Of a stretch of DNA of 64,000 nt, positions 1 through 64,000 are shown piece after piece. Both the position numbers and the translations under genes were made by a program. The stretch comes from Lepas anatifera (lineage: Eukaryota > Arthropoda > Thecostraca > Lepadidae). Below the pieces are notes generated by a model, which was given only the letters and a program-made list of their open reading frames with translations, had not been told where the DNA came from and did no database searches. Within the stretch, counting starts at the first letter, position 1, and the number at the start of each line of letters is the position of its first letter. The stretch covers positions 1,018,501 through 1,082,500 of the forward strand of contig JAOTON010001898.1 of NCBI GenBank assembly GCA_034440635.1, read 5' to 3'.

Positions 1-148
1 GTCGAGGTCGGGATTGAGAGAGGATATACGGATATAAATGGAAAGATTTCTTTCAATCAAAGAAAACAGAGACAGAAACAAACCAGACAAATACCAACAG
101 CCAACCTCAGCCTGATACGGGCACGTCTCGACCATGTGATAAGCCCCG
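1..148. other. unassigned flank
   Basis: No gene or repeat recognised; probably the 5' flank or truncated 5' region of the Penelope-like element that follows. Confidence 0.3.
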
Positions 149-2114
149 TTGCCCAAACCTTCCTTCCCAGACTCTGATGCCTCCCAGCCACCCAAACCAT
201 CGAAGCATACGGCGCTTCACCTGGAGGAGACTAAAACTAAAATAATGAAAGCTTACCGCCATAACAACACACCAATAAAACATAACATCTCTACGGCACA
301 ACGCAAAGATCTAAAGGCCCTCTGTAATGATAACACTACTATCATAAAAAGGTCGGATAAGTGCAAGAGCTTGGTTATCATGAACAAAGAAAACTACATC
401 AAACAAGCCGAGGATATAGTTGGAAGTTATAAACATATACAAAAGAATCCCACCACTAAACTAGAAGCGGAAACAAAAGACCCATGAAGAAAACCCTAAA
501 CGACCGTCTTCCAGATGAATACCTTCGCCGCCTTCTACCCCAACATTGCCGGACGGCAGTGTTTTATGGGCTTCCAAAAACACACCAGCCTTCGAACCCA
601 CTCCATCCTATAGTCTCTGCCTGCGGTAACCCTCTAGACAAGTTATCGTGGCTGCTACAATGTATCATTTCTCAAATCCTCAAATTTGTTCCAGCACATG
701 TAGAAAACACAGACGACTTTCTAAACAGACTTAGAACAAGGTTTCCACATCATATCCCCCCGAAAAGTGTGTTTTCTCCTTTGGTGTGGTTAACCTATGT
801 GGTAGTATTCCCATTCAAGAAGGTATAAACGCAACGATGCCTTCATTGAAAGCAATGCAGACCAAATCAACCTTTTCGGCATATCAATCACTAATATTCG
901 CACACTAATAACTCACGCACTTCAGAATAGTTTTGTACGATTTGGGGAGAAATACTTCCAACAAACAACAGGACTAGCAATGGGTAACAGAATAGCGCCT
1001 CCTATGGCTGCTTTCGTGCATAAGCTAGAAACTACCTTCATGGCGGGACAGCCTCTGAATCCAATCTTCTATGTCCGCTACATTGATGACATATGGGGAG
1101 TATGGACGCATGGGTTTGACTCATTGCAAAGCTTTTACAATCAATGGAACTCCTACAATCCTGCCATAAAATTCACCATGCAACACGCACAAGACCCGGG
1201 CACTATAGCTTTTTTTGAATACCTACCCTAATCACAGTAAAATATAGTTTTTATTCTACTGAACTCTACATGAAACCTATGACAGCACTAATAATTCTTC
1301 CCTTTGATTCCGCCACCCTATGTCAACCAAAAGATCCACACTACATACACAGATAACTAAAGCCATCCGCTGCTCATCCGACACAGTAACTAAAGCACGT
1401 AGCATCGAAAAAAATAACTAGACTTCTCTCGCTCAATGGTTACCCTCAAAAGCTCATCACCAGCACCATACGATCATGTACAAGGAATTCTGCGTCAAAT
1501 GATTCTAAAACTCTTAAGTCACACAATAGCACCTGCAAGAACAAAAAAGTCGTACTGATATCATTTACATGCGCCTGCCGTTCGTTAATGATACACTGTC
1601 TAAGCGGATACAAGGAATCATCAGAGCCTCAGAATTACCCATCCGCATATCCTGGACTTCTGGAACACCCCTAAAACAAAAACTGATACGATCTGCTCTG
1701 ATGCATCCTCCCTGTCCAGCTGGGCACAAACACTGTCATGCTTGTGAGTGTGGCCTTCGGGGCAAATGTATGACCCGGCTCGTTGTCTATAAGACCACCT
1801 GCACTAAATGTGAGCAGTTAGGGAATGTCCATTCATATGTAGGCGAGAGCAAAAGACCCATTAGGTACCGTCTAAACGAACATTTAGGTGACGCTCGCCT
1901 ACATAGAGTGGACACGCCCTTCAGTGACCACATATTACACTATCATAAAGACCTAAGTGATGATGAAATTAACTCCCTATTTCGGATCGAAATTTTAAGT
2001 GTTAACCGGGACGTCGCAGAAGCGAAAATCAAGGAATCAATATTTATACGCGATTTTGAACCCAAAATGAACACCATGTCAGCTTCTTGGCCTATCACCC
2101 ACAAGTCACCTTAA
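149..2114 (+). mobile_element. Penelope-like retroelement, degenerate
   Basis: Remains of a Penelope-like element coding for a reverse transcriptase fused to a GIY-YIG endonuclease, spread over all three frames. In order: an N-terminal segment (149-487); the GLPKTHQPSNPLHPIVSACG segment (about 570-630); palm motif A near 780-825, reading VVNLCGSIPIQEG with Gly where the catalytic Asp is expected; GLAMGNRIAPPMA (about 973); catalytic YIDD (about 1080); a Cys/His cluster CPAGHKHCHACECGLRGKC (about 1708-1765); and a GIY-YIG region with SYVGESKRPIRYRLNEHL (about 1835-1890). Several frameshifts and the motif A change show it is dead. It is diverged from the second Penelope family at 24.7-28.5 kb. 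Confidence 0.88.
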
Positions 2115-2452
2115 AATAAATAAATAAATGCATTCTAGTTGGTCTTGTGATGCATGATATATGTATAAACGTTGGTAAGTTTTGAAGTGGTGCAGCGAGG
2201 AGCATGATGATAAGTTGATAAGGTGATGATAAATTGATAAGGTGGCCTGTCTATGTATAGATATATGTATGAATGTACATATAATTTTTTTAGGGAGGAA
2301 AATAGAAAAAGAAATGTCTAAGATTGATATGTATACTGTGTGTGAATGCGTGTTGTTTTTGTACTGTTAACCGTTCCATATATTTCTGCAGGAAATAGTG
2401 GTTGCTCCCAAGCGTGTGATAATGATTTGTGTGCTAAAAAAATGTGACATGG

Positions 2453-2475
2453 CTGAGGATGACTTGACGTCGAAA
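2453..2475 (+). ncRNA. hammerhead-like hairpin in Penelope 3' region
   Basis: CTGAGGA, one base, GAC, five-base loop, GTC, GAAA. The layout equals that of the hairpin near the 3' end of the other Penelope family (28408-28430). CTGANGA and GAAA resemble the hammerhead ribozyme core, and such ribozymes are known in Penelope-like elements. Stems I and III and the cleavage site could not be shown, so catalytic function is inference only. Confidence 0.4.
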
Positions 2476-2499
2476 GCTCCTTTTATCGTGTCTTCTCTT

Positions 2500-2856
2500 T
2501 CAATATTATTTTAGGTTTAAAATAAAAAATAACTTGCAGATAATGGTCATTTTAAACACCAGTTTAAAACTTGCATCAGTTGACTTCAGCTGGCCCCGAT
2601 GCATTCTTTAAAACAGAGCCAATCGTGTGGAAGTTCCACACAGGCTGGTGCTCAATGAAGGCCTCCCCCAGTCAACGAACTGAGCTCATTTCCGGCACAC
2701 TTAGTGTCGAATACAACGCTGTTGTGGTTAAATACATCGCTCAAGGCAGCGCATGCGCAGTTGGCCCAGAACAGAGGGTGAAAAAGGCGGGAAAGAGAGC
2801 AGAGATGATAGTGCACTGAAGGGGGCCGAACCAGCGGCTGCTGTCGACTCATGCAT
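2500..2856. other. no gene seen
   Basis: Sequence between the Penelope 3' region and the 51-bp array. Nothing recognised. Confidence 0.3.
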
Positions 2857-3270
2857 GCGCTCGGGCAGCAGCAGAGCACGCACTCCCCATACCCAATCTT
2901 CCTGAGTCGGCTCGGGCAGCAGCAGAGCACGCACTCCCTATACCCACTCTTCCTGAGTCGGCTCGGGCAGCAGCAGAGCACGCACTCCCTATACCCACTC
3001 TCCCTGAGTCGGCTCGGGCAGCAGCAGAGCACGCACTCCCCATACCCACTCTTCCTGAGTCGGCTCGGGCAGCAGCAGAGCACGCACTCCCTATACCCAC
3101 TCTTCCTGAGTCGGCTCGGGCAGCAGCAGAGCACGCACTCCCCATACCCACTCTTCCTGAGTCGGCTCGGGCAGCAGCAGAGCACGCACTCCCTATACCC
3201 ACTCTCCCTGAGTCGGCTCCGGCAGCAGCAGAGCACGCACTCCCTATACCCACTCTCCCCTGAGTCGGCT
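2857..3270. repeat. 51-bp minisatellite, about 8 copies
   Basis: Direct repeat of a 51-bp unit starting CTCGGGCAGCAGCAGAGCAC and ending CCTGAGTCGG. Units differ mainly at one C/T site (CCCCATA or CCCTATA) and at TCTTCC or TCTCCC. Because 51 is a multiple of 3, reading frames stay open on both strands (LGQQQSTHS repeats); these are not taken as genes. Confidence 0.95.
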
Positions 3271-3325
3271 TTTTTACAAACCCTGTTAGCACATTTTCAC
3301 CCCAGAAAACCGTATTCAAACCCAA

Positions 3326-3393
3326 GCTGACGAAGCTGGCCAATAGAGTATAATTTACCGCTGACGAAGCTGGCCAATAGAGTATAATTTACC
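3326..3393. repeat. 34-bp perfect tandem duplication
   Basis: Two identical 34-bp units (3326-3359 and 3360-3393), each beginning GCTGACGAAGCTGGCC and ending AATTTACC. Confidence 0.95.
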
Positions 3394-4152
3394 ACTTTCA
3401 ACTCTTCAACCCAGCACTTTTCCGCACATATACTTTTATCCACGAGTCCTGGGTGAGAGCATGTTCTCGCTTTCAACCATCTAAGGCTGCGATTTACAAG
3501 CAAACCTGGTGTTCAAGGCGGAACGCATCTCGCTCGTACCTCGAAGACGAGTACAATAATTAAGCTAGCAGAGGCTTCAGTTGAAGGGCCGCCGCCGCAC
3601 CGGCGGGCCGTCAGCTGTCGGTGCACTGGGCCGCAGACGCCCCTTCTCTGCTCCATGTCTTTAATCATGTCGTCTCCCTTATCAGTGCCCAACGGGAGAA
3701 TCCTCTCAGAAATACTCTCATCTCGCAGCTTCGTCACTTTATACCACTTTTACTGTGGTTTTTTTAAAGAGAACAAAGGTTGTAATTGTGTTCCATCACT
3801 TTCCATCGAGAAATGGAGGATTGCCTGCAGCACAGTTAGATCAGCGCCGTGCAGCGGGCCGCTCTGTCGGCGCTCCAGGGCGCCTCAGGGCACCTCAGTC
3901 TGTACCCCGCGCACCCCTGCGCCTTTTCATGTACAGCAAACTACGTCTGATCACAATCGAAACCCACCGAGAAGACAGCCCACACTGTCTAACAACGCTC
4001 TGGTGACTTCAGGCCAACTTATCGAATAGAAATAGGCTTGAAAACACACCACCACGTTTGTGTAGGGACAAAACATAAAACAGAGCCGCAGCGGAAATGG
4101 GAGCGGGTGCACAGTCCCCACACAGGCCCGCGGGGCAGGGGACGAGAGTTAC
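3394..4152. other. 3' side of WIPI2-like gene, terminal exon not resolved
   Basis: CpG-rich stretch downstream of exon H in gene orientation. It should hold the last coding exon or 3' UTR if the gene ends here. Two weak candidates were seen on the minus strand, at 3836-3916 and about 3600-3737. Neither has family signatures strong enough to call. Confidence 0.35.
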
Positions 4153-4226
4153 CTGGGGCAGCCGACTTGGCGGGGCAGGCGGCGGACGCGTCCTCGGACG
4201 GCAGGTCACAGAGCTCACCATCCAGC
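4153..4226 (-). CDS. WIPI2: WIPI2-like exon H (C-terminal tail)
   Basis: 74 nt: one base completes the Arg of KQHR, then 24 codons and one base. Peptide LDGELCDLPSEDASAACPAK, then SAAP. LDG after KQHR matches the start of the WIPI2 C-terminal tail; the rest is low-complexity and acidic, as expected for this unconserved tail. Acceptor TTCCGCAG|GCTGG; donor CCCCAG|GTAACT. The continuation is uncertain. A candidate open stretch at about 3600-3737 on the same strand begins DESISERILPLGTDKGDDM but lacks clear family signatures. Confidence 0.75.
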
Positions 4227-4552
4227 CTGCGGAACCACCACACACTCTCTGGCACCAGCACCCGCAAACACCTTCATACGCCATGAGCATCAATACACAC
4301 GTCTTAGAAAGACCTCCCTGCCCCATAACCTTGGCTCTTTGGAAGGCCCATCAAATCAGACTTCTGGTACGAAGGAAATTGGAGAGTGGAGTGCAGGCAG
4401 ATCAGGAAGGACCGACAGTTATTCCAATGGCATCCGACTCGCTCATCCACTGAGCAATTGGTAGCACAAGTGTTGCTGAGTGTCACTCCCGAGCTGGTTT
4501 TCTCGACACTGCTGGGGCCTGCCTCTCTGCCTGCGATAGCCCGGCAGCCCAC

Positions 4553-4660
4553 CTGTGCTGCTTGATCAAGTTGCAGTCTCCGCCTTCAGCGGTGTCCACG
4601 TTGTAGACGTACAGGTAACCATCGGCAGCCGCCACCAGCAGCCGCAGCTGCTTCTTAATC
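4553..4660 (-). CDS. WIPI2: WIPI2-like exon G
   Basis: 108 nt: one base completes Thr, then 35 codons plus two bases (phase 2 out). The peptide [20 protein letters not shown], then [15 protein letters not shown], is the last propeller blade (LLVGAADGYLYMYN in vertebrates). Acceptor GTTGGCAG|GATTAAG; donor CACAG|GTGGGC. A near copy of the acceptor region lies 177 bp upstream in gene orientation (4814-4852). Confidence 0.93.
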
Positions 4661-4813
4661 CTGCCAACAGATGGCGCAGCCGCTGTCAGTGGTACGGCCG
4701 ACCCACACAGCCTGCTGTATTGCCGGCGCCGCCGCGGGCCCGTCAGTGAGTCGCCGTCCAGCTACTGGCCAGGCAGTGGCGCGCTCAGCCGCAGCACGGC
4801 TGACGGGCGTCAC

Positions 4814-4852
4814 AGCAGTCGCAGCTGCTTACTAATCCTGCCAACAGATGGC
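4814..4852 (-). repeat. duplicate of the exon G acceptor region
   Basis: Near copy of 4637-4675, which holds the exon G acceptor and its first 17 or so coding bases; shared core GCAGCTGCTT then TAATCCTGCCAACAGATGGC. In gene orientation it is a decoy acceptor 177 bp upstream. Reading on from it gives ISKQLRLL and then a TGA stop. Confidence 0.85.
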
Positions 4853-5079
4853 ACGGCCTCACATTTAGCTGACGGCTCCGCGTCCAGCCCACAGGCCGGG
4901 AAGGCAGCTGGCCCCTTCTCTCTGGAAGATATACATCAAAGGCAAACTGGAAACTGGTTCACTCGCATTATCCTGTCCGAAACGCATCCTTAAAACATCC
5001 ATTCATAAATGAGATCGTTGACAATGCACGATATGAAGTCATGAAGGAGGCGCCAATCTTAACTTCGAACAGGTTTTAT

Positions 5080-5790
5080 ATATCAAGACCTACCTGACAT
5101 CTCAAGACCAGGGCACACCCCAGGGTAGCATTTTATCTCCGACCCTCTTCCTAGTCATGATCAATGACATTTCTTCCAAAAAGCTGCCGCCTGGAGTTAA
5201 GTACTCCCTATTTGCAGATGATGTCGCTATTTGGAAATCCACTCCGGTCGACACCAGGCGGCGCAGTCAACCAGAATTCAAAACCGCAACTACCGAACTG
5301 CAGGGTAGTCTCGACGACATTCATACTTGGTGCAATTCAATGGGTCTATCACTCTCGGCCGAAAAGTCATCAGTCGTAGTCTTTGCCAGGCCAGGTGTGC
5401 GACACGTCTCAGGCCAGATGTTCCTAAGCTCCAAATCTCAGGCAAACCCATTTAATGCGTGAAAAGCTTCAAATTCTTAGGCGTCATCCTTGATACCCGC
5501 CTTAGTTTTACCGAGCATATTACCAAAGTCGTCTCTAGCTGTCAAAAACGAGTCAATATCCTTCGCATGCTCGGCGGAACAGAGTACGGTGGGGATCGAA
5601 AGACTCTGCTCATGCTCTACAAGTCCTTGATCCGGCCAAATACTTGAATATAATTCGTTCGTGTTTGACTGAACAAACAACACTAATCAGCTAAAGCTAC
5701 AGCACATCCAAAACACAAGTATCCGGGCAGCCACAGGCGCGCTCAGAGAATCCCCATCACCAGCTTGTTAGTGGACAGTGGGCTGTGCCC
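5080..5790 (+). mobile_element. LINE reverse transcriptase fragment
   Basis: Non-LTR retrotransposon RT palm and thumb in broken frames: GTPQGSILSPTLF, then MINDISS, the catalytic FADDVAIW (about 5210-5235), FLGVILDTRLSFTEHI (about 5470-5520) and YKSLIRP. It ends with a QNTSIRAATGALRESP-like thumb segment near 5750. Clade is probably I/Jockey-like. It stops abruptly at a G-rich junction near 5790 and may be the upstream half of the LINE piece at 12230-13380. Confidence 0.85.
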
Positions 5791-6599
5791 CAGGGCATTT
5801 TTTAAGGAAAAGTCAGTGGGGGGGGGCATTCCTTGTGCTGGCCATAGAAGTGTCTTCAAGGGATCAAGACCCCATTTTGAGGGGTTTAATAAAGCTTAGA
5901 CGCGTTAGTGTTAATAAAATGTTTTCAATTTTTGTGTTATTCCATATTATATCAGATTATAGATGCTGCCCAGGGCTGTCAAGGTTTTTCGGCGGAAAAG
6001 GTCAAACCTAGTTGGAAAAAGGGTCAAAAAGGGGCAACATTTCATTTTCACTAAAATAGCCAAATAAATACCACAAAAGCCGGATTTGAGGCTAAAATCA
6101 CCCCTAACGGTAGTCATTAGCCCACAGAAAAAGGCGAATTGTATCACTGTTTAAAACTGATTGTTGACAATTTGATATTGACTTGACGCAATACTTTTTT
6201 TAGCACACTACTCATTTAATACTAAGCCAGGGGTGCTCGTCCAATCCCGCGTGAACACCAAATGATTTTATCCTCATAACCAGATCATTTTTAGCATCAT
6301 TTATCATCTCGGCCGCACCACTCCCCGCTAACATTTAACCCTTGCCCCGGTGGCGGATACGAACCACCTTCGATCTGGTGGGGGGGGGCTAAAAAAGACC
6401 TCACGATCTCAAAAACTAAGAGTGCTAGAAAAAAAGCGCAAAACGGCAATCGAAAGCTCTTTAAAAATGATCTCGAAAATACTTTGGTCATTTTCCTCGT
6501 CAGGTCAATATCAAGGTCACCACAGTTCAAAATAGGTTCAAAATCGCTAATATGAGGTGTGCTAAGAAAACCTCATATATCTTAGAAACTATGATAGCT
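5791..6599. other. unassigned intronic DNA
   Basis: G-tracts near 5817-5826 and 6380-6389; no gene. TGGCGGATAC at 6351-6360 resembles the ends of the small DNA elements seen at 45.9 kb. Confidence 0.3.
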
Positions 6600-7460
6600 A
6601 GAAACATTGTTTTAACACCATTCGAAAGCTCTTGAGTCTCTCTTTCATTACAGCGGCAATGATTTTCGGGTTAGGTCAAAGCCTAGGGAACTGTAGGTCA
6701 CTGAATATTGGGAATGTTCTTGGGAATGTCCATAGCCACCCATGCATAAGAGCGTTTCCTTTTTCGCTAATAACTTCTAAACCAAGCAAGATGCAGCCAT
6801 AGTTGATGCACCATTGCAATCCTCTTGTCAATAAGAATCGAATGATATATAATACTGTTATGCCAGGTCAAATTTAAAAATTTGACCTGACCTAGGTCAA
6901 CGGTCTGACCCAACTTGACCTGATATGGTCATGATGTATATCATTTGACTTGAAGTGACTAAACAAACACTTTGGTGACAATAAAAGTTATATCTTCGTT
7001 TATTCAAAATGTATAGAGTAAAACACCAAAAATGTGTATTTGACCTAAGGTGACCTTTCAAAGGTCACAAGTCAAAATGTTTGGCATCAACTTCAGAAAT
7101 GGGCTACGAGGAAGTCTTATCCGATGTTTGAAGTTTGTGGAAATGGAATTTTTGAAACAAAATGTTTGTGGATTGCCATTCATACTTACTGAGAAAAGCT
7201 CATTTCAGTATTTTTCCCATGTATTTACAATGGGGTGGTCATGCTCTGCATATGACCTTATGTCACCAATATACAAAAATCCCGGAACATATGTTGTAGC
7301 TCCTGGTAGGCCCAATATGTGGTATGGGTTTCAACTTGATTGATTAACACTCCTTTTGGTTATGCAGTCCTAAGCATTTTTTGCGGTGAGGTCACTTCAC
7401 CTGGCCTGGTGACTTGAGCTAATATGACCTTGAGCTAAAATGTTCAGGAAAGACGTAAAA
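6600..7460. repeat. AGGTCA-rich dispersed repeat, degenerate
   Basis: Many copies of AGGTCA or its complement TGACCT, in tandem and inverted arrangements (for example 6860-6950 and 7040-7080). It shares phrasing with the better copies at 54.1 and 63.3 kb. No coding potential. Confidence 0.5.
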
Positions 7461-7508
7461 ATGATGAAGGAACATGTAATGGAAAAATCGCTTTATTTCC
7501 TGGTTTTT

Positions 7509-7552
7509 CATTGTGAGTTAGAACTTAAATTAATATATCATGAACGCATTGA
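7509..7552. repeat. 44-bp inverted repeat, left copy
   Basis: Perfect reverse complement of 10930-10973. The pair encloses a hairpin and the minus-strand LINE. Confidence 0.9.
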
Positions 7553-7553
7553 C

Positions 7554-7695
7554 CAGGAAAAAATGAATTTACACTTTAAGTTGTATTACAAAACCCGACA
7601 AGTTTCGGCTTCCGCCATCACTCCAAGAAGATGGCGGAAGCCGAAACTTGTCGCGTTTTGTAATACAACTTAAAGTATAAATTCATTTTTTCCTG
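7554..7695. repeat. 66-bp-arm hairpin
   Basis: Nearly perfect inverted repeat: left arm 7554-7619, 10-base loop 7620-7629, right arm 7630-7695. Arms begin CAGGAAAAAATGAATTTA. Looks like a small foldback element or one able to make a precursor-like RNA hairpin. Confidence 0.9.
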
Positions 7696-7816
7696 ATGAT
7701 TATTGGTGTTTAAGGGCACTTCAGCTTCTTTGGCTATATGTGCCCAGCATTGTCAGGTTAGGTCAGTTCAAAATGATCTTGGTTAGCTATGAATTTTTAT
7801 GCCGGAGGTGTCACCG

Positions 7817-10800
7817 CTAAAAAGTGCTGTGAGGGCTATAAACGATGTCAAACTTTATTTCTTTCAGGTAAGATAAAACGTCTTTGATGTCTACGACGGG
7901 ATCGTTTCCAAGACACTGCTCTAAAGAGACCGATGGGAAGAATCGACGCATTTGCCTTTTGAGATTGTCACAGCAGTCTACCTCGGATAAAACATGCTGG
8001 ACAGTAAGGCGGTTGCCACAATGTAAACACAGGTTAGGAGTAGAGCTATTTAGGTGGTAGGCATGAGTGGCATAACAGTGCCCGATGCGGAGTCTGAGAG
8101 GGCCACCTCCTCTCTTCTGCTTTTTCTGTTGCTCGACTCCCATCTCTCAATGGAGGTGCGCAGGCGTTTCATAAAGCACTCTGGCTCTGCAGCCCACCTT
8201 GACTGCCATTCAGTCTCCTGTAGTGTTCTGAACGATGCTTTGAGGTCTGAAGCCGGAATCCTAAACTGACGCGAAGGGGGTAGTACGGACGCCTCTTTCG
8301 CAACCTTATCGACTTTTTCGTTCCCTGAAATTCCAATATGGCTCGGTACCCAAGAAAGCGCACATCAGTCCCTCTGGAGGAGATCGCTGACGAAGCCTTC
8401 TTATAGATGGTATAAGCCAGTTTTGCTGTGGGTGATGAGATTGGAGTGCTGTTAGTGAGCTAGCAGAGTCCGTTATGATAAGACATCGATCCTCTTGAGA
8501 ACGCTTGATGTGTCTTAAAACCCGGAGAATGGCATATAGTTCTGTGGTAAAAACCGAAACAGACCCTGGTAGGCTAAACCCCTGACTCAGTCCCTCCCCT
8601 AAAAGGCGCTTCCAGCACCGCCGGTAGACTTCGAGCCGTCGGTGTAGAACCGGGCATGAGCTGCATAGGAGCCGATTTTGCGCAGCGCTAAGGCCAGAAA
8701 TTCTGAGGGTAGTGTTGCTGCTTTTTATGGCGCATCAGATCGAGATCGCATTGTGCAGGGATGAGTCGCCATGGTTCCGTACGTTCTGGTCGCGTTTCAG
8801 CAATTACTTCCAGGTCAACGCCGCTGCCTTCTAACCACAGAGATACACGCAAACAGAGAGCTCGTGAAGATGTCTGTCGCACCATTCTGAGGGGCATAGT
8901 CAAATTTTCGTCGAAAATCCACCTGTATGTTGGATGGGACGGATCCTGCCTGATTTTGCTGGCGTATGATAATGCCAACCGCTTCCTTCTCAGGTCTAGT
9001 GGAGGTTCATTGGCGTCTACTAGAAGGCTTGCCCTGCGGGACGTGCAAGCGCCCGTCGCCACTCTAACACAGGCGTGGTGTACAGCGTCCAGAGGCTGCT
9101 TAACGTTGCTCAAGCACCATCATATACTACTGAGCCATAATCTAGTACGGACCTAATGAGAGCACGGTACAAACGGAGGAGTGTTAACCTATCGGCACCA
9201 TAAGATGTGCGAGAAATCACCTTTAGCACATCCATCCGTTTGAAACATTTATCACGCAGGAGTGATATGTGGGGGGCGTATGTCAAGCGTTTATCCATCG
9301 TCATGCCCAGGAACTTTGCTTCCGGGACGATTGGGACTCTCCTGCCGTATAAACGGAGACTGATGTCAGTACACGAGCGGCGGCGGCAGGGTGCATACAC
9401 ACAGTTTTCTCAGTGGAAAATCTAAAACCGTTCTTCAGGCTCCATTCGGATAACCGGTCTATGCATATTTGGAGCTGTCGCTGTGCTGAAATCGAGGTGG
9501 AGGTGCTTAACCACACCGCTAAGTCATCTACGAACAGAGATTTCTCGACTGTGGGGGTAGAATTTCGCAGACGTCATTAATTAAGATACCGAACAGGGTC
9601 CGCTTAAAACGCCGCCCTGGACCACACCACTCTCCTGGTAGAAACTATCAGATAGCGGTTGCCCACTCTCCTCTGAACTTCCGTCTCTTCATAAAATTGT
9701 CAATAAAGAATCCCATGTGACCCTTGATGCCAGCTTTCCGTGCCTTGTCTAAACCGCGTAGCGCGGCTTGTCTAGGCCTTTTCGATGTCAAATAGTAAAG
9801 CAAACACGTGTTGCTTTGAGGCGATGAACGGCGTATTGATGAATCTAGCGATGTAAGATGGTCGGTAGTGGACCGCCCTGCGCGGAATCCACATTGAGCA
9901 TTAGAAAAGAATCCGGTGCTCTCCAGGTACCAACCAGACGTGCGTTTACCATGCGTTCTAGAGTTTACATACACATGAGGTCAAGGCAATCGGTCTATAG
10001 TGAAGGGGTCGCTACCATCCTTGTCGGCTTTTAAAACTGGGATGACAGTGGCATCTCTCCAGGCAGTGGGAAAATCGTGTGGTCAAGGAAGTTGAAGTAA
10101 GACAATAAAGCAGTAGAAGACCGTTCGCTGAGATTCTTTATCATGTCAATGTGTTACCGCCCGGGCCAGCGGCTGTGCTTCTCGCCCGAGACAGTGCGGT
10201 GTTAAGTTCTGATATGGTAAAGGGTCATTGTATGATAGTTGTTCATGGGGCTAAAACTCACTGGGAGACGTTCCTCCGTTCTTTGTGCCGTAAAACCTTG
10301 GGTCTGAACAGGCCGCCGCCAGCGAGCAGCCACGCATTGCCAAGGCGTTCGCTACCTCTGTGGGGTTAGAAATTGTTCCGCCGGAACCTGTCAGACCGGC
10401 AGGGACATGCGCTACGGCCGGCCAGACGATGTACTCGCCGCCAAATTGTTGTTAATGGTGTTAGCCGATTTATTGTTGTAATATAAGTTTGCCTGATTTT
10501 CGTTTTGCTCTCTAACTGTGCGTCTGGCTAGTGCTTTTGTACGTCGGTATTCTATTAAATTGTGAGTTGTCGGCTGTCTTGTAAATAATTTAAAACGGCG
10601 TCGACGTTCTCTAATGGTGCGCCTGCACTCCTCCGTCCACCAGGGCACGGGTGCGCCGTGGGGCGAGCTAGTTTAGGTATGAAAGTCTCAGCCGAGTCTA
10701 GAATTCGAGCACGCAGCTCCTCCTCGCATATTGTAGCGGTTTCGGCCTCGTCTGGTGTAAAATCAGGACACAGTCAGGGTAAAACCCTGCCAGTCGGCCC

Positions 10801-10930
10801 GCCGTAAGTTCCACTGCGGCGTTCTCCTGCCGGATGTGGGGTCTGACCAAGCCAGATCGGGTAGTGATCTGTTGCACGGATGCGAATGGTTCGCCACTTA
10901 AAGCGGTCGGCTATTGCTGAACGGATAGTT
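7817..10930 (-). mobile_element. I-type LINE with endonuclease remnant, RT and RNase H
   Basis: 5'-truncated, frame-broken non-LTR retrotransposon read right to left. An AP-endonuclease end has ATDHYPI (about 10860-10880). The linker runs PWWTEECRRTIRERRRRFK (10590-10648). RT follows with NAQCGFRAGRSTTDHL (about 9870), the catalytic FVDD (about 9522-9533), FLGMTMDKRLTY and YRALIRSVLDYGS. The thumb holds HHACVRVATGA (about 9050). RNase H has YTDGSK (about 8620), ELYAI and TDSAS (about 8480). A Cys/His C-terminus reads LRIGHCYATHAY and CLHCGNRLTVQHVL (7960-8070). RNase H places it among I-like clades rather than Jockey proper. Many frameshifts; not functional. Confidence 0.9.
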
Positions 10931-10973
10931 CAATGCGTTCATGATATATTAATTTAAGTTCTAACTCACAATG
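10930..10973. repeat. 44-bp inverted repeat, right copy
   Basis: Reverse complement of 7509-7552, lying exactly at the truncated 5' end of the minus-strand LINE. Confidence 0.9.
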
Positions 10974-11073
10974 ATGAGGAACAGTTAGAGTAAGTTTGGC
11001 GGCGCTGCGCACCGCCGTTCTTTTTTTTTGCTGCTTTGGGTAAACCCGAAAGGACAGAAACCACCCATTCATT

Positions 11074-11117
11074 TTTTTGTACTACATTCCCTACATCTGA
11101 GGAATGTAGTACAAAAA
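11074..11117. repeat. short perfect hairpin
   Basis: 17-bp arms (TTTTTGTACTACATTCC and its complement) around a 10-base loop. Confidence 0.85.
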
Positions 11118-12229
11118 CAGTTAATAACTGTTCAGGCTTATCGGCGGACCAACTGTCAGGGTTATAGGTCGTCGCCAGCTCTTTCCTTGTTGGAAGGGTT
11201 TTTTCGGGAGATAATTTTGTGATTCTAACGAAGGGCTGTGGCTGAATATATAATATCTCCCAGTTTTCAACATCAAGGAATCTATGAAAAAGGCCAGCCA
11301 ACAACTTATCGACTTTGCAGAACAAATTGATGCAGCAATCTCACTATAAATTTCAGGTATGCTACAACAAGGGTCAGAAAATGGGACCAGGGGCTTGCCC
11401 ATCCCCCCGCCCACTTCTTGACCAGAAATTTCTTGATCTCTGTCGAAATGGGAGAAAGCCGGAAATCTGTATAACCAGCCGCTGCGGAAGGCAACGAGGA
11501 CCCCAAATTCGGAACAGTTTTTGGTACTAACGTGGAAAGTTTGTTGTCAGCATCGGGTTGAAGTTTGGCTGGTCCTCTTATTTTTATGTTTAAAGTTTGT
11601 TTGAAATTTGAAGTCACTTTTATGCATGAGGATTGGCTGGCCCCTGACGTTTATGTATGCTACCACCACAATAATACACAAAAAGACTAAGCACTTCACA
11701 TCGCCACACCAGCAACCAGTCTTACGCGCTTTGACTACACCATGTCCCGTCTAATCCACGAACGAGCTCACAAGTGACCTCGTGTGAAATGAGAGCATCA
11801 TGCAATCTCACGACATTGGCTGGGGTGTGGGCTTCTGGTCGGATAGAACGTGATGTTTGATTGGTTGTACGTCAGCGTTCATCTCCAGCGCTGTGATTAG
11901 TTGATGCTGAGGCTGCTCTGCCGGGATTTCCCGTAACTATGCACTTTGTTTCGTCTTCGCACGATGGAGGAGACAGCCACGGATGGAAATTTTTAACAAA
12001 ATGTTTGTGGGTTGCCAATAAATTTAAATTAACACCAGCAATAAACTTAAATTATTATTGGGTGGTGTTCTGTCTTATTTTCGTTAGGTGGGTTTGCATT
12101 TGTTGATGTTTAAGTCATCTCTTGTCTATTTCACTGGGGGGCCAATTTCCGGTCACTGGGGGGGGGGCATTTCGGCCGACTGGGGGGCAAATGGCCCCCA
12201 GTTAACATGTTAAAAATGGCCTGCTGTGC
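11118..12229. other. unassigned intronic DNA
   Basis: No gene. At 12135-12200 three ACTGGGGGG-type tracts are spaced about 20-30 bp apart. Similar G-tracts mark the broken LINE end near 5815, suggesting a boundary of inserted material. Confidence 0.3.
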
Positions 12230-13380
12230 CCTCTCCAAACAAGACGCCACTCCCAGCTTATCTCTTACTATATCAAGGTCCAATCTACCGAAAATCACCC
12301 GGCGAAACAATGTTTCGCCCACCCCGGACGTGTATCTAAAACTAATCGGGCAACCTGGCCTCCATTTAAGAATAGAGTAGCTAAGACCCTGGAAACCCTG
12401 AACCTTGCGATTCCAGAAGCCATAGGCAAACCCCCACTCTCCCGCTTTTGGACTCGCAAACAGCCCAAAGTCGAGTTTCTTTTCACCACACGCAAAGACA
12501 ACCTCACCACAGAGGAGATCTCTCAGAAATTCTTAGAGTTCCAGTCTAACAACACTGGCAAAACCTTCATCTTCATAGACGGCTCTAAAATGGGCGAAAA
12601 AGTAGGCCTCGGCATCTGGGGGCAAAATATTTGCCTCCAAAAAAGACTTCCGGACAACTGCTCTATCTTTACTGCCGATGCTGTCGCCATTCTAGATACA
12701 CTAGTCCTGATTAGAACCCTAAATATTAATTCAGCCGTCATCTGTTCAGACTCTAAATCTGTTTTGCAAGCTATCACTAACGTCGTCAACCCCAGCCATC
12801 ACGTAGTGGCAGACATCCAGAAGGGTATCGACGATATCCGAGATGTCTCTTTTCTTTGGATCCCGGGCCACTGCAAAATTCTCGGAAATGAAAAAGCCGA
12901 CGAACAGGCCAAAAAAATCTCTAGAACTCAGAGACGTAACACCTCTCAAATGGTCTGGAGACGATAGCAAAGCTCTCCTCCAGAACCATATCCGGAAGTA
13001 CATCCAAAATGACTGGACCACTAACCACAGCGCCCATTTATTCTATATAAAGCCTAACATCGGCTACTGGCCCAGCTCCAACCAAACAGTCGTCGGCGTG
13101 AGGTCATCCTGACCAGACTCAGAAGCGGACACACCAAATTAAATGCCTATGGGCGTGTAGGTACCTGTGGTACCTGCTCTGCCATGGAAAATCCCTACCA
13201 TATCCTCATCGACTGTCCCCAGCACGATGCCCATAGGCAGACCATGCTAGACTATTGCCGCATCAGAAACATCCCAGTAAACCTTTCCACTCTTCTCGGC
13301 AATGATCACCCTGAGCTGCTGGACAAGCTCTTTACATTCCTGAAGGCTACTAGGCTCGAGAGCTTTATCTGAACGTCTAT
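12230..13380 (+). mobile_element. LINE 3' part: RNase H and Cys/His tail
   Basis: Plus-strand 3' segment of an I-type LINE. After a frame-broken linker, RNase H spans about 12565-12930 with FIDGSKMGEK, FTADAVAI, CSDSKSVLQAI and WIPGHCKILGNEKADEQAK, so the DGSK, SDSKS and final ADE acidic positions are visible. Next come a C-terminal RSGHTKLNAYGRVGTCGTCS segment and HILIDCPQHD (about 13120-13225). It ends FLKATRLESFI and a stop at 13370-13372. Frameshifts separate the pieces. No RT lies immediately upstream. Confidence 0.85.
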
Positions 13381-13620
13381 GGTGACAGGTATGGAAAATA
13401 CCTGCATCCGAAGAGCACCCCTCATATGAGAAATAACAATTAGACTATAAACGTCCCTCTGACAAATTCAAACAATAGGTGCTTCAAACTAGGTTTTAAC
13501 TGTCTGGTCCTAAGGTATGGTAGACTCAGAATAACTCCCACCATAGGAAAAAACAAAAAAAAAACAAACAAAAATAAACAACAAAAAAAAAACAAAAAAG
13601 TTCAACTAACCAACTAACCC
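13381..13620. other. LINE 3' UTR with A-rich tail
   Basis: Follows the LINE stop codon and ends in an interrupted A-rich tract (13547-13600) made of A-runs broken by single C's, a plausible degenerate tail. Confidence 0.4.
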
Positions 13621-14825
13621 TATCTAACCATCCGTTCATGTTTGCTAACCAACTAACCCTAACTTAAGGACTACTAACTATACTAACCACATCTAAGACT
13701 AACAACTAACCAACTCACACCCCTCCCTAACACTCTATCTGTTCTATTACCCTTCTCTCTTCCTCTATGCGGCGGCTACCCAGCCAGAGAGGGTGCTGTA
13801 ACCTCACCTCCTGGTTGCAGGATAAAGACCCGCGGCATCACGTCATGGTGCTTGCGGGTGTTTCGAATAACCCAAAATTATTCTTTTTCAATGGAGGAAC
13901 TCGAGTAACCTAAGCAAACGGTCATTCGAAAACAAGGAACAAAATAAAAAAACTAATCTTTACGCTGGCAAGCCTCTTCACGTACCCTTTTAAATCCTAC
14001 CTGTGCCTCAGGCTCAGCACCTCTGCCGTAGCAATCCCCTTCCCTCGCAAGTGGTGCTACACTTCGCGACCCATTCCTTGAAATAAGATTCGTCCCTTTA
14101 TTCTGCGACATTAAAGTAAACACCCCTCCCGGAAAATTCTCCCCCACACTTTAGAGGCGGGCAAAAGTGCTTTGCACAGAACGCCTTATAAAAAGCCCTG
14201 AACTAACTTATATCATGACAATATCACAAATTCTTCGCAATCGAAGACGCTGGACACATGCGTAGAGAAATGAGAATGCCTGGCTGAATCCTAAGCTGTC
14301 CACAGCCAGAGACGGCGGGGTTATTTCGGATTTAAAAAGCTGATGATGTGAGAGCGGGCGCGAAGCGCCCACGAGGCCTCTCCTTACAAATGAGCACAAT
14401 TTCACACATGAAGGACACGGTCCGGTCCGACCGTCACGCTTACCTCCGAAAGGGTGCAACATAGGGGAGAGTGGGGCAACATGGACACCCCCTCTATCTG
14501 ATGAACTGCCAGCTGGATAGGCAGCAGAAGGGTGTAATATGCTTGCACTCGCTGCGCTTAGCCCTTGAGAGTGAATTGGTGCTAACAAGCTCTTAAGATT
14601 CTGCACAATTTTCAAAAATATAAAAACTAGTTCTCTTATCAAAACTAGTTGATTCTCTTGCATCGTTTTCGCCGTTGTCTCTGTGCGTGGAATCAAAGCT
14701 GTGCTTAAGTCATCTGCGAGCTTGTAGCTTGTAGCTTGCTTAAGTCGAGCTTGCGAGCTTTGACATGAATTGACAGCCATTTTTGTAAAGTGTTCAGTTC
14801 CAGTCCTAAAATTAGAGTGCGTGTC
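13621..14825. other. unassigned intronic DNA
   Basis: Begins with CTAAC/TAACC-rich sequence (13604-13735), then nothing recognised. Minus-strand open frames here have no known motif. Confidence 0.3.
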
Positions 14826-15025
14826 ACGAGCAGACTTGTTGATGACTCAAATTTTCTTGAGTCGGCTCAACTCTGACTCACAGCTAAATGGCTAACTCCG
14901 ATTCTGACTCGACTCACTGAGTTGAAAATGGTGAGCCGACTCGACTCAGGCCAAAATCAGAAGTGAGCCGACTAGATTCCGACTCAAATCAGCATTGAGT
15001 CAGAGTCGATTCCGACTCAGAATAG
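14826..15025. repeat. GAGTC/GACTC-rich degenerate repeat
   Basis: More than ten GAGTC or GACTC pentamers in about 200 bp, often as GAGTCGGCTC or CCGACTC, without a fixed period. Confidence 0.6.
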
Positions 15026-16112
15026 TGGCAAAATATGCACAGAAAAAATCAATATAACTGCACATTTCCTTTAATAATATGCCAGTTTCAATGCATTAAT
15101 TCATGACAGAAATTATTCCTGCATAGGAATGAAGAAAGGTGTTAATCGCAAACAGGTGAGTATGAGGAAGGGCCTGATGGCTTTGCATTTTAAAGGAATG
15201 TCCTTCATGAGCAGTCATAATTGAAGCAATAAGCGACGTTTCAACTGCAAAAAAACAGGAATCAATAATTGAGCATATGATATTTTGAGAGGCAATCTCT
15301 GCCCCAGAACATTCTGAACAATCCCGTCACGAACTTAAATTACAAATAAATACTACACTGTGCACTGCCCCTATCCAGCACCTCACCAAAACCAAAACAA
15401 TAACCGTGTTATTTATTTGACTTACACGGCATCTCCACTATTCATGTGGCTATTCTGAAGCCGGTCGTAATGAAGATGAGGGACATAAATGACAACTTAA
15501 GCAAAAACACACTGTAGGATAAGGATAAGGATAGGATGGTTGATAGGGAAGGACAAGGATTACCCACGGGGAGGGTCGCCACAGGCGCCGCGCTCAACCC
15601 ATGGGGTGAGGTAGTGGGACTTGATGAAGGGATCCGGTGAAAAAAACATGGAAAACAACAAACAAAGCGTGACGATGACGGTGATGATGAATAATTCTCA
15701 TTCTTTTTCGGCTGGTCTCTCTTTTCGTTCTTGTGCTGTTGGCTGTCACATCTGGGAGTGTCGCATTTCTTGTTTCGTCGGCTGGTGACTGGGTTTGCGC
15801 TGATGTCGTGACATGTCGTTTGGGAATCGTTAATGTCCTGGGTCGTCTTTCAGCTCTTAATCGTTCTCGGTACGCACACACTGGTCGATTGTTAGTTATC
15901 ACTTGTACATGTTTTTCTCTTGCTGCTGGTTCCTGTTCTTTCAGTTCTTCCACGGCTTATGTTATTAATGCACGGCACATTGGTTCTGTTCACTGAGGGG
16001 TCTAGGCAAAAAACACGTGTTCTTGAGAAGAAATTCAAGCAGATATTTTGTCGCAGAAAATATGACAGGATATGAAAATTCACAAAATTACCCAAATTTT
16101 AAAGCTTTTAAT
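15026..16112. other. unassigned intronic DNA
   Basis: No recognised gene. Short AAGGAT microsatellite near 15518-15540. Confidence 0.3.
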
Positions 16113-16153
16113 GCGCAATACGGTATCTTGTAGTCCATGATACCGTACTGCGC
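16113..16153. repeat. short hairpin
   Basis: 15-bp arms (GCGCAATACGGTATC against a complement with one mismatch) around an 11-base loop. Confidence 0.8.
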
Positions 16154-16312
16154 ATGCATGTGGCATACTATTATGCGTTCTGCCGGCAGAATAACACGCC
16201 TAATGATGAATACTCGCTTTGTCCTCATGGAAATGCTGTAGTAAACACGTAAAATGGCGCATTAAAGACATTACGAACCTAGCCTCGGATAGCGCATTAA
16301 AATTCTTCAATC

Positions 16313-16510
16313 ATAAATTATACACTCTTTCAGAATTAAAATTCTTCACTCAGAAATTCTTCACTCTTTCAGAATTAAGATTCTTCACTCAGAAATTCTT
16401 CACTCTTTCAGAATTAAGATTCTTCACGAATTCTTCCTCTTTCAGAATTAAAATTCTTCACTCAGAAATTCTTCACTCTTTCAGAATTTAAATTCTTCAC
16501 TCAGAAATTT
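16313..16510. repeat. 39-bp minisatellite, about 5 copies
   Basis: AT-rich 39-bp unit containing TTCAGAATTAA and two ATTCTTCACT blocks; one unit near 16425-16450 is shortened. Flanks to 16925 hold nothing else. Confidence 0.9.
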
Positions 16511-16925
16511 CTAGAATCAAACAAAACTTTGTGAATAATGGCTATTTGAACTCAAGTAGATCACGAAATCAAGATCGATATAGAAAAGGCACGCAACGCG
16601 GAGCCCGAAGGAAGGACACAAGTTGTTTATACTACAGTAATTTCATGAGTACTGCCCATCAAATAGGCGAAAGAGTTTTTTTGTCGTCTTGCTAGCATGC
16701 TGACTCCCTTATCTTCTTCTGATTAATTATGTATTGGGAGAGCTGCTTGGGATTCTGTTTGCTGCCTTGGTTTCTTAGTTCCGCATTGCTAGTCTAACGG
16801 CGTCGGCAGTCTGTTTCTTTCCGTCGCATAGCTTTTGTAAATATTCTTCAGCATCTCTTCATCGTGCAAGCCTAACAAAGAATTTGTTTTTAGGTGCAGT
16901 TAATACAGCCAGCGACCCTCCATAC

Positions 16926-17650
16926 AGTGGCAGATACAAGGGGGCTAGGGGGTTCATGCCCCCCCGAACTATCAAGAGTGCATATAGTTGATGCATAGCC
17001 GGAGCCTGCTTCGAGGCAATGGCGGGAGACACAAGCCCCCCCCCCGGACGGAAATATTGTCCTGCAACTGCCGAGCCTGCTTCGAGGCAATGGCGGGAGA
17101 CACAAGCCCCCCCCCGGACGGAAATATTGTCCTGCAACTGCCGAGCCTGCTTCGAGGCAATGGCGAGATACACGAGCCCCCCCCTCCCCGGACGGAAATA
17201 TTGTCCTGCAACTGCCGAGCCTGCTTCGAGGCAATGGCGAGATACACGAGCCCCCCCTCCCCGGACGGAAATATTGTCCTGCAACTGCCGAGCCTGCTTC
17301 GAGGCAATGGCGAGATACACGAGCCCCCCCTCCCCGGACGGAAATATTGTCCTGCAACTGCCGAGCCTGCTTCGAGGCAATGGCGAGATACACGAGCCCC
17401 CCTCCCCGGACGGAAATATTGTCCTGCAACTGCCGAGCCTGCTTCGAGGCAATGGCGAGATACACGAGCCCCCCCCTCCCCGGACGGAAATATTGTCCTG
17501 CAACTGCCGAGCCTGCTTCGAGGCAATGGCGAGATACACGAGCCCCCCTCCCTCCCCGGACGGAAATATTGTCCTGCAACTGCCGAGCCTGCTTCGAAGC
17601 AATGGCGAGATACACGAGCCCCCCCCGGACGGAAATATTGTCCTGCATCT
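16926..17650. repeat. 73-bp minisatellite grown from a small DNA transposon
   Basis: Starts with CAGTGGCAGATACAAGGGGG, the terminal sequence of the element at 45934-46197 in inverse orientation. About 8-9 copies of a roughly 73-bp unit follow (AGCCTGCTTCGAGGCAATGG, then a variable C-tract, then CGGACGGAAATATTGTCC). GAGGCAATGGCGGGAG is shared with the interior of that transposon, so the unit came from it. C-tract length varies between copies. Long open frames on both strands are repeat artefacts. Confidence 0.85.
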
Positions 17651-18251
17651 CTGCATCTGCCGCCGCTTCCATGCCCTGAATTTTCTCTATACCTGTTTTT
17701 CCAATTGCCTATCCCACCAGGGAGGCGCTGGCATTCCTCTGGATTTGTCTTGTTAATAAACTTCGTTCTTTGGAAAATATGATATGCAGAAATCCCAAAG
17801 CGTAAGCTACAAAAGCATAACTTTACTTTCCCTGTAAACAAAGTATTTCCAAAACTATGATGTATATGCGGATTTAATTGCAAATTCAGGTTTTCAGAAC
17901 TGCGAAGCAGCTTCAACGTCGTCAATGTCATCAACAATAAAAACGTCACGTTGTTCGGGGTTGGCCGCATGAAATATTCCTCCATTATGACACTTTATCT
18001 TCATTTTGGTATCAGGTAACCGCTGGTTTTTGCCCACACGGGCGTTTTACTGGTTTCAAAGGTAATAGATGTCATCTCACTATGCCCAGCTCACATGAGA
18101 AGGTCCCCACACAAGCCGACATCATATTCCACCTATCGTGCTATCAGCTACCAACAATATATCAGCACAATAGGTGTTCAAGGCGGCAGCCGCCGTTTTT
18201 ATTCATGATGTGCCAGTAAACCCTTCCCTCCCACCTCATGTTATTGCTTAC
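17651..18251. other. unassigned intronic DNA
   Basis: Nothing recognised between the 73-bp array and exon F. Confidence 0.3.
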
Positions 18252-18328
18252 GTGACAAGGCCGCAGACGCCGCGCAGTCCGGGAACGGGCAGGTGCACAG
18301 TGGCGAAGGCACGGCCCTGGTTCAGCAC
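18252..18328 (-). CDS. WIPI2: WIPI2-like exon F
   Basis: 77 nt, phase 0 in and phase 2 out. The peptide VLNQGRAFATVHLPVPG, followed by LRGVCGLV and a split Thr, corresponds to the conserved NQGRAFATVRLPFCG region. The FCG-HKN portion is altered here to VPG-LRG. Acceptor GTGGCAG|GTGCTG; donor GTCAC|GTAAGC. It lies 627 bp downstream of exon E, with the donor minisatellite and a transposon end in that intron, and is followed by a 13.6-kb intron. Confidence 0.88.
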
Positions 18329-18379
18329 CTGCCACACAGTCAGCAGGTGAGACCGGTCCGGTGCTGCCCTAGGTCGAAG

Positions 18380-18516
18380 AAAACTGACTATGATTTAGAT
18401 CACCGAAGTCCTCACCCACCCCCTACCAGCGTTTTTCTAGGCATTTTAGTTTCCGAGGATCTCAGGAGGGGCTACCAAGCCCCCCTCCAGTGCGCGTTAA
18501 TGCCAGGCCCTCTCCA
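18380..18516 (-). mobile_element. end fragment of AGGTCA-family element
   Basis: Matches the 3' end of the complete-looking element at 57091-57984: CACCCAC, GCGTTTTTCTA, TTAGTTT..GA and GATCTCAG shared, closing with CCCCCTCCAGTGCGCGTTAA. Only this end is present. Confidence 0.65.
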
Positions 18517-18785
18517 GTGAGGGTGTAAATAAGCCATTGATTTCAAACTCCATCAAAACATTCCTGCAAGTTTTAGATGCGTGTTTGAAAGGTTCGTGCG
18601 TTAGGTGCATGCGTAATGAGCCTCATCACGTCACGCCTTAACTTTGAGCGGATGGAAGATCCAGTCTCAAAGACCCCAAAAGATGTCGACGCACACGGTC
18701 AAATCAGTGAAATCAGTGAGAGGAGAAAGCTTACCCCCGTGGAGAGAAGAATCTCAGTGGAGTAAGAAATATCTTCTCAGTGAAG

Positions 18786-18966
18786 GGAGACGCTCACCTC
18801 TGTGGCTGGGGGGAGGGACACGTTCACCTCTGTGTTGTGGGAGGGCGGGAGACGCCCACCTCTGTAACGTCGGAAGGAAGGAGACGCTCACCTTTGTGGT
18901 GTGGGAGGGCGGGAGACGCCCACCTCTGTAACGTCGCAGGGAGGGAGACGCTCACCTCTGTGACCT
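18786..18966 (-). repeat. 32-bp minisatellite carrying the exon E donor, six copies
   Basis: Sense-strand donors ACAGAG|GTGAGC or close variants occur with boundaries at 18955/18956 (the true exon E end), 18923/24, 18891/92, 18859/60, 18827/28 and 18797/98. Spacing is 32 bp, once 30. Variants include GTGGGC, GTGAAC and ACAAAG. Each unit has the exon's last 6-8 bases plus the start of the intron. Confidence 0.92.
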
Positions 18967-19049
18967 GGGAGGGCAGGTAGCTGGCTGAGGCTGTCACTGC
19001 CTTGCTCAGGTAGCCCATCCAGCCTCCATCTTCGGAACTCTTGGCGGGT
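18956..19049 (-). CDS. WIPI2: WIPI2-like exon E
   Basis: 94 nt: one base completes the Ala codon split with exon D, then 31 codons, ending phase 0. The peptide reads PAKSSEDGGWMGYLSKAV, then TASASYLPSQVTE. It matches the linker and blade segment that contains ASTSYLPSQVTE in vertebrate WIPI2. Acceptor GTGCAG|ACCC. The donor ACAGAG|GTGAGC is repeated five further times downstream at roughly 32-bp spacing, so the exon's last 8 or so bases are part of a minisatellite. Confidence 0.92.
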
Positions 19050-19640
19050 CTGCACGGCATAGAGAACGTATAGCTCAGTTCATGGAGGGTCGGCCTCCTC
19101 AGCCATAGGCATCATGGAGGGTAGGTCATGTCGTGATCACAGTTTTTCACAGGATCCTTGATTACCGGGTGCTTTATCCTGTATGGTAGCCGCTGATCGC
19201 AGTTTTATGATCAGATATGACACATTCGAAAAATGTTTGTGCACGCAAGCCGTTTGGAATTGTCTTGGTTTGCAAAATTTCAAGGCTTTAACATCTCACG
19301 GACAATAAAATGCAATCAATGCATTGAAGTGGCTCAGAAGCTTAAAACCATTAAATCAAAATAACCTGCAACCACTTTTGTCTCTTCCAAAGATAAATTT
19401 ACCCTAAGAAGTATATTGAAGACCGGGACGTTCGAGCTTATAAAGATGATAATAGATGGCGGGCATGACGCCGTTGTGAATCCCTGCCGTCAGTCGTCAG
19501 AGCCTCAGCCAATCTGGCACTCCTCACAGCTGGCTGGTGGTCTATCCCCTGAATCAGAAACATTCTGACCAAGAATGTCTCCGCTGTGAAATTGGTGACT
19601 GGAATAGCTTCCCCGGGTTCAAAGTATTCCAGAACTTTGT
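19050..19640. other. unassigned intronic DNA
   Basis: Upstream flank of exon E in gene orientation. Nothing recognised. Confidence 0.3.
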
Positions 19641-19654
19641 GACTTAACTTGACC

Positions 19655-19866
19655 TGGTGAACGATCCCACAGAGCGTAGTGTGAAGCGGGTGGAAGGCTT
19701 CGTGAAACACTCAAAGGGTATGCATGTGCGACAGGATTTTCTCCTAGCAGTATCAGAGCATATAAATAGTTTCCAGGAAAGTAGGAAGAAGCAGTTGCCT
19801 CAACGACGTTCTCCAAAGAATGGCACCAGAGTAAAGATTCAGCTCCCAAAGGCATTGCTGGGTTGA
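19655..19866 (+). pseudogene. fragment resembling an uncharacterised invertebrate protein
   Basis: Open stretch NDPTERSVKRVEGFVK, then RQDFLLAVSEHINSF. The pattern ND-ERxVxxVxxF followed by xxQxxLLxVSEHxxxF resembles a domain I have seen in repetitive invertebrate predicted proteins. No name or function can be given. Upstream sequence has stops, so it is a remnant at best. Confidence 0.3.
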
Positions 19867-20450
19867 CGTGATCCAGAGTGCTAAGCTGCTGAACCATGCA
19901 ATTCCAGGTCTCACATGGAATTGCAAACACTTATGTTGCATTGCAAATACTCCTGAATATTAAATGCATCTATTTTAAAATCACGTAATTTTTAAAGCCA
20001 ATCTATCATTTTTATAATCACGTACAGGCCACGCTATCTTTACTACTATGTTAAGCAACTCTTCTTTCTTATGTAACAACGGGAAACTGCAACGCCGGGC
20101 GGCTTATTTCGCGCCTGAAACATTGAATCTTTACAAGTTTTGAGGCGATCTTTCCCGTTGTCGTAGACGCTTGTAATGTGGCTCATTGATATCGAAATTG
20201 AATATATCATGCGAAAAAGCGGGTTCCAGACTGAAAAGTAATAAGAGTTTCTGAACACACCTACTGGGACCCTGCCTTTAGAGGATTAAATCCGCTGCCT
20301 TCATGCTTCTCACACTACCTCTAAAACGGACAGCAAATGGACGATCAAGGATCTTCAGTTTTCTAATCATACAAGTCCTACACGTTACCTAGCTAAGGCC
20401 CTGATCTCCCAGAACCTGATCCCCACCGATGGAGGCGTTATCCTGACCCG
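19867..20450. other. unassigned intronic DNA
   Basis: AT-rich; nothing recognised. Confidence 0.3.
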
Positions 20451-22752
20451 GCGCTAGCCACTGAGGTCTACACTCTACTGGCGCCGCCCCGTCCAGCGCT
20501 AGCCACTGAGGTCTACACTGTACTGGCACCGCCCCGTCCAGCGCTAGCCACTGAGGTCTACACTCTACTGGCGCCGCCCCGTCCAGCGCTAGCCACTGAG
20601 GTCTACACTCTACTGGCGCCGCCCCGTCCAGCGCTAGCCACTGAGGTCTACACTCTACTGGCGCCGCCCCGTCCAGCGCTAGCCACTGAGGTCTACACTC
20701 TACTGGCGCCGCCCCGTCCAGCGCTAGCCACTGAGGTCTACACTCTACTGGCGCCGCCCCGTCCAGCGCCAGCCACTGAGGTCTACACTCTACTGGCGCC
20801 GCCCCGTCCAGCGCTAGCCACTGAGGTCTACACTTACTGGCGCCGCCCCGTCCAGCGCTAGCCACTGAGGTCTACACTCTACTGGCGCCGCCCCGTCCAG
20901 CGCTAGCCACTGAGGTCTACACTCTACTGGCGCCGCCCCGTCCAGCGCTAGCCACTGAGGTTTAACTCACTGGCGCCGCCCCGTCCAGCGCTAGCCACTG
21001 AGGTCTCACTCTACTGGGCCGCCCCGTCCAGCGCTGCCACTGAGGTCTACACTACTGGCGCCGCCCGTCCAGCGCTGCCACTGAGGTCTACACTGTACTG
21101 GCGCCGCCCCGTCAGCGCTAGCCACTGAGGTCTCACGTACTGGCGCGCCCCGTCCAGCGCTAGCCACTGAGGTCTACACTCTACTGGCGCCGCCCCGTCC
21201 AGCGCTAGCCACTGAGGTCTACACCTACTGGCGCCGCCCCGTCCAGCGCTAGCCACTGAGGTCTACACCTACTGGCGCCGCCCCGTCCAGCGCTAGCCAC
21301 TGAGGTCTACACTCTACTGGCGCCGCCCCGTCAGGCTAGCCACTGAGGTCTACACTCTACTGGCGCCGCCCCGTCAGCGCTAGCCACTGAGGTCTACACT
21401 CTACTGGCGCCGCCCCGTCCAGCGCTAGCCACTGAGGTCTCACCTACTGGCGCCGCCCCGTCCAGCGCTAGCCACTGAGGTCTACACTGTACTGGCGCCG
21501 CCCCGTCCAGGCTAGCCACTGAGGTCTCACCTACTGGCGCCGCCCCGTCCAGCGCTAGCCACTGAGGTCTACACGTACTGGCGCCGCCCCGTCCAGCGCT
21601 AGCCACTGAGGTCTACACCTACTGGCGCCGCCCCGTCCAGCGCTAGCCACTGAGGTCTACACCTACTGGCGCCGCCCCGTCCAGCGCTAGCCACTGAGGT
21701 CTACACTCTACTGGCGCCGCCCCGTCCAGCGCTAGCCACTGAGGTCTACACTGTACTGGCGCCGCCCCGTCCAGCGCCAGCCACTGAGGTCTACACTCTA
21801 CTGGCGCCCCCCGTCCAGCGCTAGCCACTGAGGTCTACACTCTACTGGCGCCGCCCCGTCCAGCGCCAGCCACTGAGGTCTACACTGTACTGGCGCCGCC
21901 CGTCCAGCGCTAGCCACTGAGGTCTACACTCTACTGGCGCCGCCCCGTCCAGGCTAGCCACTGAGGTCTACACTTACTGGCGCCGCCCCGTCCAGCGCTA
22001 GCCACTGAGGTCTACACTCTACTGGCGCCGCCCCGTCCAGCGCTAGCCACTGAGGTCTACACTCTACTGGCGCCGCCCCGTCCAGCGCAGCCACTGAGGT
22101 CTACTCTACTGGCGCCGCCCCGTCCAGCGCTAGCCACTGAGGTCTACACTGTACTGGCGCCGCCCCGTCCAGCGCTAGCCACTGAGGTCTACACTCTACT
22201 GGCGCCGCCCCGTCCAGCGCTAGCCACTGAGGTCTACACTGTACTGGCACCGCCCCGTCCAGCGCTAGCCACTGAGGTCTACACTCTACTGGCGCCGCCC
22301 CGTCCAGCGCTAGCCACTGAGGTCTACACTCTACTGGCGCCGCCCCGTCCAGCGCTAGCCACTGAGGTCTACACTCTACTGGCGCCGCCCCGTCCAGCGC
22401 TAGCCACTGAGGTCTACACTCTACTGGCGCCGCCCCGTCCAGCGCTAGCCACTGAGGTCTACACTCTACTGGCGCCGCCCCGTCCAGCGCTAGCCACTGA
22501 GGTCTACACTGTACTGGCGCCGCCCCGTCCAGCGCTAGCCACTGAGGTCTACACTCTACTGGCGCCGCCCCGTCCAGCGCTAGCCACTGAGGTCTACACT
22601 CTACTGGCGCCGCCCCGTCCAGCGCTAGCCACTGAGGTCTACACTCTACTGGCGCCGCCCCGTCCAGCGCTAGCCACTGAGGTCTACACTCTACTGGCGC
22701 CGCCTCGTCCAGCGCTAGCCACTGAGATCTACACTGTACTGGCGCCGCCCAG
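20451..22752. repeat. 45-bp minisatellite, about 51 copies
   Basis: Unit begins GCGCTAGCCACTGAGGTCTA and ends CGCCGCCCCGTCCA. Both edges (20455-20830 and 22110-22750) are nearly uniform. The centre (about 20940-22110) carries many single-base deletions that break the period. The minus-strand PQWLALDGAAPVECR frames are artefacts of the 15-codon period. Confidence 0.97.
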
Positions 22753-23100
22753 CCCGTGAGCCCATGGCGAACTCGTACATGAACTGGAGCGAGTGTGCAC
22801 TTGGCGAAGAAGACTGCGTCAGATGTCAGCCAACAATACAACGCTCAAGATCTATAAAAAATTGTTTGAGCAGGGATGGGTCGATATGCCATCGCATTTT
22901 TCAAACAAGGGGTAACTTCGGATAACGTTTTCTTAGCAGCTTCTTCGTCCACATTTACATAAATAACGACAAATTTGCCACCCCGGAAGAATAAGACAGT
23001 TGAGCGTTGAATTCTAGCTGAGAAGGGTCACGTTCCGACGAAATCAAACACGCAGTGATATCTTGTCATGCCAGATCTGAACCAGCACCGGCCGGGACCA
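22753..23100. other. unassigned intronic DNA
   Basis: Nothing recognised between two arrays. Confidence 0.3.
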
Positions 23101-24662
23101 CTACAGGCCGCCACTGCTACTGATACCGCTACTGATGCCGCTACTGCTACTGATGCCGCTGCTGCTACTGATACCGCTACTGCTGCCGCTACTGCTACTG
23201 CTGCCGCTACTGCTACTGATACCGCTGCTGCTGCCGCTACTGCTACTGATACCACTACTGCTACTGATGCCGCTACTGCTACTGATGCCGCTACTGCTAC
23301 TGATACCGCTACTGCTACTGATACCGCTACTGCTGCCGCTACTGCTACTGATACCACTACTGTTGCCGCTACTGCTACTGATACCACTACTGCTGCTGAT
23401 ACCGCTGTTGCTACTGATACCGCTACTGCTGCCGTTACTGCTACTGATGCCGCTACTGCTACTGCTGCCGCTGTTGCTACTGATACCGCTACTGCTGCCG
23501 CTACTGCTACTGATACCACTACTGCTGCTGATACCGCTGTTGCTACTGATACCGCTACTGCTGCCGTTACTGCTACTGATGCCGCTACTGCTACTGCTGC
23601 CGCTGTTGCTACTGATACCGCTACTGCTGCCGCTACTGCTGCCGCTACTGCTACTGATACCACTACTGCTGCTGATACCGCTGTTGCTACTGATACCGCT
23701 ACTGCTGCCGTTACTGCTACTGATGCCGCTACTGCTACTGATACCGCTGTTGCTACTGATACCGCTACTGCTGCCGTTACTGCTGCTGATGCCGCTACTG
23801 CTGCTGATACCGCTACTGCTGCCGTTACTGCTACTGATGCCGCTACTGCTACTGCTGCCGCTACTGCTACTGATACCGCTACTGCTGCCGTTACTGCTAC
23901 TGATGCCGCTACTGCTACTGATACCGCTGTTGCTACTGATACCGCTACTGCTGCCGTTACTGCTACTGATGCCGCTACTGCTACTGATACCGCTGTTGCT
24001 ACTGATACCGCTACTGCTGCCGTTACTGCTACTGATGCCGCTACTGCTACTGATACCGCTGTTGCTACTGATACCGTTACTGCTGCCGTTACTGCTACTG
24101 ATGCCGCTACTGCTACTGATACCGCTGTTGCTACTGATACCGCTACTGCTGCCGTTACTGCTACTGATGCCGCTACTGCTACTGATACCGCTGTTGCTAC
24201 TGATACCGCTACTGCTGCCGTTACTGCTACTGATGCCGCTACTGCTACTGATACCGCTGTTGCTACTGATACCGCTACTGCTGCCGTTACTGCTACTGAT
24301 GCCGCTACTGCTACTGATACCGCTGTTGCTACTGATACCGCTACTGCTGCCGCTACTGCTACTGATACCACTACTGCTGCCGTTACTGCTACTGATGCCG
24401 CTACTGCTACTGATACCGCTGTTGCTACTGATACCGCTACTGCTGCCGTTACTGCTACTGATGCCGCTACTGCTACTGATACCGCTGTTGCTACTGATAC
24501 CGCTACTGCTGCCGTTACTGCTACTGATGCCGCTACTGCTACTGATACCGCTGTTGCTACTGATACCACTACTGCTGCCGCTACTGCTACTGATACCGCT
24601 ACTGCTGCCGCTACTGCTACTGATTCCGCTACCGCAACTGCTGCCGCTACTGCTACTGATAC
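23101..24662. repeat. ACT/GCT-rich array with 66-bp higher-order period
   Basis: Built of ACTGCT, ACTGAT and GCCGCT hexamer-like blocks. From about 23880 to 24560 they form a higher-order unit of 66 bp (22 codons, seen as AAVTATDAATATDTAVATD repeats). All six frames are largely open, so the 500-residue frames here are artefacts. Same composition and orientation as 28549-28853; the Penelope palindrome separates the two blocks. Confidence 0.95.
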
Positions 24663-25056
24663 CATGATGATAATGTTATAAAAAATTAACCGGCAATCGC
24701 TCATAGTATAATTAAATTGAAAATGCCAAATAGTATATTGATATTTCGACGGCGTGTCTTCTTCAGGAGCAAGTTGTGAATTTGAAAGTCATTGATAGCA
24801 ATGATTTTTAAATTCAATTTGAATTTAGGGCGAACAGCAAGCAGGTAAACGTGAAAACAATGTTTAACATCTCGTGAAGGATACAGTGTGATGAGTTACC
24901 TACAAAAAGAGACATTTAAAAACTACAGGATACAGAAACTAAACACACATAAAAGCACAGTATGCAACAAAACTATGGATGTAACAGTGAGTAAAAACAA
25001 TTTTCAGCGATGGATGTGTGGTGGTATGGCGAGTGTTTATGCGTGGTGGTTTGGTC

Positions 25057-26571
25057 TTAAGTGGTATAAGTGTATGTGTATGGTACTGGTTGTAGGAGGC
25101 GCCACGAGGAGAATTGCTTATTTATTTGTGGTCTGCGGTTTCGGATTTCTATTGATTCTTTAATTTTGCATTCTGCCGAGTCTTTACAAACATGAATAAT
25201 TTTTATTGCGAAGTCCTTGTCTGTGATGCGTGTAGTGGGGTGATGTGATATGGTGTGGTCTCCTAGATACTTACCCTTTTCTTTTCTCCTAGCGTGTCCT
25301 AAATGTTCCAAGAAGCGGGTACGGATTTGGCGAGTAGTTTCCCCTATATAAAACATGTTGCAAAGTAGGCATGTGATAAGGTATACTGTATTTTTGATGT
25401 GGCACCTCCCCTGTAACCCGGCGTCGCATGTGCTGCATGATTTCCTGTGTCCTTTAGGGCATGGTGGTGGGTTTAGTGATGATCTTATGAGGATGTTTGA
25501 GAGTGTTTCACCACTCTTCCAGGCTATCGTAATGTCTAGGTCTGTGGATCTGGCTGCGGTGGTGATCTTGTGCGTGAGCTGCTCATCAATGTATGGGAGA
25601 GAGATGTAAGTTGTGTTCCTGTTCTTGTTCTTGGGACGTGGTTGGCATTGTTTATATTTGGCAGAGTTTTGTATGTTTTTGATGAGTTTGGCCGGGTATC
25701 CGTTCGACATAAATAGTTCCATGATTTTTTCTAGGCCACGGTTTTTTGCAGGTAGGTCTGATCCCAGCCGGATGGCTCTAAGTGACTGTGCGTGTATAAC
25801 TGATCTTTTAGTTTGCATAGGATGAGCGGAAGTGAAATGTAGAATTGTCGGCGCCGTCATGGGTTTTATATAGAGTTCTGTGGTGTACTTTCCAGAGGGA
25901 TGTACGGTCAGGAGGGTGTCTAGAAATGGAATCTGTTGATGTTGAGAGTGGTCTGACCTATCTATGCTGAACTTGAGAGCCGGGTGAAAATCATTGATGA
26001 AAGTGAAATATTTCGTTAGGGTCTCTGAGCCATGTGTCCATATTCCAAAGATGTCATCTATATATCTTAAGTAAATGATAGGTTGCAATTCACTGGCTGA
26101 TAGGATCAGGGATTCAATGGTGTTCATAAAAGGATTGCCAATGGGGGTGCTATACGGCTGCCCATTGCTATGCCCTTAGTTTGTTTGAATATTTCCCCCA
26201 AATCTGACGTAATTGTTGTTAAGACAATGCTTTAAAAGTGATTCTAAGTCAGGAATAGTAAGGCCAAATAAGTTGATTTTATTGGTGTGAGTACGTATCA
26301 TTTCAATGGTCGAGCTGATGGCCTCTGCTGTGGGTATGTTACCATAGAGATTATTGACATCCATAGTGAAGGCTATTGTACCGGCTGGGAAGTTGTATGG
26401 AAATTTTACCTTGATTCTGTCCAAATAGTCGTAGGTGTTTGTAAGATGACCCGGGACAAATACTAATAGCTGTGTGATAATACGCTCGAGGACCCATGAC
26501 AACTTGTCAAACTCAAAAGACATGTCAAAAGACAAACTCCCGGATAAGGTGATACAATCAATCAATCCCAC
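25057..26571 (-). pseudogene. Penelope-like RT/GIY-YIG, left arm
   Basis: Minus-strand copy. RT motif A reads DVNNLYGNIPTAEA; the catalytic loop is RYIDDIFGIWTHG; then IPFLDTLLTVHPSGKY. A Cys/His cluster CPKGHRKSCSTCDAGLQGRC precedes the GIY-YIG region VYLITC, then FYIGETTRQIRTRFLEHLGH. The frame breaks twice between motif A and YIDD, around the GIAMGSRIAPPLA segment (26120-26200), at the same places as the right arm. The N-terminal RT region is missing. Confidence 0.88.
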
Positions 26572-28117
26572 AGAGTCGAGGACAGCCGAGCTATACGGCT
26601 TACCTAAAACTCATAAGCCTAACAACCCACTTCGACCCATCGTATCGGCCTGTGGGGATCCATTGGACAAGTTGTCATGGGTCCTCGAGCGTATTATCAC
26701 ACAGCTATTAGTATTTGTCCCGGCTCATCTTACAAACACCTACGACTATTTGGACAGAATCAAGGTAAAATTTCCATACAACTTCCCAGCCGGTACAATA
26801 GCCTTCACTATGGATGTCAATAATCTCTATGGTAACATACCCACAGCAGAGGCCATCAGCTCGACCATTGAAATGATACGTACTCACACCAATAAAATCA
26901 ACTTATTTGGCCTTACTATTCCTGACTTAGAATCACTTTTAAAGCATTGTCTTAACAACAATTACGTCAGATTTGGGGGAAATATTCAAACAAACTAAGG
27001 GCATAGCAATGGGCAGCCGTATAGCACCCCCATTGGCAATCCTTTTATGAACACCATTGAATCCCTGATCCTATCAGCCAGTGAATTGCAACCTATCATT
27101 TACTTAAGATATATAGATGACATCTTTGGAATATGGACACATGGCTCAGAGACCCTAACGAAATATTTCACTTTCATCAATGATTTTCACCCGGCTCTCA
27201 AGTTCAGCATAGATAGGTCAGACCACTCTCAACATCAACAGATTCCATTTCTAGACACCCTCCTGACCGTACATCCCTCTGGAAAGTACACCACAGAACT
27301 CTATATAAAACCCATGACCGCGCCGACAATTCTACATTTCACTTCCGCTCATCCTATGCAAACTAAAAGATCAGTTATACACGCACAGTCACTTAGAGCC
27401 ATCCGGCTGGGATCAGACCTACCTGCAAAAAACCGTGGCCTAGAAAAAATCATGGAACTATTTATGTCGAACGGATACCCGGCCAAACTCATCAAAAACA
27501 TACAAAACTCTGCCAAATATAAACAATGCCAACCACGTCCCAAGAACAAGAACAGGAACACAACTTACATCTCTCTCCCATACATTGATGAGCAGCTCAC
27601 GCACAAGATCACCACCGCAGCCAGATCCACAGACCTAGACATTACGATAGCCTGGAAGAGTGGTGAAACACTCTCAAACATCCTCATAAGATCATCACTA
27701 AACCCACCACCATGCCCTAAAGGACACAGGAAATCATGCAGCACATGCGACGCCGGGTTACAGGGGAGGTGCCACATCAAAAATACAGTATACCTTATCA
27801 CATGCCTACTTTGCAACATGTTTTATATAGGGGAAACTACTCGCCAAATCCGTACCTGCTTCTTGGAACATTTAGGACACGCTAGGAGAAAAGAAAAGGG
27901 TAAGTATCTAGGAGACCACACCATATCACATCACCCCACTACACGCATCACAGACAAGGACTTCGCAATAAAAATTATTCATGTTTGTAAAGACTCGGCA
28001 GAATGCAAAATTAAAGAACCAATAGAAATCCGAAACCGCAGACCACAAATAAATAAGCAATTCTCCTCGTGGCGCCTCCTACAACCAGTACCATACACAT
28101 ACACTTATACCACTTAA
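26474..28117 (+). pseudogene. Penelope-like RT/GIY-YIG, right arm
   Basis: Plus-strand copy, longer at the 5' side: it includes LYGLPKTHKPNNPLRPIVSA before motif A. Frame lost near 26980 and again near 27045, around GIAMGSRIAPPLA. Downstream is one 356-codon open stretch with RYIDD, the Cys/His cluster and GIY-YIG. In that stretch it differs from the left arm by only two residues (RTRFLEH to RTCFLEH, KESIEI to KEPIEI). Reverse transcription and target cleavage would be the ancestral roles; this copy is broken. Confidence 0.88.
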
Positions 28118-28407
28118 GACCAAACCACCACGCATAAACACTCGCCATACCACCACACATCCATCGCTGAAAATTGTTTTTACTCACTGTTACATCCATA
28201 GTTTTGTTGCATACTGTGCTTTTATGTGTGTTTAGTTTCTGTATCCTGTAGTTTTTAAATGTCTCTTTTTGTAGGTAACTCATCACACTGTATCCTTCGC
28301 GAGATGTTAAACATTGTTTTCACGTTTACCTGCTTGCTGTTCGCCCTAAATTCAAATTGAATTTAAAAATCATTGCTATCAATGACTTTCAAATTCACAA
28401 CTTGCTC

Positions 28408-28430
28408 CTGAAGAAGACACGCCGTCGAAA
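28408..28430 (+). ncRNA. hammerhead-like hairpin in Penelope 3' region
   Basis: CTGAAGA, one base, GAC, loop ACGCC, GTC, GAAA. The mirror copy in the left arm lies near 24743-24765. See the matching motif at 2453-2475. Confidence 0.4.
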
Positions 28431-28548
28431 TATCAATATACTATTTGGCATTTTCAATTTAATTATACTATGAGCGAATGCCGGTTAATTTTTATAACAT
28501 TATCATCATGACTTTCACGCTCATTACAACACTTCAAACTCTTAAAAC

Positions 28549-28853
28549 TTGCTACTGATACCGCTACTGCTACTGATGCCGCTACTGCTGCCGCTACTGC
28601 TACTGATACCACTACTGCTGCCGCTACTGCTACTGATACCGCTACTGCTGCCGCTACTGATACTGATACCGCTGTTGCTACTGATACCGCTACTGCTACC
28701 GCTACTGCTACTGATACCGCTACTGCTACTGATATCGCTACTGCTGCTGATATCGCTACTACTGCTGATATCGCTACTACTGCTGCTACCGTTTACTGCT
28801 ACTGCTGCTGATACTGCTACTACCGCTACTACTGCTAATGCTACTGCTACTCA
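28549..28853. repeat. ACT/GCT-rich array abutting the exon D donor
   Basis: Same repeat type as 23101-24662. On the sense (minus) strand the exon D donor GTGAGTAGC continues directly into AGTAGC-type repeats. Confidence 0.92.
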
Positions 28854-28854
28854 C

Positions 28855-28997
28855 GCAGGAGCCACCGCCGTCTCAGACAGTTTAAACACGTGGATGGTCT
28901 CCGTGTTACTGCTCAGCGCCAGGAACTGCGAGTCCGGTGAGAAGCACATGCTGGAGATCTGCGCACACCGCTTCAAACCCCGCCGCAGCTCGTACGC
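28855..28997 (-). CDS. WIPI2: WIPI2-like exon D with LRRG lipid-binding motif
   Basis: 143 nt, phase 0 in and phase 2 out (47 codons plus GC). Begins AYELRRGLKRCAQISSMCF and ends NTETIHVFKLSETAVAP. The LRRG motif at residues 4-7 of the exon is the signature of PROPPINs, whose two arginines contact phosphoinositide headgroups in the two binding pockets. Acceptor is GGCAG|GCGTAC; donor is CCTGC|GTGAGTAGC. The donor runs directly into an AGTAGC-type array, which on the plus strand occupies 28549-28853. The following intron is 9.8 kb. Confidence 0.93.
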
Positions 28998-29251
28998 CTG
29001 CCGGCACGGTGGGACTGAGCAGACACGAGAGCCGCGCTGTAGCCTGCCGGCTTCGGGGGAGATAAATATCTGCTCAAGGCGATACAAAATCATAAATGTT
29101 AGTGAGACGAGTAATGACCTGATAATCTGGCATTCTACTTCATATGATTTTACTAATAAGATAGCATACAATTTTCGAAAAAAACACTTCGTATCAGATG
29201 ACAGTAGGCGAATAGCAATAAGGCCGAGAATATGAATCGTTTGCCCAGGGA

Positions 29252-29475
29252 CGGATCCAGGACATCCAGGCCCAGGGGCCGGGCGGATCCAGGACATCCA
29301 GGCCCAGGGGCCGGGCGGATCCAGGACATCCAGGCCCAGGGGCCGGGCGGATCCAGGATATCCAGGCCCAGGGGCCGGGCGGATCCAGGATATCCAGGAC
29401 CAGGGGCCGGGCGGATCCAGGACATCCAGGCCCAGGGGCCGGGCGGATCCAGGACATCCAGACCCAGGGGCCGGA
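29252..29475. repeat. 32-bp minisatellite, about 7 copies
   Basis: Unit GATCCAGGACATCCAGG plus CCCAGGGGCCGGGCG. Starts after GGACGGATCCAGG, which resembles a small DNA-transposon end. Since 32 is not a multiple of 3, the frames run through three phases; no gene. Confidence 0.95.
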
Positions 29476-29560
29476 CTGGCCTAGTGGCTTCGTTGCCAGT
29501 CTTCGGATCGGATAGCATGGATTAACGTGGGTTCAATCCCCACGGCGGGAAGCCGCCTTC
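29472..29560 (+). mobile_element. tRNA-like SINE head
   Basis: A-box-like TGGCCTAGTGG near 29477 and a T-arm-like CGTGGGTTCAATCCCCACG near 29526-29544, with a pairing 5-bp T stem. No matching acceptor stem, so a tRNA-derived SINE or tRNA relic rather than a tRNA gene. Confidence 0.55.
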
Positions 29561-31117
29561 CGTGTCCGATCTGACCCGGTGGAGAGGATCCTTAAACACC
29601 CACGCCAATACTCCCTGTAATTGCCCAGCCTGCCACACAGTTGCCTCCGATCAGCCTCTGCCTATGCATTAACTATAGGTACTCAAACAAGGGGGTGTGG
29701 CTTGAGTCTCCTAGTCTCCCTTGCACCCGGCATTACGCCAGCCATTTTCACCAGTCCTCCGTAGTCGACAGAAGGACCTTTCAACAACAAAAAAGAAACA
29801 CACACACACACACAGCAGGAGCGAGCCACAAAAGTTAGTAGAATAAATCCTGTTTCCGTGGGATAGATGATTCCATTAACCAATGTGAACAGCTCTGCAC
29901 ATTTTTGGCCTATCAAGATCATTTTACGTTCTTGATAATTGTCTTGATAAAGATGGACAATTTTGAAAATGGGAGATTTTTCGAACGGACATTCCCATTG
30001 GAAATTGGTCGGGCTCAAACGCAGGCCCGACCACAACACCCTTCCGACCACAAAACCCGCCCGACCACACCACCCCACAGTGTTCTAACGGAGCCGAAAG
30101 TGGGGACATCATTCAATATCTCAGGAAGTATGAAGCCCAGATCAATAATTTTGGTATCAATCGAAAGCTCTGTTCCCACAGATTATGTGGACAAAATATG
30201 AATGTCAAGACCTGACCACAGCGGACATGACTGGCAGGTATTTGACCCTAGGTCAGCAGCAAAAAATCAGTATGTATATGTAGACCTGTGTCTACTGTTG
30301 CTGGACGAAGTGCGCTAGCACTATTGTTATCGGTGACGTCACTGTGCCGCATCCTGTGACGTCATCGTGAGCCTCTGCCGGCTAGACAGCAGATGTCGCT
30401 CAAGTCTTCCGGTTGGAAACTGATTTTCTGAAAGATAGGTTATTTGATTTCTAGGCTTATGTGGTGAACTTCTCTTGTCAAATGTTAATACAACTAATTA
30501 GTGTCCGCACTTATTTTCACCGTGAGCATTTATTACTGCCCACATAACTTGCCCTTCCGGCTCTGCCCCGACTGCCGCCTGGCGGCCAGGTCAAGCGTTG
30601 ACCCCGGGTCATTTCCGCTACAGCATCGAGCGAGAGCGCACGTGTGTGTGCGGGTGACACCTTCCTGTGAACGTAAGTGTATTCGGAAATTCTGTTGCGA
30701 CTATTTGATATTTGATATGGCATTGTAAACGTGTTTGCGTAAAACCTGATTGATTCTAACGGTGTTAAATTTAGATGTGATTTATATTGGTTTGTGATTT
30801 ATGAGTTACTTGTGGTTTGCTAGGTTCTTGTCAAACGAGTGTTTGAATATTTGAAATGTTTCCCAGGGCAGAATTATGAAGATTTGAAGTCACGAGATGT
30901 TATAAAATAAAACCAGAAACGGCATCACTACTTTTGGACGACCGAGACAGCGGAAGCAGTTTGAGCATGCGGCTCATACCGACGGGGCCATGAGGAGACC
31001 CCGTCTACATATATATGATAATAAGGGGGCTTTGCATGGATGTTCTAGTTAATTTCCAGTCACTTTAAGTGTATACGCGCGATATTCTTGACATTGAAGA
31101 GGTTATTTAACCCTCGC
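29561..31117. other. unassigned intronic DNA
   Basis: Segment 29640-29745 weakly resembles the DNA element at 45934-46197. Around 30025-30075 sit about three copies of a CCCGACCACAACACCC-type unit, the same motif as the 17-bp array 3 kb away. Two TGACGTCA palindromes occur at 30334-30341 and 30357-30364. No gene. Confidence 0.35.
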
Positions 31118-31640
31118 TTAACACACGCAGTGGAGGGGGCCCCAAAGTACCCCCACCTATTTTTCCAAAGCAGCAAGAGAACTTTTCTCCGCCGGAAAAC
31201 GCTACTCTGCCACATTTGAGAGAATTTATGATGCCGTCGATTAATTAAGAAATTTTGCAAATCGGTCAATAATTTTTTTACTTATAGGCCTTCACAGTCA
31301 GACCTATATTTTGAGACCGTCGCTCTTGGGTGGTCGCACCAGTTCGCCTGCACTGTAGACCGACTGATAATGTCATAACGTCATATAATCAGGTTATATG
31401 TCAATATTAACCCACAAGGTCAAGGTCAAGGTCAAAGGTCTCATGTCAAAGTTATTGACCGCAGTATTCCGGTCAGGCATTACTCAGTATGACGTATATT
31501 ATGCTATGACTATAGTTAGGGCTACTCTGGGCCAAAGTCACAGGTCAAGGTCAAGGCTTTTCAAGGTCAAGCCCTCATTTCCCACCCAAAGGCTGCTATA
31601 GTTCCGGTTATATTTTATATAACCACTCCCTTCCCCTTGG
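31118..31640 (+). mobile_element. AGGTCA-rich element, TTAACAC terminus
   Basis: Opens TTAACACACGCAGTGGAGGG, matches the element at 57091-57984 (shared AGTCAGACCTATATTTTGAG and dense AAGGTCA repeats near 31420-31570), and lacks a clear right end. Confidence 0.6.
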
Positions 31641-33002
31641 GTGTGCTACTGCATGCATCCACGAAGACGAAATTCATCACATTCAACGGTGATATGTTTG
31701 TTCATACACCAGCATAATGGAATCAGATTCCTACTGAATAAATACGAAACCTTGGCTTGGTCCATGACCGAACTGTAGTTTTTTACGGGATTGGCGTTGC
31801 GTCGAACGCACAGAACTATTTTTCCAACGAACCTGCCTCACGTTTTATGTCACCCTGTGTGTACTTACTTACTTGGTAAATATCCGTGAGCTGCTCGTTC
31901 GCCTTTTCAATGAAATTCCCAAGTTCAAATGCTGTATCAACTGTAAGCAGGTTTACCTGCGTTTCTACACTTATTCGCACCTCCATGTTTACAGCATCCA
32001 GTTCGAAACTCAAGTGACGATAAAAAGAACATGCAACAAGTGCGTGTGCGTGCTGTGAGACTCTATTCCCTGATGTTATTTGAAGTGAACTTCGCAAACG
32101 AGGAAGGGTTAATTTATGTATCTCGGTTCTCACCCCATCGTGCGGTCTGAAAATGGCCTGTGCAAATACTAGCTGCGATTCTACGAATGGTTACTGGGTA
32201 TGCTTGTGTACAGAGACATGAATTGAAAGCTTGGTTTTCCCATACTGTAACCATTGCACTTTTTCACAATTATTGAGTGAAGACGTCAACGACAGTAGGT
32301 TAAAAAGTCCAGTCGACCAGCAATGTCAACAAAAAGTGCTCATTTAACTCATTGTAACCAATGCACTGAACCTTCGCCGTGCCCCGGCCCAGCTCCCTTC
32401 TAGCCTCCAGGCATACCTCGTCGACGGCCGCCGCCCCCGACCGACAGTGCGCGCGACATGCCTCTGTATAATATGTCACCACCACCACTGCCGCAGCGTG
32501 ACGCAGCTGAAACTTGCGGGGCAGGTAGACGAAACATCCTGCCATAGTTTCAAAGTGGTCCCAGGGTGGGGCAGGCGACGCAATTTTTTGTATGCTTATC
32601 GATAATTGACATAGTCTCAAAATGTATGTGAAATGTATATGGTACATATTGTGCTCTCCAAATTTAATTGCAGCGATCACTGGAAAAAAATATGTACAAA
32701 ATCGCATTCTTCATGCCTTAAGCTTTCTAATGCACCTTGGTTTGTCTCATCTTGTACGTTCTCTTAGCCTACAAAAAAGCATCGAAAATGAGCATTTCTC
32801 TTGGCCTTTATTGTGTTATGTGGCGAGAGGTTCAAAGACAGCAGTTTGATGCCTTGTCGCGTCGACTTCAAAGGCCTTAAATTTTTTCTTTGCCATTTTC
32901 TGATACTCTGGTCATTTTGCTACTAGTTGCAAACATCAAAATCAGTTTCAAAAATAGTCAGAAATTCGAATAATGTCCTAATTTTGGCCTCCCTTAGAAC
33001 AC
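31641..33002. other. unassigned intronic DNA
   Basis: Nothing recognised. Confidence 0.3.
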
Positions 33003-33374
33003 TGTGCACCCGCCCGACCACACTACCCGCCCGCCACACCACCCACCCGACCACAACACCCGCCCGACCACACCACCCACCCGACCACAACACCCACCCG
33101 ACCACAACACCCGCCCGACCAAACACCCCCCACCACAACACCCGCCCGACCACACAACCCGCCCGACCACACAACCCGCCCGACCACACCACCCGCCCGA
33201 CCACAACACCCGCCCGACCACAACCCCCCCGCCCCCACCACAACACCCGCCCGACCACAACACCCGCCCGACCACAACACCCGCCCGACCACAACCCCCC
33301 CCCCACCACAACACCCGCCCGACCACAACACCCGCCCGACCACAACACCCGCCCGACCACAACACCCACCCGGC
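33003..33374. repeat. 17-bp minisatellite, about 22 copies, next to exon C donor
   Basis: Unit CCCGCCCGACCACAACA with small variants. On the sense strand each unit has GGGCGGG, so any two neighbours supply four G-runs (G-quadruplex potential). It stops about 10 bp from the exon C donor. Confidence 0.95.
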
Positions 33375-33386
33375 TGCGGCACTCAC

Positions 33387-33521
33387 CTTGGAGCCGTCCT
33401 TTACGTTGAAGACTCTGATGACAGTGCCTTTCTCGGAGGCAGTTGCCACCTGCGAGCCTCCGGCGTTGAAGGCCACGGCGGCAACCGGAGAGTCGTGTGC
33501 TGGCAGCATGGTCTTGGCTTG
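33387..33521 (-). CDS. WIPI2: WIPI2-like exon C
   Basis: 135 nt, 45 codons, phase 0 at both ends. Peptide begins [18 protein letters not shown] and continues through [18 protein letters not shown] to KDGSK. This is the WIPI blade with the AHDSP and [13 protein letters not shown] signatures. Acceptor CCGCAG|CAAGCC and donor TCCAAG|GTGAGTG are both strong. The 421-bp intron to exon B is the shortest between B and D. A 17-bp G-rich (sense strand) array begins about 10 bp into the next intron. Confidence 0.95.
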
Positions 33522-33887
33522 CTGCGGAGATCACACTTTGCATCAGCAGCTCTCAGGGTGATGCACCATGGCGGCGCAAAAACTAATGTAGAAGACAGCT
33601 GCAAATAAGGCTCACCCGCCGACATTCATCTAACATTGATGATAGGTTTCAGTCTACTCTGATGGCAAAGCCGCTGAAGCCGGATCACTAGCAGTTATAG
33701 ACGGACCAGTGCACTGAAGTTGACTTGCAACGGAGCAGGGCGGCTCTTTCGTTGACTGACAGCAAGCACAACCGCAGCCAGCTGACAATGAGAGCCCTCA
33801 CCTGCATGTTTTCGCATTAGCACTTTACTCCCTTTAAGCCGCAAGCTGATTTGCAGATATGCACTAAGCTGATATATCTCAACTGCT

Positions 33888-33892
<5 letters not shown>

Positions 33893-33935
<43 letters not shown>

Positions 33936-33942
33936 CTCTCAC
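33893..33942. repeat. CT (sense GA) microsatellite at exon B donor
   Basis: About 24 CT units with one CG interruption. On the sense strand they begin inside the donor, GTGAGAGAGCGAGAGA. Confidence 0.95.
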
Positions 33943-34137
33943 CAGGTTCAGGGCGTCGAACACCTGCAGCTCGCCGATGCTGGCCGAGCCGGGGTAGGCC
34001 AGGTAGCAGGCGTCGCTGTTGGTGCTCAGCGCACACACGCCGCGCGGGTTGGCCGGCGTGTCGCGGATGGTGTGGATCAGCTTCATGTCCCGTATGTTGT
34101 GAATGTACAGCGATTCCTCCAAACACACCACCAGACG
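33943..34137 (-). CDS. WIPI2: WIPI2-like exon B
   Basis: 195 nt, exactly 65 codons, phase 0 at both ends. Begins [19 protein letters not shown] and ends [11 protein letters not shown], with [12 protein letters not shown] in the middle, one of the best conserved WIPI segments. The acceptor is CAG at 34138-34140 with CTGAC about 20 nt upstream as a possible branchpoint. The donor CTG|GTGAGAGAG runs straight into a GA microsatellite. The exon's first 32 or so bases are the first unit of the huge 64-bp array, so this exon contributed the array unit, or was its seed. Joins to exon A as LNRA-RLVV, where vertebrate WIPI2 has LNRQ-RLIV. Confidence 0.95.
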
Positions 34138-37100
34138 CTGCGGGCACGCTCGTGTCAGCTACACTGTTGTACAGCGATTCCTCCAAACACACCACCAGAC
34201 GCTGCGTGCACGCTCGTGTCAGCCACACTGTGGTACAGCGATTCCTCCAAACACACCACCAGACGCTGCGGGCACGCTCGTGTCAGCTACACTGTTGTAC
34301 AGCGACTCCTCCAAACACACCACCAGACGCTGCGTGCACGCTCGTGTCAGCCACACTTTTGTACAGCGACTCCTCCAAACACACCACCAGACGCTGCGTG
34401 CACGCTCGTGTCAGCTACACTGTTGTACAGCAATTCCTCCAAACACACCACCAGACGCTGCGGGCACGCTCGTGTCAGCTACACTGTTGTACAGCGATTC
34501 CTCCAAACACACCACCAGACGCTGCGTGCACGCTCGTGTCAGCTACACTGTTGTACAGCGATTCCTCCAAACACACCACCAGACGCTGCGGGCACGCTCG
34601 TGTCAGCTACACTGTTGTACAGCGATTCCTCCAAACACACCACCAGACGCTGCGGGCACGCTCGTGTCAGCCACACCGTTGTACAGCGATTCCTCCAAAC
34701 ACACCACCAGACGCTGCGTGCACGCTCGTGTCAGCTACACTGTTGTCCAGCGATTCCTCCAAACACACCACCAGACGCTGCGTGCACGCTCGTGTCAGCT
34801 ACACTGTTGTACAGCGATTCCTCCAAACACACCACCAGACGCTGCGTGCACGCTCGTGTCAGCCACACTGTTGTACAGCGATTCCTCCAAACACACCACC
34901 AGACGCTGCGTGCACGCTCGTGTCAGCTACACTGTTGTACAGCGATTCCTCCAAACACACCACAAGACGCTGCGTGCACGCTCGTGTCAGCTACACTGTT
35001 GTACAGCGATTCCTCCAAACACACCACCAGACGCTGCGTGCACGCTCGTGTCAGCTACACTGTGGTACAGCGATTCCTCCAAACACACCACCAGACGCTG
35101 CGGGCACGCTCGTGTCAGCTACACTGTTGTACAGCGACTCCTCCAAACACACCACCAGACGCTGCGTGCACGCTCGTGTCAGCTACACTGTTGTACAGCG
35201 ATTCCTCCAAACACACCACCAGACGCTGCGGGCACGCTCGTGTCAGCTACACTGTTGTACAGCGATTCCTCCAAACACACCACCAGACGCTGCGTGCACG
35301 CTCGTGTCAGCCACACTGTTGTACAGCGATTCCTCCAAACACACCACCAGACGCTGCGTGCACGCTCGTGTCAGCTACACTGTTGTACAGCGACTCCTCC
35401 AAACACACCACCAGACGCTGCGGGCACGCTCGTGTCAGCTACACTGTTGTACAGCGATTCCTCCAAACATACCACCAGACGTTGCGGGCACGCTCGTGTC
35501 AGCTACACTGTTGTACAGCGATTCCTCCAAACACACCACCAGACGCTGCGTGCACGCTCGTGTCAGCTACACTGTTGTACAGCGACTCCTCCAAACACAC
35601 CACCAGACGCTGCGGGCACGCTCGTGTCAGCTACACTGTTGTACAGCGACTCCTCCAAACACACCACCAGACGCTGCGGGCACGCTCGTGTCAGCTACAC
35701 TGTTGTACAGCGACTCCTCCAAACACACCACCAGACGCTGCGGGCACGCTCGTGTCAGCTACACTGTTGTACAGCGATTCCTCCAAACACACCACCAGAC
35801 GCTGCGGGCACGCTCGTGTCAGCTACACTGTTGTACAGCGACTCCTCCAAACACATCACCAGACGCTGCGGGCACGCTCGTGTCAGCTACACTGTTGTAC
35901 AGCGATTCCTCCAAACACACCACCAGACGCTGCGTGCACGCTCGTGTCAGCTACACTGTTGTACAGCGATTCCTCCAAACACACCACCAGACGCTGCGGG
36001 CACGCTCGTGTCAGCTACACTGTTGTACAGCGACTCCTCCAAACACACCACCAGACGCTGCGGGCACGCTCGTGTCAGCTACACTGTTGTACAGCGATTC
36101 CTCCAAACACACCACCAGACGCTGCGTGCACGCTCGTGTCAGCTACACTGTTGTACAGCGACTCCTCCAAACACACCACCAGACGCTGCGGGCACACTCG
36201 TGTCAGCTACACTGTTGTACAGCGACTCCTCCAAACACACCACCAGACGCTGCGGGCACGCTCGTGTCAGCTACACTGTTGTACAGCGATTCCTCCAAAC
36301 ACACCACCAGACGCTGCGGGCACGCTCGTGTCAGCTACACTGTTGTACAGCGATTCCTCCAAACACACCACCAGACGCTGCGTGCACGCTCGTGTCAGCT
36401 ACACTGTTGTACAGCGATTCCTCCAAACACACCACCAGACGCTGCGTGCACGCTCGTGTCAGCCACACTGTTGTACAGCGATTCCTCCAAACACACCACC
36501 AGACGCTGCGTGCACGCTCGTGTCAGCTTTTAACTCCAAACACACCACCAGACGCTGCGGGCACGCTCGTGTCAGCTACACTGTTGTACAGCGATTCCTC
36601 CAAACACATCACCAGACGCTGCGGGCACGCTCGTGTCAGCTACACTGTTGTACAGCGATTCCTCCAAACACACCACCAGACGCTGCGTGCACGCTCGTGT
36701 CAGCTACACTGTTGTACAGCGATTCCTCCAAACACACCACCAGACGCTGCGGGCACGCTCGTGTCAGCTACACTGTTGTACAGCGACTCCTCCAAACACA
36801 CCACCAGACGCTGCGTGCACGCTCGTGTCAGCTACACTGTTGTACAGCGACTCCTCCAAACACACCACCAGACGCTGCGTGCACGCTCGTGTCAGCTACA
36901 CTGTTGTACAGCGACTCCTCCAAACACACCACCAGACGCTGCGTGCACGCTCGTGTCAGCTACACTGTTGTACAGCGATTCCTCCAAACACACCACCAGA
37001 CGCTGCGGGCACGCTCGTGTCAGCCACACTGTTGTACAGCGATTCCTCCAAACACACCACCAGACGCTGCGTGCACGCTCGTGTCAGCTACACTGTTGTA

Positions 37101-40100
37101 CAGCGATTCCTCCAAACACACCACCAGACGCTGCGTGCACGCTCGTGTCAGCTACACTGTTGTACAGCGATTCCTCCAAACACACCACCAGACGCTGCGT
37201 GGACGCTCGTGTCAGCCACACTGTTGTACAGCGATTCCTCCAAACACACCACCAGACGCTGCGTGCACGCTCGTGTCAGCTACACTGTTGTACAGCGATT
37301 CCTCCAAACACACCACCAGACGCTGCGTGCACGCTCGTGTCAGCTACACTGTTGTAGAGCGATTCCTCCAAACACACCACCAGACGCTGCGTGCACGCTC
37401 GTGTCAGCTACACTGTGGTACAGCGATTCCTCCAAACACACCACCAGACGCTGCGGGCACGCTCGTGTCAGCTACACTGTTGTACAGCGACTCCTCCAAA
37501 CACACCACCAGACGCTGCGTGCACGCTCGTGTCAGCCACACTGTTGTACAGCGACTCCTCCAAACACACCACCAGGCGCTGCGGGTACGCTCGTGTCAGC
37601 TACACTGTTGTACAGCGATTCCTCCAAACACACCACCAGACGCTGCGGGCACGCTCGTGTCAGCTACACTGTTGTACAGCAATTCCTCCAAACACACCAC
37701 CAGACGCTGCGTGCACGCTCGTGTCAGCTACACTGTTGTACAGCGACTCCTCCAAACACACCACCAGACGCTGCGGGCACGCTCGTGTCAGCTACACTGT
37801 TGTACAGCGACTCCTCCAAACACACCACCAGACGCTGCGGGCACGCTCGTGTCAGCTACACTGTTGTACAGCGACTCCTCCAAACACACCACCAGACGCT
37901 GCGGGCACGCTCGTGTCAGCTACACTGTTGTACAGCGACTCCTCCAAACACACCACCAGACGCTGCGGGCACGCTCGTGTCAGCTACACTGTTGTACAGC
38001 GATTCCTCCAAACACACCACCAGACGCTGCGGGCACGCTCGTGTCAGCTACACTGTTGTACAGCGACTCCTCCAAACACACCACCAGACGCTGCGGGCAC
38101 GCTCGTGTCAGCTACACTGTTGTACAGCGACTCCTCCAAACACACCACCAGACGCTGCGGGCACGCTCGTGTCAGCTACACTGTTGTACAGCGACTCCTC
38201 CAAACACACCACCAGACGCTGCGGGCACGCTCGTGTCAGCTACACTGTTGTACAGCGACTCCTCCAAACACACCACCAGACGCTGCGGGCACGCTCGTGT
38301 CAGCTACACTGTTGTACAGCGACTCCTCCAAACACACCACCAGACGCTGCGGGCACGCTCGTGTCAGCTACACTGTTGTACAGCGATTCCTCCAAACACA
38401 CCACCAGACGCTGCGGGCACGCTCGTGTCAGCCATACTGTTGTACAGCGACTCCTCCAAACACACCACCAGACGCTGCGGCCACGCTCGTGTCAGCTACA
38501 CTGTTGTACAGCGATTCCTCCAAACACACCACCAGACGCTGCGGGCACGCTCGTGTCAGCTACACTGTTGCACAGCGATTCCTCCAAACACACCACCAGA
38601 CGCTGCGGGCACGCTCGTGTCAGCTACACTGTTGTACAGCGACTCCTCCAAACACACCACCAGACGCTGCGTGCACGCTCGTGTCAGCTACACTGTTGTA
38701 CAGCGATTCCTCCAAACACACCACCAGACGCTGCGGGCACGCTCGTGTCAGCTACACTGTTGTACAGCGATTTCTCCAAACACACCACCAGACGCTGCGG
38801 GCACGCTCGTGTCAGCTACACTGTTGTACAGCGATTCCTCCAAACACACCACCAGACGCTGCGTGCACGCTCGTGTCAGCTACACTGTTGTACAGCGATT
38901 CCTCCAAACACACCACCAGACGCTGCGGGCACGCTCGTGTCAGCTACACTGTTGTACAGCGATTCCTCCAAATACACCACCAGACGCTGCGGGCACGCTC
39001 GTGTCAGCTACACTGTTGTACAGCGATTCCTCCAAACACACCACCAGACGCTGCGGGCACGCTCGTGTCAGCTACACTGTTGTACAGCGATTCCTCCAAA
39101 CACACCACCAGACGCTGCGGGCACGCTCGTGTCAGCTACACTGTTGTACAGCGATTCCTCCAAACACACCACCACACGCTGCGTGCACGCTCGTATCAGC
39201 TACACTGTTGTACAGCGATTCCTCCAAACACACCACCAGACGCTGCGGGCACGCTCGTGTCAGCTACACTGTTGTACAGCAATTCCTCCAAACACACCAC
39301 CACACGCTGCGGGCACGCTCGTGTCAGCTACACTGTTGTACAGCGATTCCTCCAAACACACCACCAGACGCTGCGGGCACGCTCGTGTCAGCTACACTGT
39401 TGTACAGCGATTCCTCCAAACACACCACCAGACGCTGCGGGCACGCTCGTGTCAGCTACACTGTTGTACAGCAATTCCTCCAAACACACCACCACACGCT
39501 GCGGGCACGCTCGTGTCAGCTACACTGTTGTACAGCGATTCCTCCAAACACACCACCAGACGCTGCGGGCACGCTCGTGTCAGCTACACTGTTGTACAGC
39601 GATTCCTCCAAACACACCACCAGACGCTGCGTGCACGCTCGTGTCAGCCACACTGTTGTACAGCGATTCCTCCAAACACACCACCACACGCTGCGGGCAC
39701 GCTCGTGTCAGCTACACTGTTGTACAGCGATTCCTCCAAACACACCACCAGACGCTGCGGGCACGCTCGTGTCAGCTACACTGTTGTACAGCGATTCCTC
39801 CAAACACACCACCAGACGCTGCGGGCACGCTCGTGTCAGCTACACTGTTGTACAGCGATTCCTCCAAACACACCACCAGACGCTGCGGGCACGCTCGTGT
39901 CAGCTACACTGTTGTACAGCAATTCCTCCAAACACACCACCACACGCTGCGGGCACGCTCGTGTCAGCTACACTGTTGTACAGCGATTCCTCCAAACACA
40001 CCACCAGACGCTGCGGGCACGCTCGTGTCAGCTACACTGTTGTACAGCGATTCCTCCAAACACACCACCAGACGCTGCGGGCACGCTGGTGTCAGCTACA

Positions 40101-40361
40101 CTGTTGTACAGCGATTCCTCCAAACACACCACCACACGCTGCGGGCACGCTCGTGTCAGCTACACTGTTGTACAGCGATTCCTCCAAACACACCACCAGA
40201 CGCTGCGGGCACGCTCGTGTCAGCTACACTGTTGTACAGCGATTCCTCCAAACACATCACCAGACGCTGCGTGCACGCTCGTATCAGCTACACTGTTGTA
40301 CAGCGATTCCTCCAAACACACCACCAGACGCTGCGGGCACGCTCGTGTCAGCTACACTGTC
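34106..40361 (-). repeat. 64-bp minisatellite of about 98 copies built on the exon B acceptor
   Basis: Each unit, read on the gene's sense strand, holds GTAGCTGACACGAGC (CTGAC is branchpoint-like), then GTGCACGCAG or GTGCCCGCAG (acceptor), then CGTCTGGTGGTGTGTTTGG and GGAATCGCTGTAC, the start of exon B. The first unit is the real exon boundary. One unit near 36520-36535 is 15 bp short. Variable sites include GGGCA/GTGCA, GATTCC/GACTCC and, towards the far end, CCACACGCTG. Period 64 shifts phase each unit and the plus strand has no stops, giving spurious frames over 2000 codons long. Confidence 0.97.
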
Positions 40362-40439
40362 ACCAACCTGTTACCTAAAATACTAGTTTTTTGGTCTTTC
40401 TCGCCTCAAGTGAGGCCAAGTTAAAAGACACGGACACCA

Positions 40440-40822
40440 AAGACACCAATTTTAGCGTTTGATACTGTTAGTACCGTAACTATTTTAACCTTCACTTGTT
40501 AAAACTCAATGATATTATTACTGAACAGAAAATTATAATTCTATCAAAATTTTTAAGCCAATCACTACCATATGCCATCTCATCACTCGTTCAATATCAT
40601 CGTCCTGCAAACACTCGCCTAGTACAACATTTTCATGTTCCTTTAGCAACAACGAATTATAGATCATTTTCAATATCATGTTCAGCTCCAAAAGCGTGGA
40701 ACCAGATAATATGTCCGATTTTTTCAAATCTTGATGAGGTTCCATTGCAGAAATATACATTAAAGAAAATTATCAGAGAACATTTTAGGAACCAGTATCG
40801 ATCCCAGGAGGGGAATCAATAG
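40440..40822 (+). mobile_element. LINE 3' end fragment
   Basis: An open stretch with HRPANTRLVQHFHVPLATTN, then YRSFSISCSAPKAWNQI, then KYTLKKIIREHF. R-tR..-F..P...T..y..SFS....-.WN is the usual C-terminal tail of CR1/L2/RTE-type LINE proteins. A different lineage from the I-type pieces. Confidence 0.7.
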
Positions 40823-41341
40823 TAAATGGATTCAGGTAAAAAATCAAGCTATCAAGTACTTTCTTTTTTGTGATTCTTTTTCATCTCGCTGCCTAGTTTT
40901 TTCATAGCCATTGACTGACCAGTTTTTTCTTCTTTTTATGAGGTTCTTATTTAACCCTGAAAAAACTTTAATCCACTAATACCAACTTTAGAGTACCCAA
41001 GTTTCTCTCGAATGTTACTAGTTCTGCTATTCTTTTCGAGAGGAGACTTGGGGAAATACTCAGTAAACAACTTTTGTTTTCATTTGTAAAGCAAAGAACA
41101 AATGGAGCGGGGAGTGGTGCGACCTTCAAGTAAGATATTAACATACATGTCCCAAATTTACAACCGGAAAATTTGTAGTTTGAAGAAAATTAAAGACTAT
41201 TTGTGATAATGTCCATAGTGAAAACGACAAGAGACTGCAACGACTGAAATGTTCACAAGCGTGTGCGGTAACGTGTGGCAAAGTTGCTCAGGCTCTCTGT
41301 AGCCCTTCAGAGTGCAGGGAGTGAGGGCGTGGTCCACCTAC
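40823..41341. other. intron A/B remainder
   Basis: Nothing recognised between the LINE tail and exon A. Confidence 0.3.
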
Positions 41342-41508
41342 CGCCCTGTTGAGCCGCACGGCCACAATGGTGTTGGTGTAGTCGTACTCGCAGACCTTGG
41401 TGCCCTTCTTGAAGTGGCAGACCTGCAGGCGCCGCGGCAGCGCCTGCGTAACCAGCGTCACCAGACTGCTGCTGAACAGCCGCTCCACGATCAGCACGTC
41501 CCCGATCT
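41342..41508 (-). CDS. WIPI2: WIPI2-like exon A (first recovered exon)
   Basis: 167 nt: two bases completing a split codon plus 55 codons, ending in phase 0 at the donor GCG|GTAGGT. The peptide runs [16 protein letters not shown], then [15 protein letters not shown], then [12 protein letters not shown], matching WIPI blades 1-2 just before the [11 protein letters not shown] segment. The acceptor is CAG at 41509-41511. That acceptor lies at the start of a 68-bp unit repeated about three times to 41707, so two more near-identical acceptor contexts lie upstream. The 5' base could instead be placed three bases inward at a second AG; the frame favours the call given. Confidence 0.9.
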
Positions 41509-41707
41509 CTGCCGGACACAGCGCAGCGCCGTGATGGAGGTGACGCCGCTCCGACCCTGTCCGCTCAGCCAGCAGTCTGCCGGACACAGCGCAGCGCGGT
41601 GATGGAGGTGACGCCGCTCCGACCCTGTCCGCTCAGCCAGCAGTCTGCCGGACACAGCGCAGCGCGGTGATGGAGGTGACGCTGCTCCGACCCTGTCCGC
41701 TCAGCCA
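41508..41707 (-). repeat. 68-bp minisatellite carrying the exon A acceptor, three copies
   Basis: Units begin at 41508, 41576 and 41644 with TCTGCCGGACACAGCGCAGC. On the sense strand each unit ends TGTCCGGCAG|A, the exon A acceptor. The unit nearest the exon has GCGCC where the others have GCGCG. Confidence 0.92.
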
Positions 41708-41859
41708 TTCGGCTACGGCCGCTGTTCACAACAGCACTCACACTCGCTTCACATTAGTAGCGTTTCTTCAAACAAAGAAACACCCATGGCGGCGAGGTGC
41801 TACCTAAAACTGTCCGACCTGATGTCAAAGGGTGTTGCATAGGAATGTTATCCACGTAA

Positions 41860-42205
41860 TTAACATGCACATTGACGGGGAGATGCGGGTACCCACCCCC
41901 CCCGTCGGGTTTTTCGGAAATGATACAAACGGCGGCGCGCGCCGCCGTACTCGGCATACCAAATTTAAGGTTAGGTCATCTCAGGTCAGGTCACCAGTAC
42001 AGGTCAAGTGAACTAACCTCGAAAAAAGTTTCAGATAGCGTAAGTCGGAGCAGGGTGAACTTATCCGATTGAAACTCATATCACATAATGGCCCCATCGA
42101 GTTCTCTAAAATGTGTTCCGGTATTTTTCAAATTGATGACCTAAGGTCAGGTACGAGCCATCAAGGTCTTAGAATCTCAGGTTGGTTCAAGTTTTCTACA
42201 GTGTC
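41860..42205 (+). mobile_element. AGGTCA-rich element, 5' half
   Basis: TTAACATGCACATTGACGGG terminus, then text matching 63313 onward (CAGGTCAGGTCACCAGTACA, CATATCACATAATGG). Breaks off near 42205. Confidence 0.7.
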
Positions 42206-43864
42206 CCAAAACCTGGGGTGCTGGGTGCAGAACGACACCCAGTCAAGCATAATTTTCCACTCATTTTTATATTTTTTCTGAATTTTCCACTCACTTCCAA
42301 CAATACATACTACTACTGAATTTTACTCAACAATACTTACTACAAAGGCCAGCTCCATTGCCTCCTCTACCAACGTCCACTGGAAAAAGAGAGCAGCAGA
42401 ACCGACTAGAAGATCGCCAAATTAACTCGGCTCTTTTAGCTTCTTTCGCTTTTCTGTAAGAAAATCTGGCGATTTCTATTTTTCTGGCCAATTATACCTG
42501 GCATCCTTATCTCCACCGATTTCAGTGGAACAACAGAATCGAAATTCTGGCGCGGGTAAGACGCTCAGTGCCCCCTGTCCCACCGGAGAAAGTTCCAATG
42601 GGTGAACACCGCCACTAAATTCCACCACTCACAAAATTGGTGAGTGGAAAATTAGACACCCTAGCCTTGTGCTGGCAAAAAACTGAGCTGACCGCTTTGA
42701 AAGATACATTTTTGGAAAACAGTTTATCTGTGCACATGATTTCTAGGCTTACGTCCTTGAAAAGTTGTTTTTGTATTTCTGGTACCGAGAATAGTGAAAA
42801 TCCATTTTTGGTCATCTTGTTGTTAAAAGCAATTATCTTGAAATTTGTATGCTAAACAGCATATTTTTTACATTGTATCGTAGAAAATTGACCATTTATT
42901 GCGAAGAAAATAATTTTTATCCATATCAGCCCTTCATTGCTGCGTCCACGCCGTGTGACACCCAAATCCACTCACGACACCCTACGACACCCTAGGCATA
43001 AATACGCTGATATTTAAGTTGAACTGAAAGTGTCCGGTACTTTAATACATTGAAACTCTACATTTTCATTAAATGATTTTTTCGGCAACAAGAATGCATC
43101 CAGTTACCCTTCAAACATCGGCACTTCTTTGTATGGTTGGTCTACGGCGTGGATTTACCAAAACGCCGTCTTTACATCAAGTAAATAAAAGCGGCATCTT
43201 TAGGCTTTTTGAAAGTCAGGTTTTATATTCGTTATTGACATTAACATTGTATTAACATTGTTAGTCTTCCTCTCTGTGTGCTTTTAGTTGTATAATTTTC
43301 TAGTCTGTAAGGATTTAGAAAATAAATTTAGAGCAATTTTTGAAATGCAAATTATGTAGCTCATCCGACCGGCATGCGGCAAGCTATCAGAAATTTAAAG
43401 TAGTAGTCGCTCTGACGCTGTCGCAACCCGCCACGCCAGGCTGATTGTAGACGAAAGGAAGAAACAACAGCAGCAGAAAGAAGAAGGCTGTAGCTTCGAT
43501 TAGATTGATTGATAGAAAGCAGCATATTCATTTGAAGGTGAGTATATGTGAAGAGGAGTAGGGGAATTGACAGGTAAAGAAAAGAACCTTTTTGCAAGAG
43601 TCTGGAAGAGTTTATTGCCATGATAGAAAGTTTGTAGTTTCATCTGGGTTAGTAAAGCGTAAACCAAGGCTCTACTGGGCCCTAGCATAGGTGTATGCGA
43701 GGTGCAGTGATTGAGGTCAGGAGTGGCCTCCAAAATTCCGATAACTATAGGTATAGGTATTGGAGGGGCGTTGTCCCGGACCGAAAAACTATACAGTGTA
43801 TGCTTAGATAATTAATTTTGGCACTAGGTATTGCATGAAAAAATCCCTTTTCATTTTTCACTAC
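42206..43864. other. unassigned DNA
   Basis: Contains several GAATTTTCCACTCA phrases (42245-42300) repeated at 44335-44400, so a dispersed repeat is present, and a small CCACTCAC inverted repeat near 42625-42650. No gene. Confidence 0.35.
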
Positions 43865-44080
43865 CTGCCGGTCTCAGAGGCCGTCTCTGCAGAGTTGGTC
43901 TAAGGGGGCCCCGATATTTCGTCTCAGGGGCCCTTTAGAGCTGGTCGTGTGGGAGAGGAGAGGAGGGGCACAAGAGTTGGTCTAGGGAAGCCCCCAAGAG
44001 TTGATCTTCATCCCACAAATGTTAGTCTTGGTGGCTCCCAGAGTTCTTTCCCCCAAAGGTTGGTCTCAGAGGCCCCCCAA
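43865..44080. repeat. degenerate AGAGTTGGTCTCAGGGGCCCC repeat
   Basis: Irregular copies of a roughly 20-40 bp phrase combining GAGTTGGTCT and GGGGCCCC; similar in style to the arrays at 59.4 and 62.3 kb. Confidence 0.55.
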
Positions 44081-44579
44081 AAAGTGTTTTATTTGTGGCA
44101 ATTCACCAATTCCTTAAAAATAGTTGGAGACTGCATCAGGGGGTTTCAGTTGTTGAAGATTTACCTGCTTAACCCAAATTTTTTACATGGTAATGGTCAA
44201 ACAATTCTGCTTGGGGACGATTTAAAAATATTTACTTTGACAAAATTAAAGGAAATATCCATCCCTCAGTTCAAACAAAGGCTTTGAGAGTTTACCACCT
44301 GAGTACCCAAATTGGAAAATTTTTACTCCACCATACATTTTGAGGGGAATTTTCCACTCACTCGCCATACATTCCGAGCTGAATTTTCCACTCCACACCC
44401 TAGCGCAAAACCTATTTTGGGTCACTGGTTTTCTACTAGTAAAATTTTGGTTGTTTTCGTGGTATCCACTATGAAAGGAAACAGCTCCTTATTTTGAGGG
44501 CTGAAATTTAATTTTTTTTGGTGAACTGATTTTAGACATTTAAGAAAAGAGCCAGGGAATGCACGTTTTTGCACTTTAA

Positions 44580-45027
44580 AGGGAATGTGGCACCTTGGTC
44601 GAATCTTGGGATTTAGTGAAATTAGGCGTACTTTTAGCCAAAAATAATGAAACCACTCATGATTTCTCTGAAAAATGTACAATGAGCCCAATATTTTGTT
44701 TTTAAAAATACTCCTCTAGAAAAAGAAATAAATATCAGCCTGTGGATGATGTCACGATCTGGCAACCACTGCCATACTTGAAACGCTGCAAGGGCTTCGA
44801 TTGGCTGATGCTCATCGTGACGTCAGCATATGTCGTCACACCAGTAGCTCACAACAATGGCCGCCCGGCGACGGGCTGATGGGGGCTAGTGTCAGGTAGG
44901 TTTTAGCTTTTTTCTACGGAAATATCAAGTTCCAAGACAAATGAAATATGGAGTTCAGCGTTTTCCGACTTGCTTTACAACTTGGCTATCTCAGTTAAAA
45001 TCACGTTGTGAAGGTGCCACATTCCCT
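44580..45027. mobile_element. piggyBac-like MITE, copy 1
   Basis: 448 bp, ends AGGGAATGTGGCACC and its exact complement (15-bp inverted repeats), flanked by TTAA on both sides (44576-44579, 45028-45031). TTAA duplication is diagnostic of piggyBac-type insertion. No coding capacity, so non-autonomous. Interior includes TGACGTCAGCATATGTCG. Confidence 0.9.
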
Positions 45028-45117
45028 TTAATGTCTGTGAAGTGAAATTTGTTGACAAATCTAGTAGCTTTGGTATCTTATACTAAAAAGTATACTAGTC
45101 TGGCAATCCCATTACGG

Positions 45118-45150
45118 TTTATTTATTTATTATTTATTTATTTATTTAAT
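45118..45150. repeat. ATTT microsatellite
   Basis: Run of ATTT units with one interruption. Confidence 0.9.
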
Positions 45151-45640
45151 TCATTGTTGTATGACATGTTTTTCACTGAGCCGCAACACTGTAAGAGAGT
45201 AAAAGAGAAACATGACGGGACCGAGCGAGAATAAAAACCAATGAAACGACATACGGGGTGAAGGGAATGGGTTTGGGTATATACGGAAGCAGTAACGATA
45301 GTAGGAAAGATCGCACCTCAGAGCCGGATTATAGCCGCTGCCCAAAGCCTAAATGCAAAACGTGCCGATCACTCTAACAGTTGCAGTCATGGGCGTCGAA
45401 AGCAGCATGGACGTGGGATGTGCTCCCCATTGGCTATTGGAGGACCAAGTGCCCCCTTGTCTCCTGCATCCGCTAAGTGCCAACTCTTCCCCCTCCCTTG
45501 TCATCATCGCCGGACCACTCCTGTCCCCTGTAAAAATTCCGTGGCTACGCCTCTGACTCACCCCATTGAAACCCGTAAGTGTGATTGAATTTTACCCAAT
45601 GTTATTGTAATTGGGCTGTTTGTATATACAGGGCACTAGT
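45151..45640. other. unassigned DNA
   Basis: Nothing recognised. Confidence 0.3.
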
Positions 45641-45930
45641 CATAGGCGGATCCACGATTGCCAGCCGGGAAGGGGGCATTCTTCCCGGGAGGGGGCGTCA
45701 TCCAGACCAGGAGGCTTCATTCGGAGCAGGGGACGCCACTCTTGGCTGGCAAAACCCATCAGGTGGGCGCCACGAGCGCTGCTTTCCGCATCTTGCGGAG
45801 AGGGGGGTGGGAAGCGACATTTCAGGTGGCGCCATCGACCTTTCATGAGGCGCTGTGACCATTTCAGGGCACACCTCGACGGCCCATCGGGGGACACCTG
45901 CCCGGGCTTTGTCCCCTGGATCCGCCTATG
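45641..45930. mobile_element. small DNA transposon (MITE) with 14-bp inverted ends
   Basis: 290 bp bounded by CATAGGCGGATCCA and its exact complement. No target duplication was clear. GC-rich interior with no protein. Confidence 0.85.
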
Positions 45931-45933
45931 GTA

Positions 45934-46197
45934 CCAGTGGCGGATATATGGAGGTTATGGGGCTCACGAGCCTCCTAAATTTCGAGGGGCCCTTCCGAGA
46001 TGTCTACTAATATCCGTACAAGCAAGGCTATTCAGAGGCTATGGCTGGGGACAGTGGCGGGTACAGAACGTTTTGGGTGGGGGCATGGGGGTTCGAGCCT
46101 CCCGCCATTGCCTCATATCAGCATCGGCCTATGCATTTACTAGACACTAACATTTGGGGCGGGGCTCGAACTCTAGTCCCCTTGTATCCGCCACTGG
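45934..46197. mobile_element. small DNA transposon (MITE), CCAGTGGCGGATA ends
   Basis: 264 bp with 13-bp inverted ends CCAGTGGCGGATA, lying end to end with the preceding element. A third internal end-like motif, ACAGTGGCGGGTAC, sits at about 46050, so it may be two elements nested. Its interior is homologous to the start of the 73-bp array at 16926. Confidence 0.8.
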
Positions 46198-46630
46198 CAG
46201 TGGGGGAGGTTGAAATCTTCTAGCCTCCCCAAAATAAGTCCTGGATACGCGACCACGCGGTACCTCAAACAATTTGTTCGTCTCGCTAGGAAACCTCCAT
46301 TGGGTAGACCCGTACTTCGTATTTTCATCTAAGCAACGATGACGTGAAGGATGAAATTACGAAGCTATTACACTAATAATGACTCTAGAGCAAAAACACC
46401 ACTGCGAGTAAAGCCCCTGAAGTCCCTGCAGGCCGGTCTTAGAGCTGCAGAAACTCTGTACTGGCTAGAAATATGATCAAACATGTCGAATAAGCCATTT
46501 TCGACGTCTTTCAATCATTTGCAAGCTTTACTGACCATGTCAAATATACCCAGTTTGCCAATACTTCAAGCCGCAAAACGCCCGAGACGTCGCGGCGATG
46601 ACGTCACCGTCGCAAAATGCCAGGCAACTT
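46198..46630. other. unassigned DNA
   Basis: Nothing recognised. Confidence 0.3.
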
Positions 46631-47134
46631 GAACGGGGGCTGCGAGCCATGAGCTCTCCCTTGGAAATACATGGGGAAAATTGTTTTAACTAAATAACTT
46701 AGTAACGGATGGTCATAGAGCGTTTAGTTTAACTACATTAGATTTGCATTGTCTGCAGTTCTAATGATGTGCATTTTGTCTAATTTGACTTTGACTTGAC
46801 CTCAGGTCAGGTCAAATCCTTGATTTGACCTAGCAAGGCCATATTATATACCATTCGATTCAGCTTGCTGCAAGGAATGGTATGGTTCAAATTTGCTGGC
46901 TCTATCTTAACTTGTTCAGAGGTAATGGCCGAAAACCTTCCTTTACATGCTATCCCTATGACGGCATGTTTTGACCTCTAGTGACCTTTAACTTGACTTG
47001 ACAAAAAAAATGGTAAAAAATCGGTGGAGAAGTGGATGGGCTACCCAACGTTTTTTTTTAGATCTTAGGGGAGCGGGTACCCACCCCCCGTCAAAGCGAA
47101 GGTGGTTCAGACTCCCGTCAATGCGTGTGTTAAG
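46631..47134. mobile_element. AGGTCA-rich element, 3' half
   Basis: Matches the second half of the copy at 63.3 kb (TTGACCTCAGGTCAGGTCAA, GACGGCATGTTTTGACCTCTAG) and closes with CCCGTCAATGCGTGTGTTAA, the complement of the TTAACAC end. Confidence 0.75.
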
Positions 47135-47238
47135 TTGCAGGGACAGTTGGTCCCCGAAATGTGTTTTTATTTTCAAGTTTGATTTGCACTCTTGTTATTG
47201 GTATGAGTTTTGACATTCTGGTTTGCTGCCATGGCGCC

Positions 47239-47909
47239 CTTCTGGCACGGCCGGCGGAGTGGTGGCGGTGCGCATCAGCACCCCTTCCGGCACGGCCGGC
47301 GGAGTGGTGGGGTGCGCATCAGCACCCCTTCCGGCACGGCCGGCGGAGTGGTGGCGGTGCGCATCAGCACCCCTTCTGGCACGGCCGGCGGAGTGGTGGC
47401 GGTGCGCATCAGCACCCCTTCCGGCACGGCCGGCGGAGTGGTGGCGGTGCGCATCAGCACCCCTTCTGGCACGGCCGGCGGAGTGGTGGCGGTGCGCATC
47501 AGCACCCCTTCTGGCACGGCCGGCGGAGTGGTGGCGGTGCGCATCAGCACCCCTTCCGGCACGGCCGGCGGAGTGGTGGGGTGCGCATCAGCACCCCTTC
47601 TGGCACGGCCGGCGGAGTGGTGGGGGTGCGCATCAGCACCCCTTCTGGCACGGCCGGCGCAGTGGTGGGGGTGCGCATCAGCACCCCTTCCGGCACGGCC
47701 GGCGGAGTGGTGGGGGTGCGCATCAGCACCCCTTCTGGCACGGCCGGCGGAGTGGTGGCGGTGCGCATCAGCACCCCTTCCGGCACGGCCGGCGGAGTGG
47801 TGGCGGTGCGCATCAGCACCCCTTCTGGCACGGCCGGCGGAGTGGTGAGGGTGCGCATCAGCACCCCTTCCGGCACGGCCGGCGCAGTGGTGGGGGTGCG
47901 CATCAGCAC
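47239..47909. repeat. 45-bp minisatellite, about 15 copies
   Basis: Unit TTCTGGCACGGCCGGCGGAG, then TGGTGGCGGTGCG, then CATCAGCACCCC. The last unit is cut at ATCAGCAC by the foldback element. One further partial unit resumes on the other side (51784-51830). Confidence 0.95.
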
Positions 47910-50900
47910 TAGCCTGGTCCGGATTTAGGTTTTTTCTTCAGTAAGTAACGGATCGTTGTTCATTAGATGCATTTTTTGGTGCTGATTACGATGCACTCAT
48001 CAGAAATGCAATTTTCGAAAAACTTTTTGGTGGCCCACTCGAGTTGAATATTTTTATTTTGCCCAATTTTCCACCTTTTGGCTCACCATCAACCCTTACT
48101 ACCAACGAGGTGCAAAAAATTGCACTGGGTTGGTAGTTTGGTTCATTGGTGTTCCATTCGCTTTGTTTTTGTTGTTATAACTTGCACACATAACGGTTAT
48201 TTTTGCTTATTATCTCCGCTTTTAGTTGAGCTTGCACTGGCTCTCCATAGATGGCGCTAGCGGCGTGGCATGGTAGGTGAATACTGATTTCCTTGGGGAC
48301 CGGGAATGTGAACAGCAACGTGAAAGGTGAGAAACAATTACGAATTGGATTGTATAAGCGCACTTAAAGAGCTGTTTTCAAGCAGCACTGAAGTTGTTAA
48401 CACTGTTTCTCAGGTATTTTAAGCATGCCATGTCCAAATATGCTGCTGCTGCTGGAAGTCCCGACCATAACCCTTTATCAATAGACGCAGGAACCGTGGG
48501 GGCTGTGGTGGTTTCTGTTGCACCCAACTTTCAGAGTGTGGTAGCAGCTCCAACCCCCTCCCCCAGTTCCTCTATTAACATTTAAGTGATATGCCTAATC
48601 ATCCCCGGCCATACCAACGCAGAAGTCCCTTCCTCCAACTTACACCTTTCCTCCGACTAAAATAGTCTCTCCGCCTATGCCTTCACCGACTGAATTCTTC
48701 CGTATTTGCGCCAAAAAGACTCTGCAGTAACCCTACTTTGACTGAAGAGAGAGGGCATCAGTTTTGAGGCTAGTGACGTCTAGCCCAGTCTCCTCTGACA
48801 TATTTAGAGGTCGTTGTGGCCCAGAGGAGAATTATATGTTTTGCGTATACGGATAGGATTGATAATTTTTAACGTTGTGGTCCAGCAGAAAAAATCGACC
48901 GGTTTGGCATTATGCAAACATTTTATTACAAACATGACATTGGTCACCAGGTTTTAAGGACCGAAGAAAATATGTTGTATGAAATCCTAAAATTTCCAAC
49001 GACTTCCAACGACTAGACATCTTCCACTAGTTGCATTGAATAATTCACATACCGGCTTAATCCAACTTCTACGTTATGTTCTCCTTGCAGTTTTATGTTT
49101 CCTCTGAACAAAATTCAACATGGACGGACGGTAATATTTGCAAAAAACAAAAGAGCCTGGCCGTGAGTTGGTATGTCATAGGGCACCTTGTTATGACAAG
49201 AATTAGACTCATGGAGGAGCAGAGCAAAGATGAGTGCCATATTCTTATGAAAGTATCAATAACAGGGTAACGGCTGAGATTATGGATGTATGTGCAAGCA
49301 TATCACTGCCTACACGTGCAAAACAGGCCGTGCTGAAGGAACTAAGAGGGCTTTAGAAAGAAAGAGAGACAAAAGAAGCATGTAAACAGGTTTGGCAAGC
49401 GAGCTGCTACATCAACTGCTGCGATGGATTCGCTGATTGATATCAGCAGCCGAGAACGTGAGCCTGAACTAGTAGAAGACAGTGTATCTGGCCGACCAGC
49501 CAAGTGCCAGACGTATTCAGACAGGCAGCCTCGATCAGGAAACCACAGCGCGATGGCAGAGGAGAGCTCAGCGAGCGGGTCGAGCAGTCATAAGAGGAGC
49601 AGCCGTCACCTCCCCGAGTCAACAGGCGACGGCCGAGACAGCAAACACGCCTGTGGGAAACTGGTGTTTCAGGTAGCGCTATCATCTGCTAAGCTATAAT
49701 GACTTGGTAATCCTGATCAAAGGGATATTATCTGTGTATGAACAATGCTATTATCAGAAGCCAGTCTGCTCATAAATCCTATCAGAACACCCACAAGCTA
49801 TATATTTATATATTTTTTTAAACACTGCCCAAGTCGTTCACAGTTCATAACTCACAAACCACAAGGAAGGATAGGCCGTAGAAGAACGACAAGTAATGCT
49901 TACCATTTTTTCATGTTTTATGAGTTATGGAACCGTAAGGAAGGATAAGAGAAGGACAAGCAATACGTACCATGTCTTATGGTTTATGAGCTATTGACAG
50001 TGAACGACTTGGACAGTGTTTTGAAAAATATATATACATATAGCTTGTGGGTGTTTTGTTAGAATTGATGAGCAGACTGTTTTTTGAAAATAGCATTGCT
50101 CATACACAGATAATATCCCTTTGATCGGGATTACCGAGTCATTATAGCTTAGCAGATGATAGCGTTACCAGAAACACCAGTTTCCACAGGCGTGTTTGCT
50201 GTATCGGCCGTCGCCTGTTGACTCGGGGAGGTGACGGCTGCTCCTCTCATGACTGCTCGACCCGCTCGCTGAGCTCTCCTCTGCCATCGTGCTGTGGTTT
50301 CCTGATCGAGGCTGTCTGTCTGAAGACGTCTGGCACTTGGCTGGTCGGCCAGAAACACTGTCTTCTGCTAGTCCAGGCTCAAGTTCTCGGCTGCTGGTAT
50401 CAAACAGCGAATCCATCGCAGCAGTTGGTATAGCAGCTCGCTTGCCAAACTTGTTTGCATGCTTCTTTTTTGTACTCTTTCTTTCCAAAGCTCTTTTAGT
50501 TCCTTCAGTATGGCCTGATTTGCACGTGTATGGAGTGATACGCTGGCACACACATCCATAACCCCTGCTGTTACCCTGTTCTTCCATTCTTCCATATGAA
50601 TATGACACTCATCTTTGCTCCGCTCCTCCATGAGTTCAATTCTTGTCATAAGAAGGCGCCCTATGATATACAAAACTCACGGTAAGACTACTTTATTTCT
50701 TACAGATATAACCGTCCCTCCATTTTCAATTTCGATCAGAGAACTGAAAGGAAAAGATAACGTAAGCACTTAGATTATGCCGATGATTATCGATTATCAC
50801 ATGATTATAGATTATTATTCAATGCAGCTAGTGCAAGGTGCGGAAACGTTGGAAAGCTTATTTTGTGATTTCATACATGTTTCCTTCAGTCCTTAAAACC

Positions 50901-51783
50901 TGGTGACCAATGCTGATACCCTCGCACTTCAGTCAAAGTAGGGTTGCTGCAGAATCTTTTTGGCGCAAATACGGAAGAATTCAGTAGGTGAAGGCATAGG
51001 TGGAGAGACTATTTTAGTCGGAGGAAAGGTGTAAGTTGGAGGAAGGGGCTTCCACGTTGGTATGGCCGGGGGTGATTAGGCATATCACTTAAATGCTAAT
51101 AGAGAAGTTCCAGAATCGCCTCAAACTGGGGGGCGGGGTTAGAGCTGCTGCCACACTCTGAAAGTTGGGTGCAACAGCCACCACCACAGCCCCCACGGTT
51201 CCTGCGTCTATTGGTAAAGGGTTATGGTCGGAACTTTAGCAGCGGCAGCATATTTGGACATGGCATGCTTAAAATACCTGAGAAACAGTGTTAACAACTT
51301 CAGTGCTGCTTGAAAACAGCTCTTTAAGTGCGTTTATGCAATCCAATTCGCAATTGTTTCTCACCTTTCACGTTGCTGTTCACATTCCCGGTCCCCGAGG
51401 AAATCAGTATTCACTTACCATGTCACGCCGCTAGCGCCATCTATGGAGAGTCAGTGCAAGCTCAACTAAACGCGGATATGATAAGCAAAAAATAACCGTT
51501 ATGTGTGCAAGTTATAACAACAAAAACAAAGCGAATGGGACACCAATGAACCAAACTACCAACCCAGTGCAATTTTTGCACCTCGTTGGTAATATGGGTT
51601 GATGGTGAGCCAAAAAGTGGAAAATTGGGCAAAATAAAAAAAAACTTCAACTCGAGTGGGCCACCAAAAGTTTTTTGAAAATTGCATTTCTGATGAGCGC
51701 ATCGTTATCAGCATCAAAAAATGCATCTAATGAACAACGATCAGTTACTTTCTGAAGAAAAAACCTAAATCCGGACCAGGCTA
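47910..51783. mobile_element. 3.87-kb foldback element, 8-bp target duplication
   Basis: Nearly the whole element is two inverted arms of about 1.9 kb meeting near 49910. Outer ends are TAGCCTGGTCCGGATTTAGG and its complement. It is flanked by ATCAGCAC on both sides (47902-47909, 51784-51791), inside what was a continuous 45-bp repeat. An 8-bp duplication with TAG..CTA ends fits hAT-type transposition. Arms differ by scattered substitutions and small indels. Confidence 0.88.
50165..50673 (-). pseudogene. possible coding remnant inside foldback arm
   Basis: Minus-strand open pieces: RIELMEERSKDECHIHMEEW, then LKELKELWKERVQKR; after a shift, KFGKRAAIPTAAMDSLF, then SSASGSSSHERSSRHLPES (Ser-rich). 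The other arm carries a more broken mirror copy at 49190-49699. No family recognised; it could be a captured host gene piece or a transposon protein relic. Confidence 0.4.
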
Positions 51784-51830
51784 ATCAGCACCCCTTCTGG
51801 CACGGCCGGCGGAGTGGTGGGGGTGCGCAT
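51784..51830. repeat. severed unit of the 45-bp array
   Basis: A single unit identical in type to 47239-47909, ending GTGCGCATCGG. Confidence 0.9.
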
Positions 51831-52189
51831 CGGTGGAGGCTCCAAACCGATATTTCCGCATCGGTTGAGTCTAGTCGTGAAACTTTACACGCATACGGCT
51901 GTACCTATGTGATCAATATAGGATCACTGCTCTGAAAACTTACACTCTAAATTGAGGGAATAATACGTTGTGAAGTCACAGCTAAGCGCAAGCAAATGCA
52001 ATGTTTTTCTTCTATCCACGAATTGCCTATCTAATATTTCAGCGCGTGCTAATACTTCAACACCTAATGATACAATTACGACCCTCTCAGTTTAATTCAC
52101 ATAGATTTGAAAAATTTACAAAGCAAATATTTAAAGTCAGTTAACAAGTACTTTATTTTACATGTGTGCTATACTCCACAAAAGGTAAG
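51831..52189. other. unassigned DNA
   Basis: AT-rich; nothing recognised. Confidence 0.3.
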
Positions 52190-52710
52190 GTTTTTCTCAG
52201 TACAGCAGTTATGACCTAGTCCTCTTGCCTGTTTGAGGTTTCTCAGTACAGCAGTTATGACCGATTGCTCCTGCCTGTTTGAAATTCCTCAGTACAGCAG
52301 TTATGATTGACTCCTCTTGCCTGTTTGAAGTTTCTCAGTACGACATTTATGACCAAGTGAGCCGGCCTGTTTAAGTTACCGCAGTACAGCAGTTATGACC
52401 GAGTATTCCGGCCTGTTTAAGGTTCCTTAGTAAGCAGTTATGACCGAGTCCTCTTGCCTGTTTGAGGTTTCTCAGTATGGCATTTATGACCCGAGTGATC
52501 CGGCCTGTTTAAGGTTTCTCAGTACAGCAGTTATGACCGAGTCCTCTTGCCTGTTTGAGGTTCCTCAGTACAGCAGTTATGACCGAGTCCTCTTGCCTGT
52601 TTGAGGTTCCTCAGTACAGCAGTTATCACCGAATCCTCTTGCCTGTTTGAGGTTCCTCAGTACAGCAATTATGACCGAGTGCTCCGGCCTGTTTGACATT
52701 CCTCAGTCTA
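52190..52710. repeat. 46-bp minisatellite, about 11 copies
   Basis: Unit TTCCTCAGTACAGCAGTTAT then GACCGAGTCCTCTTGCCTG; variants CTCCGG/CTCTTG and small indels. Confidence 0.93.
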
Positions 52711-52929
52711 GTGATGTATTTTGACGAGCTCTTTAAATGTGGGCCCATGCGAACTGGATGGGACGTGAATTTTAAAAAAAAATCATGGACAAAAACTGTT
52801 TTCGCCGATCATGTTGATTTTCGGTGTCTTTTCTCAATTACTTCCGAATTTTGGACCTGGGAAGTATTGCTGCACGTCAGGTCACGCCTCCAGCTAAATA
52901 GCACCAGGTGAGGCAGCAATAGTGTCGGC

Positions 52930-54050
52930 AGCAAACATCACTTGCGATATTTCGAAAAAGGACCGCGGTCTGATACCTAAAAATCAGTATGGAACCGGCT
53001 TTACATACCTACACAAGTTCGCTACACGTAAAAATAAGAGCAACATTCGTACAATCACGCACGTTATATTGCACAAAATCCTGAAATTACTGATTAAGCA
53101 CAAAATCACAAAATACTGAGATGGTACAAAAAGTGCATACAACAAAGTCTCAAAGAGCACATTTCTCTTACGGCTGCCATGAAAATCTGGAAGTCTACAG
53201 AAAACTTGGGGAAAATATAGTTTTATTCCAAAATATTCTTCCTTCTTTATATGAATTTTGTCCAAATTGTTCTCAGTTCTACTGTTGGAGTCGGAGTCTC
53301 ACTAAAGTCATCAAGGGACTTGTCACGGAGATCCCGACCCCACCACCGGAACGAGCAACTCCCACAATGAAGGGTTGATTTAGAAGTCAAAGTTTAACGT
53401 CCCACAAAGCACAGGGACGGCCGCCCCGCTCAGGTCACCCTCTCACCAGTCAGTTACCAGCCGACCTGTACGTCGGGTAATTTATTGAGCGCCGGAGCGT
53501 CTCAGGGGAACCGATCCCGCGCCTGGACATGCACTGCCACTGCATGCTTCTGAGCAGCGGGCCGGAGCCCAACGCTCTACCAACTGATCTACCGGGGCGG
53601 CTTTCACCAGCTTTCTAACGATATATAGCACTTAGGGCTAGAACAAAAGCAACATTACAACATTTTATAATTCCAAAAAATCCCCTAAAATTGTGATATT
53701 TTGCTTACCACTTTTTACGCAGTCAATTTTCACCTAATATTGTGACCACTTTGATAATGTGACCTTGTCTTTTAAGATATCTAGTGCTTTCCCCTGGAAT
53801 TTTGCTTTCAAATGAGACAAAGGGAAGCCATAAAGGGTTAAAATTGTCGGAATTACAGGAGAACAGAAATATCCGGTAGCTTACCACGGAAATCGTGCAA
53901 AAACCCGAGGATTTTGAAGAAGCTGAATATATCTCCAGAAATGTATCGATGATTTTTTGCTTTACCATCTTATAGACGGGACCAATACCATCCTGAATAT
54001 GTTCATAACTCATAGGAACATTTGGCGGTTGAACATAAAACATGAAGGTT
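52930..54050 (-). mobile_element. dispersed non-coding repeat, copy 1, interrupted
   Basis: Inverted relative to 58125-58930 and alignable along its length, for example ACGTAAAAATAAGA, GAAAATCTGGAAGTCTACAG and CCGAGGATTTTGAAGAAGCT. Copy 1 carries about 350 extra bases at 53245-53602 that copy 2 lacks. Confidence 0.75.
53375..53602 (-). mobile_element. tRNA-derived SINE
   Basis: Read on the minus strand: tRNA-like head GCCCCGGTAGATCAGTTGG with A box, B-box-like GGGATCGGTTCCCC (53507-53520), then a tail with GCTTTGTGGGACGTTAAAC, a phrase typical of the conserved central domain of some invertebrate SINEs. Absent from the sister copy at 58.56 kb. Confidence 0.75.
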
Positions 54051-54098
54051 GATTATTGGTGTTTAAGGGCACTTCAGCTTCTTTGGCTTTGAAGGTGA

Positions 54099-54800
54099 TT
54101 TAACACGCGCATTGACGGGGTGCGGGCCCTCCCCTCGGGTTTTTTTAGACAGCAGAGAAATGGTGTTGTGTAGTGCCAACCCACTTGGGATACCTTTTCT
54201 CCTATCATTTGTAAAACTTTTGTTAACATTTTAGGTTCATGTCATATCAGGTCCAGGCACCAGTACATGTCATGACCTCAAAAAAGTTTAAGAAAGCATA
54301 AGCCAGAACAGAGGAAATTTATCCAATTGAAACTCATGCCACATAATGGGCCCACCGAGTTCTCTAAAATATGGTCCAGTATTTTTTATATCGATGCCCC
54401 GAGGTCAGGTAGGAGCCATGACCTCTCCATTGGAAATACATGAGACAGATGGTTTTAACTGAATAACTTAGTAATAAACGGTGATAGAGCGTTTATTCTA
54501 ACTGTATTCTCTATCTTGCCTTTGCGGTTCTAATGATATACATTTTGATCTCATGTGACCTTGACCTGACTTCAGGTCAGTTCAAGTGACATATTTGGCC
54601 TGATTTCACCTAGTAAGGTCATATTATACATATTATACATCATTCGATTCGGCTAGCCGAGAGGATGCCAATGGTCTCAATTGTTTTGCTCTATCTTCAC
54701 TTCTTCAGATGAAACGACTGGAAACCTTCAATTTACATGTTATCCTATGAGCATGTTTTGACCTCAAGTGATCTTTAATGTGACCTGAAACAAATAGTTA
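54099..54800 (+). mobile_element. AGGTCA-rich element
   Basis: Starts TTTAACACGCGCATTGACGG. Colinear with 63313-64000 through CCACCGAGTTCTCTAAAA, TGACCTTGACCTGACTTCAG and GAGCATGTTTTGACCTCAAG. No protein; right end unclear. Confidence 0.75.
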
Positions 54801-55441
54801 AAATATTTTAGATCATTATTGTTGCCTTTTTCCACAATTTATACATTCTGTCACACCGGTCACCTTCGCGGCATGCGCTCCCCGTCGTCGGGCTCTCTTC
54901 CCCACGTCTTTTTCTTGCCTTTACAGGCTAGTGGTGCGGGGTGGGAGGGGGAGTGGAGATGCTGGGGGCTTGTTATGTATATGTGTTCACTATTGCCTAC
55001 ATCAAAAAAAGTCAAGCGGAAAGAAAGGTTTTTACCTTTTTTCGATAATCCTTGATACATATTTAGGCAAATTCATGTAAAATTCTGCCTTCGTCATGTC
55101 ACATGTCACAGGACAGCAAGTCCTTCGCCCCAGTGGGGGGGATGTTTGACACCCCTTTCGGGATTTCCTGTTAACCTGTCCCTTTCTTCGGCCAGTCGTG
55201 ATCTCAACATTAACCCTAACAGAAAAGATATCCGTATAGTTTGGTCATCATCTTTCATGGTATATCCACTTTTTACTGGACCGCACAGGAGCCGAGATTG
55301 AGGGGCTGTCCAACCACCAGCGTAAGGCTGGGATGGCTCTTTACTTCCACTGCTATGACCATGATTATAATGGTCAGATTCGCCAAATGGGCCAAATGGC
55401 CCAGCCTCTCTGAGATCACATCAAGCGTGGGTGTCGCACCA
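54801..55441. other. unassigned DNA, probably includes degraded gag continuation
   Basis: The 55270-55441 part follows the gag frame and may be its decayed end. The remainder is unrecognised. Confidence 0.3.
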
Positions 55442-56323
55442 TTAGTATTTGGTACTGCCGTATGGACGTTTGACCCAGTGTTGCCACTGAAGGGGGATAT
55501 CCTTGCGCCCATACGACTTCTGGAGAGCCTCGATCCTCTGGGCACAAGTCAACGCGCCAAGAAGCGTTGCTGGCCTGGTTTTAATGACAGATATCTGCAT
55601 GTCTGGATTGTTCAATGCTTCAACAAATTGATCACGGATCAGCCGGTCAAGGAGTTCCGCGGGTGCCCCGGGGTATGCTAGCGTTCCCAATCTCTTGACA
55701 TCGTATGCGAGCTCAGAGAGCGTCTCATTTTGATGCCTTGATCTATCTCTGAACTGGGTAAGGAATAGTTCCTCTTGGTGAGGAATCCCAAAACGCTGGT
55801 CGAGTACCTCTGAAAGCATGACAAAATCCAAATCGACACCCAGTGACAGATGGCCGAGAATCTCTAACGCTGTCCCTCTGAGGCTCGCAATAAGCTGAGT
55901 AGCCCTTTCCTGATTATTCCATCCATTCTGGTCAGCAATAGCTTGGAACTGGGCCTTGTAAGCCGCCCATGATATTGTTCCATCATAAGGCTGGGGCACA
56001 AAATGTCCCATGCAGCTTGCCACCGGCTTTGTGTCAGACAGGTTCTCCCCGCCATGTTGACCTACATCAACAGCCCGCATGGAATCAAGAAGGCATGAGC
56101 CCATCAAGTCAGTGAGCGTCTGGACCTGCCTCTGTAGTTCCTCAAACTGTGCTTGAGAAGGGTGGCCGTGATATTGATTCACTACTGAGCTGGGGAACTG
56201 AGCCGCAGAACACACAGCTTGAGCTGCTGTCACTGCCTCCACCTTTTCCATACCATTGGGTTCACTAATTTTCTGGGTCTGACTCCTTGTTGTAATACCC
56301 TTACCATCCCTAATTGAAGACAA
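55442..56323 (-). mobile_element. Gypsy-type LTR retrotransposon gag
   Basis: 293-codon open frame starting MSSIRDGKGITTRSQTQK. Residues about 109-150 hold FVPQPYDGTISWAAYKAQFQ, then IADQNGWNNQERATQLIASL and RGTALEILGHL. These are typical of the retrotransposon gag (capsid) domain of Ty3/Gypsy elements, which packages element RNA into particles. Upstream on the same strand, at about 56335-56352, is TTGGTGTCAGAAGTAG, a usual leader next to the primer-binding site, preceded by GTTCGTAACA as a likely LTR end. No protease, RT or integrase follows, and no zinc knuckle is seen, so this is a truncated copy. Confidence 0.85.
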
Positions 56324-56352
56324 CGTGGGTTACGTGACTACTTCTGACACCA

Positions 56353-57090
56353 ATGTTACGAACCTTTTATCTGGGGTTCCTTTTGGGGAAAAGCGACGGC
56401 AGGAAAACAGTGTGTATGGTACAGATGGTAACTAACAGATGGTAACTAATTATTCAAGCAAAACCACATGGCCAAACGACACGGCATCAAACAATTCAGA
56501 CCCATTCGTCCCTAACGGTATTGTGCATACACTCCCAGACGGAACATGGCAATAGCACATCAAGCGAGCCAGCAACGAGGTGAGACGGTCGGTAAAGGGA
56601 GAAGGATTGAATCCAATCGAAGCCATCAATCGGACCCAGACATGCTAGATACTACCCAGCATTATGGCAAGAATTTAATGAGCTTGTTTCGATCAAGCCC
56701 AGGAGGAAGGAAGCCCAGAGAATCGCCCTGGGTTGTAAACCAACCGAATCGTTGAGATCAACCCGGAGGGAGGGGAGGAAGAGGCGGAACAGTGCGACTC
56801 ACCTGGCCGAGTCCGGTCCTGGACTGACCTCCCGACCCCGCTGGCACACCGACCTCAGCTCGGCTCACGCACGAGGACCAATGAAATTCGACGACACATT
56901 AACACGGGGCGGGAACAATTGGAAACCTTCTCGAACATTCCACCCACAACCTTACACAAGAGCTAAAAGCTCAGCGCCCACTCGGCCTCGAACTGACCAT
57001 CGCTGAGTAACTGCTAATGAATAGCGCCTTAACCGCCTGAGCTAACCCGCAGAGCGACCAGAGACACAGTCCTGACGTATCCAGTACGCA
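56353..57090 (-). other. possible LTR/leader region with SINE-like head
   Basis: TGTTACGAACC at 56353 may be an LTR edge in reverse orientation; the other edge was not found. At 56927-56941 three alternating TTC/GAA/TTC pentamers form a heat-shock-element-like site. At 56980-57055 (minus strand) a tRNA-like head carries GGGTTAGCTCAGGCGGTTAA and GGTCAGTTCGAGGCC. Confidence 0.4.
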
Positions 57091-57984
57091 ACAACGCGCA
57101 CTGGAGGGGGGCTCGGAGCCCCCCCCACCTGTTTTTCAGAGGTGGCAGGAGAACCGACGTAGTCGAAAAACGATACATGACCACATTTAACAGAATTTAA
57201 TAGCGTGCCGATTGGTGAAAATTTTTGAAAATCGGTCCAAAACTTTTTGACTTATAGGCTTTCAAAGTCAGACCTATATTTTGAGATCGCCGTAATCGCG
57301 CGGTCGGACCAGTTAGCATGCATTGGAGACCGAGTGGTGACGTCATAACGCCATATAACCTGGATTATATGTCAAGGTCATCTCACATGAAAGTCAAGGC
57401 CGAGGTCAAAGGTCACAGGTCAAGGTCCTATCTGCACTTTCAAGGTCACTGACCGCTGTGCTTTCCGGCCAAATGACGTTACCCGGTCTGATATATATTA
57501 TGCTATGACGTCATCGATATGGTACCCCAATACAAAGGGCAAGGTCAAAGGTCAAGGTAAAAAGTCATTAGGAAAGGTCAATCCTCATTTCCCGCCAAAC
57601 AGTGACTACAGTGTTAGTCAAAGTGCACATTATAAGTAGTATACCAAATGATAACCTTAAAGGTCAATGACCTTGAATAACCTTGACCCAAAAATTGTGG
57701 GGAAGCCTCTTTGAGACCTCTTCTCTATGAAACTGGTCCGCCTTTAGCTTATGCCTGCCATTTTCCCGCATAATCACAGCATTTACCAATCCATCCCCAG
57801 CATGGCCAAGAATTGACCTTTAAGACCTCGTTCGACCTTAAAGATATTGACCTAGGTCAATGAAAATTGGTCTTCATGTAGATCACCACAACCCCCACCC
57901 ACCTCCTAAGTGGCGTTTTTCTAAACCTCTTAGTTTACGAGATCTTAGGGGGACCTACCAGGCCCCCTCCAATGCGGGTGTTAA
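57091..57984 (+). mobile_element. AGGTCA-rich element, both ends present
   Basis: About 890 bp, with AACGCGCACTGGAGGGGGG at the left and the complement-like CCCCCTCCAATGCGGGTGTT at the right (about 17 of 20 matching). The interior is rich in AAGGTCA direct repeats (57370-57560, 57650-57690). No coding potential. Confidence 0.75.
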
Positions 57985-58112
57985 AATGTTGACAAGTTGT
58001 AAAAATGATCAGAGAAAATGTATGCAAGTTCGGCGGCACTACATGCCACCATTTTTTTGCTGTCTCAAAAAAAACTCGAGGGGGCCCGCCCCCCATCAAT
58101 GCGCGTGTTAAA
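57985..58112 (-). mobile_element. terminal fragment of AGGTCA-rich element
   Basis: The complement begins TTTAACACGCGCATTGATGG and matches the first 100 or so bases of the copy at 54099. Confidence 0.7.
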
Positions 58113-58124
58113 TCTCCTTCATGT

Positions 58125-58930
58125 TGTACGTTCAACCGCCAAATGTTCCTATGAGTTTTTAACATATTCAGGATGGTATTGGCCCGTCTATAGGATGGTG
58201 AAGAAAAAAATCATGGATAAATTTCTGGAGATATATTCAGCTTCTTCAAAATCCTCGGGTTTTTGCACGATTTCCGTGGTAGGCTACCGGATATTTCTTT
58301 CCTCCTGCAAATCCGACAATTTTAATCCTTTCTGGTTTCCCTTCGACTCATTTCAAAGCTAAATTCCAGGGGAAAGCACTAGATGTCCTCGATTTGTAGA
58401 TGTCCTAAAAGACAAGTCACGTTATCAAATTGGTCACAATATTAGGTGAAAGTTGACTGCATAAAAATTGGTAAGCAAATTAGCACAATTTTAGGTGATT
58501 TTTTGAAATTATAAAATGTTGCAAGGCAAGTTCCTTTTGTTCTAGCCCTTAATGCTATATATCGTTAGAAAGCTGGTGAAAGGAAGAATATTTTGGAATA
58601 AAACTATATTTTCCTCAAGTTTTCTGTAGACTTCCAGATTTTCGTGGCAGCCGTGAGAGAAATGTGCTCTATATCTGAGACTTTATCGTAAGAACTTACT
58701 TGTCTTTTAATACTTGTCTTTTAAGAACTTCGTACCATTTCAGTATTTTGTGATTTTGTGCTTAATCAGTAATTTCAGGATTTTGTGCAATATAACGTGC
58801 GTGATTGGACGAATGTTGTCCTTATTTTTACGTGTAGCGAACTTGTGTAAGTATGTAAAGCCGGTTCCATACTGATTACGGTTCCATACCGATTTGTAGG
58901 TATCAGGCCGCGGTCCTTTTTACGAAATGT
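58125..58930 (+). mobile_element. dispersed non-coding repeat, copy 2
   Basis: Inverted partner of 52930-54050 without the SINE-bearing insertion. Confidence 0.75.
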
Positions 58931-58937
58931 CTCTCAG

Positions 58938-59036
58938 GTGATGTTTCCTTGTGAGAAGTGCTGTTTCCTTCTGACAAGTGGTGTTTCCTTCTGACAAGTG
59001 GTGTTTCCTTGTGAGAAGTGCTGTTTCCCTTCCGAC
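58938..59036. repeat. 20-bp minisatellite, about 5 copies
   Basis: Unit GTGTTTCCTTCTGACAAGTG, alternating with CCTTGTGAGAAGTGCT variants. Confidence 0.9.
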
Positions 59037-59429
59037 ACCACCGTTGCCTCACCTGCTGCTACTGAATTGGATGCGTGAACTGACGTGCAGCAATACTTCC
59101 TCAGGTCCAAAACTGACCAGGGGGCAGCCAGGGGGCATAGGGGCACGTGACCCCATCGGTGCCGGAGTGCCCTTTGATCGCTAGGCGGTGCGCCCTGTTT
59201 TGGCCGTGCCACTCGAAATTTAGTGCCCTTCGCCGCTGAACCTAGATGCAACAAGACTGCATTTAGCAATTAAAGCAATTGTTTGAGAATGATGTGCCTT
59301 TTTTGGTCAGGTAGGGCATTCTAACGCATTTCCAAGCATCCGAGAATAGTACGGGCACGTCCTCCGTTTCCAGCTAATGCCTCATCGTCGCCAATAATCG
59401 TACGGGCAGAACTAATGTGTGCCCCTTTG

Positions 59430-59900
59430 AGCTCATCTGGTGCCCGAGCTGGTCTTGGCCCCTTGAGCTGATCAAGTGCCCTCTAAGCTAATCTGGTGCC
59501 CCCAAGCCAATCTGGTGCCCCTGAGCAAATGATTGTGCCTCTTGAACCTATCTTATGCTGTCTATTATGATGCCTCCGAGCTTGCCTGGCGCCCTATTAG
59601 CTGTTTTAGTGCCCCCTGAGCTGATCTCAACCCTCCTAGAGTTGATCTACTGTCCCCTGAGCCAGTATGATGCCTCTTGAGCTGATCAGGTTTCCCTGAG
59701 CTGGTCGATTTCACCAAGCTGATCTTGTGTTCCTTGAGCCGATCGATGTCCCTGCTCTGGTCTGGGGGGCTGGGAGCTGATCTGGGCCCCCAGGCTGATC
59801 AATCTGGTGCCCCCTGAGACGATCTGATGCCTCCTGAACCATAATTCTGCCTCCTGAGACCATCGCACGACCTCTGAGCTAGTCTGGTGACTCCTGAACC
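59430..59900. repeat. degenerate GAGCTGATCTGGTGCCCC repeat, left block
   Basis: Irregular copies of a roughly 20-30 bp phrase (TGAGCTGATCTGGTGCCCCC and variants). The same repeat resumes at 62296-63240. Confidence 0.85.
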
Positions 59901-60691
59901 GGGCTTGCCAGATGAAAAATGGGGTTTTCGCCAAATTTGGTTCACCATTTCGCCAAATTTCGCCAATTTCAGACATCAGTTTGCCACGGTGTCGCCAATG
60001 CTGAAATCTTACGATCATAAGCCAAAATATCAGAATCTGAGAAAAACACCTTGTGCCCTTAGTACTGGAATGCTGCACGAGTTGTTTTAACTGATGTAGC
60101 CAGAATATATACAGAGTACATCATAAGCCCTGGTATTCAGTATTGCATTTTTCCTAGAACGCACCACTTATGTGCGGTGATGAAATTTACATCACCGAAT
60201 CTAAAAGGATAGGATATGTTCTCAAATAGTTTTTAACCCGTCAGGTAGGTCTATTTTTCAAATTAAATATAATTTTCCATCATTTATATTTTACCAAAAA
60301 TAAACAAAAAACTGCTTACTTTCCTTTCTAAACAAAATAAGGCATTTTTAAACAGAATTACGAAATTTTAACTAATAAAAAACATCAATATGAATTCTAA
60401 GCAGTTTATATAAAATATCAAAGAAAATATTTAGGATTTACATCAAAAATAGTTTTGTTTTTCACTATCTGGAACCTCTGCACCAGAAACGTTTTCGTTT
60501 CTCCACGGAAACAAATCATAGAAGTATCCACTTAAAAATAAAAAAGACGGTCAAATCCCAAAGCTGGCATGCATTTATAAATAAGTGAAAGCTAAAAATT
60601 TCTCGCTATTTCATGTCTCAGCTGTTATCTTCATCTCTTCTTCCCTAGGTTCCGAGTTTTTTAAGCATGTAGGCATTCGGACATGCTTTAA

Positions 60692-61140
60692 AGGGAATGT
60701 GGCAGATTCATAACGTTATTTTCACTGAGATAGCCAAATAGTAAAGCAGGTCGGAAAACCCGGTACTCCATATATCATTTGTCTTGGAACTCGATATTTC
60801 CGTAGAAAAAAGTTAAAACCTACCTGACACCAACCCCCTCATCAACCCCCGCCGGGCGGCCATTGTTGTGAGCCGCTGGTGTGACGACATATGCTGACGT
60901 CACGATGAGCATCAGCCAATCGAAGCCCTTGAAGCGTTTCAAGTATGGTAGTGGTTGCCAGATCGTGACATCATCCACAGGCTGATATTTATTTCTTTTT
61001 CTAGAGGAGTATTCTAAAAATCAAAATATTGAGCTTATTGTACATTTTTCAGAGAAATCATAAGTGGTTTCATTATTTTCGGCTAAAAGTACGCCTAATT
61101 GCACTAAATTCCAGGATTCGACCAAGGTGTCATACTCGCT
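60692..61140. mobile_element. piggyBac-like MITE, copy 2 (inverted)
   Basis: 449 bp, TTAA at 60688-60691 and 61141-61144. The left end AGGGAATGTGGCA is kept; the right end has decayed to GGTGTCATACTCGCT. Homologous along its length to 44580-45027 in the opposite orientation. Confidence 0.88.
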
Positions 61141-62089
61141 TTAAATATTGCATGAAAATTTGCCCCATTTGAACCATCATTTTTCTATCTAAGTGTTTAA
61201 AAGCCTAGGGTATTATTCCTCGCAAACTATTATAGCTGAACCATTGTTAAGAACTCACTGTATCTGATTGTAAAATTTAAGCCTATGGTCCTGATGTTTG
61301 TTTGATATTTGCATTGTTGTCAATGGTGTGAACTGCTTTGTAAAATGTATGTGATTTTCCCTTGGTATTTTTAACCTTTGATTGTTCGAGGTTTCATTAA
61401 TGAGATCTTAAAGTTTCAGTCCTTTGTGGTATAACACACTGTTTGTCACACTGTGCTGCCATTCTGAGCTGTTACTATTTGTTACGTCCAAGTATGACAC
61501 GCCGTGTGCATAAGGTAAGGTCTATTAAAGCTATTGCTTATGAAACCAGTAGTTAATCAGCCCACTATTTCTTTTCAGAGCAGGTTCACTTAATGTGTAT
61601 CATTTACATTATCAATACGCTAACAGATATAAGTAATACGTTCTCTGCTTTGGTTGGGTTTCCATACTTTGTGTCTGGATTTGAAATTTACTTGTAAATC
61701 ATGAGGTTGTTGAACTAGCGCAAAATACACTGCAGGCTACCCTCAGTCCCGCTGTAGGTGCCGCGGGATTGTGTGGGATTGTTATTGAGGGACTGCGGTG
61801 CTGAAATCTTTTATAAAAACGCCCCGGATAATGGCCTTCCCTAAGCGTATTATTCTCATATTTAATCCTCACGCGTTATGTGGGGTTAAGAGACCGAACA
61901 AAACCCATCCCCTGTGCTTCTAATTGTCAGGATGAACCTCTTGTAATGGTGTACAACGAGAAAAAGTAAAATGATAGTACCTTTAACGAAATTAAAAAAA
62001 CACCTGTGCTGTTTCAGATACACAATAAGTTTGCCGGCGTAAATCGCTAAATTTAACTGATTTTATCACCCATAACTTACAAAAGTAAG

Positions 62090-62265
62090 CCGATCGCCAA
62101 TTGAGGTCCGAAATCGCCAGATTTGACTGATTTTATCACCAATTGCCAAATTGAACAAACCGATCGCCAACGGAGGTCCGAAATCGCCAAATTTGACTGT
62201 TTTTATCGCCAATCGCCAAACAAGAAAAACCGATCGCCAACAGTGGTCCGAAATCGCAAAATTGG
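62090..62265. repeat. 70-bp tandem repeat, 2.5 copies
   Basis: Units start at 62090, 62160 and 62230 with CCGATCGCCAA, then GGTCCGAAATCGCCA. Confidence 0.92.
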
Positions 62266-62295
62266 CGAAATTTCGCCACATCTGGCAACCCTGCC

Positions 62296-63240
62296 CTAAC
62301 TGGTTTGTCCCTGAGTCAATCTGGTGCCCTTTCAGCTGATCTGGGACTCCCGAGTGGATTACGTGATTTCCTCAGCATGATCTGGGTCCGAGCTGGTCGG
62401 GGACCACTGGTCCGATCTCTTGTCCCTCTGGCCAGTCTGGTGTCCCCTGAGCGGCGCTGAGGCTCCCGAAATGGTCTGGGCCCCGAGCTGGTCAGGAATC
62501 CCTGAGCTAACTTAGTGCCGTTGCCTTCATCTCGCCCCCCGAGATGATCGATCTGGTGCCCCCTGAGCTGAACTAATGCCCCCTGAGTCAATCTGGTGCC
62601 TCTTGGGCCCATCTAATTCCCTCTAAGCTAGTCTGGTGCCCCATGAGCTAATATGGAGCCTTTAAACTGGCCTAGCTCCTGTTGATTACGACATTTCCTG
62701 AGCAGCTCTAAGGCCCTGAGCTGAGCTGGGCCCACAGAGGCTGATGAGGGACCCTGAGCCGTTATAGGGTTCCTGAGCTGATTAGGCACCTCCTGATTTC
62801 ATCTGGTACCCCCGAGCTGTTCTGGCCCCGAGCTGGCCGGGGACCACTGATCTGATTGTTTGTCCCCGAAGCTGATCTGGTGCCATATGGGCCGATTTGG
62901 TGTACCCTGAGCAGCTCTGGGGCTCCTTGAGCTGGTTCATGGCCCTATGAGCCTATCTGGGACCCATTGAGCTAGTCTGATGACCCCGCCTCTGGGGCCA
63001 CTGAGCTAGACTAGTCCCTGGGTGAAGCATGAGTTGCTCTGGGGGAGGGGACTCTGATATACACCAGGACCCCCCTGAGCTGGTCTTCAATAGACAGAGA
63101 AGAAGAGCACAATGCCAACTCCCATCACCTCGGGAGGTCACTGAGCTGGTCTAGTCCGGGGGGGGCACAACTGGGGGATGGGTGAGGGGCAGCTGCTCTG
63201 GAGGGCTCTGATCCACACTAGGGGCCCCCTAAGCTGAAAT
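62296..63240. repeat. degenerate GAGCTGATCTGGTGCCCC repeat, right block
   Basis: Continuation of 59430-59900; more than 25 irregular copies with frequent GGGGCC, CTGAGCTGATC and CCCCTGAGC phrases. Confidence 0.85.
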
Positions 63241-63312
63241 TATCAATCTGGAACAGGCTGAACCTTGTTTATGCAAGTTACACTCTTCCTTTACCACGCG
63301 AATCACACCTTT

Positions 63313-64000
63313 TTAACACGCACATTGACGGGGGGCGGGTACCCCCTCGGCTTTTTCGGAAATAGCATAAAAACGGCCGCCCGTAGCGCCGCCGTACTTT
63401 GCATACATTTTCTCTCATTATTTTTCCATTTTTTGTTAAAATTTTAGGTTCAGGTCACCTCAGGTCAGGTCACCAGCACAGGTCAAGTGACAAGACCTAA
63501 AAAAAGTTTGAGATAGCATAAGTCGGAACAGGGTGACCTTATCCGATTGAAACTCATATCACATAATGGGCCCACCGAGTTCTCTAAAACATGTTCCGGT
63601 ATTTTTATATCGATGACCTAAGGTCAGCTACCGGTCATGACCTCCCCATTGGAAATACATGGGAAAATGGTTTTAAGTGAATAACTGAGTAACGGATGTC
63701 GATAGAGAGTTCATTTTAACTACATTAGATTCGCCTTGTCTTTGCGATCCTAATGATATGCATTTTATCTAATTTGACCTTGACCTGACCTTAGGTCAGG
63801 TCAAATCTTTGATTTGACCTAGCAATGTCTTGTTATATATCATTCGATTCGGATTGCTGGGAGGATTCATATAATTCAAATCGTTTTGCTCTATCTTTAC
63901 TTGTTCAGATGCAATGACCACAAACCTTCATTTACAAGTGATCCCTATGACGGCATGTTTTGACCTCTAGTGACCTTAAATGTGACCTGACAAAAAATGG
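63313..64000 (+). mobile_element. AGGTCA-rich element, runs off window
   Basis: Starts TTAACACGCACATTGACGGG. The clearest copy of its family: CAGGTCACCTCAGGTCAGGT near 63450, then paired TTGACCTGACCTTAGGTCAG near 63775-63800. The right end is outside the window. Confidence 0.8.

Follow-up and report, generated by a model that had tools for sequence, protein, structure and literature searches.

How does a spliceosome settle on one 3′ splice site when the intron offers it many equal ones? This long-standing question is made directly testable by an intron of a WIPI2-like gene of Lepas anatifera, in which 97 near-identical decoys and the real acceptor lie within one natural intron and differ mainly in position and exon context. 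The locus was analyzed in a 64-kb window, which is the whole stretch of DNA under study (64,000 nucleotides).

The host gene belongs to the WIPI2/PROPPIN type and lies on the minus strand, with seven exons found in the window between 41508 and 4553. The exons and the intron that carries the array are as follows:

41342..41508, minus strand: exon A, 167 nt
34138..41341, minus strand: intron A-B of 7204 nt, with 6223 nt taken up by the array
33943..34137, minus strand: exon B, 195 nt, starting inside the terminal repeat unit
33387..33521, minus strand: exon C, 135 nt
28855..28997, minus strand: exon D, 143 nt
18956..19049, minus strand: exon E, 94 nt
18252..18328, minus strand: exon F, 77 nt
4553..4660, minus strand: exon G, 108 nt

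When joined, exons A to G formed a single open frame of 305 residues. The joined protein contained the PROPPIN domain PF21032 (E = 2.3e-114), and a 208-residue part of it was matched by the human WIPI2 structure 7xfr_A (E = 3.7e-97). The best match, judged from the best 120 of 1116 matches, was a WIPI2-like protein of Amphibalanus amphitrite (P0202) with 93% identity. All three results agree with the original prediction of a WIPI2-like gene, and the product appears to be a PROPPIN beta-propeller that is closest to WIPI2. The first exon and the exons beyond G were not found in the 64-kb window. Among 118 related proteins, a strict pattern recovered an intact junction between exons A and B in 105, and inspection of the remaining 13 added 12 more, for a total of 117; the exception was P0246, in which the junction is altered. 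These proteins are mostly gene predictions, and the comparison concerns the proteins and not their introns.

The array at the exon B acceptor and its terminal unit were placed as follows:

34104..40360, minus strand: 64-bp tandem array of 98 units, one of them 49 bp (TRF, period 64, 98.0 copies)
34104..34166, minus strand: terminal unit with the functional acceptor, matching the consensus at all 63 nt

A unit-by-unit walk along the minus strand counted 98 units, all 64 bp long except for one of 49 bp, so that TRF and the walk both bear out the predicted number of about 98 tandem copies. Each unit consists of 29 nt of the 3′ end of the intron, with CTGAC and then GCAG, followed by the first 35 nt of exon B, which read as 11 residues. 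The unit had been described as an acceptor with its first coding bases, and this holds except that the exonic part measures 35 nt rather than 32. The A of CTGAC sits 17 nt ahead of the last base of the acceptor. The acceptor AG is kept in 97 of the 98 units and replaced by AA in the remaining one, and CTGAC is retained by 95 of the 97 units that are 64 bp long. To call the unit a complete 3′ splice site was nevertheless an overstatement, since AG and CTGAC are present but a good polypyrimidine tract is not; the pyrimidine content ahead of the array AG is 0.47. Exon B starts within the terminal unit, and in a junction built in silico this unit splices exon A to exon B in the conserved frame, as expected from the earlier placement of the functional exon there. 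The array is also covered in antisense by a plus-strand open frame of 2172 codons (33868-40386). None of the three plus-strand frames of the unit contains a stop, and the same holds for 1860 of 20000 shuffles (9.3%).

Tandem arrays are prone to misassembly, and one lancelet array at an intron-exon border was misassembled in one genome draft, according to the available text of the lancelet reports. An assembly error that inflated the copy number or created the array is still quite improbable here, in view of the diversity of the units. The 97 64-bp units comprised 33 distinct sequences, with 23 units identical to the consensus and a mean of 1.2 differences per unit. One variant was restricted to units 3-18 (6 of 6 occurrences in the first 19 of 98 units, P = 2.6e-5) and another to units 26-94. 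Identical neighboring units were more frequent than in shuffles (17 vs. 10, P = 0.013), and the longest exact repeat in the array was 336 bp. Higher-order block duplication was not supported, as the longest run of repeated unit types was 4, compared to 3.4 after shuffling (P = 0.37). The regional variants, the identical neighbors, the missing block pattern and the 336-bp maximum together fit local turnover and argue against a simple assembly stutter.

The substitutions among the units gave no clear sign of constraint on the decoy splice signals, although the numbers are small and weak constraint is possible. The 25 distinct substitution types corresponded to 0.37 per exonic site, 0.43 per site between CTGAC and AG, 0.50 in AG and 0.50 in the other intronic sites, with 0.20 in CTGAC itself (1 type, 5 sites). 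Two kinds of difference had been removed before counting, namely single changes within the six leading bases of the unit that adjoins the broken one and the difference at the flank of the terminal unit. The synonymous share of the exonic substitution types was 5 of 12, compared to the 26% expected.

Splicing was then simulated to each of the 98 acceptors. For 96 of them the first stop fell 93 or 108 nt past the junction, inside the array, while the nearest decoy met its first stop at 483 nt and the terminal acceptor was stop-free through all exons found. Every decoy position (97 of 97) thus gave a premature stop in the simulation. This accords with the expectation that nearly all alternatives would end in decay, the decay itself being what such stops would probably bring about.

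The same premature stops could be taken as a sign of a regulated switch between productive and unproductive splicing, in which the array length or a splicing factor would set the share of decoy use and so tune the level of WIPI2. A further point in its favor comes from C. elegans, where a minisatellite is over-represented near regions of alternative splicing, as stated in the available part of PMC4039745. However, chance alone usually places a stop within about 36 codons, the decoy signals are without clear constraint, and a stretch of four units is less stable when folded than its shuffles (z = +2.5). Normal splicing has also been reported for the lancelet arrays, as far as the accessible text of those papers goes. 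No evidence for a regulatory switch was found in the sequence, and we regard this reading as unlikely. A wider form of it would treat array length as a heritable and fast-changing dial on autophagy, in which longer arrays would yield more decaying decoy transcripts, WIPI2 would vary between individuals, and the border minisatellites of barnacle genes would add up to variable splice-site redundancy throughout the genome; this proposal is very unlikely.

With regard to RNA structure, masking of the decoys by folding was tried as a candidate and rejected, as four units (257 nt) were less stable than their shuffles (z = +2.54) and 199 of 200 shuffles folded at least as well. A search with Rfam at the gathering threshold returned no matches in the 64-kb window.

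The strength of the acceptors was estimated with general weight matrices not trained on barnacles, and on this scale the terminal acceptor scored -4.0, the lowest of the seven acceptors of the gene (the others ranged from -2.5 to 2.5). The acceptors of the array copies spanned -6.4 to -2.3. Weak as the decoys are, so is the real site, which shares their sequence. Moreover, a score of -4.0 beats 74% of the 3731 other AGs in the region, which means that the decoys are not negligible. About 97 branch-point-like motifs and acceptor AGs within one intron might suggest that the transcribed array serves as a sponge that titrates U2AF, SF1 or U2 snRNP. The pyrimidine content of 0.47 and an acceptor score below those of the six other acceptors speak against such a role, and a single locus would presumably be a small sink compared to a genome full of introns. 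Decoys without a good pyrimidine tract make a U2AF sponge in particular unlikely, which weighs against that part of the original prediction, and titration by the array in any form seems to us extremely improbable.

Each unit also carries a GT nine bases past the acceptor. On the same general matrices its donor score was 2.5, compared to 1.4 for the 95th percentile of regional GTs; the real donors of exons A (2.8) and F (3.0) score only slightly higher. This would be compatible with use of the units as 9-nt in-frame microexons, running from the acceptor to this GT and adding RLV steps to the protein. Exons of 9 nt are rare and enhancer-dependent. Against this reading, no RLV insert is present at the junction in 117 of the 118 related proteins, most of them predictions, and the alteration in P0246 is of another kind; we give microexon use hardly any credence.

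Repeats were also found at other splice borders of the same gene, where two arrays multiply a splice site and three further repeats adjoin a donor without spanning it:

41508..41707, minus strand: 68-bp array (2.9 copies) in which the exon A acceptor CCGGCAG occurs three times
18784..18974, minus strand: 32-bp array across the exon-intron border of exon E, in which the donor of this exon occurs six times at 30-32-bp spacing
33007..33372, minus strand: 17-bp array that starts at 15 nt from the donor of exon C
33892..33940, minus strand: run of the dinucleotide GA, at 3 nt from the donor of exon B
28550..28851, minus strand: AGTAGC-type array that starts 4 nt from the exon D donor

The two smaller border arrays (exons A and E) are short enough to escape the dependence on assembly that affects the large one, and this too argues against an assembly error. 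The exon-side ends of the three CCGGCAG copies were at 41644, 41576 and 41508, and both decoy acceptors of exon A would lead to stops, on the condition that the exon ahead of A has the end phase that P0202 suggests. At exon E, stops followed from 4 of the 5 decoy donors, while the decoy at +96 nt was in frame and stop-free. Unproductive outcomes thus do not extend to all decoys of this gene, and the +96 nt donor could give a longer isoform.

An array end lay within 40 nt of 6 of the 14 splice sites, compared to about 1 expected (P = 0.0005 when the exons were placed independently, P = 0.002 by rotation), and within 20 nt of 5 of the 14, compared to 0.53 (P = 0.00035 and 0.001). Because the exon B acceptor had prompted the finding, the calculation was repeated with this acceptor and its array omitted, and the values were then 5 of 13 vs. 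0.87 within 40 nt (P = 0.002) and 5 of 13 vs. 0.47 within 20 nt (P = 0.0003). These tests used 30 arrays, hand-merged from 45 TRF rows and covering 23% of the window. The clustering may mean that arrays were merely halted by exons rather than born at the borders.

Minisatellites with no exon found alongside were also observed in the window, at 20451-22750, 47237-47909, 52196-52707, 17002-17647 and 2859-3270. In intron D-E, two copies of a Penelope-like element (24663-28510) are inverted head to head, with arms of about 1.85 kb that are 99.6% identical, and sit between two stretches of one and the same AGTAGC-type array. The element gave 81 matches, of which only three were named; all three were from A. 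amphitrite, the best at 60%. Together with the best match of the WIPI2-like protein, these matches are most consistent with a barnacle other than A. amphitrite as the source of the DNA, and a lancelet source, which the lancelet reports on such repeats had suggested, was rejected on the same grounds. An open frame on the minus strand (55442-56329) resembled PNMA weakly, with an E-value of 0.0009 that falls short of the curated cut-off, and is possibly a gag-like retrotransposon remnant.

The explanation that we consider most probable is that the array is a nearly neutral minisatellite that arose by duplication of an intron-exon border and of which the exon-proximal copy is used, that is, a structure of the kind named a "mirage" in lancelets. 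A short tandem duplication over the intron-exon border would have started the array, which would then have grown inside the intron by slippage or unequal exchange. Such growth would be cheap, since the mRNA stays the same as long as the final, exon-proximal acceptor is used. The terminal copy would be preferred because it alone precedes the whole 195-nt exon and because it lies nearest to the donor of exon B, as exon definition would favor in a 7.2-kb intron, while each decoy has no more than 35 nt of exon behind it. Splicing to a decoy would lead to a premature stop, and decay would probably clear these errors. In the available text of a study of human alternative sites (PMC9225289), the sites closest across the exon are favored in large introns; in the same text, there is an overall preference for upstream 3′ splice sites, which exon definition lessens but does not abolish. 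A clean choice of the last among 98 acceptors is consequently not guaranteed, and from this human pattern, as far as that text reports it, some decoy leakage that is cleared by decay would be expected.

The original prediction had left two possibilities, a splicing problem that the cell solves by position and a regulatory device. The former is the better supported, because in the arrays at exons A, B and E alike it is the exon-proximal copy that gives the conserved protein, although one exon E decoy also keeps the frame, and because the lancelet counterparts are reported to splice normally; the regulatory readings are without positive evidence.

Lancelet mirages are tandem duplications of intron-exon borders, at either border, and have been described at Adh3, the globins BflGb6 and BflGb9, troponin C and PGBD5; the available text of these reports (PMC3087553, PMC3902484) records instability in length and no aberrant mRNAs for the Adh, troponin C and globin genes tested. 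By its sequence, the barnacle array has the anatomy of a mirage. Its unit spans the exon-intron border (29 nt of intron and 35 nt of exon), the splice signal is present in most copies (AG in 97 of 98), and the authentic border is the one at the exon-side end of the array. It differs in scale, as the lancelet units given in that text measure 10-160 bp with 6 and 3 copies at BflGb6, compared to 98 copies and 6.3 kb here, and in that three border arrays (exons A, B and E) occur in one gene, unlike the named lancelet cases. Normal splicing and length instability are lancelet reports, whereas the barnacle array is known from one assembly.

A minisatellite with multiple splice donor sites was described in 1995 in the human interferon-induced transcript 6-16 (IFI6/G1P3), according to the title of that report. 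As in the exon E array, a splice site at an exon edge is multiplied there by a minisatellite, but the site is a donor, in contrast to the acceptor at exon B. The unit in IFI6/G1P3 is said to be 12 bp long and present in about 26 copies. Intron gain through tandem duplication across splice signals has been proposed for the lancelet globins in the accessible text of PMC3087553, and it resembles the present case in that duplication over a splice signal creates new potential sites. It differs in that no new intron is evident at the exon B array, which is intronic and flanked by exons of one conserved protein.

No report of border minisatellites in a barnacle or other crustacean was found in the open-licence literature, and the available text of PMC9582164 contains nothing on repeats at splice borders. 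In comparison to the known systems, the novel features are the copy number, the presence of three border arrays in one gene and, as far as the open-licence literature goes, the host group, which suggests that border minisatellites extend beyond lancelets.
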